A stretch of 64,000 nucleotides of DNA from assembly GCA_022821905.1 (NCBI GenBank), contig JAJECS010000015.1, positions 68,867 to 132,866 of the forward strand. Reading direction: 5' to 3'. Source of the stretch: Chloroflexota bacterium (lineage in GTDB: Bacteria > Chloroflexota > UBA11872). Positions 1 through 64,000 of this stretch are shown one piece after another. The notes beneath the pieces are model-generated. The model was not told the origin of the DNA. It did no database searches and was given only the letters and a program-made list of their open reading frames with translations. Both the position numbers and the translations under genes were made by a program. The stretch's first letter is position 1, and every line of letters begins with the position of its first letter.

Positions 1-719
<719 letters not shown>

Positions 720-723
<4 letters not shown>

Positions 724-1631
724 TCGCCCGACAGCCCGCTGACGATCGTGTCAATGTTGTGCCGGATCATGCCCAGGTAGGTGCCTTCCGGCGTGCCCGC
801 GACGCCCATGGCGTCGGAGAAGATCTCGCCCCCGACGACCACCGTGTGCCCGCGCGCGCCAGCGGCTTCGATGACGGCCTGCACCCCCTGGTCGGGCACC
901 GAGGACTCGATGAAGACGGCGCGAATCCCGCGGTCGCTGATGAACCGCGCCAGGGCCTGCACGTCTGCGGTGCTCGCCTCGCTCTCGGTGCTGATGCCCT
1001 GGAGACCCCGCACCTCGAAGCCATAGCGCCGGGCGAAGTAGTTGAACGCGTCGTGGGCGGTGACCAGCGCGCGAATGCCCGCGTCCAGCGCGTCGGCCTG
1101 CTCCGTGACATAAGCGTCCAGGTCTTCGATTTCGGCGATGTATGCCTCGGCGTTGGCGCGATAGGTCGCCGCTCGAACCGGGTCCATGTCGACCAGCGCG
1201 TCGCGGACGCTCGCAACCACGATGGTCCACAGACCCAGGTCGAACCACACGTGCGGGTCGTAGGCGCCTTCGAACTCGGGCGGCGCCAGCAATTGGCCAC
1301 GGTCGATACCGTCGGTCACGCGCACCGACCGCACGCCAAGATCCTCCATGCGCTCCAGGACGCCGGTCATTCCCGCCTCGAGGTGCAGGCCGTTCCAGAA
1401 CACGGCGTCGGCCGACTCGAGGCGCGTGATGTCGCTTTCGCTGGCGCGGTACAAGTGGGGATCGACGCCGGGCCCCATGAGGGCGTGCACCTCCACCGCG
1501 TCCTCGCCGATGCGATCAACGGCGTCGGCGATCTGCCCGATCGTGGCCACGATGCGGAGGGGATTGCCCTCATCGCCAGGCGACCCGGAGGCGTCTCCAC
1601 TCGTGCCGCCGTTGCAGGCGGCCAGCAGCAA
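720..1631 (-). CDS. Metal ABC transporter substrate-binding lipoprotein (TroA/ZnuA family)
   Basis: Captures Mn2+ or Zn2+ outside the membrane and hands it to the transporter. Metal-ligand regions typical of cluster A-I proteins are visible: [20 protein letters not shown] and [10 protein letters not shown]. The phrase '[10 protein letters not shown]' resembles manganese-type members. The N-terminus has a lipobox (LLLAAC). The first conventional start is TTG at 1631, but it leaves only five residues before the Cys. The frame stays open upstream to 1731 without ATG or GTG. A CTG at 1673 would give a normal 20-residue lipoprotein signal, so the true start is probably there or at another unusual codon. 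First gene of the operon, followed by the ATPase. Confidence 0.9.
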
Positions 1632-1756
1632 GAAGGCTGCCGTGAGACCAGCCGGCCAGGCACGGACCGGCAGTGCGTGACCAACTCTGGATAGCAGGCG
1701 CGAGGTCCCCGCGGGCGGCGGCGCAGCCTATGATTGCATGGGCTAAGTCAGCAATT

Positions 1757-1779
1757 CAACTTTCACAATATCAAAGTTG
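1757..1779. promoter_or_regulatory. Perfect 7-bp inverted repeat upstream of the metal-uptake operon
   Basis: CAACTTT, nine bases, AAAGTTG, in an AT-rich island about 80 bp upstream of the metal-binding lipoprotein gene. The position and symmetry suit a metal-responsive repressor (Mur/Zur- or MntR-like). The repressor is not in the window, and the sequence does not match a consensus I can name with certainty. Confidence 0.4.
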
Positions 1780-1837
1780 TGCTGTTCAACAATATGGGCT
1801 TGGCGCGCCCCACGAAAGTTGCCGGCCGCCGCCGCTC

Positions 1838-3397
1838 CTACACCCCGCACAGGGGGTAGTCCGCTTTTTCCGGAATGTTGCTGGGAAAGTGCGGCGGGCC
1901 GATGGCGATACGTGCGAAAAAGGCCGCGTCCGCCGCCGTGACGTCGCACCAATAGAATCCCAATGCCTGGAGGGTGGCGACGTCCGGCACGTGGCGCCAC
2001 CGCCCAAGCCCCGCGTCAAAGCTGAAGATGCGGTCGTCGCCGCCGTCGAAGCGGCGCACGAGCTGGTTGTGGGCGGCCCATTGGTCATCCAGCGGGATGG
2101 CGCCTACCACCTCCACCGGTACGTTGAACCAGGCAAGTACGAGCGTCCAATCAATCTGGTAGACGAGCGGACTGTCGGGAGCCACCCAGCGGCGCACGAT
2201 ATAGCCGTCCGTCCGCCGCACGACCAGATAGGTCTGCCCGAGGGTTTGGTCGCGGATGACGCCGCGGCGGATAATCCCATCGGGACCGGCGATGTCCAGT
2301 CTGCCGTCGGCGCCGACGCGGCCAATGCCCATGACGAATGATGCCTCCGGCCGGTCGAGGCGTTGAATCAGCACCCGATCGCCCGCCAGCGCGACGGCCT
2401 GAGCGGTCGCCGTGCTCCCGAAGACTTGGCCCTCGTCCGGCACCCGGGGCGGCTCGGGCGCCGACGGCTGTGATGGTTGCGGTGCGGGATCGGGAGTCGA
2501 GCCGGGAGATGAAGGCCCACTCGGACCAGGCGGGCCCTGGGGACCGGGGGGACCCTGGGGACCGGCCGGGCCGGGGGGACCAGTCGGGCCGGTTGGGCCG
2601 GTTGGCTCAGGCGGCGGCGGGGGAGGAGGTGGCGGCGGCGGCGGAGGGGGTGGTGGCGCGGGACGCACCGTGACCGAGACTTCCCTCATGCCACGGACTT
2701 CGGACCCGCGCTTTAGCGTAAACGTGAAGGTCGTCGATTCCGAGGGGGTTACCACAGCACGTCCGAACCTGTTGAGGCCCGAATCGATGGTGATCACGGT
2801 GCCGTCGCCCCACCTGAGCTCGAGCATGAGCTCGGCGCAGGGTTCGCCGCCACAGCTAGCGCTCCAAAACAGCTTGACCGATTCACCGCTATCGATGGTG
2901 AGGGACGGGGAAATGGATGGGGCATTGGCGGTCGCCGGCTGGATGGAGAAACGGGAGATCTTGGCCCGGCTCAGGACGGTGATCGAGACGTAGGTGTGGA
3001 TGTGGCTCCCATTCCGCTTCCGCACGGTAAGCCTGTAGCGAAATTGGCCCCAATTCGGTGGTGTGGTGGTGACGACGCTGCCGATGAGGTGGTCGTCCTC
3101 TTCGGTGCTTGACGCCGAATCGACGCGCGGATCGTCGATGGACACCGTGATACCGGTGCAGTCGCCGTCGCAGTCAATGTCCCAGTGCAGCTTGAGCGAC
3201 TCGCCGCGCCAGATGGTGATCGAAGTGGCTGAGCCTGGGTCGCTGGCATCCGGCGCAGTGACGGTAAAGTACTTGACAAAGGGGTTAATGTTCGGGGGGT
3301 CACCGCTCTGGGCCGCAGCCGGCTGTGGCGTGGCCGGAACCCACAAGACGGCGACGAGGACCGCGAGCGCCGCCAGCGCCCTGGAGCTGCTGACCAT
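1838..3397 (-). CDS. Secreted protein with 16-proline tract and collagen-like Gly-X-Y repeats
   Basis: No family recognised for the whole protein. From ATG at 3397 it has 519 residues. A signal peptide (hydrophobic run ALAALAVLVAVLWV, then a PAAAQ cleavage site near residue 28) is followed by two beta-rich, Ig-like segments. Next come 16 consecutive prolines (about 248-263), ten Gly-Pro-X collagen triplets (about 267-296), a Pro/Ser linker, and a C-terminal domain of about 190 residues with a single pair of cysteines. The frame can be extended to TTG at 3451, but only the ATG places the signal peptide at the N-terminus. Probably a surface stalk with a C-terminal head. The triplet run is very short for a stable triple helix. 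Confidence 0.8.
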   Translation of the reverse strand: MVSSSRALAALAVLVAVLWVPATPQPAAAQSGDPPNINPFVKYFTVTAPDASDPGSATSITIWRGESLKLHWDIDCDGDCTGITVSIDDPRVDSASSTEEDDHLIGSVVTTTPPNWGQFRYRLTVRKRNGSHIHTYVSITVLSRAKISRFSIQPATANAPSISPSLTIDSGESVKLFWSASCGGEPCAELMLELRWGDGTVITIDSGLNRFGRAVVTPSESTTFTFTLKRGSEVRGMREVSVTVRPAPPPPPPPPPPPPPPPPEPTGPTGPTGPPGPAGPQGPPGPQGPPGPSGPSSPGSTPDPAPQPSQPSAPEPPRVPDEGQVFGSTATAQAVALAGDRVLIQRLDRPEASFVMGIGRVGADGRLDIAGPDGIIRRGVIRDQTLGQTYLVVRRTDGYIVRRWVAPDSPLVYQIDWTLVLAWFNVPVEVVGAIPLDDQWAAHNQLVRRFDGGDDRIFSFDAGLGRWRHVPDVATLQALGFYWCDVTAADAAFFARIAIGPPHFPSNIPEKADYPLCGV

Positions 3398-3511
3398 CAC
3401 GTCCCCATGGTCCTCTTCCACACGTAACGAGGGCTGATTATGCCGCGTCAAACAAAGCGCCCGCGCTCGATGGCGTTCGCACGGCAGGCTAGCGCGGGAG
3501 TTTTCGACATC

Positions 3512-3546
3512 TTGACATCAAATACATCAGACATCATGATGTCTCA
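3512..3546 (+). promoter_or_regulatory. Autoregulated promoter of the toxin-antitoxin pair
   Basis: TTGACA (3512-3517), a 17-bp spacer and CATGAT (3535-3540) form a promoter only six bases before the antitoxin ATG, so the mRNA would be leaderless. The perfect palindrome GACATCATGATGTC (3530-3543) covers the -10 box. Further GACATC/ACATCA copies lie at 3506-3511, 3514-3520 and 3524-3529. Repeated half-sites over the promoter are what a ribbon-helix-helix antitoxin uses for autorepression. Confidence 0.6.
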
Positions 3547-3804
3547 ATGCGAACCACGCTGACGCTTGACGACGACGTGGCCGACTTCCTACGCGAGCAA
3601 GCCCGTCTGCAGAACCGGCCGTTCAAGCAGGTGGTGAACGACACCTTGCGCCGGGGGATGTCCCCGGTAGCCCGCGAGCTGGGGCCGGCATATCGGGTGA
3701 GTCCTCACCACGGCGGCTTCCGATCGGGCGTGGATCCACTCAAGCTCAATCAGCTCAACGATGAGCTGGAGACGCAGGAGTTCATGGGCCAGGACGGCGA
3801 GTGA
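3547..3804 (+). CDS. Ribbon-helix-helix antitoxin (VapB type)
   Basis: Antitoxin of 85 residues expected to bind and block the PIN toxin encoded next, and to repress their shared promoter. It starts with 'MRTTLTLDDDVADFLREQAR', the beta-strand and first helix of an RHH/Arc-type DNA-binding fold. The C-terminal half (about 45-85) is the likely toxin-wrapping segment. Its TGA overlaps the toxin GTG start (GTGA at 3801-3804), so the two are co-translated. The start is the only ATG in place and lies directly behind the promoter. Confidence 0.85.
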   Translation: MRTTLTLDDDVADFLREQARLQNRPFKQVVNDTLRRGMSPVARELGPAYRVSPHHGGFRSGVDPLKLNQLNDELETQEFMGQDGE

Positions 3805-4226
3805 TCGTCCCGGACCTGAACCTGCTCGTCTACGCCCACACCAACGGCGCGCCCTTTCACGAAGCGGCCCGCCGTTGGTGGGAAGAATCAGTGAACGGGA
3901 CCGAACGCGTCGGTGTGCCCTGGGCGGTGTCGACCGGGTTCGTGCGGCTGATGACCCATCCGCGGGTGCTGGTGGATCCCGCGACTCTGGCGACGGCCGC
4001 GGGCTACGTCGACGAGTGGTTCCGCATGCCCAACGTCATTCCCCTGAATCCGGGCCGGGACCACCTCGCCCTGTTCCGGCGCTGCCTCGCCGCCGCCGGC
4101 GTCGGCGCCAATCTCGTCACCGACGCACACCTGGCGGCCCTGGCGATGGAATATCAGGCTGAAGTGCATTCCAACGACACCGACTTCAGCCGCTTTCCCG
4201 GCCTCTGCTGGCGCAATCCGCTCTAA
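3801..4226 (+). CDS. PIN-domain ribonuclease toxin (VapC family)
   Basis: Predicted toxin of 141 residues that cleaves RNA in a metal-dependent way when not bound by its antitoxin. The N-terminal 'IVPDLNLLVYAHT' carries the first catalytic Asp (D5). 'LVTDAHLAALAM' and 'SNDTDFSRFPGL' carry the later acidic residues of the PIN site. The layout resembles the Mycobacterium-type VapC subfamily with a 'D-N-L-L-V-Y-A' start. It begins with GTG overlapping the antitoxin stop. Length and motifs look intact. Confidence 0.87.
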   Translation: MIVPDLNLLVYAHTNGAPFHEAARRWWEESVNGTERVGVPWAVSTGFVRLMTHPRVLVDPATLATAAGYVDEWFRMPNVIPLNPGRDHLALFRRCLAAAGVGANLVTDAHLAALAMEYQAEVHSNDTDFSRFPGLCWRNPL

Positions 4227-4239
4227 GCCCCTTGCGGAA

Positions 4240-4253
4240 TCGTCATTCCCGCG
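4240..4253. repeat. Half copy of the dispersed ATTCCCGC repeat
   Basis: TCGTCATTCCCGCG repeats the left half of the full element found 43 bp downstream and again at 17.77 kb. The right arm is lost. It lies just after the toxin stop codon. Confidence 0.6.
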
Positions 4254-4282
4254 TAGGGAGACCTTCGCGTTGCCCTCTCGTC

Positions 4283-4302
4283 ATTCCCGCGAAGGCGGGA
4301 AT
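4283..4302. repeat. Dispersed palindromic (REP-like) repeat, copy 1
   Basis: ATTCCCGC-GAAG-GCGGGAAT, an 8-bp stem with a GNRA-like loop, preceded by TCGTC. The same core and flanks occur at 17766-17785. Intergenic location, perfect dyad and recurrence fit a REP element, possibly mobilised by a REP-associated transposase elsewhere in the genome. Confidence 0.75.
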
Positions 4303-4430
4303 CCAGCGGCCGCTGAATCTGTTAGCCGGCGAGTAGAGGCGATTCGCGAACCGCCCTTGCCTCCGTATTTCAAGGTCCCCTAAAGCGGGTATCCACGACC
4401 GCCCGCAGCGCCGCTGTGTACCGTCTGCCT

Positions 4431-4658
4431 ATGACTCGCATCAACGTGGACATCGACGAACAGGCCTGCGCCGAGGTGATGCGGCGCTACCGCCTCGCGA
4501 CCAAGCAAGAGGCCATCAACTACGCGCTGCGAGCGCTGGCGGCCGAACCGCTCTCCGTTGACGAAGCGCGCACGCTTCGAGGCGCCGGCTGGGAAGGCGA
4601 CCTCGACAGGATGCGCTCCAGCCGCTCGCCGAAGCTCTGCTCCGACTCCCCAGGCTAG
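4431..4658 (+). CDS. Orphan VapB-type antitoxin, possibly a decayed remnant
   Basis: Small protein of 75 residues starting 'MTRINVDIDEQACAEVMRRY'. It has the usual VapB pattern of a strand followed by a 'TKQEAINYALRALAAE' helix and a 'LRGAGWEGDLDRMR' tail. In this family that tail sits at the antitoxin's end, with the toxin start overlapping it. Here it runs on into an unrelated 12-residue tail and no PIN reading frame follows. The toxin gene therefore seems to have been deleted at about 4620. An in-frame ATG at 4416 would add five residues, but the family fits the ATG at 4431. Confidence 0.72.
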   Translation: MTRINVDIDEQACAEVMRRYRLATKQEAINYALRALAAEPLSVDEARTLRGAGWEGDLDRMRSSRSPKLCSDSPG

Positions 4659-4685
4659 GTTGGCTGTCGCCGGACTAGGAAGCGA

Positions 4686-6119
4686 TCAGTCGGACTCCGA
4701 GGCTTTCTGATCGGCCTCGTGCTCGCGGAGGCAGCCAACGATGACGTCATTCATGGCAGGAAATCTCTTGGCCGCGAAGTCCGCTACCCACGCTTCCAGC
4801 TTTGCCCGTGTCGTGCCATCGTCCCATTCGACGCCGTAGTCGGCTACATCTAAAATATAGTCCTCGTCGGAGTGCAGAAGGTTCCACCCATCGCTTAGAG
4901 AGGTTGATTTAAGCCTGAAGAGTTGCGGATGCTGTCTGACGGATTCAAAGAGTCTCTCGCGCAATCGATCGTGAGATCCGTTGCCGCCGGCAAGGGCGAT
5001 CCTGAAATAGGGAAGGCTCGATTTGCCAAACGTAAATTCGCAAAGAAATAGGGCGTTGGAACCAGGTGCCCAGTTGGTCCCTGAGTGCCAGGATTCGAAC
5101 TGATTCCACTCGACCGAGCGAAAACGAATCCGACTGTTGCTTTGCAGATCCAATTTCCATTCCGGTTGCTTCACGATTGCCTTTTCAAGTATTCGGGTCG
5201 TCTCAGCCACCCAATTTGGCTGATGCTTAATCAATAGCTCTATCGCTTCTCGGTGTTCCAGCCAGATTCGTCGGGCGAGTTGCGAAACGCTCGTGTCGGG
5301 CATGAGATTCCTCCTCAGCGTGGTCGCGTATTGGCGCAAGAATGCGCGGACATCGGTGGTCAGCGGTTCGTCGTCGTCCTCCGCGACCGATTGGATGATG
5401 CTGAATACCGTGGAGTAGGTGAGCGGCGTCCAGCGCGCCCGTTCTTCCGCGTCGAAGGGCTTGGTCCCCCACGGCGTCAGGAACACGTGGTACCGGGTGA
5501 ACGTGGGATAGGCGTCTTCCAGCGCCACCCGGTAACGAGTCAACTGCTCATCGTGTTCGTTGGAGAAGGTCTTGATTTCGATGGCGCAGAGCACCCGCTC
5601 GGCTTCGTTGACGACCAAGACGTCTAGGTAGCCCCATTGGTCCTCGACTTGATTCAGCCACTCGCGCGCCACCTCGGCAGCAGACCAATCAACCGGCTGG
5701 CTGGCTTGCGGTGCTCCGGCCTGAACCAAGAAAGATGTGAGGAAACGCGAGCCAATGCCGTGACTCTCGTTTGGATCCAGAAGCCAAGCCAGCATCTTCG
5801 AGTGAAGAACCTCGGGACCCCAGAGCGCTCGGCCAGAATCGAGGCGCAATTGCCCGACAAAATCGAGCGCGTCAAACTCGGTTCGTCGCTCGGCGGCAAG
5901 CCTTTCCAACCGCTGCAGACGCTCGTCAGAGAAGAGCGAGTCGAGCATCGCCGCTTGTCCGATGCGCTCCCCGCCGAGCGCGCGCTCGAGACGCTTCAAC
6001 GCGGGAAAGACGCTAAGGAGAGAGGATGTCCGGGCGGTGTTCGTCGCCGCCACGAGTCCTTCGAGCCGCTCGAGAGCCGGGATTGCGCTTTCGAGTACCT
6101 GCGCCCGGCCAGCTGTCAT
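4686..6119 (-). CDS. PD-(D/E)XK nuclease superfamily protein
   Basis: Protein of about 477 residues with a nuclease-like core in the middle. 'GPEVLHSKMLAWLLDPNESHGIG' is the conserved N-terminal motif of the PDDEXK_4 group. It is followed by 'LDVLVVNEAERVLCAIEIKT', which carries the D...E-x-K catalytic residues. The N-terminal 90 residues repeat a leucine-rich helix ('ALERLEGLV', 'ALKRLERAL'). The C-terminal half is unassigned. The frame opens at 6203, but the first ATG with a coherent protein start is 6119. Members of this group occur in defence and mobile contexts with unknown targets. Its neighbours here are toxin-antitoxin genes and repeats. Confidence 0.78.
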   Translation of the reverse strand: MTAGRAQVLESAIPALERLEGLVAATNTARTSSLLSVFPALKRLERALGGERIGQAAMLDSLFSDERLQRLERLAAERRTEFDALDFVGQLRLDSGRALWGPEVLHSKMLAWLLDPNESHGIGSRFLTSFLVQAGAPQASQPVDWSAAEVAREWLNQVEDQWGYLDVLVVNEAERVLCAIEIKTFSNEHDEQLTRYRVALEDAYPTFTRYHVFLTPWGTKPFDAEERARWTPLTYSTVFSIIQSVAEDDDEPLTTDVRAFLRQYATTLRRNLMPDTSVSQLARRIWLEHREAIELLIKHQPNWVAETTRILEKAIVKQPEWKLDLQSNSRIRFRSVEWNQFESWHSGTNWAPGSNALFLCEFTFGKSSLPYFRIALAGGNGSHDRLRERLFESVRQHPQLFRLKSTSLSDGWNLLHSDEDYILDVADYGVEWDDGTTRAKLEAWVADFAAKRFPAMNDVIVGCLREHEADQKASESD

Positions 6120-6198
6120 TCCATCATGTGCTGGCAAATTCACTGCCGCCGACAAAGGTGAACGCCGCCCCACCGGGCATTGTAGGGGTATCCGGTGG

Positions 6199-6220
6199 CC
6201 CACGCTGCGCGCAGCGTGGG
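6199..6220. repeat. Perfect 22-bp palindrome
   Basis: CCCACGCTGCG followed immediately by its exact reverse complement (6210-6220), with no loop. It sits 80 bp upstream of the nuclease-like gene. It could be a binding site for a dimeric protein or a hairpin in RNA. No second copy was seen in the window. Confidence 0.7.
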
Positions 6221-6247
6221 ATGCACAGAATCCGATCGCCTAGGTTG

Positions 6248-6271
6248 TCATTTCGAGCGCAGCGAGAAATC
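6248..6271. repeat. Short interrupted palindrome of the TCATTTCGAGCGCAGCGAGAAATC type
   Basis: ATTTC...GAAAT arms with a GC/GC inner pair and a tandem G-A mismatch can fold into a small hairpin. This sequence type recurs as an intergenic repeat in many genomes (recalled, not checked here). It is the only copy in the window and lies in the 298-bp gap between the nuclease-like and SRPBCC genes. That gap otherwise shows nothing but the palindrome at 6199. Confidence 0.5.
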
Positions 6272-6417
6272 CAAGGGCGCCCGTCGCTGACTGCGGATTC
6301 GTCGACCACCAGCGTTCAGCGCTTGCCTTGATCGCTCATTCTCGCCCACAAAGCCATAAATCGTCGGCGTTAGCACGACGTGGCTGCGCAGACGGTTTGG
6401 CCTTGACCGGTCCTGCC

Positions 6418-6891
6418 CTACTCGTCCCCGTCCGACGCGTCCTCCGACGCCAGGGCCGTACTCTCGGCAAAGACCTTGAACGACCGCATGATCTTGAGCG
6501 ACTGCCGCTTGAACAGCGGCCGCATGAACCACGACGCGATGCCCATGAAGCCGCCGAACTCGAAGACGTTGTGGGCGATCCAGCGGGTGGCGTTGGGCCC
6601 GTCTTCGACGAACCAGTTCTCGATGACGTTCCGCACGCCCTCGGTCTCATAGGTTCCGTTAATCTCGTCGGGCAGGTTGTAGCGCGTGAGGGTTTCTATC
6701 ATGTCGAAGGTCGTGCCGTTGTCGCGCTCGAACACCAGGCGCGACTGCGCGCCGGGCTGCCCCTCCACGCCGCTGACGTGCTCGAAGCGCTGCAAGCCGT
6801 CCATCCACTTGACCATGTTCTCGGGATCGTCGAACAGCGCAACCATCCGCTCGCGCGGCAGGTTGATGACGAGCTCGCAGGTGTACTTCAC
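6418..6891 (-). CDS. SRPBCC (START-like) family protein
   Basis: Protein of 157 residues with the SRPBCC hydrophobic-ligand fold. 'MKYTCELVINLPRERMVALFDDPENMVKWMDGLQRFEHV' is the usual first strand, helix and 'W..gl' segment. A C-terminal long helix (about 125-150, 'LFKRQSLKIMRSFKVFAES') closes the cavity. The ligand is unknown. It is divergent from a HIT protein gene whose ATG lies 85 bp away, so they may share a regulatory region. No catalytic motif is evident. Confidence 0.82.
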   Translation of the reverse strand: MKYTCELVINLPRERMVALFDDPENMVKWMDGLQRFEHVSGVEGQPGAQSRLVFERDNGTTFDMIETLTRYNLPDEINGTYETEGVRNVIENWFVEDGPNATRWIAHNVFEFGGFMGIASWFMRPLFKRQSLKIMRSFKVFAESTALASEDASDGDE

Positions 6892-6976
6892 ATATCATTC
6901 CAGAGCCGGCTGATGGATTATGCTACCGCGAGCTCGGAGCGAGCCGAGCGTGGGGATGCGAGCTGAGGCCGGGGGA

Positions 6977-7453
6977 ATGTCGCCGCTGACGATTTCGCAC
7001 GCGCCGCCGGACTACGAGTGTCCCTTCTGCGCACACGCGGCGGGTGCCGAGCCCGAGTTCACGGCCTGGCGGGACGCGCACGTGTTCGTGCGGATCTCCA
7101 AGCATTGGTATTCGAGCAACCCTGGCCATGCGCTCGTGATCCCGCTGGCGCACCACGAGAACATCTACGAGCTGCCCGACGACCTGGCGGGTCACGTCCT
7201 CCGCATGGCGCGCCGCGTCGCCATCGCCATGCGCCGTAGTTATCCCTGCGACGGTGTGACCGTGCGCCAGAACAACGAGCCCGCCGGCGGCCAGGACGTC
7301 TGGCACCTGCACACCCACGTGATCCCACGCCACACTGGCGACAGCCTGCACCGCTCGCGCTTCGGCCGGGCCGATGATGCCGAGCGCAGCCGCTACGCGG
7401 CGTTCCTGCGCGAACGCCTCGCATCGCTCGATCAGGCGGAAAGCCCGGCATAA
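6977..7453 (+). CDS. HIT family protein
   Basis: Histidine-triad protein of 158 residues, probably a nucleotide hydrolase or transferase (Ap4A or AMP-conjugate type). The catalytic triad appears as 'WHLHTHVIPRH'. The upstream 'NNEPAGGQDVWHLH' is the typical Q-rich lead-in, and the N-terminal 'YECPFC' is the first metal-binding Cys pair of many HIT proteins. An ATG at 6977 preceded by GAGGCCGGGGGA fits the family start. A second, more divergent HIT gene lies at 17212. Confidence 0.88.
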   Translation: MSPLTISHAPPDYECPFCAHAAGAEPEFTAWRDAHVFVRISKHWYSSNPGHALVIPLAHHENIYELPDDLAGHVLRMARRVAIAMRRSYPCDGVTVRQNNEPAGGQDVWHLHTHVIPRHTGDSLHRSRFGRADDAERSRYAAFLRERLASLDQAESPA

Positions 7454-7547
7454 ACGCGGCCGGTAAGCCTGGCAATCCCTGCATTGGAAGGCGCCGAATT
7501 CCCGTTCTGATTCCGCACCTGCGAACTCCCATGCCTGAGCGGAGAGT

Positions 7548-8366
7548 TCAGCGTTGCACCGTGAACCGTACGGATTCCTTGGGCACGCGCAGCACGCCGT
7601 GGCGGTCGATCTCGCGCTGGACGAGATCGGTCATCGCCGTGGTGATCGCGGCGCGGTGGCTGTTGTCGGCGGGGCGGTCGGCGATCGAGTCGATCGGCCC
7701 CGTCGCGTAATAGTCCAGCACATCCTCCACGGTGGGAAAAAGGAAGGCGTCATCCCAGGTCTCGAGCCGGCTCTTTGGAAACACGGAGGCGACGAGCGGC
7801 TCGTCGAGCTCGGTGAACCGCAACGTGCTTCTGGGCCGCGGTGTGAACCTTGCCGCCCGAGCGGCCCAGCAGTGCAACTCGGATAGCACCGCCTGGTTGT
7901 CCGAGGCGTTGGTCGTGAGCACGGCTCGGCCGCCGGGCTGGAGCACGCGCCGGATTTCGCGCAGCGCCTGCAATGCGTCGGGCACGTGGAAGAGCACGTA
8001 GTTGGCGAGGACGCGATCCATAGCGCCGTCGGCGATGGGAAGTGATTGGAGATCACCGACGCCAAGGTCCAATGGAGACCCTGGGCGACCGGGCCGACGG
8101 GCCTCTCCCACCATCGCCGCCGAGCAGTCGATGCCGACGACCCGAGCGCCACGGCGCCACAGCTCGTCGAAACACGCCCCGTAGCCGCAACCCGCGTCAA
8201 GCACAAGGTCGCCGGTTCGCAGCGCCAAGCCGTCGACCACCCAGGCCACGAACGAATCGGACCGCTCGGAGAAGCGCCGGTGCGCCTCGATGCGCGTCGT
8301 CAGACGAGACGAGTCCGAATACTGCTCGCGCAGCCAGGCGGCGTCCGCCGCCGGCCGGGCGGTCAT
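7548..8366 (-). CDS. Class I SAM-dependent methyltransferase
   Basis: Protein of 272 residues with the Methyltransf_11 core. Motif I is 'VLDAGCGYG', motif II the acidic 'VVGIDCSAAM', motif III 'LGVGDLQSLPIADGAMDRVLANYVLFHV', then 'ALREIRRVLQPGGRAVLTT'. The substrate is unknown. Convergent with the HIT gene upstream on the plus strand (94 bp apart) and divergent from the oxidoreductase at 8593. Confidence 0.88.
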   Translation of the reverse strand: MTARPAADAAWLREQYSDSSRLTTRIEAHRRFSERSDSFVAWVVDGLALRTGDLVLDAGCGYGACFDELWRRGARVVGIDCSAAMVGEARRPGRPGSPLDLGVGDLQSLPIADGAMDRVLANYVLFHVPDALQALREIRRVLQPGGRAVLTTNASDNQAVLSELHCWAARAARFTPRPRSTLRFTELDEPLVASVFPKSRLETWDDAFLFPTVEDVLDYYATGPIDSIADRPADNSHRAAITTAMTDLVQREIDRHGVLRVPKESVRFTVQR

Positions 8367-8592
8367 GGACTGGGAGCCGCCGGACTTGTAGCCGGCAGCG
8401 TCAATCGGCCGCGGTCACCCGGGAATCTCGGCCGTCGAGCGCGCCGGTTTCTGCGTCGACGCTCCATGGCGTTGGCGCCTCCCCACAAGCTCGAGCGCAG
8501 CGGCAGTTGATCGGTCGGCGGCCAACTCCGCCGAGTGCCCTTGCCGCGCGGTTTTGCAATTATGGCCGCAGCGCGGACGGAGGAGGCTGGCT

Positions 8593-10140
8593 ATGGCTGA
8601 GAATTCGCGGGTCGTCGTGATCGGCGCCGGACACAACGGCCTCGTCGCCGCCGGCTATCTGGGGCGGGCCGGACTGGACGTTCAGGTCCTCGAGCGCCGG
8701 GACGTCGTGGGCGGCGCGGCGGTCACCGAGGAGTGGTTTCCCGGGTTCCACATCTCCACCTGCTCATACGTCTGTCACATCCTGCAGCAGAAGGTGATCG
8801 ACGAGCTCGAGCTGCGCCAGCACGGCTTCCACGTCCATCCCATCGACCCATCGCGCGTCCATCCCTTCCCCAACGGCAAGGTGGTGACGTTCTGGCATGA
8901 CGACGAGAAGACGGTCGATGAGATCCGCAAGGTCTCGCCGGAAGATGCCGACGCCTGGATGGATTGGGCCGACTTTTGGCACCGCGCCGTGGGCATCCTC
9001 AGCGACTACTACCTCCGCCGGCCTCCCTCGCTGGCCGAGCTGACGGAGAGGTTCCGCGCGGAAGGCGAAGAAGAGCTACTGGAAACGCTGCTGACCGTCC
9101 CGTTCAAGGACCTGATCGAGCAGTTCTTCGTCTCGGACGAGGTAAGGGCGGCGGTGAGCACCAGCACGTGGGACATGGGAGACATCGGCGCGCCGGGCAG
9201 CGCCTATATCACGGCGCTCTACCGGTTCAGCGCCTTCCGCGAGGACACGGAGAACTATGGCATCGTCCGCGGCGGCATGGGGGGCATCACGCAGTCGCTG
9301 GCCCGCTCCGCCGAGGCGTCCGGCGTGTCGATCAGGACCGGTGCCGAAGTGGACCGCATCCTGGTGGAGCGCGGGCGGGCGGTCGGCGTCCAGCTTGCCG
9401 ATGGAGAGGTCATCGAGGCCGACATCGTGCTGTCGAACGCCGACCCCAAACGGACCTTCCTCAAGCTTCTCGACGAGTCCGACCTCGGCGCCGAGTTCGT
9501 CGCGGCGGTGAATGCGCTGAAGACGGACTCGGCCTCGGCCAAGTTCCTCTGCGCCCTGCGCGAGTTGCCCGACTTCTCGGGCCACCTGGGCGCCGACTAC
9601 AACCCCGAGTACCTGGCGATGATGAGCCTCTGTCCCTCGGTCGAGAATGCTCAGCGGAGTTGGAACGACGCGCAGGCTGGCCGCCTGCCCGACACGCCGA
9701 TCATCCAGGTCCAACTCCCGACCGTCTACGACCCCACGGTAGCCCCGGAGGGCGGGCACGTCCTGTCGATGTGGATCTTCTTCGTGCCGCCGCACATCCG
9801 GGATGGCTCCTGGGAGGAGATGCGCCGGCCGTTTGGCGAGTGGCTGATCGACGAGCTGACGAAGTACGCACCGAATTTCAGGGACTCGATCATCGACTGG
9901 ACCCTGCTGACGCCGGAGGATATCGAGGAGCGCATCGGGCTGACCGACGGCAACATCCGGCACATCGACCTCATCCCGCAGCAGATGATGTCGCGCCGGC
10001 CGCTGCCCGGATGGTCGGACTACCGCACCCCGATCGAAGGGCTCTACCTCTGCGGCGCCGGCACGCATCCCGGCGGCGAGGTCACGGGCGCCCCGGGACA
10101 CAACGCGGCGCACGCGGTGCTGGAACAACTCGGTCGTTAA
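8593..10140 (+). CDS. FAD-dependent oxidoreductase, phytoene desaturase/PYROXD2-like
   Basis: Protein of 515 residues. The N-terminal 'VVVIGAGHNGLVAAGYLGRAGLDVQVLER' is the dinucleotide-binding motif for FAD, followed by 'GGAAVTEEWFPGF', and 'LYLCGAGTHPGGEVTGAPGHNAA' closes the FAD site near the C-terminus. This pattern matches the CrtI-like group that contains PYROXD2; no carotenoid genes are nearby, so the substrate is open. The ATG at 8593 follows GGAGGAGG at good spacing. It ends at a strong hairpin shared with the convergent gene. Confidence 0.9.
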   Translation: MAENSRVVVIGAGHNGLVAAGYLGRAGLDVQVLERRDVVGGAAVTEEWFPGFHISTCSYVCHILQQKVIDELELRQHGFHVHPIDPSRVHPFPNGKVVTFWHDDEKTVDEIRKVSPEDADAWMDWADFWHRAVGILSDYYLRRPPSLAELTERFRAEGEEELLETLLTVPFKDLIEQFFVSDEVRAAVSTSTWDMGDIGAPGSAYITALYRFSAFREDTENYGIVRGGMGGITQSLARSAEASGVSIRTGAEVDRILVERGRAVGVQLADGEVIEADIVLSNADPKRTFLKLLDESDLGAEFVAAVNALKTDSASAKFLCALRELPDFSGHLGADYNPEYLAMMSLCPSVENAQRSWNDAQAGRLPDTPIIQVQLPTVYDPTVAPEGGHVLSMWIFFVPPHIRDGSWEEMRRPFGEWLIDELTKYAPNFRDSIIDWTLLTPEDIEERIGLTDGNIRHIDLIPQQMMSRRPLPGWSDYRTPIEGLYLCGAGTHPGGEVTGAPGHNAAHAVLEQLGR

Positions 10141-10146
10141 GCGCGG

Positions 10147-10181
10147 GGAGCGCCGCGACCTGGTATGAGTCGCGGCGCTCC
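10147..10181. terminator. Bidirectional hairpin between convergent genes
   Basis: A perfect 13-bp stem (GGAGCGCCGCGAC and its complement) with a 9-base loop lies directly between two convergent stop codons (10140 and 10206). There is no T-run on either side, so it may act as a weak intrinsic terminator, an mRNA 3' stabiliser, or both. Confidence 0.6.
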
Positions 10182-10205
10182 GGTTCGCCGGCGGTCAGCG
10201 GGTGT

Positions 10206-11867
10206 CTAGCCTCGGGGAGGAGAGGTGTCCACCCGCTGCCCGCCGTCGGCGGCCACGGCCGCGTGCGACAGGCCGGCGTCATTGCCGGCGCCGTCGTGAA
10301 TGCCGCCGCCGTTCAGCCGCAGGCTGTTGGCACCGATGCCAATGCCGTCGGTGTCCGCGTCGCCTTCCGCCACCGTGTAGTGGAAGACCGCGACTTCACC
10401 GGAGCCTTGGCCAGACGCCAGCGACGCCTGCCGAGCCACGCCGCCAATGTCCAGTTCGACCTGCGGAGCGCCGTTGATCCGCACGGCCTCGCTGAACGTC
10501 ACGGCAACTTCGACGACTTCGCCGGCTCGGTACGCCGTCCCATCCGCGGGGCGGGACTGAATCCCCACCGAAGCAATGGCTGGAACGGTCGTATCGATCC
10601 TCTGGTCGGCCAGGGGGCCGGTGCCCACGTAGTAAGGAAAGGCCTCTACGTCCGTTCCCCGAGCCGTGATCGTGCCGTCGCCGCCAAATCCGGAGTCCGG
10701 GACGCCCAGGGCGACGCTGATCCCGTCAAAGTCCGTGTCGCCGGGGCGGACCGTGTATTCGAACACGAGCGTGTCGGTGCCCGAGCCGCGGGTATAGGCG
10801 GCGTCGCGCCATCCGTCCGTCCCGTTGCCGATGTAGAAGCCCATCGTGACCTCGCCATCCACTTCCACATCGATGTCGAAGTTCATCGAAAACTGGATGA
10901 TCTGATTGGCGCGATAGGCGTCCTGCCCGTCGGGCGGCGTCGAGGTCACCCGGACACTCTTCGCGTAGGGGCGGCCGTCGACCTTGTGGTCGGGCGATGA
11001 GGCCAATCCGCCATGGACAAGGTGAGCCGGAACGTCAGTTCCCTTGGCCCGGATCGTGCCGCTGAAGCCGTGGGTGGGGGAGCGATCGTCGTCCACGTCC
11101 GCAGAGCCCACGCTGACCCCATCGGTGTCGCGGTCCGCAGGCTGCACCTGATAGCGGAACGTCAGGCGGTCAGTGCCCGAGCCGCTGTGGTACCGCGCTC
11201 CGCGCCAGGTGTTGCCGCCGTCGCCCAGGAACAGGCTGATCAGGGGGCTGCCGTCCACCTCGACCGGACTGTCGAAAGAGACCGTCACGTCGATGCTCTC
11301 GCCGGCGCGGTAGGTGTCCCAGTCGTTCGGCTTGTTGGTCCAGCCGTTCGGCAGCCGGTCACCCTCGACTGGCTTCGAGGAGATCTCGACATCGGTGATC
11401 TCGGGGGAATCGTCGTCGATGATCGTGATCACGCAGCCGTGCCAGATGCCGCCGCTCCAATAGCCGATGGAGAAGGTCTCGTCCCGCTCGGGCTTGTCGT
11501 CCTCCTTGGTGGTCACGGGCACCCACAGCGTGTCGCTGTCGCCATCGCTGGTCATCCATACGCCGTCGAACCAGGCGTAGTCGTCGCGGTCCGCGGTGAA
11601 ATCCCCGCTGTAGGTGAAAACCATGACGGTGATATAGACGTGGTTCTTCCACCGAACCTGCATCTGCCCGGCATTGCCCTCGAGAATCGGGTCCGGGCAC
11701 ACCACATACATGCCGGTGTGACGGGCGTGGGCTGGACGAACCCCAGCGGGCCAAGGGGCCAGGCTAGCCACCAGAGCGAGAAGGGCGGCCACTGCCATGC
11801 ACCGCACGGACAGGCCGCACAGCCGACGCCGAATCTTGCGCCCTTGCCGGCGCATTCGCTCGTTCAT
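10206..11867 (-). CDS. Secreted Calx-beta and tandem-repeat (SwmB-like) protein
   Basis: Exported protein of 553 residues. A long basic N-terminus with 'MAVAALLALVASLAPWPAGV' and an AHA cleavage region forms the signal. A Calx-beta-like domain ends in 'CVITIIDDDSPEI'. Three repeats of about 115 residues follow, each with 'YRAgE.i.v.v.F', 'GSGTD.L.F.Y.V..GD.D.DGI' and a 'TI.A.GTDV' end. These resemble bacterial surface repeats that bind Ca2+ or polysaccharide (SwmB type). The last line, 'QRVDTSPPRG', is the opening of a further repeat that is cut by the stop. No C-terminal anchor is visible. Confidence 0.8.
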   Translation of the reverse strand: MNERMRRQGRKIRRRLCGLSVRCMAVAALLALVASLAPWPAGVRPAHARHTGMYVVCPDPILEGNAGQMQVRWKNHVYITVMVFTYSGDFTADRDDYAWFDGVWMTSDGDSDTLWVPVTTKEDDKPERDETFSIGYWSGGIWHGCVITIIDDDSPEITDVEISSKPVEGDRLPNGWTNKPNDWDTYRAGESIDVTVSFDSPVEVDGSPLISLFLGDGGNTWRGARYHSGSGTDRLTFRYQVQPADRDTDGVSVGSADVDDDRSPTHGFSGTIRAKGTDVPAHLVHGGLASSPDHKVDGRPYAKSVRVTSTPPDGQDAYRANQIIQFSMNFDIDVEVDGEVTMGFYIGNGTDGWRDAAYTRGSGTDTLVFEYTVRPGDTDFDGISVALGVPDSGFGGDGTITARGTDVEAFPYYVGTGPLADQRIDTTVPAIASVGIQSRPADGTAYRAGEVVEVAVTFSEAVRINGAPQVELDIGGVARQASLASGQGSGEVAVFHYTVAEGDADTDGIGIGANSLRLNGGGIHDGAGNDAGLSHAAVAADGGQRVDTSPPRG

Positions 11868-12430
<563 letters not shown>

Positions 12431-12466
12431 ATGTCGCCAGTATAGGCGAGCGCCGACGCCGGCCGT

Positions 12467-13366
12467 TTAGACGAGCCGTCCGGCGGGATCGAGAGCCTCC
12501 CGCAATGGACGCCACGAGTCCGAGTGTGGGGGCGGCTCCGCAGGCGGCCGGTCGATTCCTGCCCAACCGCCCTTACTCTGAATCGCGGACGCGACGGCCT
12601 CCGCCGCGGTGCGGTCTGGACACCCGATCAGGGCACGGGAGCCGTCGACGCTGACGACGCGAGGCAACCCGGGGGCCTGCAATTCCCACTCGCGCTCGCC
12701 CCATCCGGCCGGAAGCTCCTCGGCCCGGACTTCCAAGGGCGACGCAACCACCTGGCTCAGTTCCACGCGCGCGAAGGCGCCGATTGAATCCCCCGGCACG
12801 CCATGGCGCAGGCGCAGCGTCACCTCGGCCAGCGCGCCGAGGCGTCCGCCTGAGCCCCACATGGTGTGTGTGAGGCCATATCCGGCGGAAAACTTGACCG
12901 TGGCGCCCCCGACATGAACCGTCTCGCCCGACGCCAGCACCACCGTGGCGCCCAGAATCCAGCGTCGCGCCGGCGCGTCATCCGCGCGCACCGCCGATCC
13001 GCGTCCGGACGCGATCAGCCCGCCCACGGTGCCGCCGGGCTCCAGCCGCTCCACCGGCCACACCAGCCCGTGCTCGCCGAGGCGCCGCCGCAAGTCGGCA
13101 AGCGTCACCCCGGCCTGAACGCGTGCGATCAGGTCGAGCGGCTCGATCCGGAGCCCGGACAGCGTGGCGGTCGACATCAACAGCGCGCTGGGCGGCGGAG
13201 CGGGCGTGCGTGAAGCCAGGCTCTGCGTGCCGACAATGCGTACGCCGCGGACCTCGGCCAGCGCGGCGCTCAGCGCGGCTATGGTGGGCGGCGTCAGGTC
13301 GGCCGGCGGATGGCGCATGCGAGCAAAGGGTAGCGCGGGGGCGGTCCACGGCCCAGAATCGGCCAT
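12467..13366 (-). CDS. FAD-binding oxidase (glycolate oxidase GlcE-like)
   Basis: Protein of 299 residues with a PCMH-type FAD-binding domain. '[31 protein letters not shown]' and '[13 protein letters not shown]' are the FAD contact motifs. '[31 protein letters not shown]' is the second half of the site. It is shorter than full D-lactate or glycolate oxidases and matches the small GlcE-like subunit type; no GlcD or GlcF partner is adjacent. Starts at 13366 or 13318 are both possible, and neither has a clear ribosome site. Divergent from murT by about 40 bp. Confidence 0.82.
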
Positions 13367-13408
13367 GAGCACCGGACGGCAATTCACACGGCGATTGGCC
13401 CGCGTTCC

Positions 13409-14803
13409 TTGAGACGGCGGATTCAACGGGCCGCGGCCACGGCCACCGCGCGCGCGGCGGCTGCCGTGTCCCGCCTGACGCGCCGCGGCGGGGGAACCGC
13501 GATCAGCGGGCTCGTGGCCCAGGCCCTTTGGCCGCACTACGTGCCCGATGCCCTCAATAGCCTGTCGCGCCTGGTGCTCGTCAGCGGCACCAACGGCAAG
13601 ACCACGACCACGGCGCTGATCGCGGCGTCGCTGCGTGCGGCGGGTCACGAAGTCTGGACCAATTCCACGGGGTCGAATCTGGAACGCGGTCTCGCCGCGG
13701 CGCTGGCGCAGCGGGCCGCGTGGCACGGCGGGCAACGTCGTGAACGGTCGGCGGTTGGCGTATTCGAGGTGGACGAATGGGCGCTCGCATCCCTGCTGCC
13801 GCGCCTGTCGCCGACCCTGGTGGTGCTGCTGAATCTGTTTCGGGATCAGCTTGACCGCTATGGCGAGATCGACACGACCGCCGGCGCCTGGCGCGAGGTC
13901 ATCGCCGGGCTGCCCGACTCCGCAACGGTCCTCGCCAACGCCGACGATCCGCTCGTCACGTCGGTGGCCGAGGTTCACCCCGGCCGCGTCGATTGGTTTG
14001 GCAGCGACCGACTTGGCGCGGCGGCGGAACTCGACCCCTGGGCCGATGTGCGCGGCTGTCCAACGTGCGGTGCGCCGCTGGTCTACGACGCCGTCGCCTT
14101 TGCCCACCTGGGCCGCTGGCGCTGTCCGACGGGCGACCTGGTGCGCCCCGCGCCCGACGTGGCCATCGTGGCCGCCCAACCCCGCGGAGTCGACGGGTTG
14201 GATCTGACGCTAACCGCCGATGACCCAGAATCTGAAGTGGAGGTGCCGCTGCCGGGCCTCTACAGCGCCTACAACGTCGCCGCCGCCGTCGCCGCCGCAC
14301 GGGCCCTGGGCATCGGACCGGCGGAGGCGCTGGACGCGGTCGCCCAAACCGGTCCGGCCTTTGGCCGCGCGGAGGTGATCCCGACGCCGCATGGAGAGAT
14401 CGTGCTGCTGCTCACCAAGAATCCCACCAGCGCCAATCAGGTGCTGGACCTGCTGGCCGCCGAGCTGGTGCCGCTGGATACGCTGATCTTGCTGAACGAC
14501 GGCGTCGCCGACGGAGAGGATGTCTCGTGGATTTGGGACGTGGAGTTCGAGCGCATGCGTCCGCGACGACTCACATTGGGCGGTCGTCGGGCCCATGATT
14601 TGGCGCTGCGCCTCAAGTACGCCGGGGTCCAGCCCGCGCACGGAAGCGTTGCAGTCGAGCCGGGCATCGCCGAACCGCTGGATCGGGCGCTGAGCCGCGC
14701 CGACGGTCGGCTGGCGGTCGTCGCCACTTACACGGCGATGCTGGATGTGCGCGCCGTGTGCGTCTCGCGGGGCTGGACGACGCCCTATTGGAGCGACGCA
14801 TGA
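13409..14803 (+). CDS. murT: Lipid II isoglutaminyl synthase subunit MurT
   Basis: Mur-ligase-like subunit that, with GatD, amidates the D-Glu of lipid II to D-isoglutamine. It has 464 residues. The ATP site is 'VSGTNGKTTTTALI' near residue 60. The characteristic four-Cys zinc ribbon insert is partly visible as 'CPTCGAPL...WRCPTGD' (about 218-245). The C-terminal DUF1727-type domain includes 'LLTKNPTSANQVLDLL' and 'LNDGVADGEDVSWIWDVEFE'. TTG at 13409 is the earliest start. The stop overlaps the gatD ATG, matching the obligate MurT-GatD complex. Confidence 0.95.
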   Translation: MRRRIQRAAATATARAAAAVSRLTRRGGGTAISGLVAQALWPHYVPDALNSLSRLVLVSGTNGKTTTTALIAASLRAAGHEVWTNSTGSNLERGLAAALAQRAAWHGGQRRERSAVGVFEVDEWALASLLPRLSPTLVVLLNLFRDQLDRYGEIDTTAGAWREVIAGLPDSATVLANADDPLVTSVAEVHPGRVDWFGSDRLGAAAELDPWADVRGCPTCGAPLVYDAVAFAHLGRWRCPTGDLVRPAPDVAIVAAQPRGVDGLDLTLTADDPESEVEVPLPGLYSAYNVAAAVAAARALGIGPAEALDAVAQTGPAFGRAEVIPTPHGEIVLLLTKNPTSANQVLDLLAAELVPLDTLILLNDGVADGEDVSWIWDVEFERMRPRRLTLGGRRAHDLALRLKYAGVQPAHGSVAVEPGIAEPLDRALSRADGRLAVVATYTAMLDVRAVCVSRGWTTPYWSDA

Positions 14804-15552
14804 CCGCCGACGGACCCACGCTGCGGCTGGCGTACCTCTACCCGGACCTGATGAACCTCTACGCGGACCGGGGCAACGTGACCTGCCTGGACCGGCGCTG
14901 CGCCTGGCGCGGCATCGAGCTGCGGGTCGCCACGGTTGCCTGGGGTGACGCGCTGCACGAGCCGCAAGACATCTACGTGATCGGCGGCGGGCAGGACCGC
15001 CAGCAGCGGGCCGCCAGCGAGGGCCTGACGCGGAAGCATGCCGACCGCATCGGACGCGACATCGCCGACGGCGCGGCCATGCTGGCCGTGTGCGGCGGCT
15101 ATCAGCTGATGGGCCGGTCCTACCGGGACGCGGACGGCACGGTGATGCACGGGCTCGGCATCTTCGACATGGAAACCGTTCACCCCGGGCCCGAGGTGGC
15201 GCGTTGCATCGGGAACATCGCTTGCCGTTGGGAAGGTGCGCACCTGATCGGATTCGAGAATCACGGAGGGCGCACCTATCTGGGCGCCGGCGCGCGACCG
15301 CTGGCCGCGGTCGTGAAAGGGTTTGGCAACAACGGCGAGGACCGCGGCGAAGGGGCGGTGGCGGGCGCCGCCATCGGCACGTATTTGCACGGGTCGCTGT
15401 TGCCCAAGAATCCGCACCTGGCCGACCACCTGCTGACCATGGCGCTGCGGCGAGTGGCCCCGGAGTACGCCCTGCCGCCGCTCGATGACGACGTCGAGTG
15501 GCGGGCCCATCGGGCCGCGCTGCGAATTGCGGGGGTGTCGGAGCGTCGCTAG
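14800..15552 (+). CDS. gatD: Lipid II isoglutaminyl synthase glutaminase subunit GatD
   Basis: Class I (CobB/CobQ-like) glutamine amidotransferase of 250 residues that feeds ammonia to MurT. 'LAYLYPDLMNLYADRGNV' is the diagnostic N-terminus. The nucleophile Cys is in 'LAVCGGYQLMG' at about residue 98, and 'IGTYLHGSLLPKNPHLAD' carries the catalytic His. The start ATG at 14800 overlaps the murT stop (ATGA). The last four bases overlap the stop of the convergent alpha/beta hydrolase gene. Confidence 0.95.
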   Translation: MTADGPTLRLAYLYPDLMNLYADRGNVTCLDRRCAWRGIELRVATVAWGDALHEPQDIYVIGGGQDRQQRAASEGLTRKHADRIGRDIADGAAMLAVCGGYQLMGRSYRDADGTVMHGLGIFDMETVHPGPEVARCIGNIACRWEGAHLIGFENHGGRTYLGAGARPLAAVVKGFGNNGEDRGEGAVAGAAIGTYLHGSLLPKNPHLADHLLTMALRRVAPEYALPPLDDDVEWRAHRAALRIAGVSERR

Positions 15553-16487
15553 CCGGTTGTTGAGGCCGTGCCCACCTCACCCGTCGCTGACTGAATCGTC
15601 CGCGCCACGATTCCTGGTGCGTCGAGTTGGACGGAGTGCCCGGCGCCGGCAACCACCCGCAGGCGCCCGTTGGGCACGCGCGCCGCGACCTCGCGGCCCA
15701 GCTCAACGGAAAGCGTGCGATCGCCGGCGCCCCAGAGCACCAGCACGGGCGCGCGCACGTCGGCCAGCTGCTCGCGAAGATCGTCGACCGGTGGCTGGAT
15801 GTAGCCGTCGTGGACACCTTCCAGAAAGCCGGGCGTTTGGGTCTGACGGAACAGGTCGTCGACGCGCCCGCGCGGCAACCGGTGGGGGCGGGACATCTGC
15901 TGCCGCTGGCGCCACGCGAGCCAGGTTCGGCTGAACATGCTGCGCTCGAAGAGCCACACCACCAGGGGCCATGTCCACGCGTCGCGCGCCGGGTAGGGGT
16001 CCGGCTCGCGGGCGAAGGGCGCGATGAGGACCAGGTTCTTTACCCGCGCCGGATGCCGGCTGGCGAAGGCCAGCGCCGTCTGCCCGCCCATGGAGGCGCC
16101 AACCAACGTCACCGCGTCGAGTTGCAAGGCGTCCAGCAGGGCGCGCAGCCACTCGGCGCGTCCCCACACGCCGGCGGGCACCGTGGCGCCCTTAGCCGAG
16201 CGACCGAACCCCGGCAGGTCCACCGCGACGCATCGAAAGGCTTGCCTGAGTCGGTCGACAACCGGGTCCCACACGCCGGACGTGCTCAGGAAGCCGTGCA
16301 GAAACACTACCGGCGGGCCGTCGCCCGTCATCCGCACGTGGTAGGCGGCGCCGTCCACCTCGATGAAGCCAGCCTCATCCGTCGCGGGGCCTACCGGCGT
16401 GGGTTCGAGGGGCGGTCGCAAGCGTCGCCACGCGGCAAGCAGCACTGCCGCAACCGCCAGCGCCGTCGCAAGCACCGCGTGGCGCAT
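15549..16487 (-). CDS. Membrane-anchored alpha/beta hydrolase
   Basis: Protein of 312 residues from ATG at 16487. A single N-terminal membrane segment ('AVLATALAVAAVLLAAW') is followed by an alpha/beta hydrolase. The oxyanion motif is 'VVFLHGFLSTSGVW', the nucleophile elbow 'VGASMGGQ', the acid 'WGAGDRTL' and the His 'VAGAGHSVQL'. The substrate is unknown. The frame can be extended to 16559, but the added residues are not membrane-like and the hydrophobic anchor then loses its N-terminal position. Convergent and overlapping by 4 bp with gatD. Confidence 0.87.
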   Translation of the reverse strand: MRHAVLATALAVAAVLLAAWRRLRPPLEPTPVGPATDEAGFIEVDGAAYHVRMTGDGPPVVFLHGFLSTSGVWDPVVDRLRQAFRCVAVDLPGFGRSAKGATVPAGVWGRAEWLRALLDALQLDAVTLVGASMGGQTALAFASRHPARVKNLVLIAPFAREPDPYPARDAWTWPLVVWLFERSMFSRTWLAWRQRQQMSRPHRLPRGRVDDLFRQTQTPGFLEGVHDGYIQPPVDDLREQLADVRAPVLVLWGAGDRTLSVELGREVAARVPNGRLRVVAGAGHSVQLDAPGIVARTIQSATGEVGTASTTG

Positions 16488-16630
16488 GTGGAGTCCGGGG
16501 CAACCTCGCCAAAGCACGCTAGCACCTCGCACCGGCCCGCCGCCGTGCGGCGCTCCCATTGGCGCCGCCTACACTGGCGCGGAGTGCATTGGCCGTGATC
16601 GCCACCCAGTCACGGTCCCGAGGGTCATGC

Positions 16631-17152
16631 GTGACACCGCCTCCACATGACGATGCCGCCGCCGTGCGTGACGCGCCCGACGGGCGTCGCTCGCGCCGGT
16701 GGTGGTTGCGACGGAGCTTCGTGCCGCCGCTGGTGGCGGCGCTTGGCGCGGTCGGCATCGGCGCCGCCTGGCGACTGGCCTGGACGCCGGCGGCGACACG
16801 CTTCGGCGGCACGATTCGCGTGGGGCGGCCCGACGACTACCAGGTTGGCGAGTCACGCCATTGGGCGGACGGCCAGTTCCACCTGGTGCGAGTTCCCGAC
16901 GGATTCTTGGCGCTCTACGAGCGCTGTCCCCACCTGGGCTGCCCGATTCCGCCCCCGCGGGATGGCGTGTTCGAGTGCCGGTGCCACTTCTCGCGCTTCG
17001 CCCTCAGCGGCGAGCGGCTGACGGGACCCGCCGAGCGCCCGATGGACGTCTTTCCGGTCGGCCTCAGCGGCGAGTCGCTGGTCGTGCGCACCGGCCTTGC
17101 GGCCGTTCGGCAGCGCGACGCCTACGACCCCGGCCAGGCGCTCAAACCGTAG
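16631..17152 (+). CDS. Membrane-anchored Rieske [2Fe-2S] protein
   Basis: Protein of 173 residues. A basic N-terminus with 'RRSRRWWLRRSF' precedes one hydrophobic helix ('VPPLVAALGAVGIGAAW'), which suggests Tat-type membrane insertion. A Rieske domain follows: 'CPHLGC' supplies the first Cys and His and 'CRCHFSRF' the second pair, 15 residues apart in total spacing. This is like the electron-transfer subunit of a bc1-type or oxygenase system. No cytochrome b or oxygenase is adjacent. GTG at 16631, preceded by GAGGGT, is chosen; TTG at 16559 is also open. Confidence 0.85.
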   Translation: MTPPPHDDAAAVRDAPDGRRSRRWWLRRSFVPPLVAALGAVGIGAAWRLAWTPAATRFGGTIRVGRPDDYQVGESRHWADGQFHLVRVPDGFLALYERCPHLGCPIPPPRDGVFECRCHFSRFALSGERLTGPAERPMDVFPVGLSGESLVVRTGLAAVRQRDAYDPGQALKP

Positions 17153-17211
17153 CTCCGTGGCATGATGCGCGGCGAGCCGCCCGGACCACCGTGTGAGGAG
17201 CGTTCACCCTC

Positions 17212-17694
17212 ATGAGACACCACTCTTACGACCCCGCGTGCGATGTGTGCCACGCCAACGCCGGAGAGGCCCCGAGCCCCGGCGGCGTGATCTTCGAGAA
17301 CGATCTCTGGTTCGTGCGCCACACGCCTCCACCCGCGCCGCTGGCGGGCTGGATGATGCTGCATCCCCAGCGTCACGTGCAGGGGCCGGCGCACTTCACC
17401 GACGAGGAGACCGAAAACTTCGGCCCGGTGCTGCGACATCTCACGCGCACGCTCGAGCAGGTGACCGGTGCGCTGCGGATCTACGTCGTCGCGTTCGGCG
17501 AAAGCGTGCCGCACATGCACGCCCACCTGGCGCCCCGCTATGCCCAGATGCCGAACGACGCCGTGGCCTGGAGCCTCAGCGACACGTTTCGGCAGGTCGC
17601 CGGCGGCGAGCTGCCCGGAGCCGACCAGGCCGACGTGGACCGCGTCATCACCGACTACCGCGCGGCGCTGGAGGCCAATCCGCCGCCGCGATAG
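17212..17694 (+). CDS. HIT family protein (divergent)
   Basis: Histidine-triad protein of 160 residues. 'CDVCH' near the N-terminus forms half of a metal site, and the triad is 'VPHMHAHLAPRY'. The flanking phrase 'LAGWMMLHPQRHV' is the conserved second strand. It shares little with the HIT protein at 6977 outside the core, so it is not a recent duplicate. ATG follows GAGGAG. Function is probably nucleotide hydrolysis; the substrate is unknown. Confidence 0.85.
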   Translation: MRHHSYDPACDVCHANAGEAPSPGGVIFENDLWFVRHTPPPAPLAGWMMLHPQRHVQGPAHFTDEETENFGPVLRHLTRTLEQVTGALRIYVVAFGESVPHMHAHLAPRYAQMPNDAVAWSLSDTFRQVAGGELPGADQADVDRVITDYRAALEANPPPR

Positions 17695-17765
17695 GAGCTG
17701 CGACCGAACCCGTCGGCCCGAGTTGACATAAATCTCGCACGCCGCATTCGGTCCCCCAAGTCGTC

Positions 17766-17785
17766 ATTCCCGCGAAGGCGGGAAT
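17766..17785. repeat. Dispersed palindromic (REP-like) repeat, copy 2
   Basis: The same 20-base stem-loop as at 4283-4302, including the preceding TCGTC and following C. It lies between two convergent genes, where the hairpin could also slow transcription. Confidence 0.75.
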
Positions 17786-17843
17786 CTACCGGCCCTCGGT
17801 AAGTTGCGCCATGAGCTGATGCCCGCGTGCGGGACCTTTTCTC

Positions 17844-18785
17844 CTAGAACCACGACGCCGCCACGAACCGTGCGGCGGTGACGACGCCTCTCGCCGGAAT
17901 GCCCGACTGCCGCAGCGCCTGGTCAAGGTGCATGATGAGCGAACTCTGAGGGGCATCCAGCGCTGCGTGGAACTCTGCCAGCGGGTCCGCGTCCTCTTCC
18001 AGGACCAGCGCCAGCGTGACCGGCGCGCGTCCGCCGTAGATGCCCAGCGCGGCCCGCGCATGTGGCACCAAACGACCCATATCTCCGGGAGCCCCCGCGA
18101 TGAGCACTCCGTCCCGCGGCGGCGCGCCTTCCGGCAGCACCATCAGTGGATTCACGGACGCCGCGTGCACGGAGGCCGGATTCAGGCGCGCCAGCATGCG
18201 TTCCACGGACGCGCGTCCCGCGCCGCGCATGTCGCCGATCACCGCCAGCCCGTCACCCGCGCCCGGAATCAGCCAGAAGCGCGACTCCTCCGAGCCGTAG
18301 CGCGTTTCTGAAGCGGCCCGGTGGAACGGCGGGCGCGCGGCCTTGATGTCATCCACGATCACAACGACTTCCTGCCGGATGCGCTCGACGTCCGCAGCAG
18401 GGAGCTCCGAGCGGGCGCTCACCAATTCCGGGATATCCGCGATGTGATAGGCACCGTCGGGGTACGCCTCGACGTCCACGATCAGGTCGCGCCACGTCAC
18501 GATGTCGTCGCTCACGTCCACCGGTCGTATGACGTTCACGTACCAGTGCAGCCCCGGCGTCGGCAACTCCATCACCTGGCGCCACGCACCGTGCCGGTAG
18601 CGATCCAGGCTGTCGTCCCGGCCGGTCCAGGCGGAGCCGTCGGCCATGCGGAAGGCCGTGCCGGCGGGAACCGCGATCGTGAATCCCTCGGCCGTCACCC
18701 CGTGCACCCGCGCCCGGCACTCCCACTGGGGAGACTCACTGTTCCACGGCAGCTTGCGGACGGTGATCCGTTGGCCCGACTCCAG
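17844..18785 (-). CDS. DUF402-family protein with unusual start
   Basis: The central part ('LHWYVNVIRPVDVSDDIVTWRDLIVDVEAYPDG') matches DUF402, a barrel found in phosphatases such as FomD and in RNase-associated proteins. The first conventional start (GTG at 18707) cuts into the domain. Upstream, the frame continues as 'SGQRITVRKLPWNSESPQWECRARV', which fits the usual first strands of the family. The only plausible starts are CTG at 18785 (used here) or ATC at 18812, which is preceded by a perfect AGGAGG at 5-base spacing. No in-frame ATG, GTG or TTG exists in that stretch. The C-terminal 120 residues are unassigned. Confidence 0.7.
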   Translation of the reverse strand: MESGQRITVRKLPWNSESPQWECRARVHGVTAEGFTIAVPAGTAFRMADGSAWTGRDDSLDRYRHGAWRQVMELPTPGLHWYVNVIRPVDVSDDIVTWRDLIVDVEAYPDGAYHIADIPELVSARSELPAADVERIRQEVVVIVDDIKAARPPFHRAASETRYGSEESRFWLIPGAGDGLAVIGDMRGAGRASVERMLARLNPASVHAASVNPLMVLPEGAPPRDGVLIAGAPGDMGRLVPHARAALGIYGGRAPVTLALVLEEDADPLAEFHAALDAPQSSLIMHLDQALRQSGIPARGVVTAARFVAASWF

Positions 18786-18858
18786 CGTGTCCCGGACGCC
18801 CGACGCGGCGATGGCGACCTCCTGCCGTCAGCGATCCGCCAAGTGTTCGGCAGGCAGT

Positions 18859-19215
18859 CTATGCGCCCCGTCCGCGGCGGTCCTTTGGCGTGCTGTCAGG
18901 ATGACCGGTTCGGTCCAGGCGTCGAATGGTGTCCGCGTAGACGTCGCGGCGCTCATGAGCGCGTCGCCGGCCGATGGCGATCACCGTAACGGTCCGGCGC
19001 TCCCCGTCCACCGCGAAGATGATCCGCAACTGGCCGGCGCGGACGCTGCGCAGACCGGCCAGAGCGCCGCGCAGTGTGGGGTGCCGGGTGGGCTGGATGG
19101 CCAGAGTGGCCATCTTGGCGCGAGCACGGGACCTGTTCGCGGCGTCGAGCGCCGGGAGGTCCTGACGCTGCACGTTCTCCGTGACGTAGACCGAGTACTC
19201 GCGGCTTGACGTCAC
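18859..19215 (-). CDS. RelE/ParE-type toxin
   Basis: Small basic protein of 118 residues. 'LRSVRAGQLRIIFAVDGERRTVTVIAIGRRR' is the core strand pair of RelE/ParE toxins, and 'RRRAHERRDVYADTIRRL' is the C-terminal helix that in RelE members binds the ribosome. The RR-rich face suggests mRNA cleavage more than gyrase poisoning, but this is inference. Its ATG overlaps the antitoxin stop (ATGA at 19212-19215). Confidence 0.82.
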   Translation of the reverse strand: MTSSREYSVYVTENVQRQDLPALDAANRSRARAKMATLAIQPTRHPTLRGALAGLRSVRAGQLRIIFAVDGERRTVTVIAIGRRRAHERRDVYADTIRRLDRTGHPDSTPKDRRGRGA

Positions 19216-19538
19216 CCCGCGTCGCCAAGGTCGTCGAGCGCGATGACGCGTCCGTCACGCAGCGCACCAAGGCCCGCCTCGACGGACGCGAGCAGCCGCG
19301 GGTCACTCAGAATCTCCAGCGTTTCAATTTCGCTGGACAGATCGGCGATCCGGGCGCGGAGCGCCTCGGCCTCGCCGGCCATGGCGGCAAGGTCCGCGCG
19401 CTTCACGATGACCAGGTCGGCTTGGTCGCCCTGCATGATCGTGACCGGGACGCCATTGCGAACTCGGGTCAGCATTGCCGGAAGTTCCTTGCGGAGATTG
19501 GTGACGCTCACAATGTCGTCGGAGAACGAATGGTGCAC
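19212..19538 (-). CDS. Phd/YefM-type antitoxin
   Basis: Antitoxin of 108 residues with the Phd fold: 'DIVSVTNLRKELPAMLTRVRNGVPVTIMQGDQADLVIV' near the N-terminus. It is longer than a minimal Phd. A predicted coiled helix ('AEALRARIADLSSEIETLEIL', about 55-75) and a tail probably wrap the toxin. The order antitoxin-toxin with a 4-bp overlap is standard. It probably represses its own promoter at the ATACG repeats upstream. Confidence 0.85.
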   Translation of the reverse strand: MHHSFSDDIVSVTNLRKELPAMLTRVRNGVPVTIMQGDQADLVIVKRADLAAMAGEAEALRARIADLSSEIETLEILSDPRLLASVEAGLGALRDGRVIALDDLGDAG

Positions 19539-19570
19539 GGTGCTGCTCGTCTTTGCGTGGTGATACTGGA

Positions 19571-19603
19571 ATACGCTAACTATAGCATACGTTTATCAAT
19601 ACG
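19571..19603 (-). promoter_or_regulatory. ATACG repeats in the antitoxin promoter region
   Basis: ATACG occurs at 19571-19575, 19587-19591 and 19599-19603, followed by CGTAC and GTACG further upstream of the gene, all within an AT-rich island. Read on the minus strand it includes TATAGT, a plausible -10 box. Multiple half-sites upstream of a Phd-type gene suggest cooperative autorepression. Confidence 0.4.
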
Positions 19604-19749
19604 TGATTTCGTACTGTTAGTTGTACGCTCGCTATTCCTCGACCGGCAATGTGCGATGGAACGCCCCCAGCGCACCGGATTCAAGGCGGGCGCCTGCCCG
19701 TGGCGTTCGGTGACTCTAGGTTCGTGAAACACCACGGCGCTGCGCGACA

Positions 19750-20220
19750 ATGGCCGTCAACGACACCCGAGAGACACCCATGCAGGAAATCGCCCGCATC
19801 CACATCGACGCCTCGCCCGACGCCGTATTCGAGCTCCTGGCCGACACGGATCGCCGCGGCGAGTGGCAGGAAGGCGTCGAGACCTTCGATTACGCGTCCG
19901 AGTTCGACCCCGACAACGCCGTGGGCGCGACCTTCACCCAGCGCATCCGCGAAGGCTTCCGCGTCACCGAGTACCAGGGCGAGATCACGACCTACGACCC
20001 GGGCGCGTGCTGGGGCTCGCGCACGGTCGGCGGCTCATACGCCATGGTCGTGGAGTACCGTCTCACGCCGGTGGAGGGCGGCACGGCGGTGATGACGGTC
20101 GTGGACGTGGGGTCGAACTCGTGGTTCGTGCGCCTCCTGGGATTCCTGTTCGGCTGGCTCACGCGCTCGCTGGGCCGCAAGCACCTGCGCGCGCTCAAGG
20201 AGATGGTCGAGGCCGCCTGA
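19750..20220 (+). CDS. SRPBCC (START-like) family protein
   Basis: Protein of 156 residues with the SRPBCC pattern: 'IARIHIDASPDAVFELLADTDRRGEWQEGVETFDY', a central beta-sheet, and the C-terminal helix 'LTRSLGRKHLRALKEMVEAA'. The ligand is unknown. An in-frame ATG at 19780 would remove ten residues that precede the first strand and is equally plausible. Ten bases before the next gene, so probably co-transcribed with it. Confidence 0.82.
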   Translation: MAVNDTRETPMQEIARIHIDASPDAVFELLADTDRRGEWQEGVETFDYASEFDPDNAVGATFTQRIREGFRVTEYQGEITTYDPGACWGSRTVGGSYAMVVEYRLTPVEGGTAVMTVVDVGSNSWFVRLLGFLFGWLTRSLGRKHLRALKEMVEAA

Positions 20221-20230
20221 TCCGCACGCG

Positions 20231-21010
20231 ATGCCGCGCATTCGCCTGATCCACTGGAACGCCGATGAGGCCGCGGAGCGGGCGGCGCGGCTGACAAATC
20301 GCGGGCTGCGGGTCGATCACGCGCTGCTGGATCCGCCTGGGCTGCGGGCGCTGCGCGCCGATCCGCCGGATGCCGTCGTCATCGATCTGAGCCGTCTGCC
20401 GTCGCACGGACGCGACCTGGGCGTGGCGCTGCGACAGACCAGGGCTACGCGGCGCATTCCGCTGGTGTTCGTGGGCGGAGCTCCGGCCAAGGTCGCCCGC
20501 GTGCGCGAGCTGCTGCCGGACGCCGTCTACGCCGACTGGTCCGGGATTCACGAGGCGCTGGCGCATGGCCTGGCGCATCCGCCGACGGAGCCGGTGATCC
20601 CCGCCTCGAGCATGGCCGGATACTCCGGCACGCCGCTGCCGCGCAAGCTCGGCATCAAGCCCGGCTACGCCGTGGCGCTGGTGGGCGCGCCCGGTGACTT
20701 CGAGCGCACGCTGGGCGAGCTGCCGCCCGACGTGATCGTGCGCCGCCGCGCGCAGGGCCGCTGCGACCTGATCGTCTGGTTCGTCGGCTCGCGGCGCGAT
20801 CTCGGGCGGCGAGTGGCGCGCTACGGGGCCAAGGCGGGCGCGGGCGGGCTGTGGATCTGCTGGCCCAAGAAGGCCTCCGGCGTGGTGTCCGACCTGTCGG
20901 ATCGCGTGGTGCGCGAAACCGGGCTGGCCCACGGCTTGGTGGACTACAAGATCGCGTCCATTGACCCAACCTGGTCGGGCCTGCGCTTCACCCGTCGCAC
21001 GGCCGGCTGA
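20231..21010 (+). CDS. Receiver-like domain fused to DUF3052
   Basis: Protein of 259 residues with two parts. Residues 1-115 look like a degenerate CheY-type receiver: 'DAVVIDLSRLPSHGRDLGVALRQ' stands where the phospho-Asp loop would be, and 'IPLVFVGGAP' where the conserved Thr/Ser strand would be. Residues 135-259 are DUF3052: 'LGIKPGYAVALVGAPGDFERTLGELP', then 'WICWPKKASGV' and 'VDYKIASIDPTWSGLRF'. DUF3052 is normally a stand-alone protein of unknown function. It follows the SRPBCC gene by ten bases. Confidence 0.75.
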   Translation: MPRIRLIHWNADEAAERAARLTNRGLRVDHALLDPPGLRALRADPPDAVVIDLSRLPSHGRDLGVALRQTRATRRIPLVFVGGAPAKVARVRELLPDAVYADWSGIHEALAHGLAHPPTEPVIPASSMAGYSGTPLPRKLGIKPGYAVALVGAPGDFERTLGELPPDVIVRRRAQGRCDLIVWFVGSRRDLGRRVARYGAKAGAGGLWICWPKKASGVVSDLSDRVVRETGLAHGLVDYKIASIDPTWSGLRFTRRTAG

Positions 21011-21030
21011 CGCCGGCGCGAATGCCGCGG

Positions 21031-22185
21031 CTACGCGGGCCGCGGCCAGGGATGCGCGGCGATGGCCGCCTCGTCGAGGTCCGTGCCCCAGCCCGGCGCG
21101 GTGGGAATGTGCATGTGGCCGTCGTCAATCTCGGGCAGCGCGGTCACGATGTCGTCGCGCCAGGGCGCCGAGTCCACGTCGGTCTCCATCATCGCCAGGT
21201 TGGTGACGCACGCGCTCCACTGCGCCGCGATGAAGGTCGCCAGGTGGCTGTAGTAGTTGTGCGGGGCAACGTTGATCTCGTAGGTCGCGGCGAGCGTGGC
21301 GATCTCCACCGACTGGGCCAGGCCGTTCCACGGCACGTCGATCACCGCCACGTCCACCGCGTGTCCTTTTAGGAACGGCAGGAAGTCGCGCACGGTGTTG
21401 AGGCTTTCGAGTGAGGCCAGCGGCATGGGCGCGGCGTCGCGGATGTCTCGGAGCGCGGCCGGGTCGTACATGTCAATCTCGATCCAGCGCAGGTCGAACG
21501 GCTCCAGCGCCCGCACGAGGGTGATGCAGGCCTCCGGGCGAAAGCGGAAGTTCAGATCGAGGCATATGTCGACGCGCGGCCCCACGGCTTCGCGCAGCGT
21601 GCCGATGAGGCGCACCGCCGTGTCAAGCGTCTCGTGGTCGAGGTTGGCGTCCCCGACCGTCCAGAAGTTCGTCGGCGCGCCCGGTGCGAAGATGTTGGTC
21701 TTGAGTGCCGTGTAGCCGCGTCGCACGGCCTCGCGGCCCAGCTCGGCGACATCGTCCCAGGTCCGCAGCGGCGGGGTGCCGAGAACCTCCGGGTTGCGCG
21801 CGCGGTAGCTGCCGAAGTGCGACCAATAGAGCCGCACCCGGTCGCGCGTGGGACCGCCGAGCAGCCGGTGCACCGGCACGCCAAGCGCCTTGCCCTGGAT
21901 GTCCCACAGCGCCAGCTCGATGCCAGCGATGCACTTGGGCATCAGTCCGCCCACGTTCGCCTGCGTGTGGCGGTTGAGGTCGCGCAGGATGGCGCGAATG
22001 CCGCTCGGGTCGCGTCCCACCACCAACGGGGCCAGGTCACGGACGCCGCCGGCCAGCGCGTGCGATGCGCGCCAATCGGTGCACTCGCCGTAGCCGATGA
22101 AGCCGGCGTCAGTCGTGACCTTGACGAAGGTCCAGGCCGTCCAGCCCGCGTCGCATTGCAGCGGCTCGACCGCCGTGACCTTCAT
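21031..22185 (-). CDS. Enolase-superfamily (mandelate racemase/muconate lactonizing) enzyme
   Basis: Acid-sugar dehydratase or racemase-like enzyme of 384 residues. The capping domain is followed by a barrel with 'YTALKTNIF' (general-base Lys, KxN instead of KxK), 'DICLDLNFR' (metal Asp), 'WIEIDMYDP' (metal Glu), 'PLASLES' (metal Glu) and 'NVAPHNYYS' (catalytic His). The set fits the galactonate-dehydratase side of the family; the substrate is not readable. It lies 43 bp after radC on the same strand and may be the last gene of the long minus-strand unit. Confidence 0.88.
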   Translation of the reverse strand: MKVTAVEPLQCDAGWTAWTFVKVTTDAGFIGYGECTDWRASHALAGGVRDLAPLVVGRDPSGIRAILRDLNRHTQANVGGLMPKCIAGIELALWDIQGKALGVPVHRLLGGPTRDRVRLYWSHFGSYRARNPEVLGTPPLRTWDDVAELGREAVRRGYTALKTNIFAPGAPTNFWTVGDANLDHETLDTAVRLIGTLREAVGPRVDICLDLNFRFRPEACITLVRALEPFDLRWIEIDMYDPAALRDIRDAAPMPLASLESLNTVRDFLPFLKGHAVDVAVIDVPWNGLAQSVEIATLAATYEINVAPHNYYSHLATFIAAQWSACVTNLAMMETDVDSAPWRDDIVTALPEIDDGHMHIPTAPGWGTDLDEAAIAAHPWPRPA

Positions 22186-22228
22186 CGAAGGGCCGGGCCG
22201 ACGACAGGGCGTGTGAACGGCTTCACGG

Positions 22229-22957
22229 CTACCACTCCATCCCGTGCTCGCGCAGGCTCACGAAGTTGGGTGGATTGGTCGGGCCGCGGGCGATCACGAC
22301 GTGGTCCAGCACCTCGACGCCGAGGAGCTTGCCGGCCTCGGCGGCCGTGCGCGTGAGCTTGGCGTCGTCGTTGGACGGCGACGGATCGCCCGACGGATGG
22401 TTGTGGGCCAGGATCACCGCGGGGCATTCCCGCCGCACGGCATCGCGAAAGACGTCCGCCATGCTGGCGCCCACGGTGTTGACCCGGCCCTCGGCAATTT
22501 TCGACACGTCGATCACGCGATGGCGGCCATCGAGCAACACCACTTGAAAGGTCTCGCGTGGCAAGGCAGCCATGCGGGGCGCCAAGAATTGAGCGGCGTC
22601 GGCCGGACTGCGGATTTCGGGGCGCGAATCCACCGGCTCGAGCTGCAGGCGGCGCCCGAGCTCCAGCGCCGCCTTGATCTGCACCGCCTTGGCGCGCCCG
22701 ACGCCGTGGTGGGCGCAAAGCTCGGCCACGCTCGCCGCCTCCAGTCCCGCCAGGCCGCGCCCGGACAGCAGCGATTGGGCTAGCTCGACGGCGCTGCCGC
22801 GGCCGGACCCAACCCGCAGGATGATCGCCAGCAGCTCGGCTTCGCTCAGCGCCTCCGCGCCGTCTTCGGCCAGTCGCTCCCGCGGGCGGCTCGACGCCGC
22901 CATGTCGCGAATGCGGACGCTGTAGCCCGGTCGCTGGTCGTCGGGCGCGGCGGCCAT
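22229..22957 (-). CDS. radC: RadC family JAB/MPN-domain protein
   Basis: Protein of 242 residues with the standard RadC layout: a helix-hairpin-helix region ('LAGLEAASVAELCAHHGVGRAKAVQIKAALELGRR', about 70-105) and a JAMM-type domain with 'EGRVNTV', then 'ILAHNHPSGDPSPSNDD' carrying the metal His, His and Asp. The historic DNA-repair role is disputed; the biochemical function is not settled. Eight bases after the gamma-carbonic-anhydrase-like gene. Confidence 0.93.
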   Translation of the reverse strand: MAAAPDDQRPGYSVRIRDMAASSRPRERLAEDGAEALSEAELLAIILRVGSGRGSAVELAQSLLSGRGLAGLEAASVAELCAHHGVGRAKAVQIKAALELGRRLQLEPVDSRPEIRSPADAAQFLAPRMAALPRETFQVVLLDGRHRVIDVSKIAEGRVNTVGASMADVFRDAVRRECPAVILAHNHPSGDPSPSNDDAKLTRTAAEAGKLLGVEVLDHVVIARGPTNPPNFVSLREHGMEW

Positions 22958-22965
22958 CGGGCGAA

Positions 22966-23790
22966 TCAGCCCGCCGCGGTGTTGTGGCCGGCGTCGCTCT
23001 CGTCGGCCGCCAGCGCGCGGTATTCGGCCGCCCGCTCGATGATCAGGTGCTGGATTTCCTGCTCGCTGACCTCGCGCATCGGCCGCGCCGGGACGCCGAC
23101 CAACAGGGATCGCTCGGGGAACTCCTTGTTCTCGGGCACCAGGGCCGCCGCGCCGACGACCGAGTGACGGCGCACGTGCGCCCCGCTAAGCACGGTCGAC
23201 TGGATGCCGATGAGGCTCTCGTCCTCGATGGTGCAGGCGTGCAGCACGGCCATGTGGCCCACGGTCACGTCGGCGCCGATGCGCAGCGCGACGCCGGGGT
23301 CGACGTGCAGCACGCAGCCGTCTTGGATATTCGTGCCCGCGCCGATGATGACCGGCGCGATGTCGGCGCGGATCACCGTGTTGTACCAGACGCTGGCGCC
23401 GTCCCCGAGGCGCACGTCGCCTATGAGTTTGGCCCCCGGCGCCACGAAGGCGCCGCGGCCGATGGTGGGCGCGCGCCCATTGATCGACAGCAGACTCGGG
23501 GCGGCACCATCCGTTGGGGACGGGTCCATGTCCCGCAGCAGGACCTCTTCCTGCAGGGCGCGCAGGTAGGCGTCGTCGAGCGTTTCGCGAGGCCGCAGGA
23601 TCAGATAGAGCACCGCGCCGATCGGTCCGAGCAGCAGCACCATCAAGGTGGCGAACATGCGGACGTAGAGATCCTGGGTGCGCCGCCCGATGTCGTAGTG
23701 CGCCCAGATGGCGCCGGCCACCCAGGCCGCCGCCGCGAAGGCGGCCGCCAGCGCCAGCACCACGGTGATCCCGCGGCCGAGCGGCTCCAC
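22966..23790 (-). CDS. Membrane domain fused to gamma-carbonic-anhydrase-like beta-helix
   Basis: Protein of 274 residues. Two membrane helices (about 8-30 'ITVVLALAAAFAAAAWVAGAIW' and 46-65 'FATLMVLLLGPIGAVLYLIL') precede a left-handed beta-helix of about 170 residues. The metal His residues appear as 'CVLHVDPG', 'VTVGHMAVLH' and 'LHACTIED'. Classical members are soluble trimers, so the anchor is unusual. It follows aroB by 51 bp on the same strand. Confidence 0.85.
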   Translation of the reverse strand: MEPLGRGITVVLALAAAFAAAAWVAGAIWAHYDIGRRTQDLYVRMFATLMVLLLGPIGAVLYLILRPRETLDDAYLRALQEEVLLRDMDPSPTDGAAPSLLSINGRAPTIGRGAFVAPGAKLIGDVRLGDGASVWYNTVIRADIAPVIIGAGTNIQDGCVLHVDPGVALRIGADVTVGHMAVLHACTIEDESLIGIQSTVLSGAHVRRHSVVGAAALVPENKEFPERSLLVGVPARPMREVSEQEIQHLIIERAAEYRALAADESDAGHNTAAG

Positions 23791-23841
23791 GCTAAGTTGC
23801 CCTGGTCCGGAGAGGCATACCGGATTGTAGGCGCGTCGCGC

Positions 23842-24906
23842 TCATGCGGCCGGCGCGCGAAGGTCGTGCAACACGTCCCGCACGATGTGAGGGTCCACGT
23901 GATGCCCCGGGCTGGCCGCGCCGATGCGCTCGGCCAGCACCCACTGGATGCGCCCGCCCCGCACCTTCTTGTCCCGCTGCATCGCCTGCACCAGGTCGTC
24001 GGGCGCAGCGTTGGCGAAAGTCTGCGGCAGGCCGACGCGCCGGAGCAGCGCGTGTTGCCGGTCGGCGGCGGCTCGCGCCAGCGTGCCTGCACGGACGCTG
24101 ATAGCCGCCGCGCCGCGCATGCCGATGGCCACCGCCTCGCCGTGCCGGTAGGCGCCGTAGCCGCAGACGGTCTCCAGCGCGTGGGCGATGGTGTGCCCGT
24201 AGTTGAGCACTGCCCGGGCGCCGCGGTCGTGGGGGTCCTCGTCGACGATTCGCGCCTTCCAGCGCACACAGCGCGTGACCAGATCCTCGAGCAAGGCCGG
24301 GTCGTCGAGCGCGTCGGCTTGCCGCTCGATCAGCTCGAACATGGCGGCGTCGAAGATCACGGCGGTCTTGATCACCTCGGCGTAGTCCGCCACCAGCTGC
24401 GCCCGTGGGAGCGTGGCCAGCAGATCCGGATCGATCACGCTCCGCCGCGCCGGGTAGAAGGCGCCGACGAGGTTTTTGCCCGCGGCCAGGTCGACGGCCA
24501 CCTTGCCGCCGACGCTGCTGTCGATCTGCGCCAGCAGCGTGGTCGGCACCTGGATCAAGGGCACCCCTCGCAGGTAGGCGGCGGCCACGAATCCGGCCAG
24601 GTCGCCTACCACGCCGCCGCCCAGGGCGATGATCGGGTCGCCGCGCTCGGCGCCCTGCTCCGCCAGCCAGTCCCAGAGGTCGTTGGCGGCGGCGACCGAT
24701 TTGCTGGCTTCTCCGGGAGGAACGGCGCGCGACCCGATCGCGACGCCGGCCTGCGTCAGATCCTTGAGGATGCGCCGCCCGTGCAGCTGCATCACGGTGG
24801 TATCGGCGATCACCCACGCGCGGGGCGGCAGGCCCTCGTGATCCAGCACCCGCGCCAAATGCCGGCTGGCGCCGCGATCGATCCAGATGTGATCCATGGT
24901 GTCCAT
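23842..24906 (-). CDS. aroB: 3-dehydroquinate synthase
   Basis: Second step of the shikimate pathway: converts DAHP to 3-dehydroquinate with NAD and a divalent metal. It has 354 residues, normal for AroB. 'PGEASKS', 'IIALGGGVVGDLAGFVAAAYLRGVPLIQVPTTLLAQIDSSVGGKVAVD' is the diagnostic NAD and substrate site. 'LNYGHTIAHALE' and 'HGEAVAIGMRGA' supply metal-binding His residues. The ATG overlaps the aroK stop by one base (TGATG). Confidence 0.97.
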   Translation of the reverse strand: MDTMDHIWIDRGASRHLARVLDHEGLPPRAWVIADTTVMQLHGRRILKDLTQAGVAIGSRAVPPGEASKSVAAANDLWDWLAEQGAERGDPIIALGGGVVGDLAGFVAAAYLRGVPLIQVPTTLLAQIDSSVGGKVAVDLAAGKNLVGAFYPARRSVIDPDLLATLPRAQLVADYAEVIKTAVIFDAAMFELIERQADALDDPALLEDLVTRCVRWKARIVDEDPHDRGARAVLNYGHTIAHALETVCGYGAYRHGEAVAIGMRGAAAISVRAGTLARAAADRQHALLRRVGLPQTFANAAPDDLVQAMQRDKKVRGGRIQWVLAERIGAASPGHHVDPHIVRDVLHDLRAPAA

Positions 24907-25454
24907 CAGGCGGGTCGGCAGCCCATGGCGGCGCGCACCTCGACAGCCAGCGCCTCGGCCACGTCGGCCACCGAGCGTTGGTCGGTGGCGATGTGCAGGT
25001 GGGCCTGGCGGTAGGCGGCTTCGCGCGCCGCGATCAGGTCGGCGAGGCGGCGGCGCGGATCGTCGCCGAGCATGGGCCGCGGCTCAGCCGCGAGTCCGGC
25101 CTCCAGCCGGGCGGCGGCGACGTCTGGGCTGACCTGGAGCCACGCGACCAGTCCGCGCGCCAGCAATCGTTCGCGGGTCGGCGCGTCGGCCATGGCGCCG
25201 CCGCCGAGCGCCCCGACCGCGCACGGTTGCGCAGTCAATTCATCCGCCACGGCGCGCTCCAGGGCGCGAAATGCCGGCTCGCCGTCCTCGTCGAAGATCT
25301 GCGGGATCGACCTGCCGTCGCGCGCCGCAATCTCGCTGTCGCTGTCCCAGGCCGTCCAACCCAGCCGGGTTGCCGCGGCCGTGGCGACCGACGACTTGCC
25401 GGCGCCGCTCATGCCCACGAGGAACAGCCGGTCGACGGGGCGGCGGTCGCTCAC
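24906..25454 (-). CDS. aroK: Shikimate kinase
   Basis: Phosphorylates shikimate at O-3 with ATP. It has 182 residues. The P-loop is 'GMSGAGKSS', the shikimate site 'WDSDSEIAARDGRSIPQIFDEDGEPAFRALE', and 'ALGGGA' follows. The frame extends upstream to 25610, but GTG at 25454 gives the standard length and overlaps the aroC stop (GTGA at 25451-25454). Confidence 0.95.
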   Translation of the reverse strand: MSDRRPVDRLFLVGMSGAGKSSVATAAATRLGWTAWDSDSEIAARDGRSIPQIFDEDGEPAFRALERAVADELTAQPCAVGALGGGAMADAPTRERLLARGLVAWLQVSPDVAAARLEAGLAAEPRPMLGDDPRRRLADLIAAREAAYRQAHLHIATDQRSVADVAEALAVEVRAAMGCRPA

Positions 25455-26635
25455 GTGGCCGCGGGAGCTGCCCGCGAAGCCGCCCGCTGCGCGCGCACCG
25501 CGGCCGCGATGTCCTCCATGTTGTCGCCGCCGAACTTTTCGAGCAGCGCGTCGGCCAGCACCAGCGCCACCATGGCCTCGCCGATCACGCCCGCCGCCGG
25601 CACCACGCACACGTCCGAACGCTCGAAGTGCGCCTGGGTGCGCTGCAGCGTCTTGACGTCGACAGTTTGCAGCGGCGTGCGCATGGTCGAGATGGGCTTC
25701 AGGGCCCCGCGCACGATCAGCGGCTGCCCGTTGGTCATGCCGCCTTCGGTGCCCCCGGCGCGATTGCTCAGGCGCGTCCAGCCGCGCGCCTGCGTGCGGT
25801 CGATCTCATCGTGCACGTCGTGGCCCCGACGCGCGGTGTTGTCGAAGGCGCTGCCAATCTCCACACCCTTGACGGCGTTGATGCTCAGGATGGCCTGCGC
25901 CAGGCGACCGTCGAGCTTGCGGTCCCAGTGCACGTGGCTGCCAAGGCCGATGGGCAAGCCCCAGGCGACGACCTCGAACACGCCGCCGAGGGTCGAGCCG
26001 GCCTCACGGGCGGCGTCGATCGCCTCGATCATGTCATCGGCGCGCTCCGGCGTGACGGCGCGCACGGGCGAGGCTTCGACGGCGTCCCAGGGCCAGGTTT
26101 CCGGTTGCAACGGGTCGAGATCGGGTGTGTCGTCGACCGGACCGACGCGCGCCGCCCGGCTGCGGATCTCGATGCCGGCGGCCTCCAGCAGCCGCCGCGC
26201 CACCGCGCCCGCGGCCACCCGCGAAGTGGTCTCGCGCGCGCTGGAGCGCTCCAGAATATTGCGCAGGTCGTCGGTGCCGTATTTGACCATGCCCGCCAGG
26301 TCCGCGTGACCGGGCCGGGGCTTGGTGACCGGCGGAATCTCCCCGTCGATCGGCTCCACCGCCATCTTTTCTCGCCAGTTGGCCCAGTCGCGGTTCTCGA
26401 GGAGCAGCGCCACCGGACTGCCCAGCGTGCGGCCGTGCCGCACGCCGCTCCGAATCGTGACCTGGTCGCGCTCGATCTGCATGCGCCCGCCGCGACCGTA
26501 GCCGCCCTGTCGGCGCGCCAGATCGGGATTGATGTCGTCCGCGGTGAGGGCAAGGCCGAACGGCAGTCCCTCGACGATGACGGTCAGTCCAGGGCCGTGC
26601 GACTCGCCGGCGGTGAGAAAACGAAGGCGTCCCAT
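25451..26635 (-). CDS. aroC: Chorismate synthase
   Basis: Last common step: EPSP to chorismate, needing reduced FMN. It has 394 residues. 'LRFLTAGESHGPGLTVIVEGLPFGL' is the N-terminal signature. 'GYGRGGRMQIERDQVTIRSGVRHGRTLGSPV' and 'SARETTSRVAAGAVAR' are the further family motifs. Full length. Four bases after aroE. Confidence 0.97.
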   Translation of the reverse strand: MGRLRFLTAGESHGPGLTVIVEGLPFGLALTADDINPDLARRQGGYGRGGRMQIERDQVTIRSGVRHGRTLGSPVALLLENRDWANWREKMAVEPIDGEIPPVTKPRPGHADLAGMVKYGTDDLRNILERSSARETTSRVAAGAVARRLLEAAGIEIRSRAARVGPVDDTPDLDPLQPETWPWDAVEASPVRAVTPERADDMIEAIDAAREAGSTLGGVFEVVAWGLPIGLGSHVHWDRKLDGRLAQAILSINAVKGVEIGSAFDNTARRGHDVHDEIDRTQARGWTRLSNRAGGTEGGMTNGQPLIVRGALKPISTMRTPLQTVDVKTLQRTQAHFERSDVCVVPAAGVIGEAMVALVLADALLEKFGGDNMEDIAAAVRAQRAASRAAPAAT

Positions 26636-26639
26636 GGTG

Positions 26640-27503
26640 CTAGGCCCCCGGCGCGGCCAGCGCGTTCCGGGCGGCCTCCATCATAGTGCCCACGGGTGCC
26701 GGTCGACCCAGCCACCGCTCGAGGCTGGCGGCGCCCTGCAGGACCAGCATCTCCAAGCCGCCCAGCACGCGACAGCCGATGGACCGTGCCTGCGCCAGCA
26801 GGGGCGTCTCCGCGGGGCGGTAGACGATGTCGCAGACGAACAGGCTGTCGTGCAGCCACGAACGCGGCAGCGGAGCCGCCAACGGATCCGGGCCGCCCGC
26901 CATGCCGAGGCTCGTGGCGTTCACGAGCAACGCGGCCGCGCGAAGCTCGCCGTGCAGCGCCGGGTCGTCGAGGCCGCAGCTGGTGACGGCGATCGGCTGA
27001 CCGGCGAGGGCCGCCGCCAGCGCGTCGGCGCGTTCGCGTCGCCGGTTGGCCAGCGTGAGATGTTCGACCCCGAGGTCCGCGAGCGCCCAGGCCACGGCGC
27101 GGCCCGCCCCGCCCGCGCCCACCAGCACGGCGCGCCTGCCGGACGGGTCGAAGTGACCGTGCTCGGTCAGCGCGCGCGAAAAGCCCTCCACGTCCGTGTT
27201 GTCCCCGATGAGCCGGCCGTCGCGCGCGTCGACCGTGTTCACGGCCGCCAGCCGCTCGGCGGCCGGCGTGCGGCAATCGACCAGTTCGGCCACGCGCAGC
27301 TTGTGCGGGATGGTGACGTTGAGCCCGCGCCATTCGCCGCAGCGGGCCTCTCGCAGGCGGGTTTCGACGTCCTCCGGCGGCGTCGGCAGGGCGCGATAGA
27401 CCGCGGACACGCCCAGGGCGTCGAGCGCCGCCTGCTGAAATGCGGGGGACAGCGTGTGTCCGAGCGGCCAGCCGATCACGCCGAAGCGGAGGTCGCGGGT
27501 CAT
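26640..27503 (-). CDS. aroE: Shikimate dehydrogenase
   Basis: Reduces 3-dehydroshikimate to shikimate with NADPH. It has 287 residues. Substrate site: 'VIGWPLGHTLSPAFQQAAL' and 'GLNVTIPHK'. Nucleotide site: 'VLVGAGGAGRAVAWAL' with a following 'NRRRERA' that favours NADP. Catalytic Asp in 'GDNTDVEGF'. The ATG overlaps the aroA stop (ATGA at 27500-27503). Confidence 0.96.
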   Translation of the reverse strand: MTRDLRFGVIGWPLGHTLSPAFQQAALDALGVSAVYRALPTPPEDVETRLREARCGEWRGLNVTIPHKLRVAELVDCRTPAAERLAAVNTVDARDGRLIGDNTDVEGFSRALTEHGHFDPSGRRAVLVGAGGAGRAVAWALADLGVEHLTLANRRRERADALAAALAGQPIAVTSCGLDDPALHGELRAAALLVNATSLGMAGGPDPLAAPLPRSWLHDSLFVCDIVYRPAETPLLAQARSIGCRVLGGLEMLVLQGAASLERWLGRPAPVGTMMEAARNALAAPGA

Positions 27504-28792
27504 TCGCTCAGCACCGCCAGGTCGTCCCAGAATCCGGGATAGGACACCGCGGCGATGGCGGCGCCGTCGATGGTGACGGGACCGTCGCCGGAGAGGGCGG
27601 CGGCCGCCGCCAGCATGGCGATGCGGTGATCGCCGGCGGCGTCAACGCGGCCACCGCCGGCGCGCTGGCCACCGGCGGTCACGAAGCCATCGGGCTGCTC
27701 GTCAACCTCGACGCCCAGGGCGGCGAGCGCGGCGGACGTCGTCCGCAGCCGGTTGGACTCCTTGGCGGCCAGATCGGCCGCGTCGCTGAGCCGGGACTCG
27801 CCGTCGGCGTGCGACGCCAGCAGCGCCGCCAGCGGCGCCTCGTCGATGAGCCGGGGGATGAGGTCGCCGCCCGCGTCGGCGGCGCGCAGGGATGACGATC
27901 GGGCGACGATGGTCCCCGCGGGCTCCGGCTCGTGGCGCTCGACCTCGACGCTCAGGTCGGCGCCCATGGCGCGCAGCACGTCGAGCAGGCCGGTTCGCAG
28001 GGGATTGAGACCCACGTCGCGAAGGACGATCTGCGCGTCGGGATGCACCACGGCCGCGGCAATCCAAACGGCCGCCGACGAGAAATCGCCGGGAATGTCC
28101 AGGTCCAGCGGCGCCAGCGGCCCGTTGGGCGCGCAACTGACCGTCGCGTCGTGTGACCTGACCGCGGCGCCCTGGGCGCGCAGCAGGCGTTCGGTGTGGT
28201 CGCGCGACGGTGCCGGCTGCTCGAGCGACGTGGGCCCCTCGGCCTGGAGCGCGGCGAGAAGGACGGCCGACTTGACCTGCGCGCTGGCCACCGGCGACCG
28301 CAGGCACGCCCCATGCAGGTTTGCCGGCGCGAAGGCCATGGGCGCGCGGGTGCCGTCGGCTCGGGCGCAGATGTGGGCACCCATGGCGCGCAGCGGCTCG
28401 ACCACGCGCGCCATCGGCCGGTCGCGCAGCGAATCGTCGCCGGTGATGAACGAATGGAACGGCCGGCCGGCGAGGATGCCGCCGACCAGGCGCACCGTGG
28501 TGCCGCTGTTGCCGCCCCACAGCACGTCGGACGGCTCGCGCAGGCCCGAAAACCCGCGACCTCGAACCACCAGCTCGTCGCCGTGCACGGCGTGCGCCAC
28601 GCCCAGAGCCGCGACGACGCCGGCCGTGGCCTGCGTGTCGGCGCCGAGCCCCGGCCGCCGAAAGCGCGAGTCCCCGGCCCCGATCGCGCCCAGCAGAAAG
28701 GCCCGATGCGTGATGGACTTGTCGCCCGGTAGGCGCAGCTCGCCGCGCAGCCGGCGCGCCGGCTGGACGACGCGCGTCCGCGCCGGCGGCAT
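27500..28792 (-). CDS. aroA: 3-phosphoshikimate 1-carboxyvinyltransferase (EPSP synthase)
   Basis: Transfers the enolpyruvyl group of PEP to shikimate-3-phosphate. It has 430 residues from ATG at 28792. 'LPGDKSITHRAFLLGAIG' is the PEP and S3P site; 'GGNSGTTVRL' and 'DRPMARVVEPLRAMGA' follow. The Gly-Asn-Ser region reads GGNSGT rather than the common GNAGT seen in class I enzymes. The frame extends upstream to 28999, overlapping aroF, but ATG at 28792 overlaps the aroF stop (TGATG). Confidence 0.96.
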   Translation of the reverse strand: MPPARTRVVQPARRLRGELRLPGDKSITHRAFLLGAIGAGDSRFRRPGLGADTQATAGVVAALGVAHAVHGDELVVRGRGFSGLREPSDVLWGGNSGTTVRLVGGILAGRPFHSFITGDDSLRDRPMARVVEPLRAMGAHICARADGTRAPMAFAPANLHGACLRSPVASAQVKSAVLLAALQAEGPTSLEQPAPSRDHTERLLRAQGAAVRSHDATVSCAPNGPLAPLDLDIPGDFSSAAVWIAAAVVHPDAQIVLRDVGLNPLRTGLLDVLRAMGADLSVEVERHEPEPAGTIVARSSSLRAADAGGDLIPRLIDEAPLAALLASHADGESRLSDAADLAAKESNRLRTTSAALAALGVEVDEQPDGFVTAGGQRAGGGRVDAAGDHRIAMLAAAAALSGDGPVTIDGAAIAAVSYPGFWDDLAVLSE

Positions 28793-29826
28793 CAGGTCAC
28801 CGCGGCGGTGGACGGCACCGTTCGCCCCAGCGCCTGCGCCATCGGCACGAGCTTCCGCATGAGCTGGGTGAAGTTCTCCAGGCTGAGACTCTGCGCCCCA
28901 TCGATCAGCGCCGTGTCCGGCGAGGGATGCACCTCGAGCAACACGGCGTCGGCGCCGGCGGCGACCGCCGCCAGGGTCATGGCTTCCACCATGTGCCACT
29001 TGCCGGTGCCCTGCGACGGATCGACGACGATCGGCAGGTGCGTGGCGCGGCGCAGCAGCGGCACGGCGTTCAGATCGAGCGTGAAGCGCGACTCGGTCTC
29101 AAAGGTGCGAATGCCGCGCTCGCACAACAGCACGTTGGGATTGCCCGCCGCCAGGATGTACTCGGCGCACATGACCCACTCTTCGATGGTGTTGCCCATC
29201 CCGCGCTTGAGCAGCACGGGGGTTTCAAGCCGCCCTACCTCGTTGAGCAGGGGGTAATTCTGCGCGTTGCGGGTACCGATCTGCAGGATATCGGCAATGT
29301 CCGCGATTTCCTCGACCTGCCGCGGATCGAGAATCTCGGTGATGACGGGCAAGCCGGTCACGGCCTTGGCTTCCTCGAGCAGCCGCAGGCCCTCGGTTCC
29401 CATCCCCTGGAAGCTGTAGGGCGAGCTGCGCGGCTTGAACGCGCCGCCGCGGAGAATCTGGGCGCCTTGCGCCGCCACGTGCTCGGCCGTGGCGATCAGC
29501 TGATCGCGGCTCTCGATCGTGCACGGTCCCGCCATCACGGCCACCGAGCCGTCGCCGATCGTGACGCCGCCGACGGTGATGGCGGTGCGCGCCTGCCCGT
29601 CGCGCCGCGCCGCCAGCTTGTACGGCGCGCCGACCGGCATGGCGGTTTCGACTCCCGGCATGCGCCCGATCTGCTGCAGCAGCTCGGGCGGGCGATGGCC
29701 GATCACGGCGATCACGGTCTTCTCGACGCCGTAGAGCATTCGCGTCTCCAATCCCTCGGCGCGGATGCGCCCGGCCACGGCTTCGATCTGGGCGCTGGAG
29801 GCCTGCTTGGCCAGGACGACAATCAT
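28792..29826 (-). CDS. aroF: 3-deoxy-7-phosphoheptulonate (DAHP) synthase with N-terminal regulatory domain
   Basis: First committed step of aromatic synthesis, condensing PEP and erythrose-4-phosphate. It has 344 residues. The first 75 residues ('MIVVLAKQASSAQIEAVAGRI...') are a ferredoxin-like regulatory domain as in class I-beta enzymes, where Tyr or Phe inhibits. The barrel has 'VMAGPCTIES', 'LRGGAFKPRSSPYSFQG', 'IGTRNAQNYPLL' and 'VDPSQGTGKWHMV'. ATG follows AAGGAG. First gene of the aro operon, directly behind the leader terminator. Confidence 0.96.
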   Translation of the reverse strand: MIVVLAKQASSAQIEAVAGRIRAEGLETRMLYGVEKTVIAVIGHRPPELLQQIGRMPGVETAMPVGAPYKLAARRDGQARTAITVGGVTIGDGSVAVMAGPCTIESRDQLIATAEHVAAQGAQILRGGAFKPRSSPYSFQGMGTEGLRLLEEAKAVTGLPVITEILDPRQVEEIADIADILQIGTRNAQNYPLLNEVGRLETPVLLKRGMGNTIEEWVMCAEYILAAGNPNVLLCERGIRTFETESRFTLDLNAVPLLRRATHLPIVVDPSQGTGKWHMVEAMTLAAVAAGADAVLLEVHPSPDTALIDGAQSLSLENFTQLMRKLVPMAQALGRTVPSTAAVT

Positions 29827-29858
29827 GGGGGAATCTCCTTCAGTGGAATCCGGGCAAT

Positions 29859-29884
29859 AAAAAAGCAGAGGCTTTGACCTCTGC
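29859..29884 (-). terminator. Intrinsic terminator in the aro leader (attenuator)
   Basis: Minus strand: GCAGAGG, loop TCAAAG, CCTCTGC, then six T. The run of T ends 33 bases before the aroF start, so it lies between promoter and first gene and would stop transcription before the operon. Read-through must be controlled for the operon to be expressed. Confidence 0.8.
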
Positions 29885-29910
29885 CGCCGGCGCGTTCTCG
29901 ACCGTGGGGG

Positions 29911-29988
29911 CTACATCGCGTGCGCACCCAGCCGCGCCGGCCGCGTAAACGCGAAGGTATACCGCTCGACCCGGCTGATTCGTGGCAT
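29911..29988 (-). CDS. Putative aro operon leader peptide (25 aa)
   Basis: ATG at 29988 to TAG at 29911. The peptide reads MPRISRVERY, then TFAFT, then RPARLGAHAM; residues 10, 12 and 14 are Tyr, Phe and Phe. It ends 27 bases before the terminator stem. A short frame rich in the operon's end products followed by a terminator is the hallmark of ribosome-mediated attenuation. The ribosome-binding site (GGCGCACGA region) is weak. A small CGCG-TTTA-CGCG hairpin covers the Phe codons. Not proved to be translated. Confidence 0.55.
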   Translation of the reverse strand: MPRISRVERYTFAFTRPARLGAHAM

Positions 29989-30019
29989 TCGTGCGCCTGC
30001 GCCGTCCCAATACGCCGCG

Positions 30020-30048
30020 AGTGTGCGCGCGAAGCTTCGATTCGTCAA
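30020..30048 (-). promoter_or_regulatory. Candidate promoter of the aro operon
   Basis: Minus strand TTGACG (30048-30043), 17-bp spacer, CACACT (30025-30020). It predicts a transcript start near 30013, about 25 bases before the leader peptide. The spacer contains the palindrome CGAAGCTTCG (30030-30039), a possible operator. The -35 is good and the -10 is weak. Confidence 0.45.
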
Positions 30049-30151
30049 CGGTGAATCACAAAAGTGACGCTCCGTCCCGGGCCGATCGCCGCGGATTCAT
30101 GCGTCGTCTCGCTTCGCGTTCGGGCGGACGGTTGGGACGGACACTGCGTAT

Positions 30152-31582
30152 ATGCTTAATCGCTCCGGCTGGATCGAAGTGAGTGGCACAGCGCTGAACG
30201 GCGACAGGCAACGGCCGGCCTCCGAGGCCGCGCTCGTGGCCGCGTGGCTGCGGCAGGCGGTGCGGCGCGGTCCGTGGCGCGACAGCACCGGTCGAAGCGT
30301 CGCGGTCATCTATCCCGGGCGCTGGACGGGGCTGCCGGGCCCGGATCTGCGGGACGCCATTGTGAGCATCGATGACGGGCCGGCGCGCCGCCTCGATCTC
30401 GAGGTGCATCTGGCGGCCGCCGACTGGCGGCGCCATGGTCACGATCGCGATCCGGCCTACGCCGGCGTCGGCCTGCACCTGGTCTGGGAGATCGGTCCCC
30501 ACCCGCCCGCGCCGGCGCCGCCGGTCGTCGTCCTGGGGCCCGCGCTTTCCGGGGCTGTTGCACCGGCCGCGGCCGACCCGTCATCGGCGCGCGAGGGGTT
30601 GCCCTGCCGACGATCCGGTCCGGCGGACGCGGCATGGCGCCGCCAAACGATTGAGATCGTCGAGCAGCAGGGTCAACGCCGCCACGCCGAGCGCACGGCC
30701 GTGTTGGAAGGCGACATCGCCGCGCTGGGGCCCGACGAGGCGCTGCACCTGGCCATCTTTCGCGCGCTGGGCTATCGGCCGAACGCCGAGGCCTTCCAAG
30801 TCCTGGGCGGCTGCGTGACGAGCGGGCTCAGCGAGGCGCTGGCGAGCAATGCCGCGGACGCCAGCCTGGAGGTGCTCGAGGCGGTGCTCATGGGCGCCGC
30901 CGGGCTGCTGCCGGTGCAGCGCCGCGGGGCGCCGGCCGACGGCTACGCGCGCCTGCTGCAGCGCATCTGGCAGTCCTACGGGCGCCTCACGTGCCTGCGG
31001 GCGGACGACTGGACCTTGCAGTCGGTGCGGCCGGCCAATCGCCCGACCCGCCGCATCGCCGCGGCGGCTCGGCTGCTGTCGCGCGCGCCGGATCCGGGCC
31101 GGAGCCTGGTAGACACGGTGTTGGCGGACGTGCGCCGCGCGGCCGCCGCGTCGGACCTGCGCGGGCTTCACGCCCGGTTTCAGGTGGCCGAGCCGGCCGA
31201 CGCCTATTGGGCCCGGCATTTCGACTTTGGAAAGCCCATGCGGCGGCCGGCGGCCGCGCTGGTGGGCGCCGGCCGGGCGCGGGAGATCCTGGTCAACGCC
31301 GTGCTCCCGTTTGCCGCGGCCATGGGCCATGCTCTGGGACAAGGCGACCTGCCGCGGGCGAGCGCCGCGATCCTCGCCGCGCTGCCGGGCGGCATGTGGA
31401 ACCAAGACTCGCGCTACATGACTCAAACGCTGGGGATCGAGCGCCGCGGCCTCGGCGGGGCAATGGCGCAGCAAGGGCTCTTGCGGCTTCACCGCCGCTG
31501 GTGCCGGGACAAGCGCTGCGGCGTCTGTCCGATGGCCCGCCGCGCCGCGGCGCCCGGCGTGGAACCGGCGGCTCCCGCCTAG
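30152..31582 (+). CDS. DUF2851 family protein
   Basis: Protein of 476 residues whose function is unknown. DUF2851 hallmarks are visible: 'VIYPGRWTGLPGPDLRDAIVSIDDGPARRLDLEVHLAAADWRRHGHDRDPAY' at the N-terminus, a helical middle, and a C-terminal Cys motif ('RWCRDKRCGVCPM') that could bind metal. The family's N-terminal part resembles nuclease-like folds, but I cannot identify catalytic residues here. Divergent from the aro operon, sharing the 163-bp region upstream of its leader. Confidence 0.85.
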   Translation: MLNRSGWIEVSGTALNGDRQRPASEAALVAAWLRQAVRRGPWRDSTGRSVAVIYPGRWTGLPGPDLRDAIVSIDDGPARRLDLEVHLAAADWRRHGHDRDPAYAGVGLHLVWEIGPHPPAPAPPVVVLGPALSGAVAPAAADPSSAREGLPCRRSGPADAAWRRQTIEIVEQQGQRRHAERTAVLEGDIAALGPDEALHLAIFRALGYRPNAEAFQVLGGCVTSGLSEALASNAADASLEVLEAVLMGAAGLLPVQRRGAPADGYARLLQRIWQSYGRLTCLRADDWTLQSVRPANRPTRRIAAAARLLSRAPDPGRSLVDTVLADVRRAAAASDLRGLHARFQVAEPADAYWARHFDFGKPMRRPAAALVGAGRAREILVNAVLPFAAAMGHALGQGDLPRASAAILAALPGGMWNQDSRYMTQTLGIERRGLGGAMAQQGLLRLHRRWCRDKRCGVCPMARRAAAPGVEPAAPA

Positions 31583-31609
31583 GGCAGTCGTCCCGCGGCC
31601 TTCGCGACG

Positions 31610-32965
31610 CTAGCCGCCGGAGTTCAGCGCCAGCTCGCGCGCGACAGCCTCCGCCGCCGCCAGGGCCCCGTCGGCCGACTGCCGGCCGAAGATCGCCGCT
31701 TGCACCTGGGTCTGCAACTCGTGCTCCCAGGACAGAAACCAGCGTTCCCACAGGCGCTCCACCGGACGCGCGGCAGCCAGAATCGGCGTCAGGGCGCTCG
31801 GATCGATCCAGGCCGCCAGGTCGCCCTCGACGTCGGGACGTTCGAGCAGCTGGCGGTAGGCGGGAATCAGTCCCTCCTGCCGCAGCCAGAAGGTCGCCGA
31901 GGCATAGTCGCCGGCCGGTCCCGGCCCGCCGAGGTAGTTCACCAGGTCGACGGCGTCCGCCGGCAGCGGCGCGTTGGCGGCCACGGAGTACAGGGGCGTC
32001 CAGGCGACGGTGCCCAGCGGCGAGGCAATGCCGGGGATCGGCGCCACGCCGAAGGCGCCCGGCGAGGCTTGATTGAGGCGGCGGAGCACATGGGCGCCGA
32101 CGATGCTGAAGATGTGCTGCTCGCGGGCCAGCGCGTCGTAGGTGGCCAGGCCGAAGTCTGGATCCACGACGTTCGACACCGCGCTGGCGTCGCGCAGCCA
32201 TTCCAGCACCGCGACTGCCGCCGGGTCCGGGCCATCCGGCGCCGCCAGCCGACCACCGGACGCATACACCAGCCCCCACCACGGAAGGTTGGTAAACACC
32301 TTGGGCGCGAGGTTCAGTGAAATGCCGAATTCCACGATTTGCCGCCGCGCGGCGTCGCGGCAGATGTCGGTGAGCTCTTCGAGCGTGCTCGGCACGGGCG
32401 CGCCCACGCGCTCCAGCAGCTGCCGGTTGTACGCCAGCAGCATCGCGTCGGCGTAGTAGGGCAGGCCGACCACCTGTCCGCCAAGGGTGACGGCCTGCCG
32501 GGCGTGGGGCCACATGGCGTCCAGCACCACGCGCCAGGTGTCTTCGGCGCCCATGGTTTGCAGCGCGCGACCCGACCACCACGCGCCCACCAAGCCGTCC
32601 CGGGCCTGCACCACGTCCACCGAGGGCAAGCGGGTCAGCGCCTCGAGGGCTCGCACCGGATAGTCCTGCTGCGCCTGCTCGTGGAGCACGCGAACGTCGC
32701 CGCGATAGCGTTCGAAGGCGTCGAGCCGTTCCCGCAGCAGATCGGGACGAAACGGCCAGCCCAAGAGGCGCAGCTGCGCCGGGGCCGGAGGCTGCGTCGC
32801 CGCGGTGGGCGGCGCCGTCGGGATCGGCGACGGCGCGGGCGTCGCCTCCGACGTCGTTTCGCCGCAGGCCGCGAGCGTTGCGGCGGCCCCCAAACCCGCT
32901 CCGAGGACATGGCGGCGCGAGAAACGGCGGCGTGGGCGCACCGCCGGACGTTGGACGTTCGGCAT
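31610..32965 (-). CDS. Extracellular solute-binding lipoprotein (Tat-exported)
   Basis: Substrate-binding protein of 451 residues of the sugar ABC (SBP_bac_1) type. The signal contains a twin-arginine motif ('RRRFSRRHVLGAG') and a lipobox ('TLAACG'), followed by a Pro/Thr-rich linker. 'VVGLPYYADAMLLAYNRQLLERVGAPVPSTLEELTDIC' is the classic family core. ATG at 32965 places the signal correctly; the frame extends to 33079. No permease or ATPase is adjacent, so the transporter it serves is elsewhere. Confidence 0.88.
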   Translation of the reverse strand: MPNVQRPAVRPRRRFSRRHVLGAGLGAAATLAACGETTSEATPAPSPIPTAPPTAATQPPAPAQLRLLGWPFRPDLLRERLDAFERYRGDVRVLHEQAQQDYPVRALEALTRLPSVDVVQARDGLVGAWWSGRALQTMGAEDTWRVVLDAMWPHARQAVTLGGQVVGLPYYADAMLLAYNRQLLERVGAPVPSTLEELTDICRDAARRQIVEFGISLNLAPKVFTNLPWWGLVYASGGRLAAPDGPDPAAVAVLEWLRDASAVSNVVDPDFGLATYDALAREQHIFSIVGAHVLRRLNQASPGAFGVAPIPGIASPLGTVAWTPLYSVAANAPLPADAVDLVNYLGGPGPAGDYASATFWLRQEGLIPAYRQLLERPDVEGDLAAWIDPSALTPILAAARPVERLWERWFLSWEHELQTQVQAAIFGRQSADGALAAAEAVARELALNSGG

Positions 32966-33059
32966 AGGCTGGAAGTGTAGCCCGGAGCGGGCATCGGACC
33001 GCGCGCCCTCGCCGGGACTTCCGGGACGCCCCAAAATGTAAGGTTGAACACTGAGCATT

Positions 33060-33089
33060 CTTGACACGCCCACACTCAATTTTTAGACT
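33060..33089 (+). promoter_or_regulatory. lon operon promoter with HAIR-like HspR operator
   Basis: TTGACA (33061-33066), a 17-bp spacer and TAGACT (33084-33089) form a promoter. CTTGACA-N7-ACTCAAT (33060-33080) matches the HAIR consensus CTTGAGT-N7-ACTCAAG at 11 of 14 positions and covers the -35 box, so a bound HspR would block RNA polymerase. The lon ATG lies eight bases after the -10, which suggests a leaderless or nearly leaderless message. Confidence 0.7.
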
Positions 33090-33097
33090 CGATCTCG

Positions 33098-35524
<2,427 letters not shown>

Positions 35525-35536
35525 GAGGCAGAGCGA

Positions 35537-37468
<1,932 letters not shown>

Positions 37469-37471
37469 CCC

Positions 37472-37996
37472 ATGCGCGCACCCGATCACGAGGAGCACGG
37501 ATTCGACGTGAACGATCAGGCGCAATCAGCCGACCCCGAGGCGGCGGAGGAGATCGCCGCGCTGCGCGCGGAGATCGAGTCGCTCAACGACAAGCTGCTG
37601 CGCGTCCGCGCCGACACCGACAACTATCGCAAGCGCCTGGAACGCACCACCGAGGACCTGGTCCGCGGCGCCAAGCGCCGGCTGTTCATGGACCTGCTGA
37701 ACCTCGCCGACGACCTGGAGCGGGCGCTGGCCGCGCCGCACGACGACGGCCAGGCGCTGGCCGAGGGCGTGGACCTGACGCTCACGCGCCTGCGGGACGT
37801 GCTGGCGGCCTACGGCGTGCGCCGCATGGAATCCGGCGGCGCGTTCGATCCGAATCTGCACGAGGCCGTCGCCACGGCGGCCTCCGGCGACGTTCCCGAC
37901 GGCCACATCCTGGACGAAGTCAGCCGCGGCTATCTCTGGGGCGACATGGTGCTGCGCGCCGCGCGCGTGCGCGTGGCGGTGGCGCCCGACGACTAG
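37472..37996 (+). CDS. grpE: Nucleotide exchange factor GrpE
   Basis: Protein of 174 residues that releases ADP from DnaK. A long N-terminal coiled helix ('EEIAALRAEIESLNDKLLRVRADTDNYRKRLER', about 25-60) is followed by the four-helix part and the beta-wing ('GVRRMESGGAFDPNLHEAVAT', 'GHILDEVSRGYLWGDMVLRAARVRVA'). Three bases after dnaK. ATG codons at 37472 and a GTG at 37508 are both possible starts. Confidence 0.95.
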   Translation: MRAPDHEEHGFDVNDQAQSADPEAAEEIAALRAEIESLNDKLLRVRADTDNYRKRLERTTEDLVRGAKRRLFMDLLNLADDLERALAAPHDDGQALAEGVDLTLTRLRDVLAAYGVRRMESGGAFDPNLHEAVATAASGDVPDGHILDEVSRGYLWGDMVLRAARVRVAVAPDD

Positions 37997-38003
37997 CGAC
38001 ATC

Positions 38004-38930
38004 ATGGAATACCGGGACTACTACAAGACGCTGGGCGTCACCCGGCGGGCCAGCGACGACGAGCTCAAGCGGGCCTATCGCCGCCTGGCGCGTCGCTACC
38101 ACCCGGACGTCAATCCCGGCGATCCCCAGGCGGATGCGCGCTTCAAGGAGATCAACGAGGCCTATCAGGTGCTCAGCGACCCCGAAAAGCGCAAGCGCTA
38201 CGACCGCTTTGGATCGAATTGGCGACAGACGGGGTCGTTTGAAGAGGCGTTTCGACGAGCCGGAGCGCCGAGAGGCGCCTCGCCCGGAGGATTTGGCGGC
38301 GCGGGATTCAGCGATTTCTTCGAGTCCCTGTTCGGCAGCATGGGATTCGGCGGTCAGCGTCCGGGCCCTCCGCCGAGCGCGGACGTCGAGGATCGGCTCG
38401 ACATCACCCTGCGCGAAGTCGCCGAGGGCGGCCGGCGCTCGCTGACGCTGCGCACGCCGCAAGCCGGCGGCCAGATGGGCCAGGAGCGCATCGACGTCAC
38501 CATTCCCAAAGGGGTGCGCGACGGCCAGCGTCTGCGCGTGACCGGCAAGGGCAGCATCCGGCCGGACGGCACGCGCGGCGATCTGTATCTGCGCGTCGCG
38601 GTGGCGCCCGACTCGCGCTTCGAACGTCACGACGCGGACTTGCACACCACGGCGACCATCGGGCTTTCGGAAGCCATGCTCGGCGCCAACGTCAACGTCT
38701 CCACGCTCAGCGGGCCTACGTTGACGGTGCAGGTGCCGCCGGAGACGCGCGACGGCGCTCGGCTGCGGTTGCGCGGGCAGGGGCTTCCGATGGCCCGTTC
38801 CAATCAGCGCGGCGACATGCTCGTGCGCATTCGCGTGCGGCTGCCGCAGGATCTTTCCCACCGCGAGCAGGCGCTATTCCGCGAGCTCGCCGAGCTGCGC
38901 GGCGAGCAGCCGCTGCCCCAGCGAAGCTAA
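38004..38930 (+). CDS. DnaJ-family co-chaperone without zinc finger (CbpA type)
   Basis: Co-chaperone of 308 residues. The J domain (1-70, 'DYYKTLGVTRRASDDELKRAYRRLARRYHPDVNPGD') retains the HPD motif that stimulates DnaK. A Gly/Phe-rich linker (about 90-120) is followed directly by the C-terminal beta-sandwich domains ('DRLDITLREVAEGG', 'IDVTIPKGVRDGQRLRVTGKG'). The four CXXCXGXG zinc repeats of classical DnaJ are absent, so it is the CbpA type, serving here as the operon's DnaJ. Ends directly at the hspR ATG. Confidence 0.93.
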   Translation: MEYRDYYKTLGVTRRASDDELKRAYRRLARRYHPDVNPGDPQADARFKEINEAYQVLSDPEKRKRYDRFGSNWRQTGSFEEAFRRAGAPRGASPGGFGGAGFSDFFESLFGSMGFGGQRPGPPPSADVEDRLDITLREVAEGGRRSLTLRTPQAGGQMGQERIDVTIPKGVRDGQRLRVTGKGSIRPDGTRGDLYLRVAVAPDSRFERHDADLHTTATIGLSEAMLGANVNVSTLSGPTLTVQVPPETRDGARLRLRGQGLPMARSNQRGDMLVRIRVRLPQDLSHREQALFRELAELRGEQPLPQRS

Positions 38931-39320
38931 ATGCGTTCCCCCGACGACTTCGACGCCGTCACCGAGCAGGCCACCGGCATGCGCGAGCGGCCCGCGGTGT
39001 TCATCGGTGTGGTGGCCGAAATCACCCGGGTGCATCCGCAGACGCTGCGCCACTACGAGCGCATCGGACTGGTCACGCCGGGACGCTCCCGGGGCAACGT
39101 GCGCCTCTATTCGCAGGAGGACATCGAGCGCGTGCGGCTGATTCAGCGCCTGACCAACGAGCTCGGGGTAAATCTGGCGGGGGTCGAGGTCATTCTGAAC
39201 ATGCGCGACCGCCACGAGCAGCTGCGGCAGGAGTATGAACGCCGCGAGCAACGGCTGCGCGAGCGCTTGACGGCGGAGATCGAGCGCCTGCGCAGCGCCC
39301 TGCGCCGCGTCGTCGGATAG
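38931..39320 (+). CDS. hspR: MerR-family heat-shock repressor HspR
   Basis: Repressor of 129 residues that in Actinobacteria binds HAIR sites with DnaK as co-repressor. The winged helix has 'IGVVAEITRVHPQTLRHYERIGLVTPGRSRGNVRLYSQEDIERV', and 'LTNELGVNLAGVEVILNM' is the HspR-specific continuation. A charged coiled coil (about 90-125) forms the dimer. No metal- or redox-sensing Cys. The ATG is immediately after the dnaJ stop. It probably represses its own operon at the operator at 33060. Confidence 0.93.
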   Translation: MRSPDDFDAVTEQATGMRERPAVFIGVVAEITRVHPQTLRHYERIGLVTPGRSRGNVRLYSQEDIERVRLIQRLTNELGVNLAGVEVILNMRDRHEQLRQEYERREQRLRERLTAEIERLRSALRRVVG

Positions 39321-39348
39321 GCCGGGCAAGCAAGGAGTCACGACCGCG

Positions 39349-41877
39349 ATGATCAATTTCGACCGATTCACCGAAAAGGCGCAGGAGACGGTGCAACGCG
39401 CCCAGTCCATCATGCTGGAGCACGCGCACAACCAGCTCGACGCCGAGCACATCCTGCTGGCGCTGCTCGAGCCGGCGGACGGCGTGGCCGTGCGCATCGT
39501 CCAGCGGCTGCGCGTCTCGCCGGACCTGATCCGGGGCGAGCTGCGTCGGCTCCTGGCCGACAAGCCCCGCGTCACCGTCGCGGACGACGGCGGCGGCACA
39601 GCGCAGGGCCAGATGTTCGTGACGCCCCAAACCCTCGAGCTGATGAACGCGGCCCGCGAGGAGGCCGAGCGCCTCAGCGACGAGTTCGTGGGCAACGAGC
39701 ACCTGCTGCTGGCCGTGGCGCGGTCCCGCAACGCCGAGGCCGGGCAGGTGCTGCGCCGCACGGGCGTCGATACGGAAGGCATCTACAGCGCCCTGCGCGA
39801 GGTTCGGGGTGCGCAGCGCTCCTCGAGTCCCGGGGCCGAGAGCCGCTACGAGGTGCTGGAGAAGTACAGCACCGACCTCACCGAAATCGCGCGGCACGAC
39901 AAGCTCGACCCGGTCATCGGTCGCGAGCAGGAAATCAAGCGCGTGATCCAGGTGCTCGCGCGCCGGACCAAGAACAACCCGGCCCTCATCGGCGAGCCGG
40001 GCGTCGGCAAGACCGCCATCGTGGAGGGCCTCGCCCAGCGCATCGCCCACAACGACGTGCCGCGCATCCTGCGCGACCGCCGCGTGCTGGCCATCGACAT
40101 GGGCGCCATGGTCGCCGGCTCGAAGTTTCGCGGGGAATTCGAAGAACGGCTCAAGGCCGTCATCAATGAGGTCCGCGCGTCCGACGGCGAGATCATCCTG
40201 TTCTTCGACGAGCTGCATCAGGCCGTCGGCGCCGGCGCCGCCGAGGGCGCCATCGACGCGTCGAGCATGCTCAAGCCGGCCCTGGCCCGCGGTGAGCTGC
40301 AGGCCATCGGCGCCACCACGCTCGACGAGTTCCGCACGCACGTCGAGCGCGACAAGGCCCTGGCGCGGCGGTTTCAGCCGGTCTACGTGGAGGAGCCGTC
40401 GGTCGAGGAAACGGTGGCGGTGCTGCAGGGACTGCGCCCGCGATACGAGCAGCATCACGACCTCAAGATCAACAATGAGGCGATCGACGCCGCCGCCCGC
40501 CTTTCCGACCGCTATCTCACGGAGCGCCACCTGCCCGACAAGGCGATCGACCTGATGGACGAGGCCGCCGCCAAGGTCCGCGTCGACATCTTCGACACGC
40601 CGCCCGAGCTGCGCGACGTGGAAAAGCGCATCGAGGAGCTGCAGGAGGCCGAGGAAAACGCGTGGCAGGCCCGCGACTACGAGCGCGCCGCCAACGTCAA
40701 GTCCGACGTGCTGCAGCTCAACGCCAAGCTCGAGGATTGGCGCAAGCGCTGGCTGGCCGAGCGTGACCTGGACGACGTGGTCAGCCGCGGGGATATCGCC
40801 GACGTGGTGTCCAGCATCACCGGCATTCCCGTGGCGCGCATGTTCGAGGAGGAAGCCGCGCGGCTGCTCCACATGGAAGACGCGCTGCACCAACGCCTGG
40901 TCAATCAGGAGGAGGCGGTGACGGCGGTCGCCGACGCCATCCGGCGCTCACGCGCGGGCATCGGCGACCCGCGCCGGCCCATCGGCTCGTTCTTCTTCCT
41001 GGGACCCACCGGCGTCGGCAAGACCGAGCTGGCGCGCGCGCTGGCCGAGTTCATGTTCGACGACGAATCGGCCATGCTGCGCATCGATATGTCGGAGTTT
41101 GGCGAGCGGCACGCGGTGAGCCGGCTGGTCGGGGCGCCGCCCGGATACGTCGGCTACGACGACGCGGCCCAGCTCACGGAAAAGGTCCGGCGCCGGCCGT
41201 ACCAGGTGGTGCTCTTCGACGAGGTCGAAAAGGCCCACCCGGAGATCTTCAACGTCCTGCTGCAAGTGCTCGACGACGGGCGGCTCACCGACGGCCACGG
41301 GCGCGTGGTCGACTTCAGCCACACCATCATCATCATGACGTCAAACGTCGGCGCCCAGCACATCCGGCGAGAGAACACCTTGGGATTCCGACCGGCTGCG
41401 GCGGAGGCGTCGCCGGAGAGCGAGCATCGCGCCATGCGCGGTCGCCTGCTCAAGGACCTGCGCCAGACGTTCCGGCCCGAGTTCCTCAATCGCGTGGACG
41501 AGATCATCATCTTCCACTCCCTCACGCAGCCGCAGCTGCGCGAGATCGTGGACCTGATGGCCGCCGACCTGGGTCGGCGCATGGCCGCCCAGGGGATTGG
41601 CGTTGAGCTCACCACCGCCGCCAAGGACCGCGTGCTCGATATTGGCTGGAATCCGGACTACGGGGCGCGGCCGCTGCGGCGCACCCTGCAACGCGAGGTG
41701 GAAAACCATATCGCGCGGCTGCTGCTGGACCAGAGCTGCGATGCCGGCTGCACCGTCCGCGTGGACGTGGCCGACGACGAGTTCACGTTCGACGTGCAGC
41801 AGGTGGCGCCCGCGGTCGACGGCGGCAACGGCGCCACGGCCGAAACCGCGTCCGAGCCCGCGGCGACTAACGCCTAG
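39349..41877 (+). CDS. clpC: ClpC-type AAA+ unfoldase
   Basis: Unfoldase of 842 residues with two AAA+ modules. Clp_N repeats occupy 1-145, Walker A1 (GEPGVGKT) is at about 215, and Walker A2 (GPTGVGKTE) at about 552. The middle segment is short and contains a UVR-like motif ('[21 protein letters not shown]', about 430-455), not the long ClpB coiled coil. A 'TLGFRP' loop in the second module matches the ClpP-docking [LIV]-G-[FL] tripeptide. It is therefore ClpC, a partner for ClpP, not the disaggregase ClpB usually found under HspR. Last gene of the heat-shock unit. Confidence 0.92.
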
Positions 41878-41897
41878 GCCGGACCCCGGTCGGAGAA

Positions 41898-41929
41898 CGG
41901 CCCTCACGGCCTCCCCAGCGCGAGGGCCG
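41898..41929 (+). terminator. GC-rich hairpin after clpC
   Basis: CGGCCCTC and GAGGGCCG form an 8-bp stem with a 16-base loop, 20 bp after the clpC stop. There is no T-run, so termination is uncertain. Confidence 0.4.
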
Positions 41930-42052
41930 CTCGTTGACCGGAGTGGGCATTGTTCCGCGCCTTTGGCGCCAAGGCAACGAAATTCCCCGGTTGCACGGCG
42001 CGACGCCGTGGCCGACCATTCCTAGCGCGGCATCGTCGTGAGAGGTGCGCGG

Positions 42053-42814
42053 ATGGCCCACTTGGCGTTTGAACGATTGACACGGGATGAAATCGGCGCG
42101 TTGGCGCCCTCGGCGGTGGCCATCATGCCCACCGCAGCCATCGAGCAGCACGGGCCGCACAACCCCGTGGGACTCGACACCATGTGCTGCATGGCCGTGG
42201 CGCGGAGCGCCGCCCAGGCCGTCGGGCCCGACCTCAACGTGGTCGTGTGCCCGCCGCTGCACTTCGGCAGCTCCCACCATCACCTGCCGTGGCCCGGCGT
42301 GCTCACGCTCACCGGCGACACCTTCGGCACGGTGCTCTACGAGCTGCTCGACAGCCTGCGGATGATGGGCTTTCGCCGCGTGCTGGTGCTGAACGGCCAC
42401 GGGGGCAACGAGTTCCTGATCCAGCAGACCGCGCGCGACTACGTGATGGCCCACCGTGAGTTGCACGTCGTGGCCGGCAGCTACTGGGACATCGCCCGCG
42501 CGGCGCTGGAGGCCATTCCGCGCGACGGGGATTTTTCCATTCCCGGTCACGCGGGGTCGTTTGAGACGTCGCTGATGCTCCACCTGGACCCAGAGTTGGT
42601 GCACACCGATCTCGTACCGGTAGGCGGCCCCAAGTTGCCGCGCAGCGCCGTCGCCAACGTGACCGAGGTGCGCGACGGCGGATATCTGGGCGACCATCCA
42701 ACCGGCGTCAGCGACGACGCGTCGCACGGCACGGCCGAGCTAGGCCGCCAGTACCTCGACGCCGCGGCGACGGTTGTGGCCGCGCGGATTCGGGAGATGG
42801 CCGAAACGGCATAG
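42053..42814 (+). CDS. Creatininase family amidohydrolase
   Basis: Metal-dependent amidohydrolase of 253 residues. 'AIMPTAAIEQHGPHNPVGLD' has the first metal ligands (Glu, His, Asp), 'VLVLNGHGGN' the next His, and 'PGHAGSFETSLMLHL' the later Glu. The family hydrolyses creatinine, formamides of riboflavin or F420 synthesis, or mycofactocin precursors; nothing nearby decides between them. ATG at 42053 follows AGAGG; a GTG at 42038 would add five residues. Confidence 0.9.
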   Translation: MAHLAFERLTRDEIGALAPSAVAIMPTAAIEQHGPHNPVGLDTMCCMAVARSAAQAVGPDLNVVVCPPLHFGSSHHHLPWPGVLTLTGDTFGTVLYELLDSLRMMGFRRVLVLNGHGGNEFLIQQTARDYVMAHRELHVVAGSYWDIARAALEAIPRDGDFSIPGHAGSFETSLMLHLDPELVHTDLVPVGGPKLPRSAVANVTEVRDGGYLGDHPTGVSDDASHGTAELGRQYLDAAATVVAARIREMAETA

Positions 42815-42843
42815 CGCCTGCGGGGCTTGCTTAAACAGCTTGG

Positions 42844-42865
42844 CTTGCGCAAGTGCGCAAGTTTT
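42844..42865 (+). terminator. Intrinsic terminator after the creatininase-family gene
   Basis: CTTGCGC, loop AAGT, GCGCAAG, then TTTT, 30 bp after the stop codon. A compact stem with a T-run on the plus strand. Confidence 0.7.
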
Positions 42866-42968
42866 CCTCGCGGGAAACTCGCCGAACAGCCAACTGTCCC
42901 ACCGTGAGTGCGGGATCAGAGGGGCGGGTCGACCCTCCCATTCGCCCCTACGTGCGCGAGAACTCCCG

Positions 42969-44861
42969 CTAGCCCGCCACCTCGTCCGGCGCCGGGAAAC
43001 CCATGGCTTCGCCGAACTGATCCTGGAAGTCGGGGACGGCGGACAACTCGACATAATGCACGTGGCCGGGTAGGTCGGTGGCGCGCACGCGCGAGGTCAG
43101 CGAGAGCAGGCACATGCGAGCGCCGTGACCGGCGGCGTTGCCGATAGCCTCGACCGCATCCACGGGCACCGGCGGCAGCAGGCCGATCGCCAGGGCTTGG
43201 GCCGGGTCGATGTAGCTGCCGAAGGCGCCGGCCAGCAGGACGCGATCGACGTCGGACGGCTGCAGGCCGGCCTCGCGCAAGAGAACGTTCGCACCGCAGC
43301 GGATGCTCCCCTTCGCCAGCTGCAAGCGGCGGATGTCCTGCGCATGCAGCGCGATGCTCTCCTCCGGCGACGCCGGGTCTCCGGTGAGTACGAACTCTCC
43401 GCCGGTGTCGTCCGGCCGCACCCGGTCGGCCAGGTCGGGCAGCGTCCGCTCCATTTCGTCCCGTGAGAGCAGTCGGCCGCTCGGCGCCACCGCGCCCACG
43501 CGGAGCAGCTCGGCCACGGCGTCCACCAGGCCCGACCCACAGATGCCCTCGGGCTCGCCGCCGCCGATCACGTCCACGTCCACCGACGTTGGGGTGATGC
43601 GCACGCGCTCGATCGCCCCGGGCGCCGCGCGCATACCGCGCGTGATCTCGGCGCCCTCGAATGCCGGTCCGGCGGGTGCCGCCGTCGCGAAGAGCCGCCG
43701 CTTGTGGGCCAGTACGATCTCGCCGTTGGTGCCCACGTCGATCACCAGCGTCGTGCCGCGGCGTCGGCCCAGGTTCGTGCTGAGCATCACGCCCACGATG
43801 TCGCCGCCGACATAGCTGGCCACCGCCGGCGCCACCCACACCCACGCCGACGGGAGCACCGGCAAATCAAGCTCCGACGCCCGCAGCGACACCGGGTCCA
43901 CGGTGGTCGGCGAAAACGGCGAATACGAGATGCGCGACGGGTCGATCCCCAGCAGCAGGTGCGTCATCACCGTGTTGCCGACGAACGTGGCCTCGTAGAC
44001 CCGGTCCGGCCGCACGTCGGCGGCCTCCAGGCAGCGCGTGACAATGCCGCGCACCGTGTCCAGGATCGCCCGGTGCAGCCGTTCGACGAACTCCGGGCCG
44101 CGCATGGTGGCGCTCATGCGGCTGATCACGTCCCCGCCGTAGATGTGCTGGCCGTTAATGTCCGACGCCACGGCGATCTCCTGGCCGGTGGTCAAATCCA
44201 TCAGCGCCCCGACCACCGTCGTCGTGCCGATATCGAAGGCCAGGCCGTAGGCGTTGCCCGTGGTATCGCCGCGTTCGACCGAAATCACCCGGTTGCCCGC
44301 GATCACCACGGTGACGCCCTGGCTGATGTCCTCGCCGATGGCCCCCAACCGGCTCAGCGCATCTCGCGTCGGATCGAGGTCGCCGGCGGCGGCCGCCAAC
44401 TCGTCCTGCACCAGGCTCCAGTCGGCGCGTGGATCGTGCAGGGTCGGCGGCGATGGCTTGACATAAATCTTCTGGATGTTGGGGTCGAGACTGATGCGCC
44501 CCAATCCGGCGCTCTCCACAACCCGCACCGCGCGAATCCCCAACGGATGCGAGTAGACCGCGCCTTCGTCCACCGGGTGCTGGCAGGCCAGCCGCCAGCC
44601 GCCGGCGAGCTGCGCGATCGCCAGGCGGCGCTTATCGTGCGGCGTGGGCTCGGGAACCTCGGCGTCGCGCACCAATACCCGGCAGGTGCCGCAGGTGCCC
44701 TTCCCGGCGCACACCGTCTCGACGGGAACGTCGTTGGCGTGGGCAGCGTCGAGGATTGTCGTGCCGACTTCCGCTTGAATCACCCGGTCTTCGGGCAAGA
44801 AGCGACACGAAACGGTGCTGGGGGCGCTAATTGGGCGGACCTCCGGGGGCGATGTGTCCAT
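42969..44861 (-). CDS. RACo-like ASKHA protein with N-terminal [2Fe-2S] ferredoxin domain
   Basis: Protein of 630 residues. The ferredoxin domain has 'CAGKGTCGTCRVLV' and a fourth Cys in 'RLACQHPV'. The large ASKHA ATPase part has 'GLAFDIGTTTVVGALMDL', 'FVGNTVMTHLLLGID', 'VIDVGTNGEIVL' and 'ICGSGLVDAVAEL'. In acetogens and methylotrophs such proteins use ATP to reduce the inactive cobalt of corrinoid methyltransferase proteins. No corrinoid protein or methyltransferase is in the window. Convergent with the creatininase-family gene. Confidence 0.92.
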   Translation of the reverse strand: MDTSPPEVRPISAPSTVSCRFLPEDRVIQAEVGTTILDAAHANDVPVETVCAGKGTCGTCRVLVRDAEVPEPTPHDKRRLAIAQLAGGWRLACQHPVDEGAVYSHPLGIRAVRVVESAGLGRISLDPNIQKIYVKPSPPTLHDPRADWSLVQDELAAAAGDLDPTRDALSRLGAIGEDISQGVTVVIAGNRVISVERGDTTGNAYGLAFDIGTTTVVGALMDLTTGQEIAVASDINGQHIYGGDVISRMSATMRGPEFVERLHRAILDTVRGIVTRCLEAADVRPDRVYEATFVGNTVMTHLLLGIDPSRISYSPFSPTTVDPVSLRASELDLPVLPSAWVWVAPAVASYVGGDIVGVMLSTNLGRRRGTTLVIDVGTNGEIVLAHKRRLFATAAPAGPAFEGAEITRGMRAAPGAIERVRITPTSVDVDVIGGGEPEGICGSGLVDAVAELLRVGAVAPSGRLLSRDEMERTLPDLADRVRPDDTGGEFVLTGDPASPEESIALHAQDIRRLQLAKGSIRCGANVLLREAGLQPSDVDRVLLAGAFGSYIDPAQALAIGLLPPVPVDAVEAIGNAAGHGARMCLLSLTSRVRATDLPGHVHYVELSAVPDFQDQFGEAMGFPAPDEVAG

Positions 44862-44954
44862 TGTGCGCGACGGCGTCCGTGAAGACGACGGCGCAAACGC
44901 TTACAATTGTCGAGGTTTGCAGGGACGACGCAAGCGGACGGAGGTCCGAGCACC

Positions 44955-45605
<651 letters not shown>

Positions 45606-45643
45606 GTTTCGACCACGCACGCGCGGCCCTCAGGCCACCCTCG

Positions 45644-46333
45644 ATGACGACTCCTGACGGCCGCATCCGCCTGGAGCTTCACGCCCACACGCACGCCTCG
45701 CCCGACTGCGGGCTCAGTCCCAGCCGCCTGATCGAATTGCTGCAAGACCGCGGCATCGAGGCGTTGGCGGTGACGGATCACAACACCATGGCCGGCGCCT
45801 TCGAGATGGCTGACGTGTCGCCGCTACCCACCATCCTGGCCGAGGAAATCAAGTCGACCGAGGGCGACATCATCGGCCTCTTCCTGCATGAAGAGATCCC
45901 GCGCGACATGTCGCCGCGGGACACCGTGGCCGCGATCAAGGACCAGGGCGGGTTGGTGCTCGTACCGCATCCGTTCGACAGCCTGCGCCGGTCGGCGCTG
46001 CGGGAAGCCACCGACGGCATCCGCGAACACATCGACATTCTCGAGGTGTTCAATGGACGCACCCTGCGCGAGCGCGACAACCGCACCGCGCAGGACTATG
46101 CGCGGGATCACGGCCTGGTGGCATCCGTCGGCTCGGACTCGCATCTGGCCCGCGAGGTGGGCGTGAGCTGGCAGGTGATTCAGCCCTGGAACGAGCCCGC
46201 CGAGTTCCTGGACAACCTGCGCGACGCCGAGCTGCACATGGAGCTGGCTCCGGCCTGGGTGCATGCCGGCAGCTCGCTGCACGCCTACGCCACGAAGTTC
46301 CGGAAGCGGCTGAATACCTGGTTCGCCGGCTGA
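45644..46333 (+). CDS. PHP-domain phosphoesterase
   Basis: Protein of 229 residues with the polymerase-and-histidinol-phosphatase metal site. 'LELHAHTHASPDCGLSP' and 'ALAVTDHNTM' carry the first ligands, 'AEEIKSTEGDIIGLFL' a Glu, 'LVLVPHPFD' a His and 'VGSDSHLAREVG' the last Asp and His. It resembles the PHP proteins that hydrolyse nucleotide or sugar phosphates. The C-terminal 40 residues are basic. The start at 45644 lies 38 bp after nuoB and 10 bp lies between this gene and the next. Confidence 0.88.
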   Translation: MTTPDGRIRLELHAHTHASPDCGLSPSRLIELLQDRGIEALAVTDHNTMAGAFEMADVSPLPTILAEEIKSTEGDIIGLFLHEEIPRDMSPRDTVAAIKDQGGLVLVPHPFDSLRRSALREATDGIREHIDILEVFNGRTLRERDNRTAQDYARDHGLVASVGSDSHLAREVGVSWQVIQPWNEPAEFLDNLRDAELHMELAPAWVHAGSSLHAYATKFRKRLNTWFAG

Positions 46334-46343
46334 CCCGACGCAC

Positions 46344-47693
46344 ATGACGGCGGAAGCCGCGTCCGATCGCTGGACGACGTTCACGCGGCGCGGGCTGACG
46401 CTGTGGCTCCCGGCCTCGGTCAATTTGGGCATCGCCAGCCTGCTGGCGCCGGCCATGAATGCGCTGCTCGCCCGGGCCGCCGATCCCGAGGCGTCGATTG
46501 CCGGCTTCGCGGTGGCCCTGGGCGTGATCACCATCGTGGCGCTGCCCCAGTTCCGCATTCAGCAGCTGACGCTGGTGTTCTTGCACGATCAGCGATCGCT
46601 GCGCAGCCTGCGCCGCTTCGTCGCCATCACCGCCGCCGTCGTGGGCGCCATCAGCTGCGTCGCGGCGCTCACCCCGCTGGCCGTGCTGATCCTCGAAGGC
46701 ATCTTCGCCGCCACCGGCGATCTCTTCACGCAAGCGCGGGCGGCGTTGGTGGCGCTGTGCCCGCTGCCGATATTCATGGTGGCGCGCACGCACCTGCACG
46801 GCGCGGCGCTGCGGCTGGGTCAGGCGCGGTTGGTGTGGCTGGGCACCGGACTCGGCGCCGGCGGCGCCGTGGCCATCTCCGCCGCGTTGATCGCGGCGGG
46901 CATGCAGGGGGCGGCCGCGGCCGGCGTCGGAACCACCCTGGCCGCCGGCCTGGAGACCGTCATGCTGATGGCGGCCACGCGCAACCTGCTGCGCCACGGA
47001 TTGCCGGCGCGCTCGCCGCGCGGCCTCGACTCCAGCCTCGGCGCCGTGGCGCGGTTCTTCACCCCGCTGATCTTCGCCTCACTGCTTCCCGCCGCGACCA
47101 CGCCCATCGTCAACGCGGCGCTGGCCCGCACATCCGAGCCCGAGACCTCGCTGGCGGCCTTCGCCATCGCCATCGGCCTTTTTCAATTCTTGACGATCCT
47201 GCTCTGGGGCGCCCAGCCCTCGATTCTCGCGCTGCTGGCGCGCGGCGACGGCATGCGCCGAATCGCGGTCTTGACCAACGGCGTCGCCGGCCTGGTGTTG
47301 ATCGCCTCGCTGGCCGCGGCGCTCGTGCCGCCGCTGAGTCAACTGGTCATCGAGGACATCAGCGGCGCCCGTGACCGGCTGGCCGAGCTGTCGCTGCTCG
47401 GACTGCGCGTGCTGGCGCCCCTGCCGTTGATTCTGGTGCAAGAGCAGGTGTTCGCCTCGGCCCTGATGCAAGTGCGGCGCACCCGCCCGATTCTCTACGT
47501 CAACCTGTGGCGGCTCGCCGCGCTGCTCGTATTCGTGGCGCTGGCGCTCCGGTTGGAGGGACTGCCCGGCGTCGCCGTGGGCGCCGGCGCCTGGGCGGCC
47601 AGCCTGATCGTCGAAGCCGTGGCGACGTATGCCTACGGCCGCGGCGCCTATCGCCAGCTCACGACCGCCGAGGCGTTGACATCCGGCCGTTAG
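46344..47693 (+). CDS. Multi-pass membrane transporter, MATE/ANK-like (MOP superfamily)
   Basis: Protein of 449 residues with about 12 predicted membrane helices, arranged as two six-helix halves (breaks near 215-225). The N-terminal 'LTLWLPASVNLGIASLLAPAMNALLARAADPEASIAGFAVALG' recalls the MATE and progressive-ankylosis families. The charged loop 'ARGDGMRRIAV' is cytoplasmic by the positive-inside rule. The substrate is unknown. It could also be a distant flippase of the same superfamily. Co-oriented with the PHP gene, ten bases apart. Confidence 0.7.
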   Translation: MTAEAASDRWTTFTRRGLTLWLPASVNLGIASLLAPAMNALLARAADPEASIAGFAVALGVITIVALPQFRIQQLTLVFLHDQRSLRSLRRFVAITAAVVGAISCVAALTPLAVLILEGIFAATGDLFTQARAALVALCPLPIFMVARTHLHGAALRLGQARLVWLGTGLGAGGAVAISAALIAAGMQGAAAAGVGTTLAAGLETVMLMAATRNLLRHGLPARSPRGLDSSLGAVARFFTPLIFASLLPAATTPIVNAALARTSEPETSLAAFAIAIGLFQFLTILLWGAQPSILALLARGDGMRRIAVLTNGVAGLVLIASLAAALVPPLSQLVIEDISGARDRLAELSLLGLRVLAPLPLILVQEQVFASALMQVRRTRPILYVNLWRLAALLVFVALALRLEGLPGVAVGAGAWAASLIVEAVATYAYGRGAYRQLTTAEALTSGR

Positions 47694-47838
47694 CGCATAG
47701 CATGCTAGTCAGCACCACGACGTTGAGATTGCGACGGTCCTCGATGGGCGCGCATAGCCGATTCCGCCACGGCACTTCGCTGCCGATTCCAGGAGGAGTG
47801 TGCCCCGAACGCTGACGTCGTAACTCAACGCACGAACG

Positions 47839-47886
47839 ACCGCGGACGCCGGGCACAAGCCCACCAAGATGCTCCGCGGTTTTTTG
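47839..47886 (+). terminator. Intrinsic terminator ahead of the ABC exporter
   Basis: ACCGCGGA and TCCGCGGT form an 8-bp stem around a 26-base loop that itself contains GGGC-ACAA-GCCC, followed by six T. It ends 38 bp before the exporter ATPase ATG and 146 bp after the membrane-transporter stop. It may simply end the preceding operon, or act as an attenuator in the exporter leader. AGGAGG at 47791 followed closely by a seven-codon frame (47800-47823) is the only hint of a leader peptide. Confidence 0.65.
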
Positions 47887-47924
47887 TTGTCCCGAACCGC
47901 CGCACCCAACCGCAAGGATGAGAA

Positions 47925-48770
47925 ATGACCACCGCCGTTGAAATCGTCGACTTGGAAAAGGCCTTCGACCCGTCGGGCCTCGTGGGTGAGCTGCGCCGCG
48001 TGGTCGGGCGGCCCACGACGCCGGTTGCCGCACTGCGCCGCGTCACGCTGCATGTGGCGCGCGGCGAGATCTACGGCGTCGTCGGCTCGAACGGCTCCGG
48101 CAAGTCCACGCTGGCCCGCATCGTGGCCACGCTGCTGACGCCCGACGCGGGACGCGCGCGCGTGTTCGGCCACGACGTGGAGCGCAAATCCGCGGAGATA
48201 CGGCGCATGCTGAATCGCGTCTCGGTCGACGCCTCGTTCTTCAAGAAGCTGAGCCCGCTGGAGAACCTCGTCTTCTCGGCGCGACTCTATGACCTGCCGC
48301 CGAGCACCGCAGAGCCCCGTGTACGGGAGATTCTGCAACGGCTGGGCATCAGCGGCGCCCCTCTCAACCGACCGGTCGAGCAGATGTCGCGCGGCATGCA
48401 GCAGAAGGTGGCGGTGGCGCGTGCGTTCCTGACCGCGCCGGTGCTGCTGGTCCTCGACGAGCCGACCACCGGGCTGGACCCGGCGTCGAAGCGCGACGTG
48501 CAGGCGTTCATCCAGGAGGTGCGCGACAGCCACGACGCCACGGTGCTGCTCATGTCGCACGACATGGACGAGATTGCCCGGCTGTGCGATCGCATGGCCG
48601 TGCTCGACGACGGACGAATCGTGGCCCAGGGAACGCCCGCGTCGCTGGCCGCGCCCGGCGAGACATTGGAAGACGCCTTCATTCGCCTGACGGGCCATGC
48701 CCTGGGCGACACCACGAATCGACGCACGGAGCGGGCCGAGCCCGCCGGCGTCGGGGAGACGAGACCATGA
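47925..48770 (+). CDS. ABC-2 type exporter ATP-binding protein
   Basis: ATPase of 281 residues. Walker A is 'VGSNGSGKST', the signature 'MSRGMQQKVAVARAFL', Walker B 'VLLVLDEPTTGLDP' and the switch His 'LLMSHDMDE'. 'LSPLENLVFSARLYDLP' and the C-terminal 'ETLEDAFIRLTGHAL' are typical of DrrA/NatA-like exporters. Its stop overlaps the permease ATG (ATGA at 48767-48770). Confidence 0.95.
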   Translation: MTTAVEIVDLEKAFDPSGLVGELRRVVGRPTTPVAALRRVTLHVARGEIYGVVGSNGSGKSTLARIVATLLTPDAGRARVFGHDVERKSAEIRRMLNRVSVDASFFKKLSPLENLVFSARLYDLPPSTAEPRVREILQRLGISGAPLNRPVEQMSRGMQQKVAVARAFLTAPVLLVLDEPTTGLDPASKRDVQAFIQEVRDSHDATVLLMSHDMDEIARLCDRMAVLDDGRIVAQGTPASLAAPGETLEDAFIRLTGHALGDTTNRRTERAEPAGVGETRP

Positions 48771-49591
48771 TTGCCGTCCGGCGCGAATGGCGCGCGTCCT
48801 ACGCATTCGTCGAGCTGAATTACCGCGCCCTTAAGCGCTACTGGGGCTGGGAACTGGTGTGGCTGGTGTTTGCCATCGTCAATGCGCTGACGGTGGCGTA
48901 CATCGCGCCCGGTGGACGCGAGGTCGCGGGCGAGGCCTTTGCCACCGACCGGCTGGTGCTCTTTCTGGTCATCGGAACCGTCGTGTGGGCCTATCTGCAG
49001 CAGGTGTTCGACTCCGTCGGCTTCATGATCGCCTGGCAGCGCTGGGAAGGGACCATCGAAAGCACCTTCATGGCGCCGGCCCGACGCCTGGCGATGGTGG
49101 CCGGCACCAGCGCGTTCGCGATTGCCTACGCCTTCGTCCGCGCTCTCCTGGTGCTGGGCGTCGTCTCGCTGTTCTTCGATCTCGATTTGCTGCAGGCCAA
49201 CTGGCTGACGGCGCTGGCCGTGATCTGCGTCGGCAGCGTGGGATTCCTTGGGCTGGCCGTCATGGTGGCCGCCCTGCCGCTGCTGTTCCTGGAGCGCGGC
49301 GAGCAGATGGTGATGATCTCGCTGGCGATGCTGTTGCTGGTGTCGGGCGTGTTCTACCCGATCGAGGTGCTGCCCGACTGGCTCGAGGCGGTGGGGCGTC
49401 TCTCGCCGGCCACCTACGTGCTGGAAGGCATGCGGGCCGCCGTGCTGGATGGCGCGTCGATCGGCGACGTGGCCGAGCTGTTCCCGCCGTTGGTCGTCAT
49501 TGCGGCCGTCGTGCTGCCACTCGGCGTCGTGGTTTTCCGCACCGCCGAGCGCTATGCCCTGCGCAGCGGACGCCTGAAGCGACACGGATGA
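48767..49591 (+). CDS. ABC-2 type exporter permease
   Basis: Membrane subunit of 274 residues with six predicted helices. The ABC-2 core is visible in 'WEGTIESTFMAPARRLAMVAGTSAFAIAYAF' and 'LLVSGVFYPIEVLPDWLEAVGRLSPATYVLEGMR'. It forms a homodimeric channel with the ATPase encoded upstream; drug, lipid or polysaccharide export are all possible. The ATG at 48767 is fixed by the overlap; longer frames upstream run inside the ATPase gene. Confidence 0.92.
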   Translation: MIAVRREWRASYAFVELNYRALKRYWGWELVWLVFAIVNALTVAYIAPGGREVAGEAFATDRLVLFLVIGTVVWAYLQQVFDSVGFMIAWQRWEGTIESTFMAPARRLAMVAGTSAFAIAYAFVRALLVLGVVSLFFDLDLLQANWLTALAVICVGSVGFLGLAVMVAALPLLFLERGEQMVMISLAMLLLVSGVFYPIEVLPDWLEAVGRLSPATYVLEGMRAAVLDGASIGDVAELFPPLVVIAAVVLPLGVVVFRTAERYALRSGRLKRHG

Positions 49592-49737
49592 TGCGTCAAA
49601 CATCGCCGACCGATGGCACGAGCCGCGCACGCGTCGCGGATGCCGCCAGACCAAAAGCGCCATGCGCAGCGTCGAATGCGCAACAATCAGCCGGCGCGCC
49701 CAGGCGGCGCGCGTTTATGTGGGAGCGCACATCAGGT

Positions 49738-50610
49738 ATGGATCCGGTACAGCTCGGGATTCCCAAGGGCAGTTTGCAGGACGCGACGATTGAGTTGCTC
49801 CGCCGCGCGGGCTGGAGCGTCTCGGTGTCGTCGCGCAACTACGTACCGGGCATCGACGACGACCATGTGCGCTGCAAGCTGGTCCGGGCCCAGGAGATTT
49901 CCCGCTACGTCGAGGATGGCAGCCTCGACGCAGGCATCACCGGTCTCGATTGGACCCTCGAGAACGCCTCCGACGTGCAAGTCGTCGCGGACCTGGTCTA
50001 CTCCAAGGCCAGCTTCCAGCCGACCCGCTGGGTGCTGGCGGTCCCCAATGACTCGCCGGCGCAGTGCGCGGAGGACCTGCAGGGCGCCAAGATCGCCACG
50101 GAGCTGGTGAACTTCTCCACCAAGTACTTCAGCGACCGCGGGATCGACGTCTCCGTGGAATTCTCCTGGGGCGCCACGGAGCTCAAGGCGGCCGAGGGCC
50201 TGGCCGACGCCATCGTCGAGGTCACCGAAACCGAGACCACCATTCGGGCGCACGGACTGCGCGTCATCGAGACGCTCACCACCTCGAATCCGCAGTTGAT
50301 CGCCAACCACACCGCCTACGCCGACCCGGCCAAGCAGAGCAAGATCGATCAGATTGCGCTGTTGCTCAAGGGCGCGCTGGAAGCGGAGTCTCGGGTGGGC
50401 CTCAAGATGAACGTGCCGCGGGCGCGGGTGGAGGACATCGTCGAGGTGCTGCCGAGCATCACCGCGCCGACGGTGGCCAATCTCTTCGGCACCGACTGGC
50501 TGTCCATCGAGATCGTCGTGTCGGAGCACGAGGTGCGGGAGCTGATTCCGGAGCTTCGCGCCAAGGGCGCCGAGGGCATCATCGAGTACCCGCTCAACAA
50601 GATCGTCTGA
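49738..50610 (+). CDS. hisG: ATP phosphoribosyltransferase, long form
   Basis: First step of histidine synthesis: ATP plus PRPP to phosphoribosyl-ATP. It has 290 residues, the long form with its own C-terminal ACT-like regulatory domain (about 215-290, 'VGLKMNVPRARVEDIVEVLPSITAPTVANL'), so no HisZ is required. 'LGIPKGSLQDATIELLRRAGW' is the N-terminal signature and 'DAIVEVTETETTIRAHGL' lies near the PRPP site. No other his gene is adjacent. ATG at 49717 would add seven residues. Its stop abuts the convergent MBL gene. Confidence 0.94.
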   Translation: MDPVQLGIPKGSLQDATIELLRRAGWSVSVSSRNYVPGIDDDHVRCKLVRAQEISRYVEDGSLDAGITGLDWTLENASDVQVVADLVYSKASFQPTRWVLAVPNDSPAQCAEDLQGAKIATELVNFSTKYFSDRGIDVSVEFSWGATELKAAEGLADAIVEVTETETTIRAHGLRVIETLTTSNPQLIANHTAYADPAKQSKIDQIALLLKGALEAESRVGLKMNVPRARVEDIVEVLPSITAPTVANLFGTDWLSIEIVVSEHEVRELIPELRAKGAEGIIEYPLNKIV

Positions 50611-51321
50611 TCAGCGGCGCTCGAGTCGACGAGCCAACGCCGTCAGAGCCTCGGGATCGGTGCAGGGACTGTAGTGCCCCGGCAGCACCACGCGCGCGCC
50701 GCTCGCCGCCAGGCGACGGGCGGACGCGCGCTGCTCGGCGAGGCTGGTCGCCAGCCAGGGCACGTTTTGGTAAAGGCGTCCCCGGCTGTAGATGACGGCG
50801 TCGCCCGCCACGAGGACGTAACCGCGCTGGAGCGCCATGCTGCCGGGCGTGTGCCCCGGCGTGTGCAGCACCTGCCAATCGTCGATCATGTCGCCTTCCC
50901 GTACCGGTGAGACGTCGACGGGCGGCTTCCAGCGCATGATCCAGGGGATGAGCGGCCAGTAGAGCACGGAGCGAAGGCGGGGACAGGCCTCGGGCGCCGC
51001 CAGATACGGCACGTCGGCCTCGTGAATCAGGACCGGAGCTCCCGTGCGCCGGTGGAGCTCCGCCGCGCTGCCGCTGTGGTCCATATCGAAGTGGGTCAGC
51101 ACGATGCGGTCGATGCCCGACGGCTCGATGCCAATCTCGCGCACGGCGCGCAGGATCGGGCCCGCCCGTCCCGGCATCCCGGTGTCGACCAGCAGCGTCG
51201 CGGCCCCTGTCAGCAGATAGCACCACGAGCTGAGAAAGCGGTCGACGGCGTAGCAGCCGGGCGCCAATTCGAATGGCGGTTGGCGCTTTCCCATGCCCCG
51301 CCAGTCAGGCCAGGCGGCCAA
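50611..51321 (-). CDS. MBL-fold metallo-hydrolase
   Basis: Metallo-beta-lactamase-fold hydrolase of 236 residues. The metal motif is 'THFDMDHSG', where the second His of HxHxDH is Asp, a variant seen in many family members. 'HTPGHTPGSMAL', 'VLVAGDAV' and 'VLPGHYSP' complete the site. Substrate unknown (glyoxalase II-like or lactonase-like). A second ATG at 51294 is possible. Six bases after the flavin reductase gene. Confidence 0.88.
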   Translation of the reverse strand: MAAWPDWRGMGKRQPPFELAPGCYAVDRFLSSWCYLLTGAATLLVDTGMPGRAGPILRAVREIGIEPSGIDRIVLTHFDMDHSGSAAELHRRTGAPVLIHEADVPYLAAPEACPRLRSVLYWPLIPWIMRWKPPVDVSPVREGDMIDDWQVLHTPGHTPGSMALQRGYVLVAGDAVIYSRGRLYQNVPWLATSLAEQRASARRLAASGARVVLPGHYSPCTDPEALTALARRLERR

Positions 51322-51327
51322 TTGAAA

Positions 51328-51807
51328 CTACCCTCCGTAGCTCATCCCCGTGGCGGACAGGAGCTGCGGCTCGCCGCCGCGTTCGGATCCCCCGACCACC
51401 TCGCCGAAGTAGACCACGTGATCGCCGGGCTGGCTGCTGCCCACCACGCGGCACTCGAACCAGGCCACGGCCGAGTCGAGGACCGGCGTCCCCGTGTCGT
51501 AGCTCGTCACCGGCTCGCCCTCCAGCCGGCCCTCGCCGCTGGTGGACTTCGCCGTGAACTTGAGCGAAAGGTCCTTGGACCCGTCCGGCAGGATTGAAAT
51601 CGAGAACACCCCAGTCTCGTCAATGTTGCGCCGGGTGTGCGCGCCGTCCTGTATGCCCACCGCGACGACGCGCGGATCGAAAGACACCTGGGTCAGCCAG
51701 TTCGCCGTCATGCCGTTCGGCTCACCGTCCGCCGACTTCGTGCCGACCACCACCAGGCCGTAGACAAGAGCATTGAGCGCGTCGGATACCGGGTCGCTGT
51801 CAGACAT
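51328..51807 (-). CDS. Flavin reductase domain protein
   Basis: FMN-binding split-barrel protein of 159 residues. 'ALNALVYGLVVVGTKSADGEPNGMTANWLTQVSFDPRVVAVGI' is the flavin-site core, followed by 'TRRNIDETGVFSISIL' and 'VAWFECRV'. It probably supplies reduced flavin to a monooxygenase or acts as an oxidoreductase. ATG at 51807 gives the family start; ATG at 51819 is almost equivalent. Confidence 0.88.
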   Translation of the reverse strand: MSDSDPVSDALNALVYGLVVVGTKSADGEPNGMTANWLTQVSFDPRVVAVGIQDGAHTRRNIDETGVFSISILPDGSKDLSLKFTAKSTSGEGRLEGEPVTSYDTGTPVLDSAVAWFECRVVGSSQPGDHVVYFGEVVGGSERGGEPQLLSATGMSYGG

Positions 51808-51954
51808 GAGAGATCCCATCTGGGTGCAAAGGCCGTAGCTCCATGCAATTATCCGCGCCCCGCCGTGCCCACGGCAACGCCGCGGGAATCGCAATGAACG
51901 GCCCCGGCTACGCTACGATGCCTCGCCGCCTCGACCAGCCACCTGGGAGCCCAC

Positions 51955-52857
51955 GTGTCACGCGTCAATCGTTGCATCGAACTTCTGGAGCAGGGACAGC
52001 CCGTCTACTACGACCGGGTGGACCCGCTCGACCTCAGCTATGACCTGGGCCGCGAGTTGAGCGGCACCTGGGCCGACTACCTGCGGATCGAGTTCGAGCA
52101 CCAGGGATTGGACGCGGTCGCGCTGTCACGCTTCATGCGCGGCATGGTCGATGCCGGTCCGACGCGCAGCGGCCACCGCACACCCACGGTGATGTGCACC
52201 CTGCCGGCCACCGGCATGAGCGCCGACGAGGTCCGGATCAACGCCTGGCAAATCCGCCACATTCTTTCAGCCGGCGTCCATGGGTTGTATCTGGCCCACG
52301 TGCGCGATCCCGAAGCCGTACGGGCGTTCGTCGAGGCCTGCCGCTTTCCGCATCAGACCGTGGGCATGGGCGACGATCTGGGCATTGGCACCCGCGGGCA
52401 CGGCGCCGAGGGGTATCCGTCCGACATTTGGGGGCTGGACGTTGCCGACTACGTGCGCGTTGCCGACCCCTGGCCGCTCAATCCGGCGGGCGAGCTGGCG
52501 CTCGGCATCAAGGTCGAGGACCGCTTCGGCCTGCCGCACGCCGACGCCTGCATGGCCGTGCCGGGCGTGGCATTCGGCGAATGGGGTCCGGGCGACATGG
52601 GTCTGTTCTTCGGCCATCCCGAATGGAAGAACGCCCCCTACAGTCCGCAGATGGAGGCCGCCTGGCGGCAGGTGAAGGCGGCCTGCGACCGTGCGGGCAT
52701 CCGCTTCCTCTGCGCCTGGGACGATCCGGCGCTCACGCCGGAGCAGCGCGCGGACCTGCTGATCAACGAGATCGGCGCCAAGCTCATCGCGGCGGGTGAC
52801 GGCCCGATCCTGGCCGCCGCCGGCCGGGCGCTCACCGGGCGCACGATGCCGGTGTAG
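51955..52857 (+). CDS. HpcH/HpaI aldolase-like protein
   Basis: Protein of 300 residues resembling class II aldolases of 2-keto acids. 'ALGIKVEDRFGLPHADACMAVPGVAFGEWGPGDMGLFFG' contains the metal Glu and the conserved 'G.GDM' loop, and 'DYLRIEFEHQGLDAVALSRFMRGM' the early catalytic region. The N-terminal 'FDYYDR' region is less typical than in HpaI. The substrate is unknown. GTG start at 51955. Confidence 0.82.
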   Translation: MSRVNRCIELLEQGQPVYYDRVDPLDLSYDLGRELSGTWADYLRIEFEHQGLDAVALSRFMRGMVDAGPTRSGHRTPTVMCTLPATGMSADEVRINAWQIRHILSAGVHGLYLAHVRDPEAVRAFVEACRFPHQTVGMGDDLGIGTRGHGAEGYPSDIWGLDVADYVRVADPWPLNPAGELALGIKVEDRFGLPHADACMAVPGVAFGEWGPGDMGLFFGHPEWKNAPYSPQMEAAWRQVKAACDRAGIRFLCAWDDPALTPEQRADLLINEIGAKLIAAGDGPILAAAGRALTGRTMPV

Positions 52858-52888
52858 CCGCGCGATCGAGGCGGCGCTGACGCCCTAG

Positions 52889-53959
52889 CTATTTGCGGTG
52901 GGGCAATAGCTTCAGACACACCGGCGCGGGCACGGCGGCTTCGTGGCCCGTGTACTCAAGCTCTCCTGAAGCCTCGTCAATCCAAAACGTGACGATGTTG
53001 CCGGAATTCTGGTTGGCGGCGAGCAGCAACCGCCCGTCGGGCGTGATGAGGAAGTTCCGTGGAATCTTGCCGCGGGTCGATGTCTGCCCACGCGGCGTGA
53101 GCCGTCCCGTCTCGGACTCGACCGCGAAGGTCGCCAGCGAGTCGTGCCCCCGGTTCGAGGCGTACACGAAGCGACCGTCCGGCGACACGTGGATGTCGGC
53201 GCAGGTGTTGTCGCCGTCCCACCCCGCGGGAAGCGTCGAGACCCGCTGCTTGACCGCCAGCGCCCCGGTTGCCGCGTCGTAGTCGTACGCGGAGACCGTC
53301 GAGCTCAGCTCGTTCACCGCGTAGGCGTGGGCGGAATCCGGATGAAACGTGAAGTGGCGCGGCCCGTCGCCCGGCTCGGCGCGCACCTTCAAGTCCGATT
53401 GCTCGATCAGCCGACCGGTCGCGTGATCGATGCGATAGACCACGATGGCGTCCATGCCTAGGTCGCAGGCGTAGACCAGCGTGTTGGCGCGGTCGATCAT
53501 CACGCAATGCGCGTGGGCCTGCCGCTGCCGCTCCGGATTGATCGACGAGCCGTGATGCTGGACGAAATCGGTTCGCGCTCCCAGGGACCCATCGTCCCGG
53601 ATCGGCAGGAGGCACACGCTGCCGCCGAAGTAGTTCGCCGCGACGACGTACGAATCCGTTTGATCGACCTGCACGTGACAGGGCCCCGCGCCGCCGGTGC
53701 GTGCCGTGTTGAGCAGCGTGAGCGAGCCGCGCCGATCGATGGCGTAGGCGGTGAGTTCGCCATCGCCGGAAGTCTGCTCACAGGCGGCATACAGGTGCTC
53801 ACCGGGTGGGTCGATGGCAAGGAACGTCGGATTCTCGATGCCCGGTTGCACGTCCACGCACTCGAGGGCGCCGGTCGCGATGTTCAGGCGACAGGTGTAG
53901 ATGCCCTCGGCGCCCAGATCGGTATAGGTGCCGACCAACAGGGTGCGCTCGTCGCTCAC
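52889..53959 (-). CDS. Lactonase family beta-propeller (6-phosphogluconolactonase YbhE-like)
   Basis: Seven-bladed propeller of 356 residues. 'LLVGTYTDLGAEGIYTCRLNIATGALE' is the start of blade one, and repeats such as 'NPTFLAIDPPGEHLYAACE', 'GPRHFTFHPDSAHAYAVNE' and 'HVSPDGRFVYASNRGHDSLATF' mark the others. Members hydrolyse 6-phosphogluconolactone or carboxymuconolactone. GTG at 53959 behind GAGAGGT is chosen. ATG at 54040 would add 27 residues that are not part of the fold. Convergent with the aldolase gene. Confidence 0.87.
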   Translation of the reverse strand: MSDERTLLVGTYTDLGAEGIYTCRLNIATGALECVDVQPGIENPTFLAIDPPGEHLYAACEQTSGDGELTAYAIDRRGSLTLLNTARTGGAGPCHVQVDQTDSYVVAANYFGGSVCLLPIRDDGSLGARTDFVQHHGSSINPERQRQAHAHCVMIDRANTLVYACDLGMDAIVVYRIDHATGRLIEQSDLKVRAEPGDGPRHFTFHPDSAHAYAVNELSSTVSAYDYDAATGALAVKQRVSTLPAGWDGDNTCADIHVSPDGRFVYASNRGHDSLATFAVESETGRLTPRGQTSTRGKIPRNFLITPDGRLLLAANQNSGNIVTFWIDEASGELEYTGHEAAVPAPVCLKLLPHRK

Positions 53960-54145
53960 GTTCGGACCTCTCGCCGTGCTGGCCAATCCGACAGCCTGGC
54001 CGACCATAGCACCAGGTTTGTATTCGTCCGCCTGGTTCATCGCCTCCTCGAAGGTCCCGCTTTCGTCAAGCCGGACGCCTGGCGGACGCCGGCGGGGCTC
54101 GGCCGAGGCAGAATGCGGTCTGGGTTGAGATTTGGACCGCCGCCA

Positions 54146-55342
54146 ATGCATGTGCACCACCGCGAGTCCCACGGCTCGTCGCCGAGGGGGCGAACCGTGG
54201 TGCGTGCCGGCAAGCTCTTCGACGGCGTGAACCGGACGCTCGTCGACGACGCCGCAGTGGTGGTTGCGGACGGCCAGGTGGCCGCCGCCGGATCGGCAGC
54301 CGACATCGCCATCGACCCCGGCGACGCGGTGATCGATCTCCGGCCCTGCACGGTGCTGCCGGGACTGATCGACGCCCACGTCCATCTCATGGGTCAGAAT
54401 CCCGTGCATGCGCATCCCGGCCCCATCGAGTACCGCGCCATTCGGTCGGCGGCGCAAGCCGAGGCGCTGCTCGAAGCCGGATTCACCACGCTGCGCGACC
54501 TCGGCTCGCAAACCTCAGTCGCCCTCAAGCGAGCCATCGACGACGGCGCGGTGCCGGGGCCGCGAATGATTGCCGCCGGCTATGCCATCGCCCGCACCGG
54601 CGGGCCGTGGTTCGGCATGGAGCCCTCCTGGCGCTGGGTGCGGCCCGCGGACGGCGTCGACGCCTGCCGCCAGGCCGTGCATCGGTGCATTCGGGAAGGA
54701 TCCAGCGTCATCAAGATCGGAACCTCCACCGGGCGCGGCGACGCGGCGTGGGGCGAGATCCCGACCTACACCGTGGCCGAGGTGCAAGCGGTGGTGGAGG
54801 AGGCCCATGCGTGGGGCCTGCGCGTGGCGGCGCACGCCATGGGCAACGAGGGCGTCCGCCGGGCGGTGCTCGGCGGCGTCGACACCGTCGAGCACGGCTA
54901 CAACATCACCGACGACACCCTGGGCCTGATCATCGAGCGCGGCGTGTATCTCGTTCCAACCCTACGCGCGCGGGCGTTTTCCACCAGCGAGGACGGGCGG
55001 CGGACCTACGCCGACCAGGTTCGGTCGCTGCGGCGGGCCTATTCGGCCGGCGCGCGGCTGGCGCTCGGAACCGATACGACGGGCGGCGCCGAGATGCCGC
55101 ATGGCCACGAGACCGCCGTCGAGTTCAGACTCATGGCCGAGACCATGGAGCCCATCGACGCGCTGCTATCGGGCACCCGGGTGGCGGCGCAGGCGCTTGG
55201 CCTGCATCCGCACGTGGGCAACCTGCAGCCGGGAGCCGCCGCCGACCTGGTCGCCGTGCGCGACAACCCGCTGCGTGACCTTGACACCCTGCAACGGGTC
55301 GAATTCGTCATGCAGGGCGGCCGGGTGATCGTGGCGCCCTGA
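54146..55342 (+). CDS. Amidohydrolase (imidazolonepropionase-like)
   Basis: Metal-dependent amidohydrolase of 398 residues. 'VLPGLIDAHVHLMGQN' has the first two metal His, 'SSVIKIGTSTG' the Lys position, 'VAAHAMG' and 'VEHGYNI' the next His, and 'LALGTDTTGGAEMPHG' the catalytic Asp. The C-terminal 'GNLQPGAAADLVAVRDNPLRDL' is the typical closing strand. It belongs to the prolidase/organophosphate-hydrolase-like branch acting on amides or dipeptides. Divergent from the lactonase gene. Confidence 0.9.
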   Translation: MHVHHRESHGSSPRGRTVVRAGKLFDGVNRTLVDDAAVVVADGQVAAAGSAADIAIDPGDAVIDLRPCTVLPGLIDAHVHLMGQNPVHAHPGPIEYRAIRSAAQAEALLEAGFTTLRDLGSQTSVALKRAIDDGAVPGPRMIAAGYAIARTGGPWFGMEPSWRWVRPADGVDACRQAVHRCIREGSSVIKIGTSTGRGDAAWGEIPTYTVAEVQAVVEEAHAWGLRVAAHAMGNEGVRRAVLGGVDTVEHGYNITDDTLGLIIERGVYLVPTLRARAFSTSEDGRRTYADQVRSLRRAYSAGARLALGTDTTGGAEMPHGHETAVEFRLMAETMEPIDALLSGTRVAAQALGLHPHVGNLQPGAAADLVAVRDNPLRDLDTLQRVEFVMQGGRVIVAP

Positions 55343-55371
55343 CCCGCGTGCTGCCGGTTCGAACCTCGGCC

Positions 55372-56456
55372 TTACTCCGTGCTCGAACTCCGGACGGCGT
55401 CGGTGATGGCCTCGTGCATTTCGCCGCTGAGCTGCGGAAGCGCCGTTCCGCGCCGGTCGAAGTCTTCCGCGACATGGCACGCCACGAAGTGACCGTCGCC
55501 GAAGTCGCGGAGGGGCGGTTCCTCGTTGAAGCACACATCCTGGGCGACGGCGCAGCGCGTATTGAACCGACACCCCTGGGGCGGGTTTGTCGGGCTCGGC
55601 AGCTCGCCGGGAATAATCAGCCGTTCCCGCTGCTCGGACGGATCGGGAACCGGAATCGCATCCATGAGCGCGCGGGTATAGGGATGAATGGCGTTGCTGA
55701 AGAGCTCCGGCGTATCGGCCTGTTCCACGATCTTGCCCAGATACATCACGGCCACGCGGTCGCAGACGTACCGCACGACCGCCAAGTTGTGGGCGATGAA
55801 CAGGTAGGTGAGGCCAAACTCACCCTGCAGATCGCGCAGCAGGTTCAGAATCTGCGATTGAATCGAAACGTCGAGCGCCGAGACCGGCTCGTCGCACACG
55901 AGGAATTGCGGGCGCAGCACCAGCGCACGCGCGATGCCGATACGTTGGCGCTGGCCGCCGGAGAACTCGTGCGGATACCGCTGCGCATAGTGGCTGCTGA
56001 TGCCGACGATATCCATGATCTCGCGGATTTGATCGTTGCGTTCCTCGGGTGTGCCGATTCCGTGGACCTCAAGACCCTCGCCGATGATGCCGCCCACGGT
56101 GATACGTGGATCCAGCGAACCATAAGGGTCCTGGAAGATGATCTGCATGTTGCGGGCGAGCACCTTGCGGTCGAGCTTCGACACATCCTCGCCGCCGAAG
56201 TAGATCTCGCCGCTCGTGGGCGGATAGATGCGCAGGATGGTGCGACCCACGGTGGTCTTGCCGCACCCGCTCTCGCCTACAAGGCCGAATGTCTCGCCGC
56301 GCTTGATGTCAAAGGAGACTTCGTCGGCGGCGTGCACGTGGCCAATGGTGCGCAGGAGGATGCCGCCGCGCACCGGAAAGTGCTTGGTGAGATTCTGGAC
56401 AGAGACGAGGACGTCGTCGGACACACCGTTGCCCGAGGCGGAAGCTTCAGTAGCCA

Positions 56457-56457
<1 letters not shown>
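55372..56457 (-). CDS. Oligopeptide/dipeptide ABC transporter ATP-binding protein (OppF/DppF type)
   Basis: ATPase of 361 residues. Walker A '[18 protein letters not shown]', signature '[15 protein letters not shown]', Walker B '[14 protein letters not shown]'. The C-terminal oligo_HPY extension has '[16 protein letters not shown]' and a Cys set ('[16 protein letters not shown]') that may bind an Fe-S cluster. Its ATG overlaps the stop of the OppD-type gene by one base (TGATG). Convergent with the amidohydrolase gene. Confidence 0.94.
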
Positions 56458-57548
<1,091 letters not shown>

Positions 57549-57748
57549 GGCCGTTGCGGCGAGCGCTCTGCGCCGCCAATCCGAGTCCGTGGGTCGCTCC
57601 GACGATGCACTGCAGACATTGGTTGAACCGTTACTCCGTAGGTTGAGGTCCGGTGCCTACCCGTGGGCGGCTCGCGCAGGCTTCACGGAGACTGTACAGC
57701 CGCGGGACGAGTTTAGGCGCGAGCGCTGGAAAGCGTCAACGTGCCAAC

Positions 57749-59332
57749 TCATGACAGCACGCGCAACTCGATGCCCGTGTAGTAGTGAGTCAGGATTTCG
57801 TCATAGGTATGCCCGGCCAGCGCCATGCCTTGCGCGCCCCATTGGCTCATGCCCAGACCGTGGCCGAATCCGCGTCCGGTGAGGACCAGCGCGGGCGGGC
57901 GCTCGAAGACTGCGACGTGCACGGCGCCGTTCACCAGCTCGATATCCGGCGGCGCCGTGGCGAAGGCGATGCTGCGGCGCAGGGAAGCCAGGCGGTGCCC
58001 TTCGTCGAGCAACACGCCGAAGCGGCGGGGCGCCGCGCCGATCAGCTCCAGCGACGACACCGGGGAGAGCTCCAGCTCGACAAACGCGCTGGGCAGGCCG
58101 AGCGCCGTGCGCACGTCGTCGCCAAAGAGCTCGACCTCTCCCGCAGCGCCGACGACCAGAACCCGCAGCGGACGTCCCGCCGGCGTGCGCTCCAGGACGC
58201 GCAGGTCGACGATCGCGCCCACGCCCCGGTTGCGAAAGGCGCGATAGTCGGCCAGCTCGGACAGCGGGATCGTCCGCGACCAGCGATAGCCCTCGGCGCC
58301 CCATGACACGGTCAGCGCGACCGCGTCACCGGGAGACGGCACGCTGCGAAGATAGGGAACGGGCGTGCCCCACACGTGCTCGGAACTCTCGGTCACGTCG
58401 CCGGCATTTGCCGAGTACAGCGCTTCGATCGGCGCGCCGTTGAACATCGCCACGACGCCCGCCGTGGCAGCCACGGCCGCCTGCGTGCGCTCGGACTCAC
58501 TGCGCGTGCCGGCATACGCCTGGCAGTTCTGGTTGTCGCAGATGTCGTAGATCTCCTCGGGTTGCAGGTGTTGGATGGCGTAGGTCCGCGCCGCGACCGC
58601 CTGCGCTTTCAGCGCCTCGATCTCCCAACTGCGAGGCATCTCCGCGCCCACCACCGACGCCAGATAGTCGGAGAGGCCCACGTGATTCACCACGAGAAAA
58701 CCCTGATCGACGCGACGAATGTCGAACCCGCCGCGATATGGCGTGCCGTTGAGGCGTGTCGCGGCATGAGCCTCAGCCGGCCGCACGTCGAGCCTTTCCG
58801 GAAGCTCAAACGTCGCCCAGTCGCCAACCGCCAGGGTCGGGCGCGACGGCAGGATGCGCGTCCCGACGCCGGCCTCCGCCCGGATCAATCGGCGATGTCG
58901 CTCGAGCACTGCAAGGTCCAGGTAAGGACCGAGTTGCACGAGATTCGGCTCGGCTGCCCGCGCCGGGCCGTCGATTCCGATCTCGAGCGCCCACGGCGCC
59001 GCCGCTTGCACGGGGAACGCCAAAAATCGCGCCGATTGCCCGACGAGAATCCGCTGCCCCGCCACCAGATCCCGCGCGCGTCCATCGACGACCACTGTCG
59101 CCGGGCCCTGGGGCTCGAGCGCGAGCGTGTCGCCCACGTCGCCGAGCAACACGCGAATGACCTCGGGCAGGGCCAGGTCGCGCTGCTGGGCGCCCACCCC
59201 GGTCGTTGCGAGCAGCGCAAGCACAAGCGCAACACCACCCGCGGCGGCGACCGCCAAGGATCGCAGCCGGGCGGTTGGACGACTGGCCGCCGTGGGGCGC
59301 ACGGGCGCGCCTGCCTCACGCGGCGAGATCAT
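57749..59332 (-). CDS. SpoIID/LytB-domain protein, exported
   Basis: Protein of 527 residues. A signal anchor ('SLAVAAAGGVALVLALLATTGVGA', about 25-48) precedes a long unassigned region and a SpoIID domain: 'GLSDYLASVVGAEMPRSWEIEALKAQAVAARTYAIQH', 'CQAYAGTRSESERTQAAVAATAGVVAMF' and 'GRGFGHGLGMSQWGAQGMA'. In Bacillus SpoIID is a lytic transglycosylase for stem-free glycan. Outside spore formers the homologues remodel peptidoglycan. No other sporulation gene is present, so a general wall role is more likely. Confidence 0.9.
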   Translation of the reverse strand: MISPREAGAPVRPTAASRPTARLRSLAVAAAGGVALVLALLATTGVGAQQRDLALPEVIRVLLGDVGDTLALEPQGPATVVVDGRARDLVAGQRILVGQSARFLAFPVQAAAPWALEIGIDGPARAAEPNLVQLGPYLDLAVLERHRRLIRAEAGVGTRILPSRPTLAVGDWATFELPERLDVRPAEAHAATRLNGTPYRGGFDIRRVDQGFLVVNHVGLSDYLASVVGAEMPRSWEIEALKAQAVAARTYAIQHLQPEEIYDICDNQNCQAYAGTRSESERTQAAVAATAGVVAMFNGAPIEALYSANAGDVTESSEHVWGTPVPYLRSVPSPGDAVALTVSWGAEGYRWSRTIPLSELADYRAFRNRGVGAIVDLRVLERTPAGRPLRVLVVGAAGEVELFGDDVRTALGLPSAFVELELSPVSSLELIGAAPRRFGVLLDEGHRLASLRRSIAFATAPPDIELVNGAVHVAVFERPPALVLTGRGFGHGLGMSQWGAQGMALAGHTYDEILTHYYTGIELRVLS

Positions 59333-59341
59333 CTAACGCTC

Positions 59342-59390
59342 ACGCTCCACCACCGCAGGCCAAAGTCGCCTGCGGTGCGGTGGGGAGCGT
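59342..59390. terminator. Long imperfect hairpin between tatA and the SpoIID gene
   Basis: Inner stem ACCGCAGGC/GCCTGCGGT (9 bp, 7-base loop) and outer stem ACGCTCC/GGAGCGT (7 bp) with asymmetric bulges. It lies in the 62-bp gap between two minus-strand genes. No T-run, so it may reduce rather than end transcription into the SpoIID gene. Confidence 0.5.
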
Positions 59391-59394
59391 CGGA

Positions 59395-59676
59395 CTAGGA
59401 CTCGGGCTTTTTCTCGGCGGGGGCCTCGGCTGCGCCTTCGGCCGCGGCGTCGGTGCTGGCAACCGTGGTCGCCGGAGTCTCCGGCGCTTCGCCGGCTTCG
59501 TCCTGCTCCTCCTCGCCTTCTTCCTCGCCCTCGAGGCCCGCCCGAGCCTCGCTGCGGAACTCGCGCACGCTCTTGCCGAGCGCCTGGCCCACGCCCGCGA
59601 TGCGGCCGGCGCCGAACAGAGCAATCACGATGAGCAAGATGATGAGCAGCTCAAGCGGCCCAAGTGATGTGAACAC
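59395..59676 (-). CDS. tatA: Twin-arginine translocase subunit TatA/TatE
   Basis: Pore subunit of 93 residues. 'SLGPLELLIILLIVIALFGAGRIAGVGQALGKSVREFRSEA' has the membrane helix, the hinge and the amphipathic helix of TatA. The tail is acidic and Ala/Pro-rich. GTG at 59676 behind AGGGAGA puts the helix at the N-terminus; a frame from 59775 would hide it. The usual FGPKKLPE hinge reads FGAGRIAG here. It fits the presence of a Tat-type lipoprotein at 31.6 kb; tatC is not in the window. Confidence 0.92.
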   Translation of the reverse strand: MFTSLGPLELLIILLIVIALFGAGRIAGVGQALGKSVREFRSEARAGLEGEEEGEEEQDEAGEAPETPATTVASTDAAAEGAAEAPAEKKPES

Positions 59677-59891
59677 GACTAGATTCTCCCTCGCTGCGGC
59701 AGCGAGAGCGCTGCCCTTGGTGGACGAGTCCTCATTGTCGGGGTTCTGCCACGGCCGCCGGCGCGACCGTTCCACGCGCCGCGACCGACACGTTCCCGAC
59801 TACGGTGCTTCGATACACCGTACGTCACTTTACCTTCTCCCGGTGACTTGGGATGAGAAATCGTCGCGCCCATCCTCAACAACGCCGCATC

Positions 59892-61034
59892 CTAACCCTG
59901 CGCGTTGAGGAGTTGGAATCCGAAATCCAGGAGCACCGCCGCGTCCCGCTCGCGCTGACTGCTTCCCAGGAGCACGACCATGAGGCGGCGCCCATCGCGT
60001 TCGGCCGCGACGATGATGTTGCCGCCGGCATCCTGCGTGCGTCCCGTCTTGACGCCGAGGGCGCCGTCGTATGACCACAGCAAGCCGTTGAGGCTCGTGG
60101 CGGTGTAGGCGCCATGAGCCGGGCGGGCGGGAATCGCATAGGAGCGCGTGGAGACGATACGCGCGATGAGCGGAAAGCGTTCGATCGCGTCGGCGGCGAG
60201 CACGGCCATTTCGAAGGCCGTGCTCCGATGGTCGGGCGAGTCAAATCCCACCGGGTTGGCGAACGTGGTGTTGCCCAGCCCGAGCCGTCGCGCGAGGTCA
60301 TTCATCTGCGCCACGGTATAGGCCTCACCGCCAATCCCATCCGCGACCGTCACCGCCGCATCGTTCGCCGACGGCAGCAACATGGCGAACAACAGGTCCT
60401 GCAGCGTGAGCACTTCCCCGGGGCGTAGGCCGATGACGTTCGGCGGCTGCTCGGCGGCCTCCGGCGGCACCTGGATTCGCATGTCGGCCGGCGCCTGTTC
60501 CAAGGCGACGACGGCAGTGGCCAATTTGGCCAGACTCGCGGGTGCATGCGGCAGATGCGTGTCCCGCCCGTAGAGGATGGTGCGCTGGCCGAGATCGACG
60601 ACCATCGCCGACACGGCCGTGATGGGCGGCGCCTCGAGCGGTTGGATGAAGGGGTCCTCGATGAACGCGGCGGTGCCGTCCCGAGCCAACGTCGGGACAT
60701 TGGCCTGCACGCGGTCCATGTCGCGGTCGAGCAGATTCACCACCCGGCCCATGTCCGGCAGCGGCGCCTCCACCGCCGAGAAGATCCGTGTCAGCACCAG
60801 CACGCCGGCAACTGCCGCCAGGAGCACCAGCAAGAGCTCCGCGCCCCGGCGGAATCGCATCGCCTGCACCCGGCGCACCCGCGGCTGTTGCGCCGGCTGT
60901 CGCAACTGCGCGTGGTAGATCGGCGGCGGCACCGCGACGCCGGTTGCGTCCCCAGGGCCGGCGTCAAGCAACTCCTCTTGCCGCCAACCGTCCAGTGCCC
61001 GGCGTGCCCGGCGGTCTCGCTTTCTTGACGACAT
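59892..61034 (-). CDS. D-alanyl-D-alanine carboxypeptidase (PBP5/DacF-like)
   Basis: Penicillin-binding serine hydrolase of 380 residues that trims stem peptides of peptidoglycan. A cytoplasmic tail of about 60 residues and a membrane anchor ('AELLLVLLAAVAGVLVLTRIF') precede the catalytic domain. Nucleophile motif 'ASLAKLATAVV' (SxxK), 'LPSANDAAVTVADG' (SxN) and 'GVKTGRTQDAGG' (KTG). It lacks the C-terminal amphipathic anchor of PBP5, consistent with an N-terminal anchor. ATG lies six bases after the pyrE stop; ATG at 60860 is an alternative without the tail. Confidence 0.92.
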   Translation of the reverse strand: MSSRKRDRRARRALDGWRQEELLDAGPGDATGVAVPPPIYHAQLRQPAQQPRVRRVQAMRFRRGAELLLVLLAAVAGVLVLTRIFSAVEAPLPDMGRVVNLLDRDMDRVQANVPTLARDGTAAFIEDPFIQPLEAPPITAVSAMVVDLGQRTILYGRDTHLPHAPASLAKLATAVVALEQAPADMRIQVPPEAAEQPPNVIGLRPGEVLTLQDLLFAMLLPSANDAAVTVADGIGGEAYTVAQMNDLARRLGLGNTTFANPVGFDSPDHRSTAFEMAVLAADAIERFPLIARIVSTRSYAIPARPAHGAYTATSLNGLLWSYDGALGVKTGRTQDAGGNIIVAAERDGRRLMVVLLGSSQRERDAAVLLDFGFQLLNAQG

Positions 61035-61040
61035 CGCCTG

Positions 61041-61682
61041 CTACACCACCTGATGCCGCGCGATGTAGTCGAGGCTGCGGCGGTAATCCGCTTCCCGGAT
61101 CAACTGCTCGCTCATGTAGTAGTTGAGCATGGTTCGCAACGAGAGGATGGGCAGCAGGTGCAAGCCGTGGTGCTGGAGACGGCGAGCGGCCCCCAAGTCG
61201 CGATCGATCAGGACGATGACGTCGCGGACCACCAGCCCCTGTTCGCGCATGGCGTTCGCCGTGGCGATCACCGAGCCGCCGGTCGTGATCAGGTCGTCGA
61301 CCAGCAGCGCATGTTGTCCGGGCAAGAAACGACCTTCGAGCGACAGTTCATCGGATGATGGCTGGGGGAACAGGTAGACGAGTGGGACGTCGGTGGCCAG
61401 GGAGTAGGCGGTCGCCAGATGCAGGCCACCCATGGGCACGCCCGCCACAAGCTCCCATGGTTCGGCGGGATGGTGCCGGCGCGCCACCGCAAGCTCCGCC
61501 GTCTGGCGCACCAGGTCGGCAGCGGCGCGAAGCGCGGCAGGGACGGCGATCAGCCGTTTCGGGTTTACATAAACCGGCGAATCGACCGTCGACCGGCCGA
61601 GCGTAAAGCTCCCAAACTCAATACCGCCCAGCTCGTAGATCTGGCGAGCCAGGCCCAGAGTCGTGTTGTCGTCGGCCGTCAC
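61041..61682 (-). CDS. pyrE: Orotate phosphoribosyltransferase
   Basis: Converts orotate and PRPP to orotidine 5'-phosphate in pyrimidine synthesis. It has 213 residues from GTG at 61682. The PRPP-binding motif is 'ALLVDDLITTGGSVIATA'; 'LVAGVPMGGLHLATAYSLATDVPLVYLFPQ' and 'SPVYVNPKRL' complete the site. The frame extends to 61772, but the added residues do not belong to the family. Upstream of and probably co-transcribed with the carboxypeptidase gene; divergent from valS. Confidence 0.93.
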   Translation of the reverse strand: MTADDNTTLGLARQIYELGGIEFGSFTLGRSTVDSPVYVNPKRLIAVPAALRAAADLVRQTAELAVARRHHPAEPWELVAGVPMGGLHLATAYSLATDVPLVYLFPQPSSDELSLEGRFLPGQHALLVDDLITTGGSVIATANAMREQGLVVRDVIVLIDRDLGAARRLQHHGLHLLPILSLRTMLNYYMSEQLIREADYRRSLDYIARHQVV

Positions 61683-61918
61683 GCGCGCCTCGCGCAAGCT
61701 GCGACGCGCCGCGCCCGCCGCTGCGGCCTCCCAGGCGGACCCTGCGTCGCCGCAATTATTGGGGCCAGGCACCGCGCGGTCAAGATTCGCCGCGCCAATG
61801 GACCCGCGAAAGGGTCCGCCCGCCGGGCCAGGTCGCGGTTGAGCTTCGCATCAGACGCGGCAGCGGCGTCTGACACACCTACAATGCGGCGGAATCCGGT
61901 TCGCTCACAGGGAATCTC

Positions 61919-64000
61919 GTGGCCCACGACCCCATCCAGGCTCCCGCCATTGCCGGCATGGAGGGACCCTACGACGCCTCGCGCGTCGAGACCCATTGGT
62001 ACGACCGGTGGGAGGCCGCCGGTCATTTCATGCCGTCCGAAGACTCCGCCCGTGAGTCGTTCGTCATCGCCATTCCTCCGCCCAACATTACCGGAGCCCT
62101 GCACAACGGCCACGTGATGTTCGTGGCCTACCAGGACCTCATGATTCGCTGGCACCGCATGCGGGGGCGCGCCGCGCTGTGGATTCCGGGCACGGACCAT
62201 GCGGCCATCGCCACGCAGGCGGTGATCGAGCGCGAGCTGCGGCGCGAAGGCACGTCGCGGCACGAGATCGGCCGGGAACGCTTCGAGCGCCGCTTCTGGC
62301 AGTGGCGCGATACCTACGGTTCCCGCATCACCCAGCAGCTCCGCCGTCTGGGCACCTCCGCCGACTGGACGCGAGAGCGCTTCACAATGGACGACCAGCT
62401 CTCGCGCGCCGTGCGCGAGGCCTTCGTGCGCCTCTACGAAAAGGGCCTCATCTATCGCGGGGCGTACCTGGTGAATTGGTGCCCGGAGGACCGCTCGGCC
62501 ATCAGCGACCTCGAGGTCGAGCATGAGACGGTCGAGGGCCACCTCTGGCACATTCGCTATCCGCTCCGGGACGGCGGCCACCTCGTCGTGGCCACCACCC
62601 GCCCGGAAACGATGCTCGGGGACACCGCCGTCGCCGTGCATCCGGACGACGAGCGCTATCGCCATCTGGTCGGCGGCACGGCCGTCGTGCCCGGGATCGG
62701 GCGCGAAATCCCCGTCATCGCCGACCCGGAGGTCGACCGCGATTTTGGCACCGGCGCGGTGAAGATCACCCCCGGCCACGACCCCAATGACTGGCGCATG
62801 GGCAAGCGGCATGGGCTTCCCCTCGTCAGCATTCTCAACGACGATGGGTCACTCAACGATGAGGCCGGTCAGTGGGCCGGCATGGACCGCTTCGAGGGGC
62901 GCCGCGCCTACGTCGCCTACCTCGAGTCCGAGGGCCTGCTCGAACGCGTCGAGCCGCACGCCTACGCCCTCGGCCACTGCCAACGCGACGGGACCGTGAT
63001 CGAACCGCGCGTGTCCGAGCAGTGGTTCGTCAATACGCGGCCCCTCGCCGACCGCGCCGCGCAGGCCGTTCACGACGGCACGCTCAGGTTCTATCCGCAA
63101 CGCGCCGCCGCCGAGTTTCTGCGCTGGATGGAGATGATCCAGCCCTGGTGCATCTCACGCCAGCTATGGCTGGGGCACCGCATCCCGGTGTGGTACTGCG
63201 GCGCCTGCGGCGAGACGATCGTCACCCGCACCGATCCGGCGTGTTGCCCGGTGTGCGGCAGCGAAGACCTGGCCCAGGACCCGGACGTCCTCGACACCTG
63301 GTTCAGCTCCGGGCTATGGCCCTTCTCAACGCTCGGCTGGCCGGATGCAACATCCGACTTCGAGCGCTTCTATCCCACCGACGTATTGGAAACCGGAAGC
63401 GACATCATCTTCTTCTGGGTCGCGCGCATGGTCATGCTCGGTCTCGAACTCACCGACCGGCTGCCGTTTCACACCGTCTACCTCCACGGCATGGCGCGGC
63501 ACGCCGATGGATCGAAGGTCGAGAAGTCGAACTATCAGCCGGGCGACGATCCCGCGGAGATTATCGAGCCCTACGGCGCCGACGCCTTCCGCTTCATGAT
63601 CGTGACGTCCTCGTCCGAAGGCGCCGATTTGCGAATCAATCTGAAGCGAATCGAGGCCTCGGCCCACTTCGCCAACAAGCTGTGGAATGGCGCGAAGTTC
63701 GTGATCGGGGCCATGCAGCGCACGGCGGAGTCCGACGCGACGGCCGCACCGACGATCGTCGACGAATGGATCACCGCCCAGCTCGGCGCGCTGCACGCGG
63801 ACGTCGTGCGTCTGGTGGAGAGCTTCCAATTCGGCGAAGCCGGTCGCCGGCTGCACGACTTTCTGTGGTCCGAGTTCTTCGATTGGTACGTCGAAGCGGC
63901 CAAGATTCGCCTCTACTCCGACGACCCGGCCGAGGCGCGCCGCGTCGCCGCAACGTTGGCCCAGGTGCTGGACGGCAGCCTGCGACTGCTGCATCCGTTC
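61919..64000 (+). CDS. valS: Valyl-tRNA synthetase (3' end cut by window edge)
   Basis: Charges tRNA-Val. 694 codons are present. Class I signatures deviate from the textbook form: HIGH is HNGH ('PPNITGALHNGH', about residue 60), and KMSKS reads KVEKS ('DGSKVEKSNYQPGDDP', about 532), keeping both Lys. The editing domain has 'VVATTRPETMLGDTAVAVHP' and 'DFGTGAVKITPGHDPND'. A zinc knuckle-like pattern is present ('WYCGACG...CCPVCG'). 'NLKRIEASAHFANKLWN' confirms ValRS. GTG at 61919 follows AGGGA. The anticodon-binding and coiled-coil ends lie outside the window. Confidence 0.93.
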   Translation, partial: MAHDPIQAPAIAGMEGPYDASRVETHWYDRWEAAGHFMPSEDSARESFVIAIPPPNITGALHNGHVMFVAYQDLMIRWHRMRGRAALWIPGTDHAAIATQAVIERELRREGTSRHEIGRERFERRFWQWRDTYGSRITQQLRRLGTSADWTRERFTMDDQLSRAVREAFVRLYEKGLIYRGAYLVNWCPEDRSAISDLEVEHETVEGHLWHIRYPLRDGGHLVVATTRPETMLGDTAVAVHPDDERYRHLVGGTAVVPGIGREIPVIADPEVDRDFGTGAVKITPGHDPNDWRMGKRHGLPLVSILNDDGSLNDEAGQWAGMDRFEGRRAYVAYLESEGLLERVEPHAYALGHCQRDGTVIEPRVSEQWFVNTRPLADRAAQAVHDGTLRFYPQRAAAEFLRWMEMIQPWCISRQLWLGHRIPVWYCGACGETIVTRTDPACCPVCGSEDLAQDPDVLDTWFSSGLWPFSTLGWPDATSDFERFYPTDVLETGSDIIFFWVARMVMLGLELTDRLPFHTVYLHGMARHADGSKVEKSNYQPGDDPAEIIEPYGADAFRFMIVTSSSEGADLRINLKRIEASAHFANKLWNGAKFVIGAMQRTAESDATAAPTIVDEWITAQLGALHADVVRLVESFQFGEAGRRLHDFLWSEFFDWYVEAAKIRLYSDDPAEARRVAATLAQVLDGSLRLLHPF

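Follow-up and report, generated by a model that had tools for sequence, protein, structure and literature searches.

A candidate ribosome-gated attenuator with an adjacent helix before the aro operon of a Chloroflexota bacterium

The aro operon of the window, the 64,000-nucleotide stretch of Chloroflexota DNA analysed here, is preceded by a leader that we read as a ribosome-mediated transcription attenuator sensing the charging of aromatic tRNA and controlling the whole operon, in which a conserved helix (P1) would act as antiterminator by its adjacency to the terminator (T); the probability of this reading is put at about 0.6. Its basis is comparative, and three features point to it: a short frame with cognate codons, a covarying P1 whose start is mostly 7-8 nt from the last sensor codon (counted from that codon's first base), and T placed 0-4 nt after P1. 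The aromatic tRNA sensed at the window locus would be that for phenylalanine and probably also that for tyrosine. The element itself is real. Its promoter, 25-codon frame, helix and terminator, followed by aroF, were described in this order by an earlier sequence-only reading, and every part is present in the sequence:

30043..30048, minus strand: -35 box TTGACG, identical in all 14 f1 members
30020..30025, minus strand: -10 box CACACT, a weak match to consensus, 17 nt from TTGACG
29911..29988, minus strand: leader ORF of 25 codons, ATG 29988 to TAG 29911, MPRISRVERYTFAFTRPARLGAHAM*; relatives retain both the frame and its aromatic cluster
29947..29961, minus strand: sensor codons TAT ACC TTC GCG TTT (Tyr-Thr-Phe-Ala-Phe), the aromatic cluster
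29949-29947, minus strand: last sensor codon TTT, the fixed sensor position; TTT in 28/28 rows of alignment A3, with TT(T/C) part of the search pattern
29933..29941, minus strand: P1 helix, 5' strand gccggcgcg; 5/9 P1 pairs double-changed in A3
29886..29894, minus strand: P1 helix, 3' strand cgcgccggc, one base ahead of the terminator stem
29865..29884, minus strand: intrinsic terminator T, stem gcagagg/cctctgc; all cells paired in 28 sequences, 4/8 pairs double-changed
29859..29864, minus strand: U-tract, six T, read from the sequence
28792..29826, minus strand: aroF, DAHP synthase, first gene of the operon (NCBIfam NF006421, TIGR01361)
23842..28792, minus strand: aroA, aroE, aroC, aroK and aroB, the rest of the operon (NCBIfam matches)

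The operon runs aroF-aroA-aroE-aroC-aroK-aroB on the minus strand, and the aroF ATG at 29826 lies 32 bases beyond the last T of the U-tract. NCBIfam models match the shikimate kinase (aroK) of the window below their own cut-offs. One base is common to the stop codon of aroF and the probable start of aroA (TGATG, window 28790-28794), an overlap that suggests coupled translation of the two genes. The promoter arrangement TTGACG-17-CACACT is unchanged in all 14 family-f1 members of a 52-member set, the window among them, and TTGA(C/T)-N17/18-(-10) stands upstream of the leader frame in 47/52 members. A generic sigma-70 scan missed the window promoter, whose CACACT is a weak -10 box. The leader stop in f1 (14/14) and f2 (3/5) reads ATGTA(A/G) or TTGTAA, for which the reason is not obvious.

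Conservation within the class was assessed with R1, a covariance model built on A3, an alignment of 28 leaders. AroF is present in 38 of the 41 class genomes, and R1 finds the element in exactly these 38; G007, G015 and G016 have neither an element in the R1 search nor AroF. By coordinates, the match lies just upstream of aroF in 37/38 genomes, the exception being G010, where aroF is at a contig edge and the element is on a separate contig. Two f5 genomes (G034, G037) match weakly, at E 0.001-0.002 in the class search, and are lost in the phylum-wide search. P1 and T together contain 17 pairs in A3, nine with both sides changed, and their double-change cells number 44 against a shuffled mean of 10.9. 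Paired cells amount to 96.8% in A3 versus 36.6-58.6% after sliding, while the number of further pair types (14, shuffles 14.4) shows no excess. Invariant in all 28 rows are TTT and the CCGG 6 nt downstream, both set by the search pattern, as well as the CCGG of the P1 3' strand, the GCAG/CTGC of T and the T run; four P1 pairs and four T pairs are invariant and hence uninformative on covariation. Among the 52 members, 28 distinct P1 5' strands occur. Relatives therefore keep the frame, its aromatic codons, the helix and the terminator together, with compensatory changes, which is the outcome that the check proposed in the sequence-only reading had looked for.

P1 is also unusual against shuffled sequence. 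The window helix has p 0.01 against 200 dinucleotide shuffles, and across the set p<=0.01 is reached in 44/52 members and p<=0.05 in 51/52, L125 having no convincing P1 within the fixed search window (p 0.195). A strict detector, a script that requires aromatic cluster, helix and terminator in that order, finds only the aro leader on both strands of the 64-kb window. The detector overlooks true members: G211 (L146) is negative, yet it has an R1 match, and the script finds no core in L011 and L015, owing to a contig edge and an imperfect terminator stem, while the covariance model matches both genomes. Among the 4227 families of Rfam 15, none reaches the gathering score at the leader in the window or in L003, L174 and L140. 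Only one Rfam match reaches its gathering score anywhere in the window, a tRNA gene on the minus strand at 12357-12430.

In the wider phylum, AroF is detected at E<=1e-85 in 262/301 sampled genomes. The detector was positive in 12 of 59 aroF upstream regions, chosen by hand with one to several per family; among those negative are sampled regions of f22, f16, f34, f19 and f9. A further 20 regions were examined: the detector, run on ten, gave six positives, L132 included by hand, and the other ten comprise six class members with the element and four paralogues without it. The AroF-like paralogues L121-L124 of f3 genomes carry no element (4/4). R1 matches occur in 125/400 genomes at E<=0.01. Inspection of 45 R1 places outside the first set (13 second places in the class and 32 phylum places) revealed leader, helix and terminator in 42; the matches at L238, L264 and L265 do not show this set of parts and look false. 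Across 80 aroF loci of many phyla, the detector is positive twice (L033, L111), both in Chloroflexi, and negative at the other Chloroflexi loci of that set. Other families keep the layout in quite different sequence, with leaders of 11-12 residues in f24 (e.g. MSHFYFYDSPA), a 16-bp helix in f62 and Trp codons in f18 and f8. The occurrence in many families, the further copies ahead of genes for aminoacyl-tRNA synthetases and other aromatic functions, and the Trp codons of several lineages had gone unseen in the sequence-only reading.

Two observations concern the ends of these leaders. A promoter was called in 47 members (L140, L183, L184, L019 and L025, for example), and in 26 of them the farthest upstream start codon in frame is found 5-13 nt past the -10 box, which suggests that the leader frames of many lineages are probably leaderless or nearly so; in the window, this distance is 31 nt. 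At L119 (G038) and L120 (G030), the match between the query and the aroF that follows the element begins only at residue 62-63, and, given this partial match and a gene start within about 40 nt of T, the DAHP synthase seems to be without its N-terminal domain.

The identity of the sensor codon follows the downstream gene. By NCBIfam, tyrS lies downstream in seven copies (six f3 genomes and one f2 genome) and pheS in six (four f4 and two f49 genomes); the loci with a leader and the matching codon are L230, L232-L237, L239-L242, L250 and L268. The sensor position holds Tyr in 7/7 tyrS leaders, e.g. ASYSYRIPV*, and Phe in 6/6 pheS leaders, e.g. SHHVHFSPPA (f4 4/4, f49 2/2). Within f3, the aroF leaders have Phe (9/9) and the tyrS leaders Tyr (6/6) at this position, and the f2 tyrS leader likewise has Tyr. 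The tyrS leader of L234 includes one Phe besides, within the nine codons, and the f4 pheS leaders additionally contain Trp and some Tyr. These codon counts are not descent-independent, yet the tyrS copies stand in two families and the pheS copies in two others. Ribosome-based sensing of aromatic tRNA charging is very likely, since the codon at a fixed place before P1 fits the gene. Together with the conservation, the matching codons at tyrS and pheS lend support to the sequence-only proposal of a Phe/Tyr leader-peptide attenuator for the whole shikimate operon.

Further aromatic genes also stand behind the element. An AroG-type DAHP synthase (TIGR00034) is found downstream in G030 and G091 (L231, L257), genomes that also have a B. 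subtilis-type DAHP synthase. In G123, NCBIfam identifies chorismate mutase followed by prephenate dehydrogenase, behind a leader (RYGYY) with Tyr as its only aromatic residue. Chorismate mutase is downstream in G252 and G207, the latter with the leader FYYYY, and prephenate dehydrogenase in G144 (NCBIfam), with aroF coming next in all three by eye. At the other aroF places, the gene was recognised by eye from its translation, and aroF at L247 and L261 is putative.

The spacing of codon, helix, terminator and stop was evaluated in the 52 members, which form 15 family groups. From the first base of the last aromatic codon to the first P1 pair, the distance is 8 nt in 33/52 and 7 nt in 10/52; the remaining spacings are 3 nt in four members, 6 and 11 nt in two each and 9 nt in one. 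In f1-f4 this spacing is partly built in by the search pattern TT(T/C)-N6-CCGG, so the evidence is free of bias only in the other 18 members, where nine lie at 7-8 nt, 12 at 6-9 nt, four at 3 nt and two at 11 nt. The gap between P1 and T is 0-4 nt in 52/52, with 0-6 allowed in the search, and 0-3 nt in all 34 f1-f4 members, which were selected without using the P1 3' strand. P1 itself comprises 6-16 pairs, which enclose a loop of 19-58 nt. The G-C share of pairs 1-5 is 88-92% and that of later pairs 35-75% (family-weighted, 72-86% and 42-69%). The leader stop codon falls at -2 to +32 relative to the P1 start, at 28-29 nt beyond it in the window's family, and always ahead of the P1 3' strand (52/52). 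When the sensor codon occupies the A site, the start of P1 is mostly some 10-11 nt beyond the first base of the P-site codon, a spacing near that of frameshift-stimulating structures located at the ribosome entry. P1 should therefore stay closed while the ribosome waits, opening only once the sensor codon has been read.

The proposed mechanism proceeds from this geometry. Under starvation, uncharged cognate tRNA would make the ribosome wait at the sensor codons, P1 would lie just beyond the ribosome footprint and remain formed, and the closed P1 would physically exclude the adjoining T, resulting in readthrough into aroF. In replete cells, charged tRNA would let the ribosome pass the sensor codon to a stop at, in or behind the P1 5' strand, whereby P1 would be melted or excluded, T would close and transcription would stop. 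P1 would thus be an antiterminator by adjacency rather than through shared sequence, and the model would have the correct sign, with readthrough on starvation and termination when replete. In the view set out in PMC6624301, a terminator hairpin invades the RNA exit channel of the polymerase and, on completion, unwinds some of the hybrid, and termination fails when the channel is blocked. As the GC-rich base of P1 abuts T, whose own base must enter the exit channel, and as the 0-4 nt gap leaves hardly any single strand to leave the channel, T should be unable to close while P1 is closed. We infer this steric step from the geometry and the exit-channel view of terminators, and leader translation likewise. 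Because P1 is able to form without a ribosome, an untranslated leader would be ON, in contrast to classical attenuators; with the stop 28-29 nt past the P1 start, P1 in the window's family might re-form once the ribosome has left.

The search for a conventional antiterminator bears directly on this mechanism. The fold test, a thermodynamic test only, folds the RNA up to the terminator loop and compares the holding of the T 5' arm with 60 arm shuffles in five states: ribosome on the first aromatic codon, on the last one, or at the stop, P1 5' strand masked, and ribosome absent. In 52 members and 15 groups, the T 5' arm has no stronger upstream pairing than its shuffles. Its mean excess is 0.02 kcal/mol in the free state, 0.30 at the first codon, -0.70 at the last, -0.78 with P1 masked and -1.06 at the stop, with 6, 8, 2, 3 and 2 of the 15 groups above the null, respectively. 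The T 3' arm shows a small upstream-pairing excess of 0.17-0.52 kcal/mol, with 7-11/15 groups exceeding the null, which would be too little to hold the terminator open, although it is not nil. An antiterminator sharing either arm of T was not found in these 52 sequences, so no conventional structure is seen that would keep T open, and folding agrees with the sequence-only reading, which saw no clean antiterminator overlapping the terminator arm.

Two particular pairings were considered and rejected. The codon strand and the T 5' arm make a tempting pair by eye in f8, f62 and f18, with their Trp stretches and ACCAG-type arms; the idea was discarded on the free-state excess of 0.02 kcal/mol with 6/15 groups above the null, the individual free-state p values being 0.02 in f35, 0.12 in f30 and 0.23 in f18 and f62. 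A decoy copy of the T 5' arm pairing with the T 3' arm was dismissed for its slight excess; p 0.00 was obtained for f17, f18 and f62, each in one or two states of this decoy test, at 1.0-1.7 kcal/mol. As a separate observation, the Trp-codon leaders L129, L136, L174 and L132 have RCCRG-type T 5' arms that could pair with the UGG stretch, versus GCAGAGG arms elsewhere; this pairing is not above chance in the pooled fold test.

A classical attenuator is an unlikely alternative, although the best placed of those considered. In it, the stalled ribosome would mask the P1 5' strand, and the freed 3' strand or loop would pair with the T 5' arm, in a lineage-specific manner too weak or irregular for the fold test. 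Pairings of this kind are visible by eye in single members (the P1 3' strand with T in f62, the loop with T in f35), f35 exceeds its null both without a ribosome (p 0.02) and with one on the first codon (p 0.05), and the first-codon state has the highest pooled excess (0.30 kcal/mol, 8/15 groups). However, the T 5' arm is less pairable than its shuffles when the ribosome is at the last codon (2/15), when the P1 5' strand is masked (3/15) and at the stop (2/15), and the start of P1 is mostly just beyond, rather than within, the footprint of a ribosome at the sensor codon.

Slightly less probable still is a direct role of the ribosome, whose entry face P1 would bring beside T by looping out the intervening RNA, so that the stalled ribosome itself blocks T. 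The short codon-P1 and P1-T spacings around a loop that varies from 19 to 58 nt would suit this arrangement, and at MsrDL a stalled ribosome on the T 5' arm is described as blocking a terminator (PMC10314930); yet the ribosome would have to be present when T is made. Improbable, too, is the view of P1 or small loop hairpins as a pause hairpin that synchronises polymerase and ribosome while the switch lies elsewhere. Pausing hairpins have precedent in classical leaders, where a hairpin about 10-12 nt upstream of the polymerase active site causes the pause; against this stand the size and variability of the P1 loop and the adjacency of P1 to T in 52/52, which pausing does not need.

Hungry-codon frameshifting that carries the ribosome through T is very improbable. 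The spacing of P1 does match that of frameshift stimulators, and 23/28 class members have a +1 frame that stays open through T, but this frame is closed in L024 and in 4/5 f4 members tested, 15/28 class members have a closed -1 frame, and openness is the default for GC-rich sequence. Mere chance, an ordinary terminator behind a meaningless frame, has next to no probability, since the unremarkable free fold of the 156-nt window leader alone (z -0.81) is outweighed by conservation, covariation and the codon-gene match.

The adjacency reading extends, tentatively and at somewhat below even odds, to a Chloroflexota attenuator class whose antiterminator would share no base with T, consisting instead of an adjacent helix gated by one fixed sensor codon, and whose aromatic regulon (aroF operons, AroG-type DAHP synthase, aroH/tyrA, tyrS and pheS) would be retargeted by that codon. 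A phylum without such leaders in the literature searched thereby gains a putative peptide-leader regulon of aromatic biosynthesis and tRNA charging. Should the adjacency mechanism be true, a neighbouring helix can control a terminator without strand exchange, in a simple modular design of codon, helix and terminator that is retargetable by one codon and that escapes searches for overlapping antiterminators. The assumed rule of mutually exclusive pairing also becomes testable in a purified system.

The classical leader-peptide attenuators are among the nearest comparisons. The E. coli pheA, trp, his and pheST leaders have end-product codons, a short frame and a Rho-independent terminator before the first gene, and the Chloroflexota element shares these three features: end-product codons lie in a short leader ORF, and an intrinsic terminator stands between that ORF and the first gene. 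In classical leader attenuators, antiterminator and terminator share strands; here, no strand overlap was found, and the codon-side helix would be kept, not masked, at the stall. The element thus looks like ribosome-mediated attenuation, while the antiterminator with a terminator-shared arm that defines the classical form was looked for thermodynamically in 52 sequences and not found.

The literature searched holds nothing on Chloroflexota aro leaders, and the comparative attenuation study of Lopatovskaya et al. (2010) might hold related predictions. The nearest published system found is uORFC-13-1 of Acholeplasma, located upstream of aroF, for which attenuation is proposed (PMC8632094). Like the window leader, it is described with a possible promoter, a short frame in which a U run holds one Phe codon or more, and a further base-paired part with an apparent intrinsic terminator directly after it (PMC8632094). 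It differs in its 24 representatives, given as confined to Acholeplasma and unassigned environmental DNA, and, unlike the Chloroflexota element, in that no tyrS, pheS or tyrA members are mentioned in its description, on which the comparison is based; its authors leave the action of the extra helix open (PMC8632094). The actinobacterial trp, ilv and leu attenuators are a similar case of comparative prediction outside Proteobacteria, with leader peptides and terminators, but these leaders concern Trp, Leu/ilv and Cys, the trp ones have antiterminators, and an aro leader is not mentioned in the account given (PMC1262725). MsrDL is alike in that a stalled ribosome prevents an intrinsic terminator with no alternative RNA fold invoked in its description, and differs in a drug-dependent stall at the stop codon, where the ribosome covers the terminator arm itself (PMC10314930).

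The T-box (RF00230) has no match in the window at gathering score and none in L003 at E<=0.1. T-box leaders respond to uncharged tRNA with readthrough, the same logic as proposed for the aro leader, but without a leader peptide. The regions before trpE, ilvB and hisG of ten genomes were script-scanned for terminators and frames, nothing leader-like being noticed before hisG, and Rfam was run on six loci (L197, L212, L193, L199, L208, L226), of which two reach the T-box cut-off and L197 lies below it. In the window's genome, T-box matches stand upstream of ilvB (L212 3416-3631, 107.3 bits, above gathering) and upstream of trpE (L197 3026-3286, 77.2 bits, E 7.6e-16, below the cut-off of 93); upstream of trpE in the relative G020, the match has 104.8 bits (L193 3043-3313). 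With T-box matches at ilvB and trpE and a putative peptide leader at aro, two tRNA-sensing principles would share the amino acid genes of this genome.
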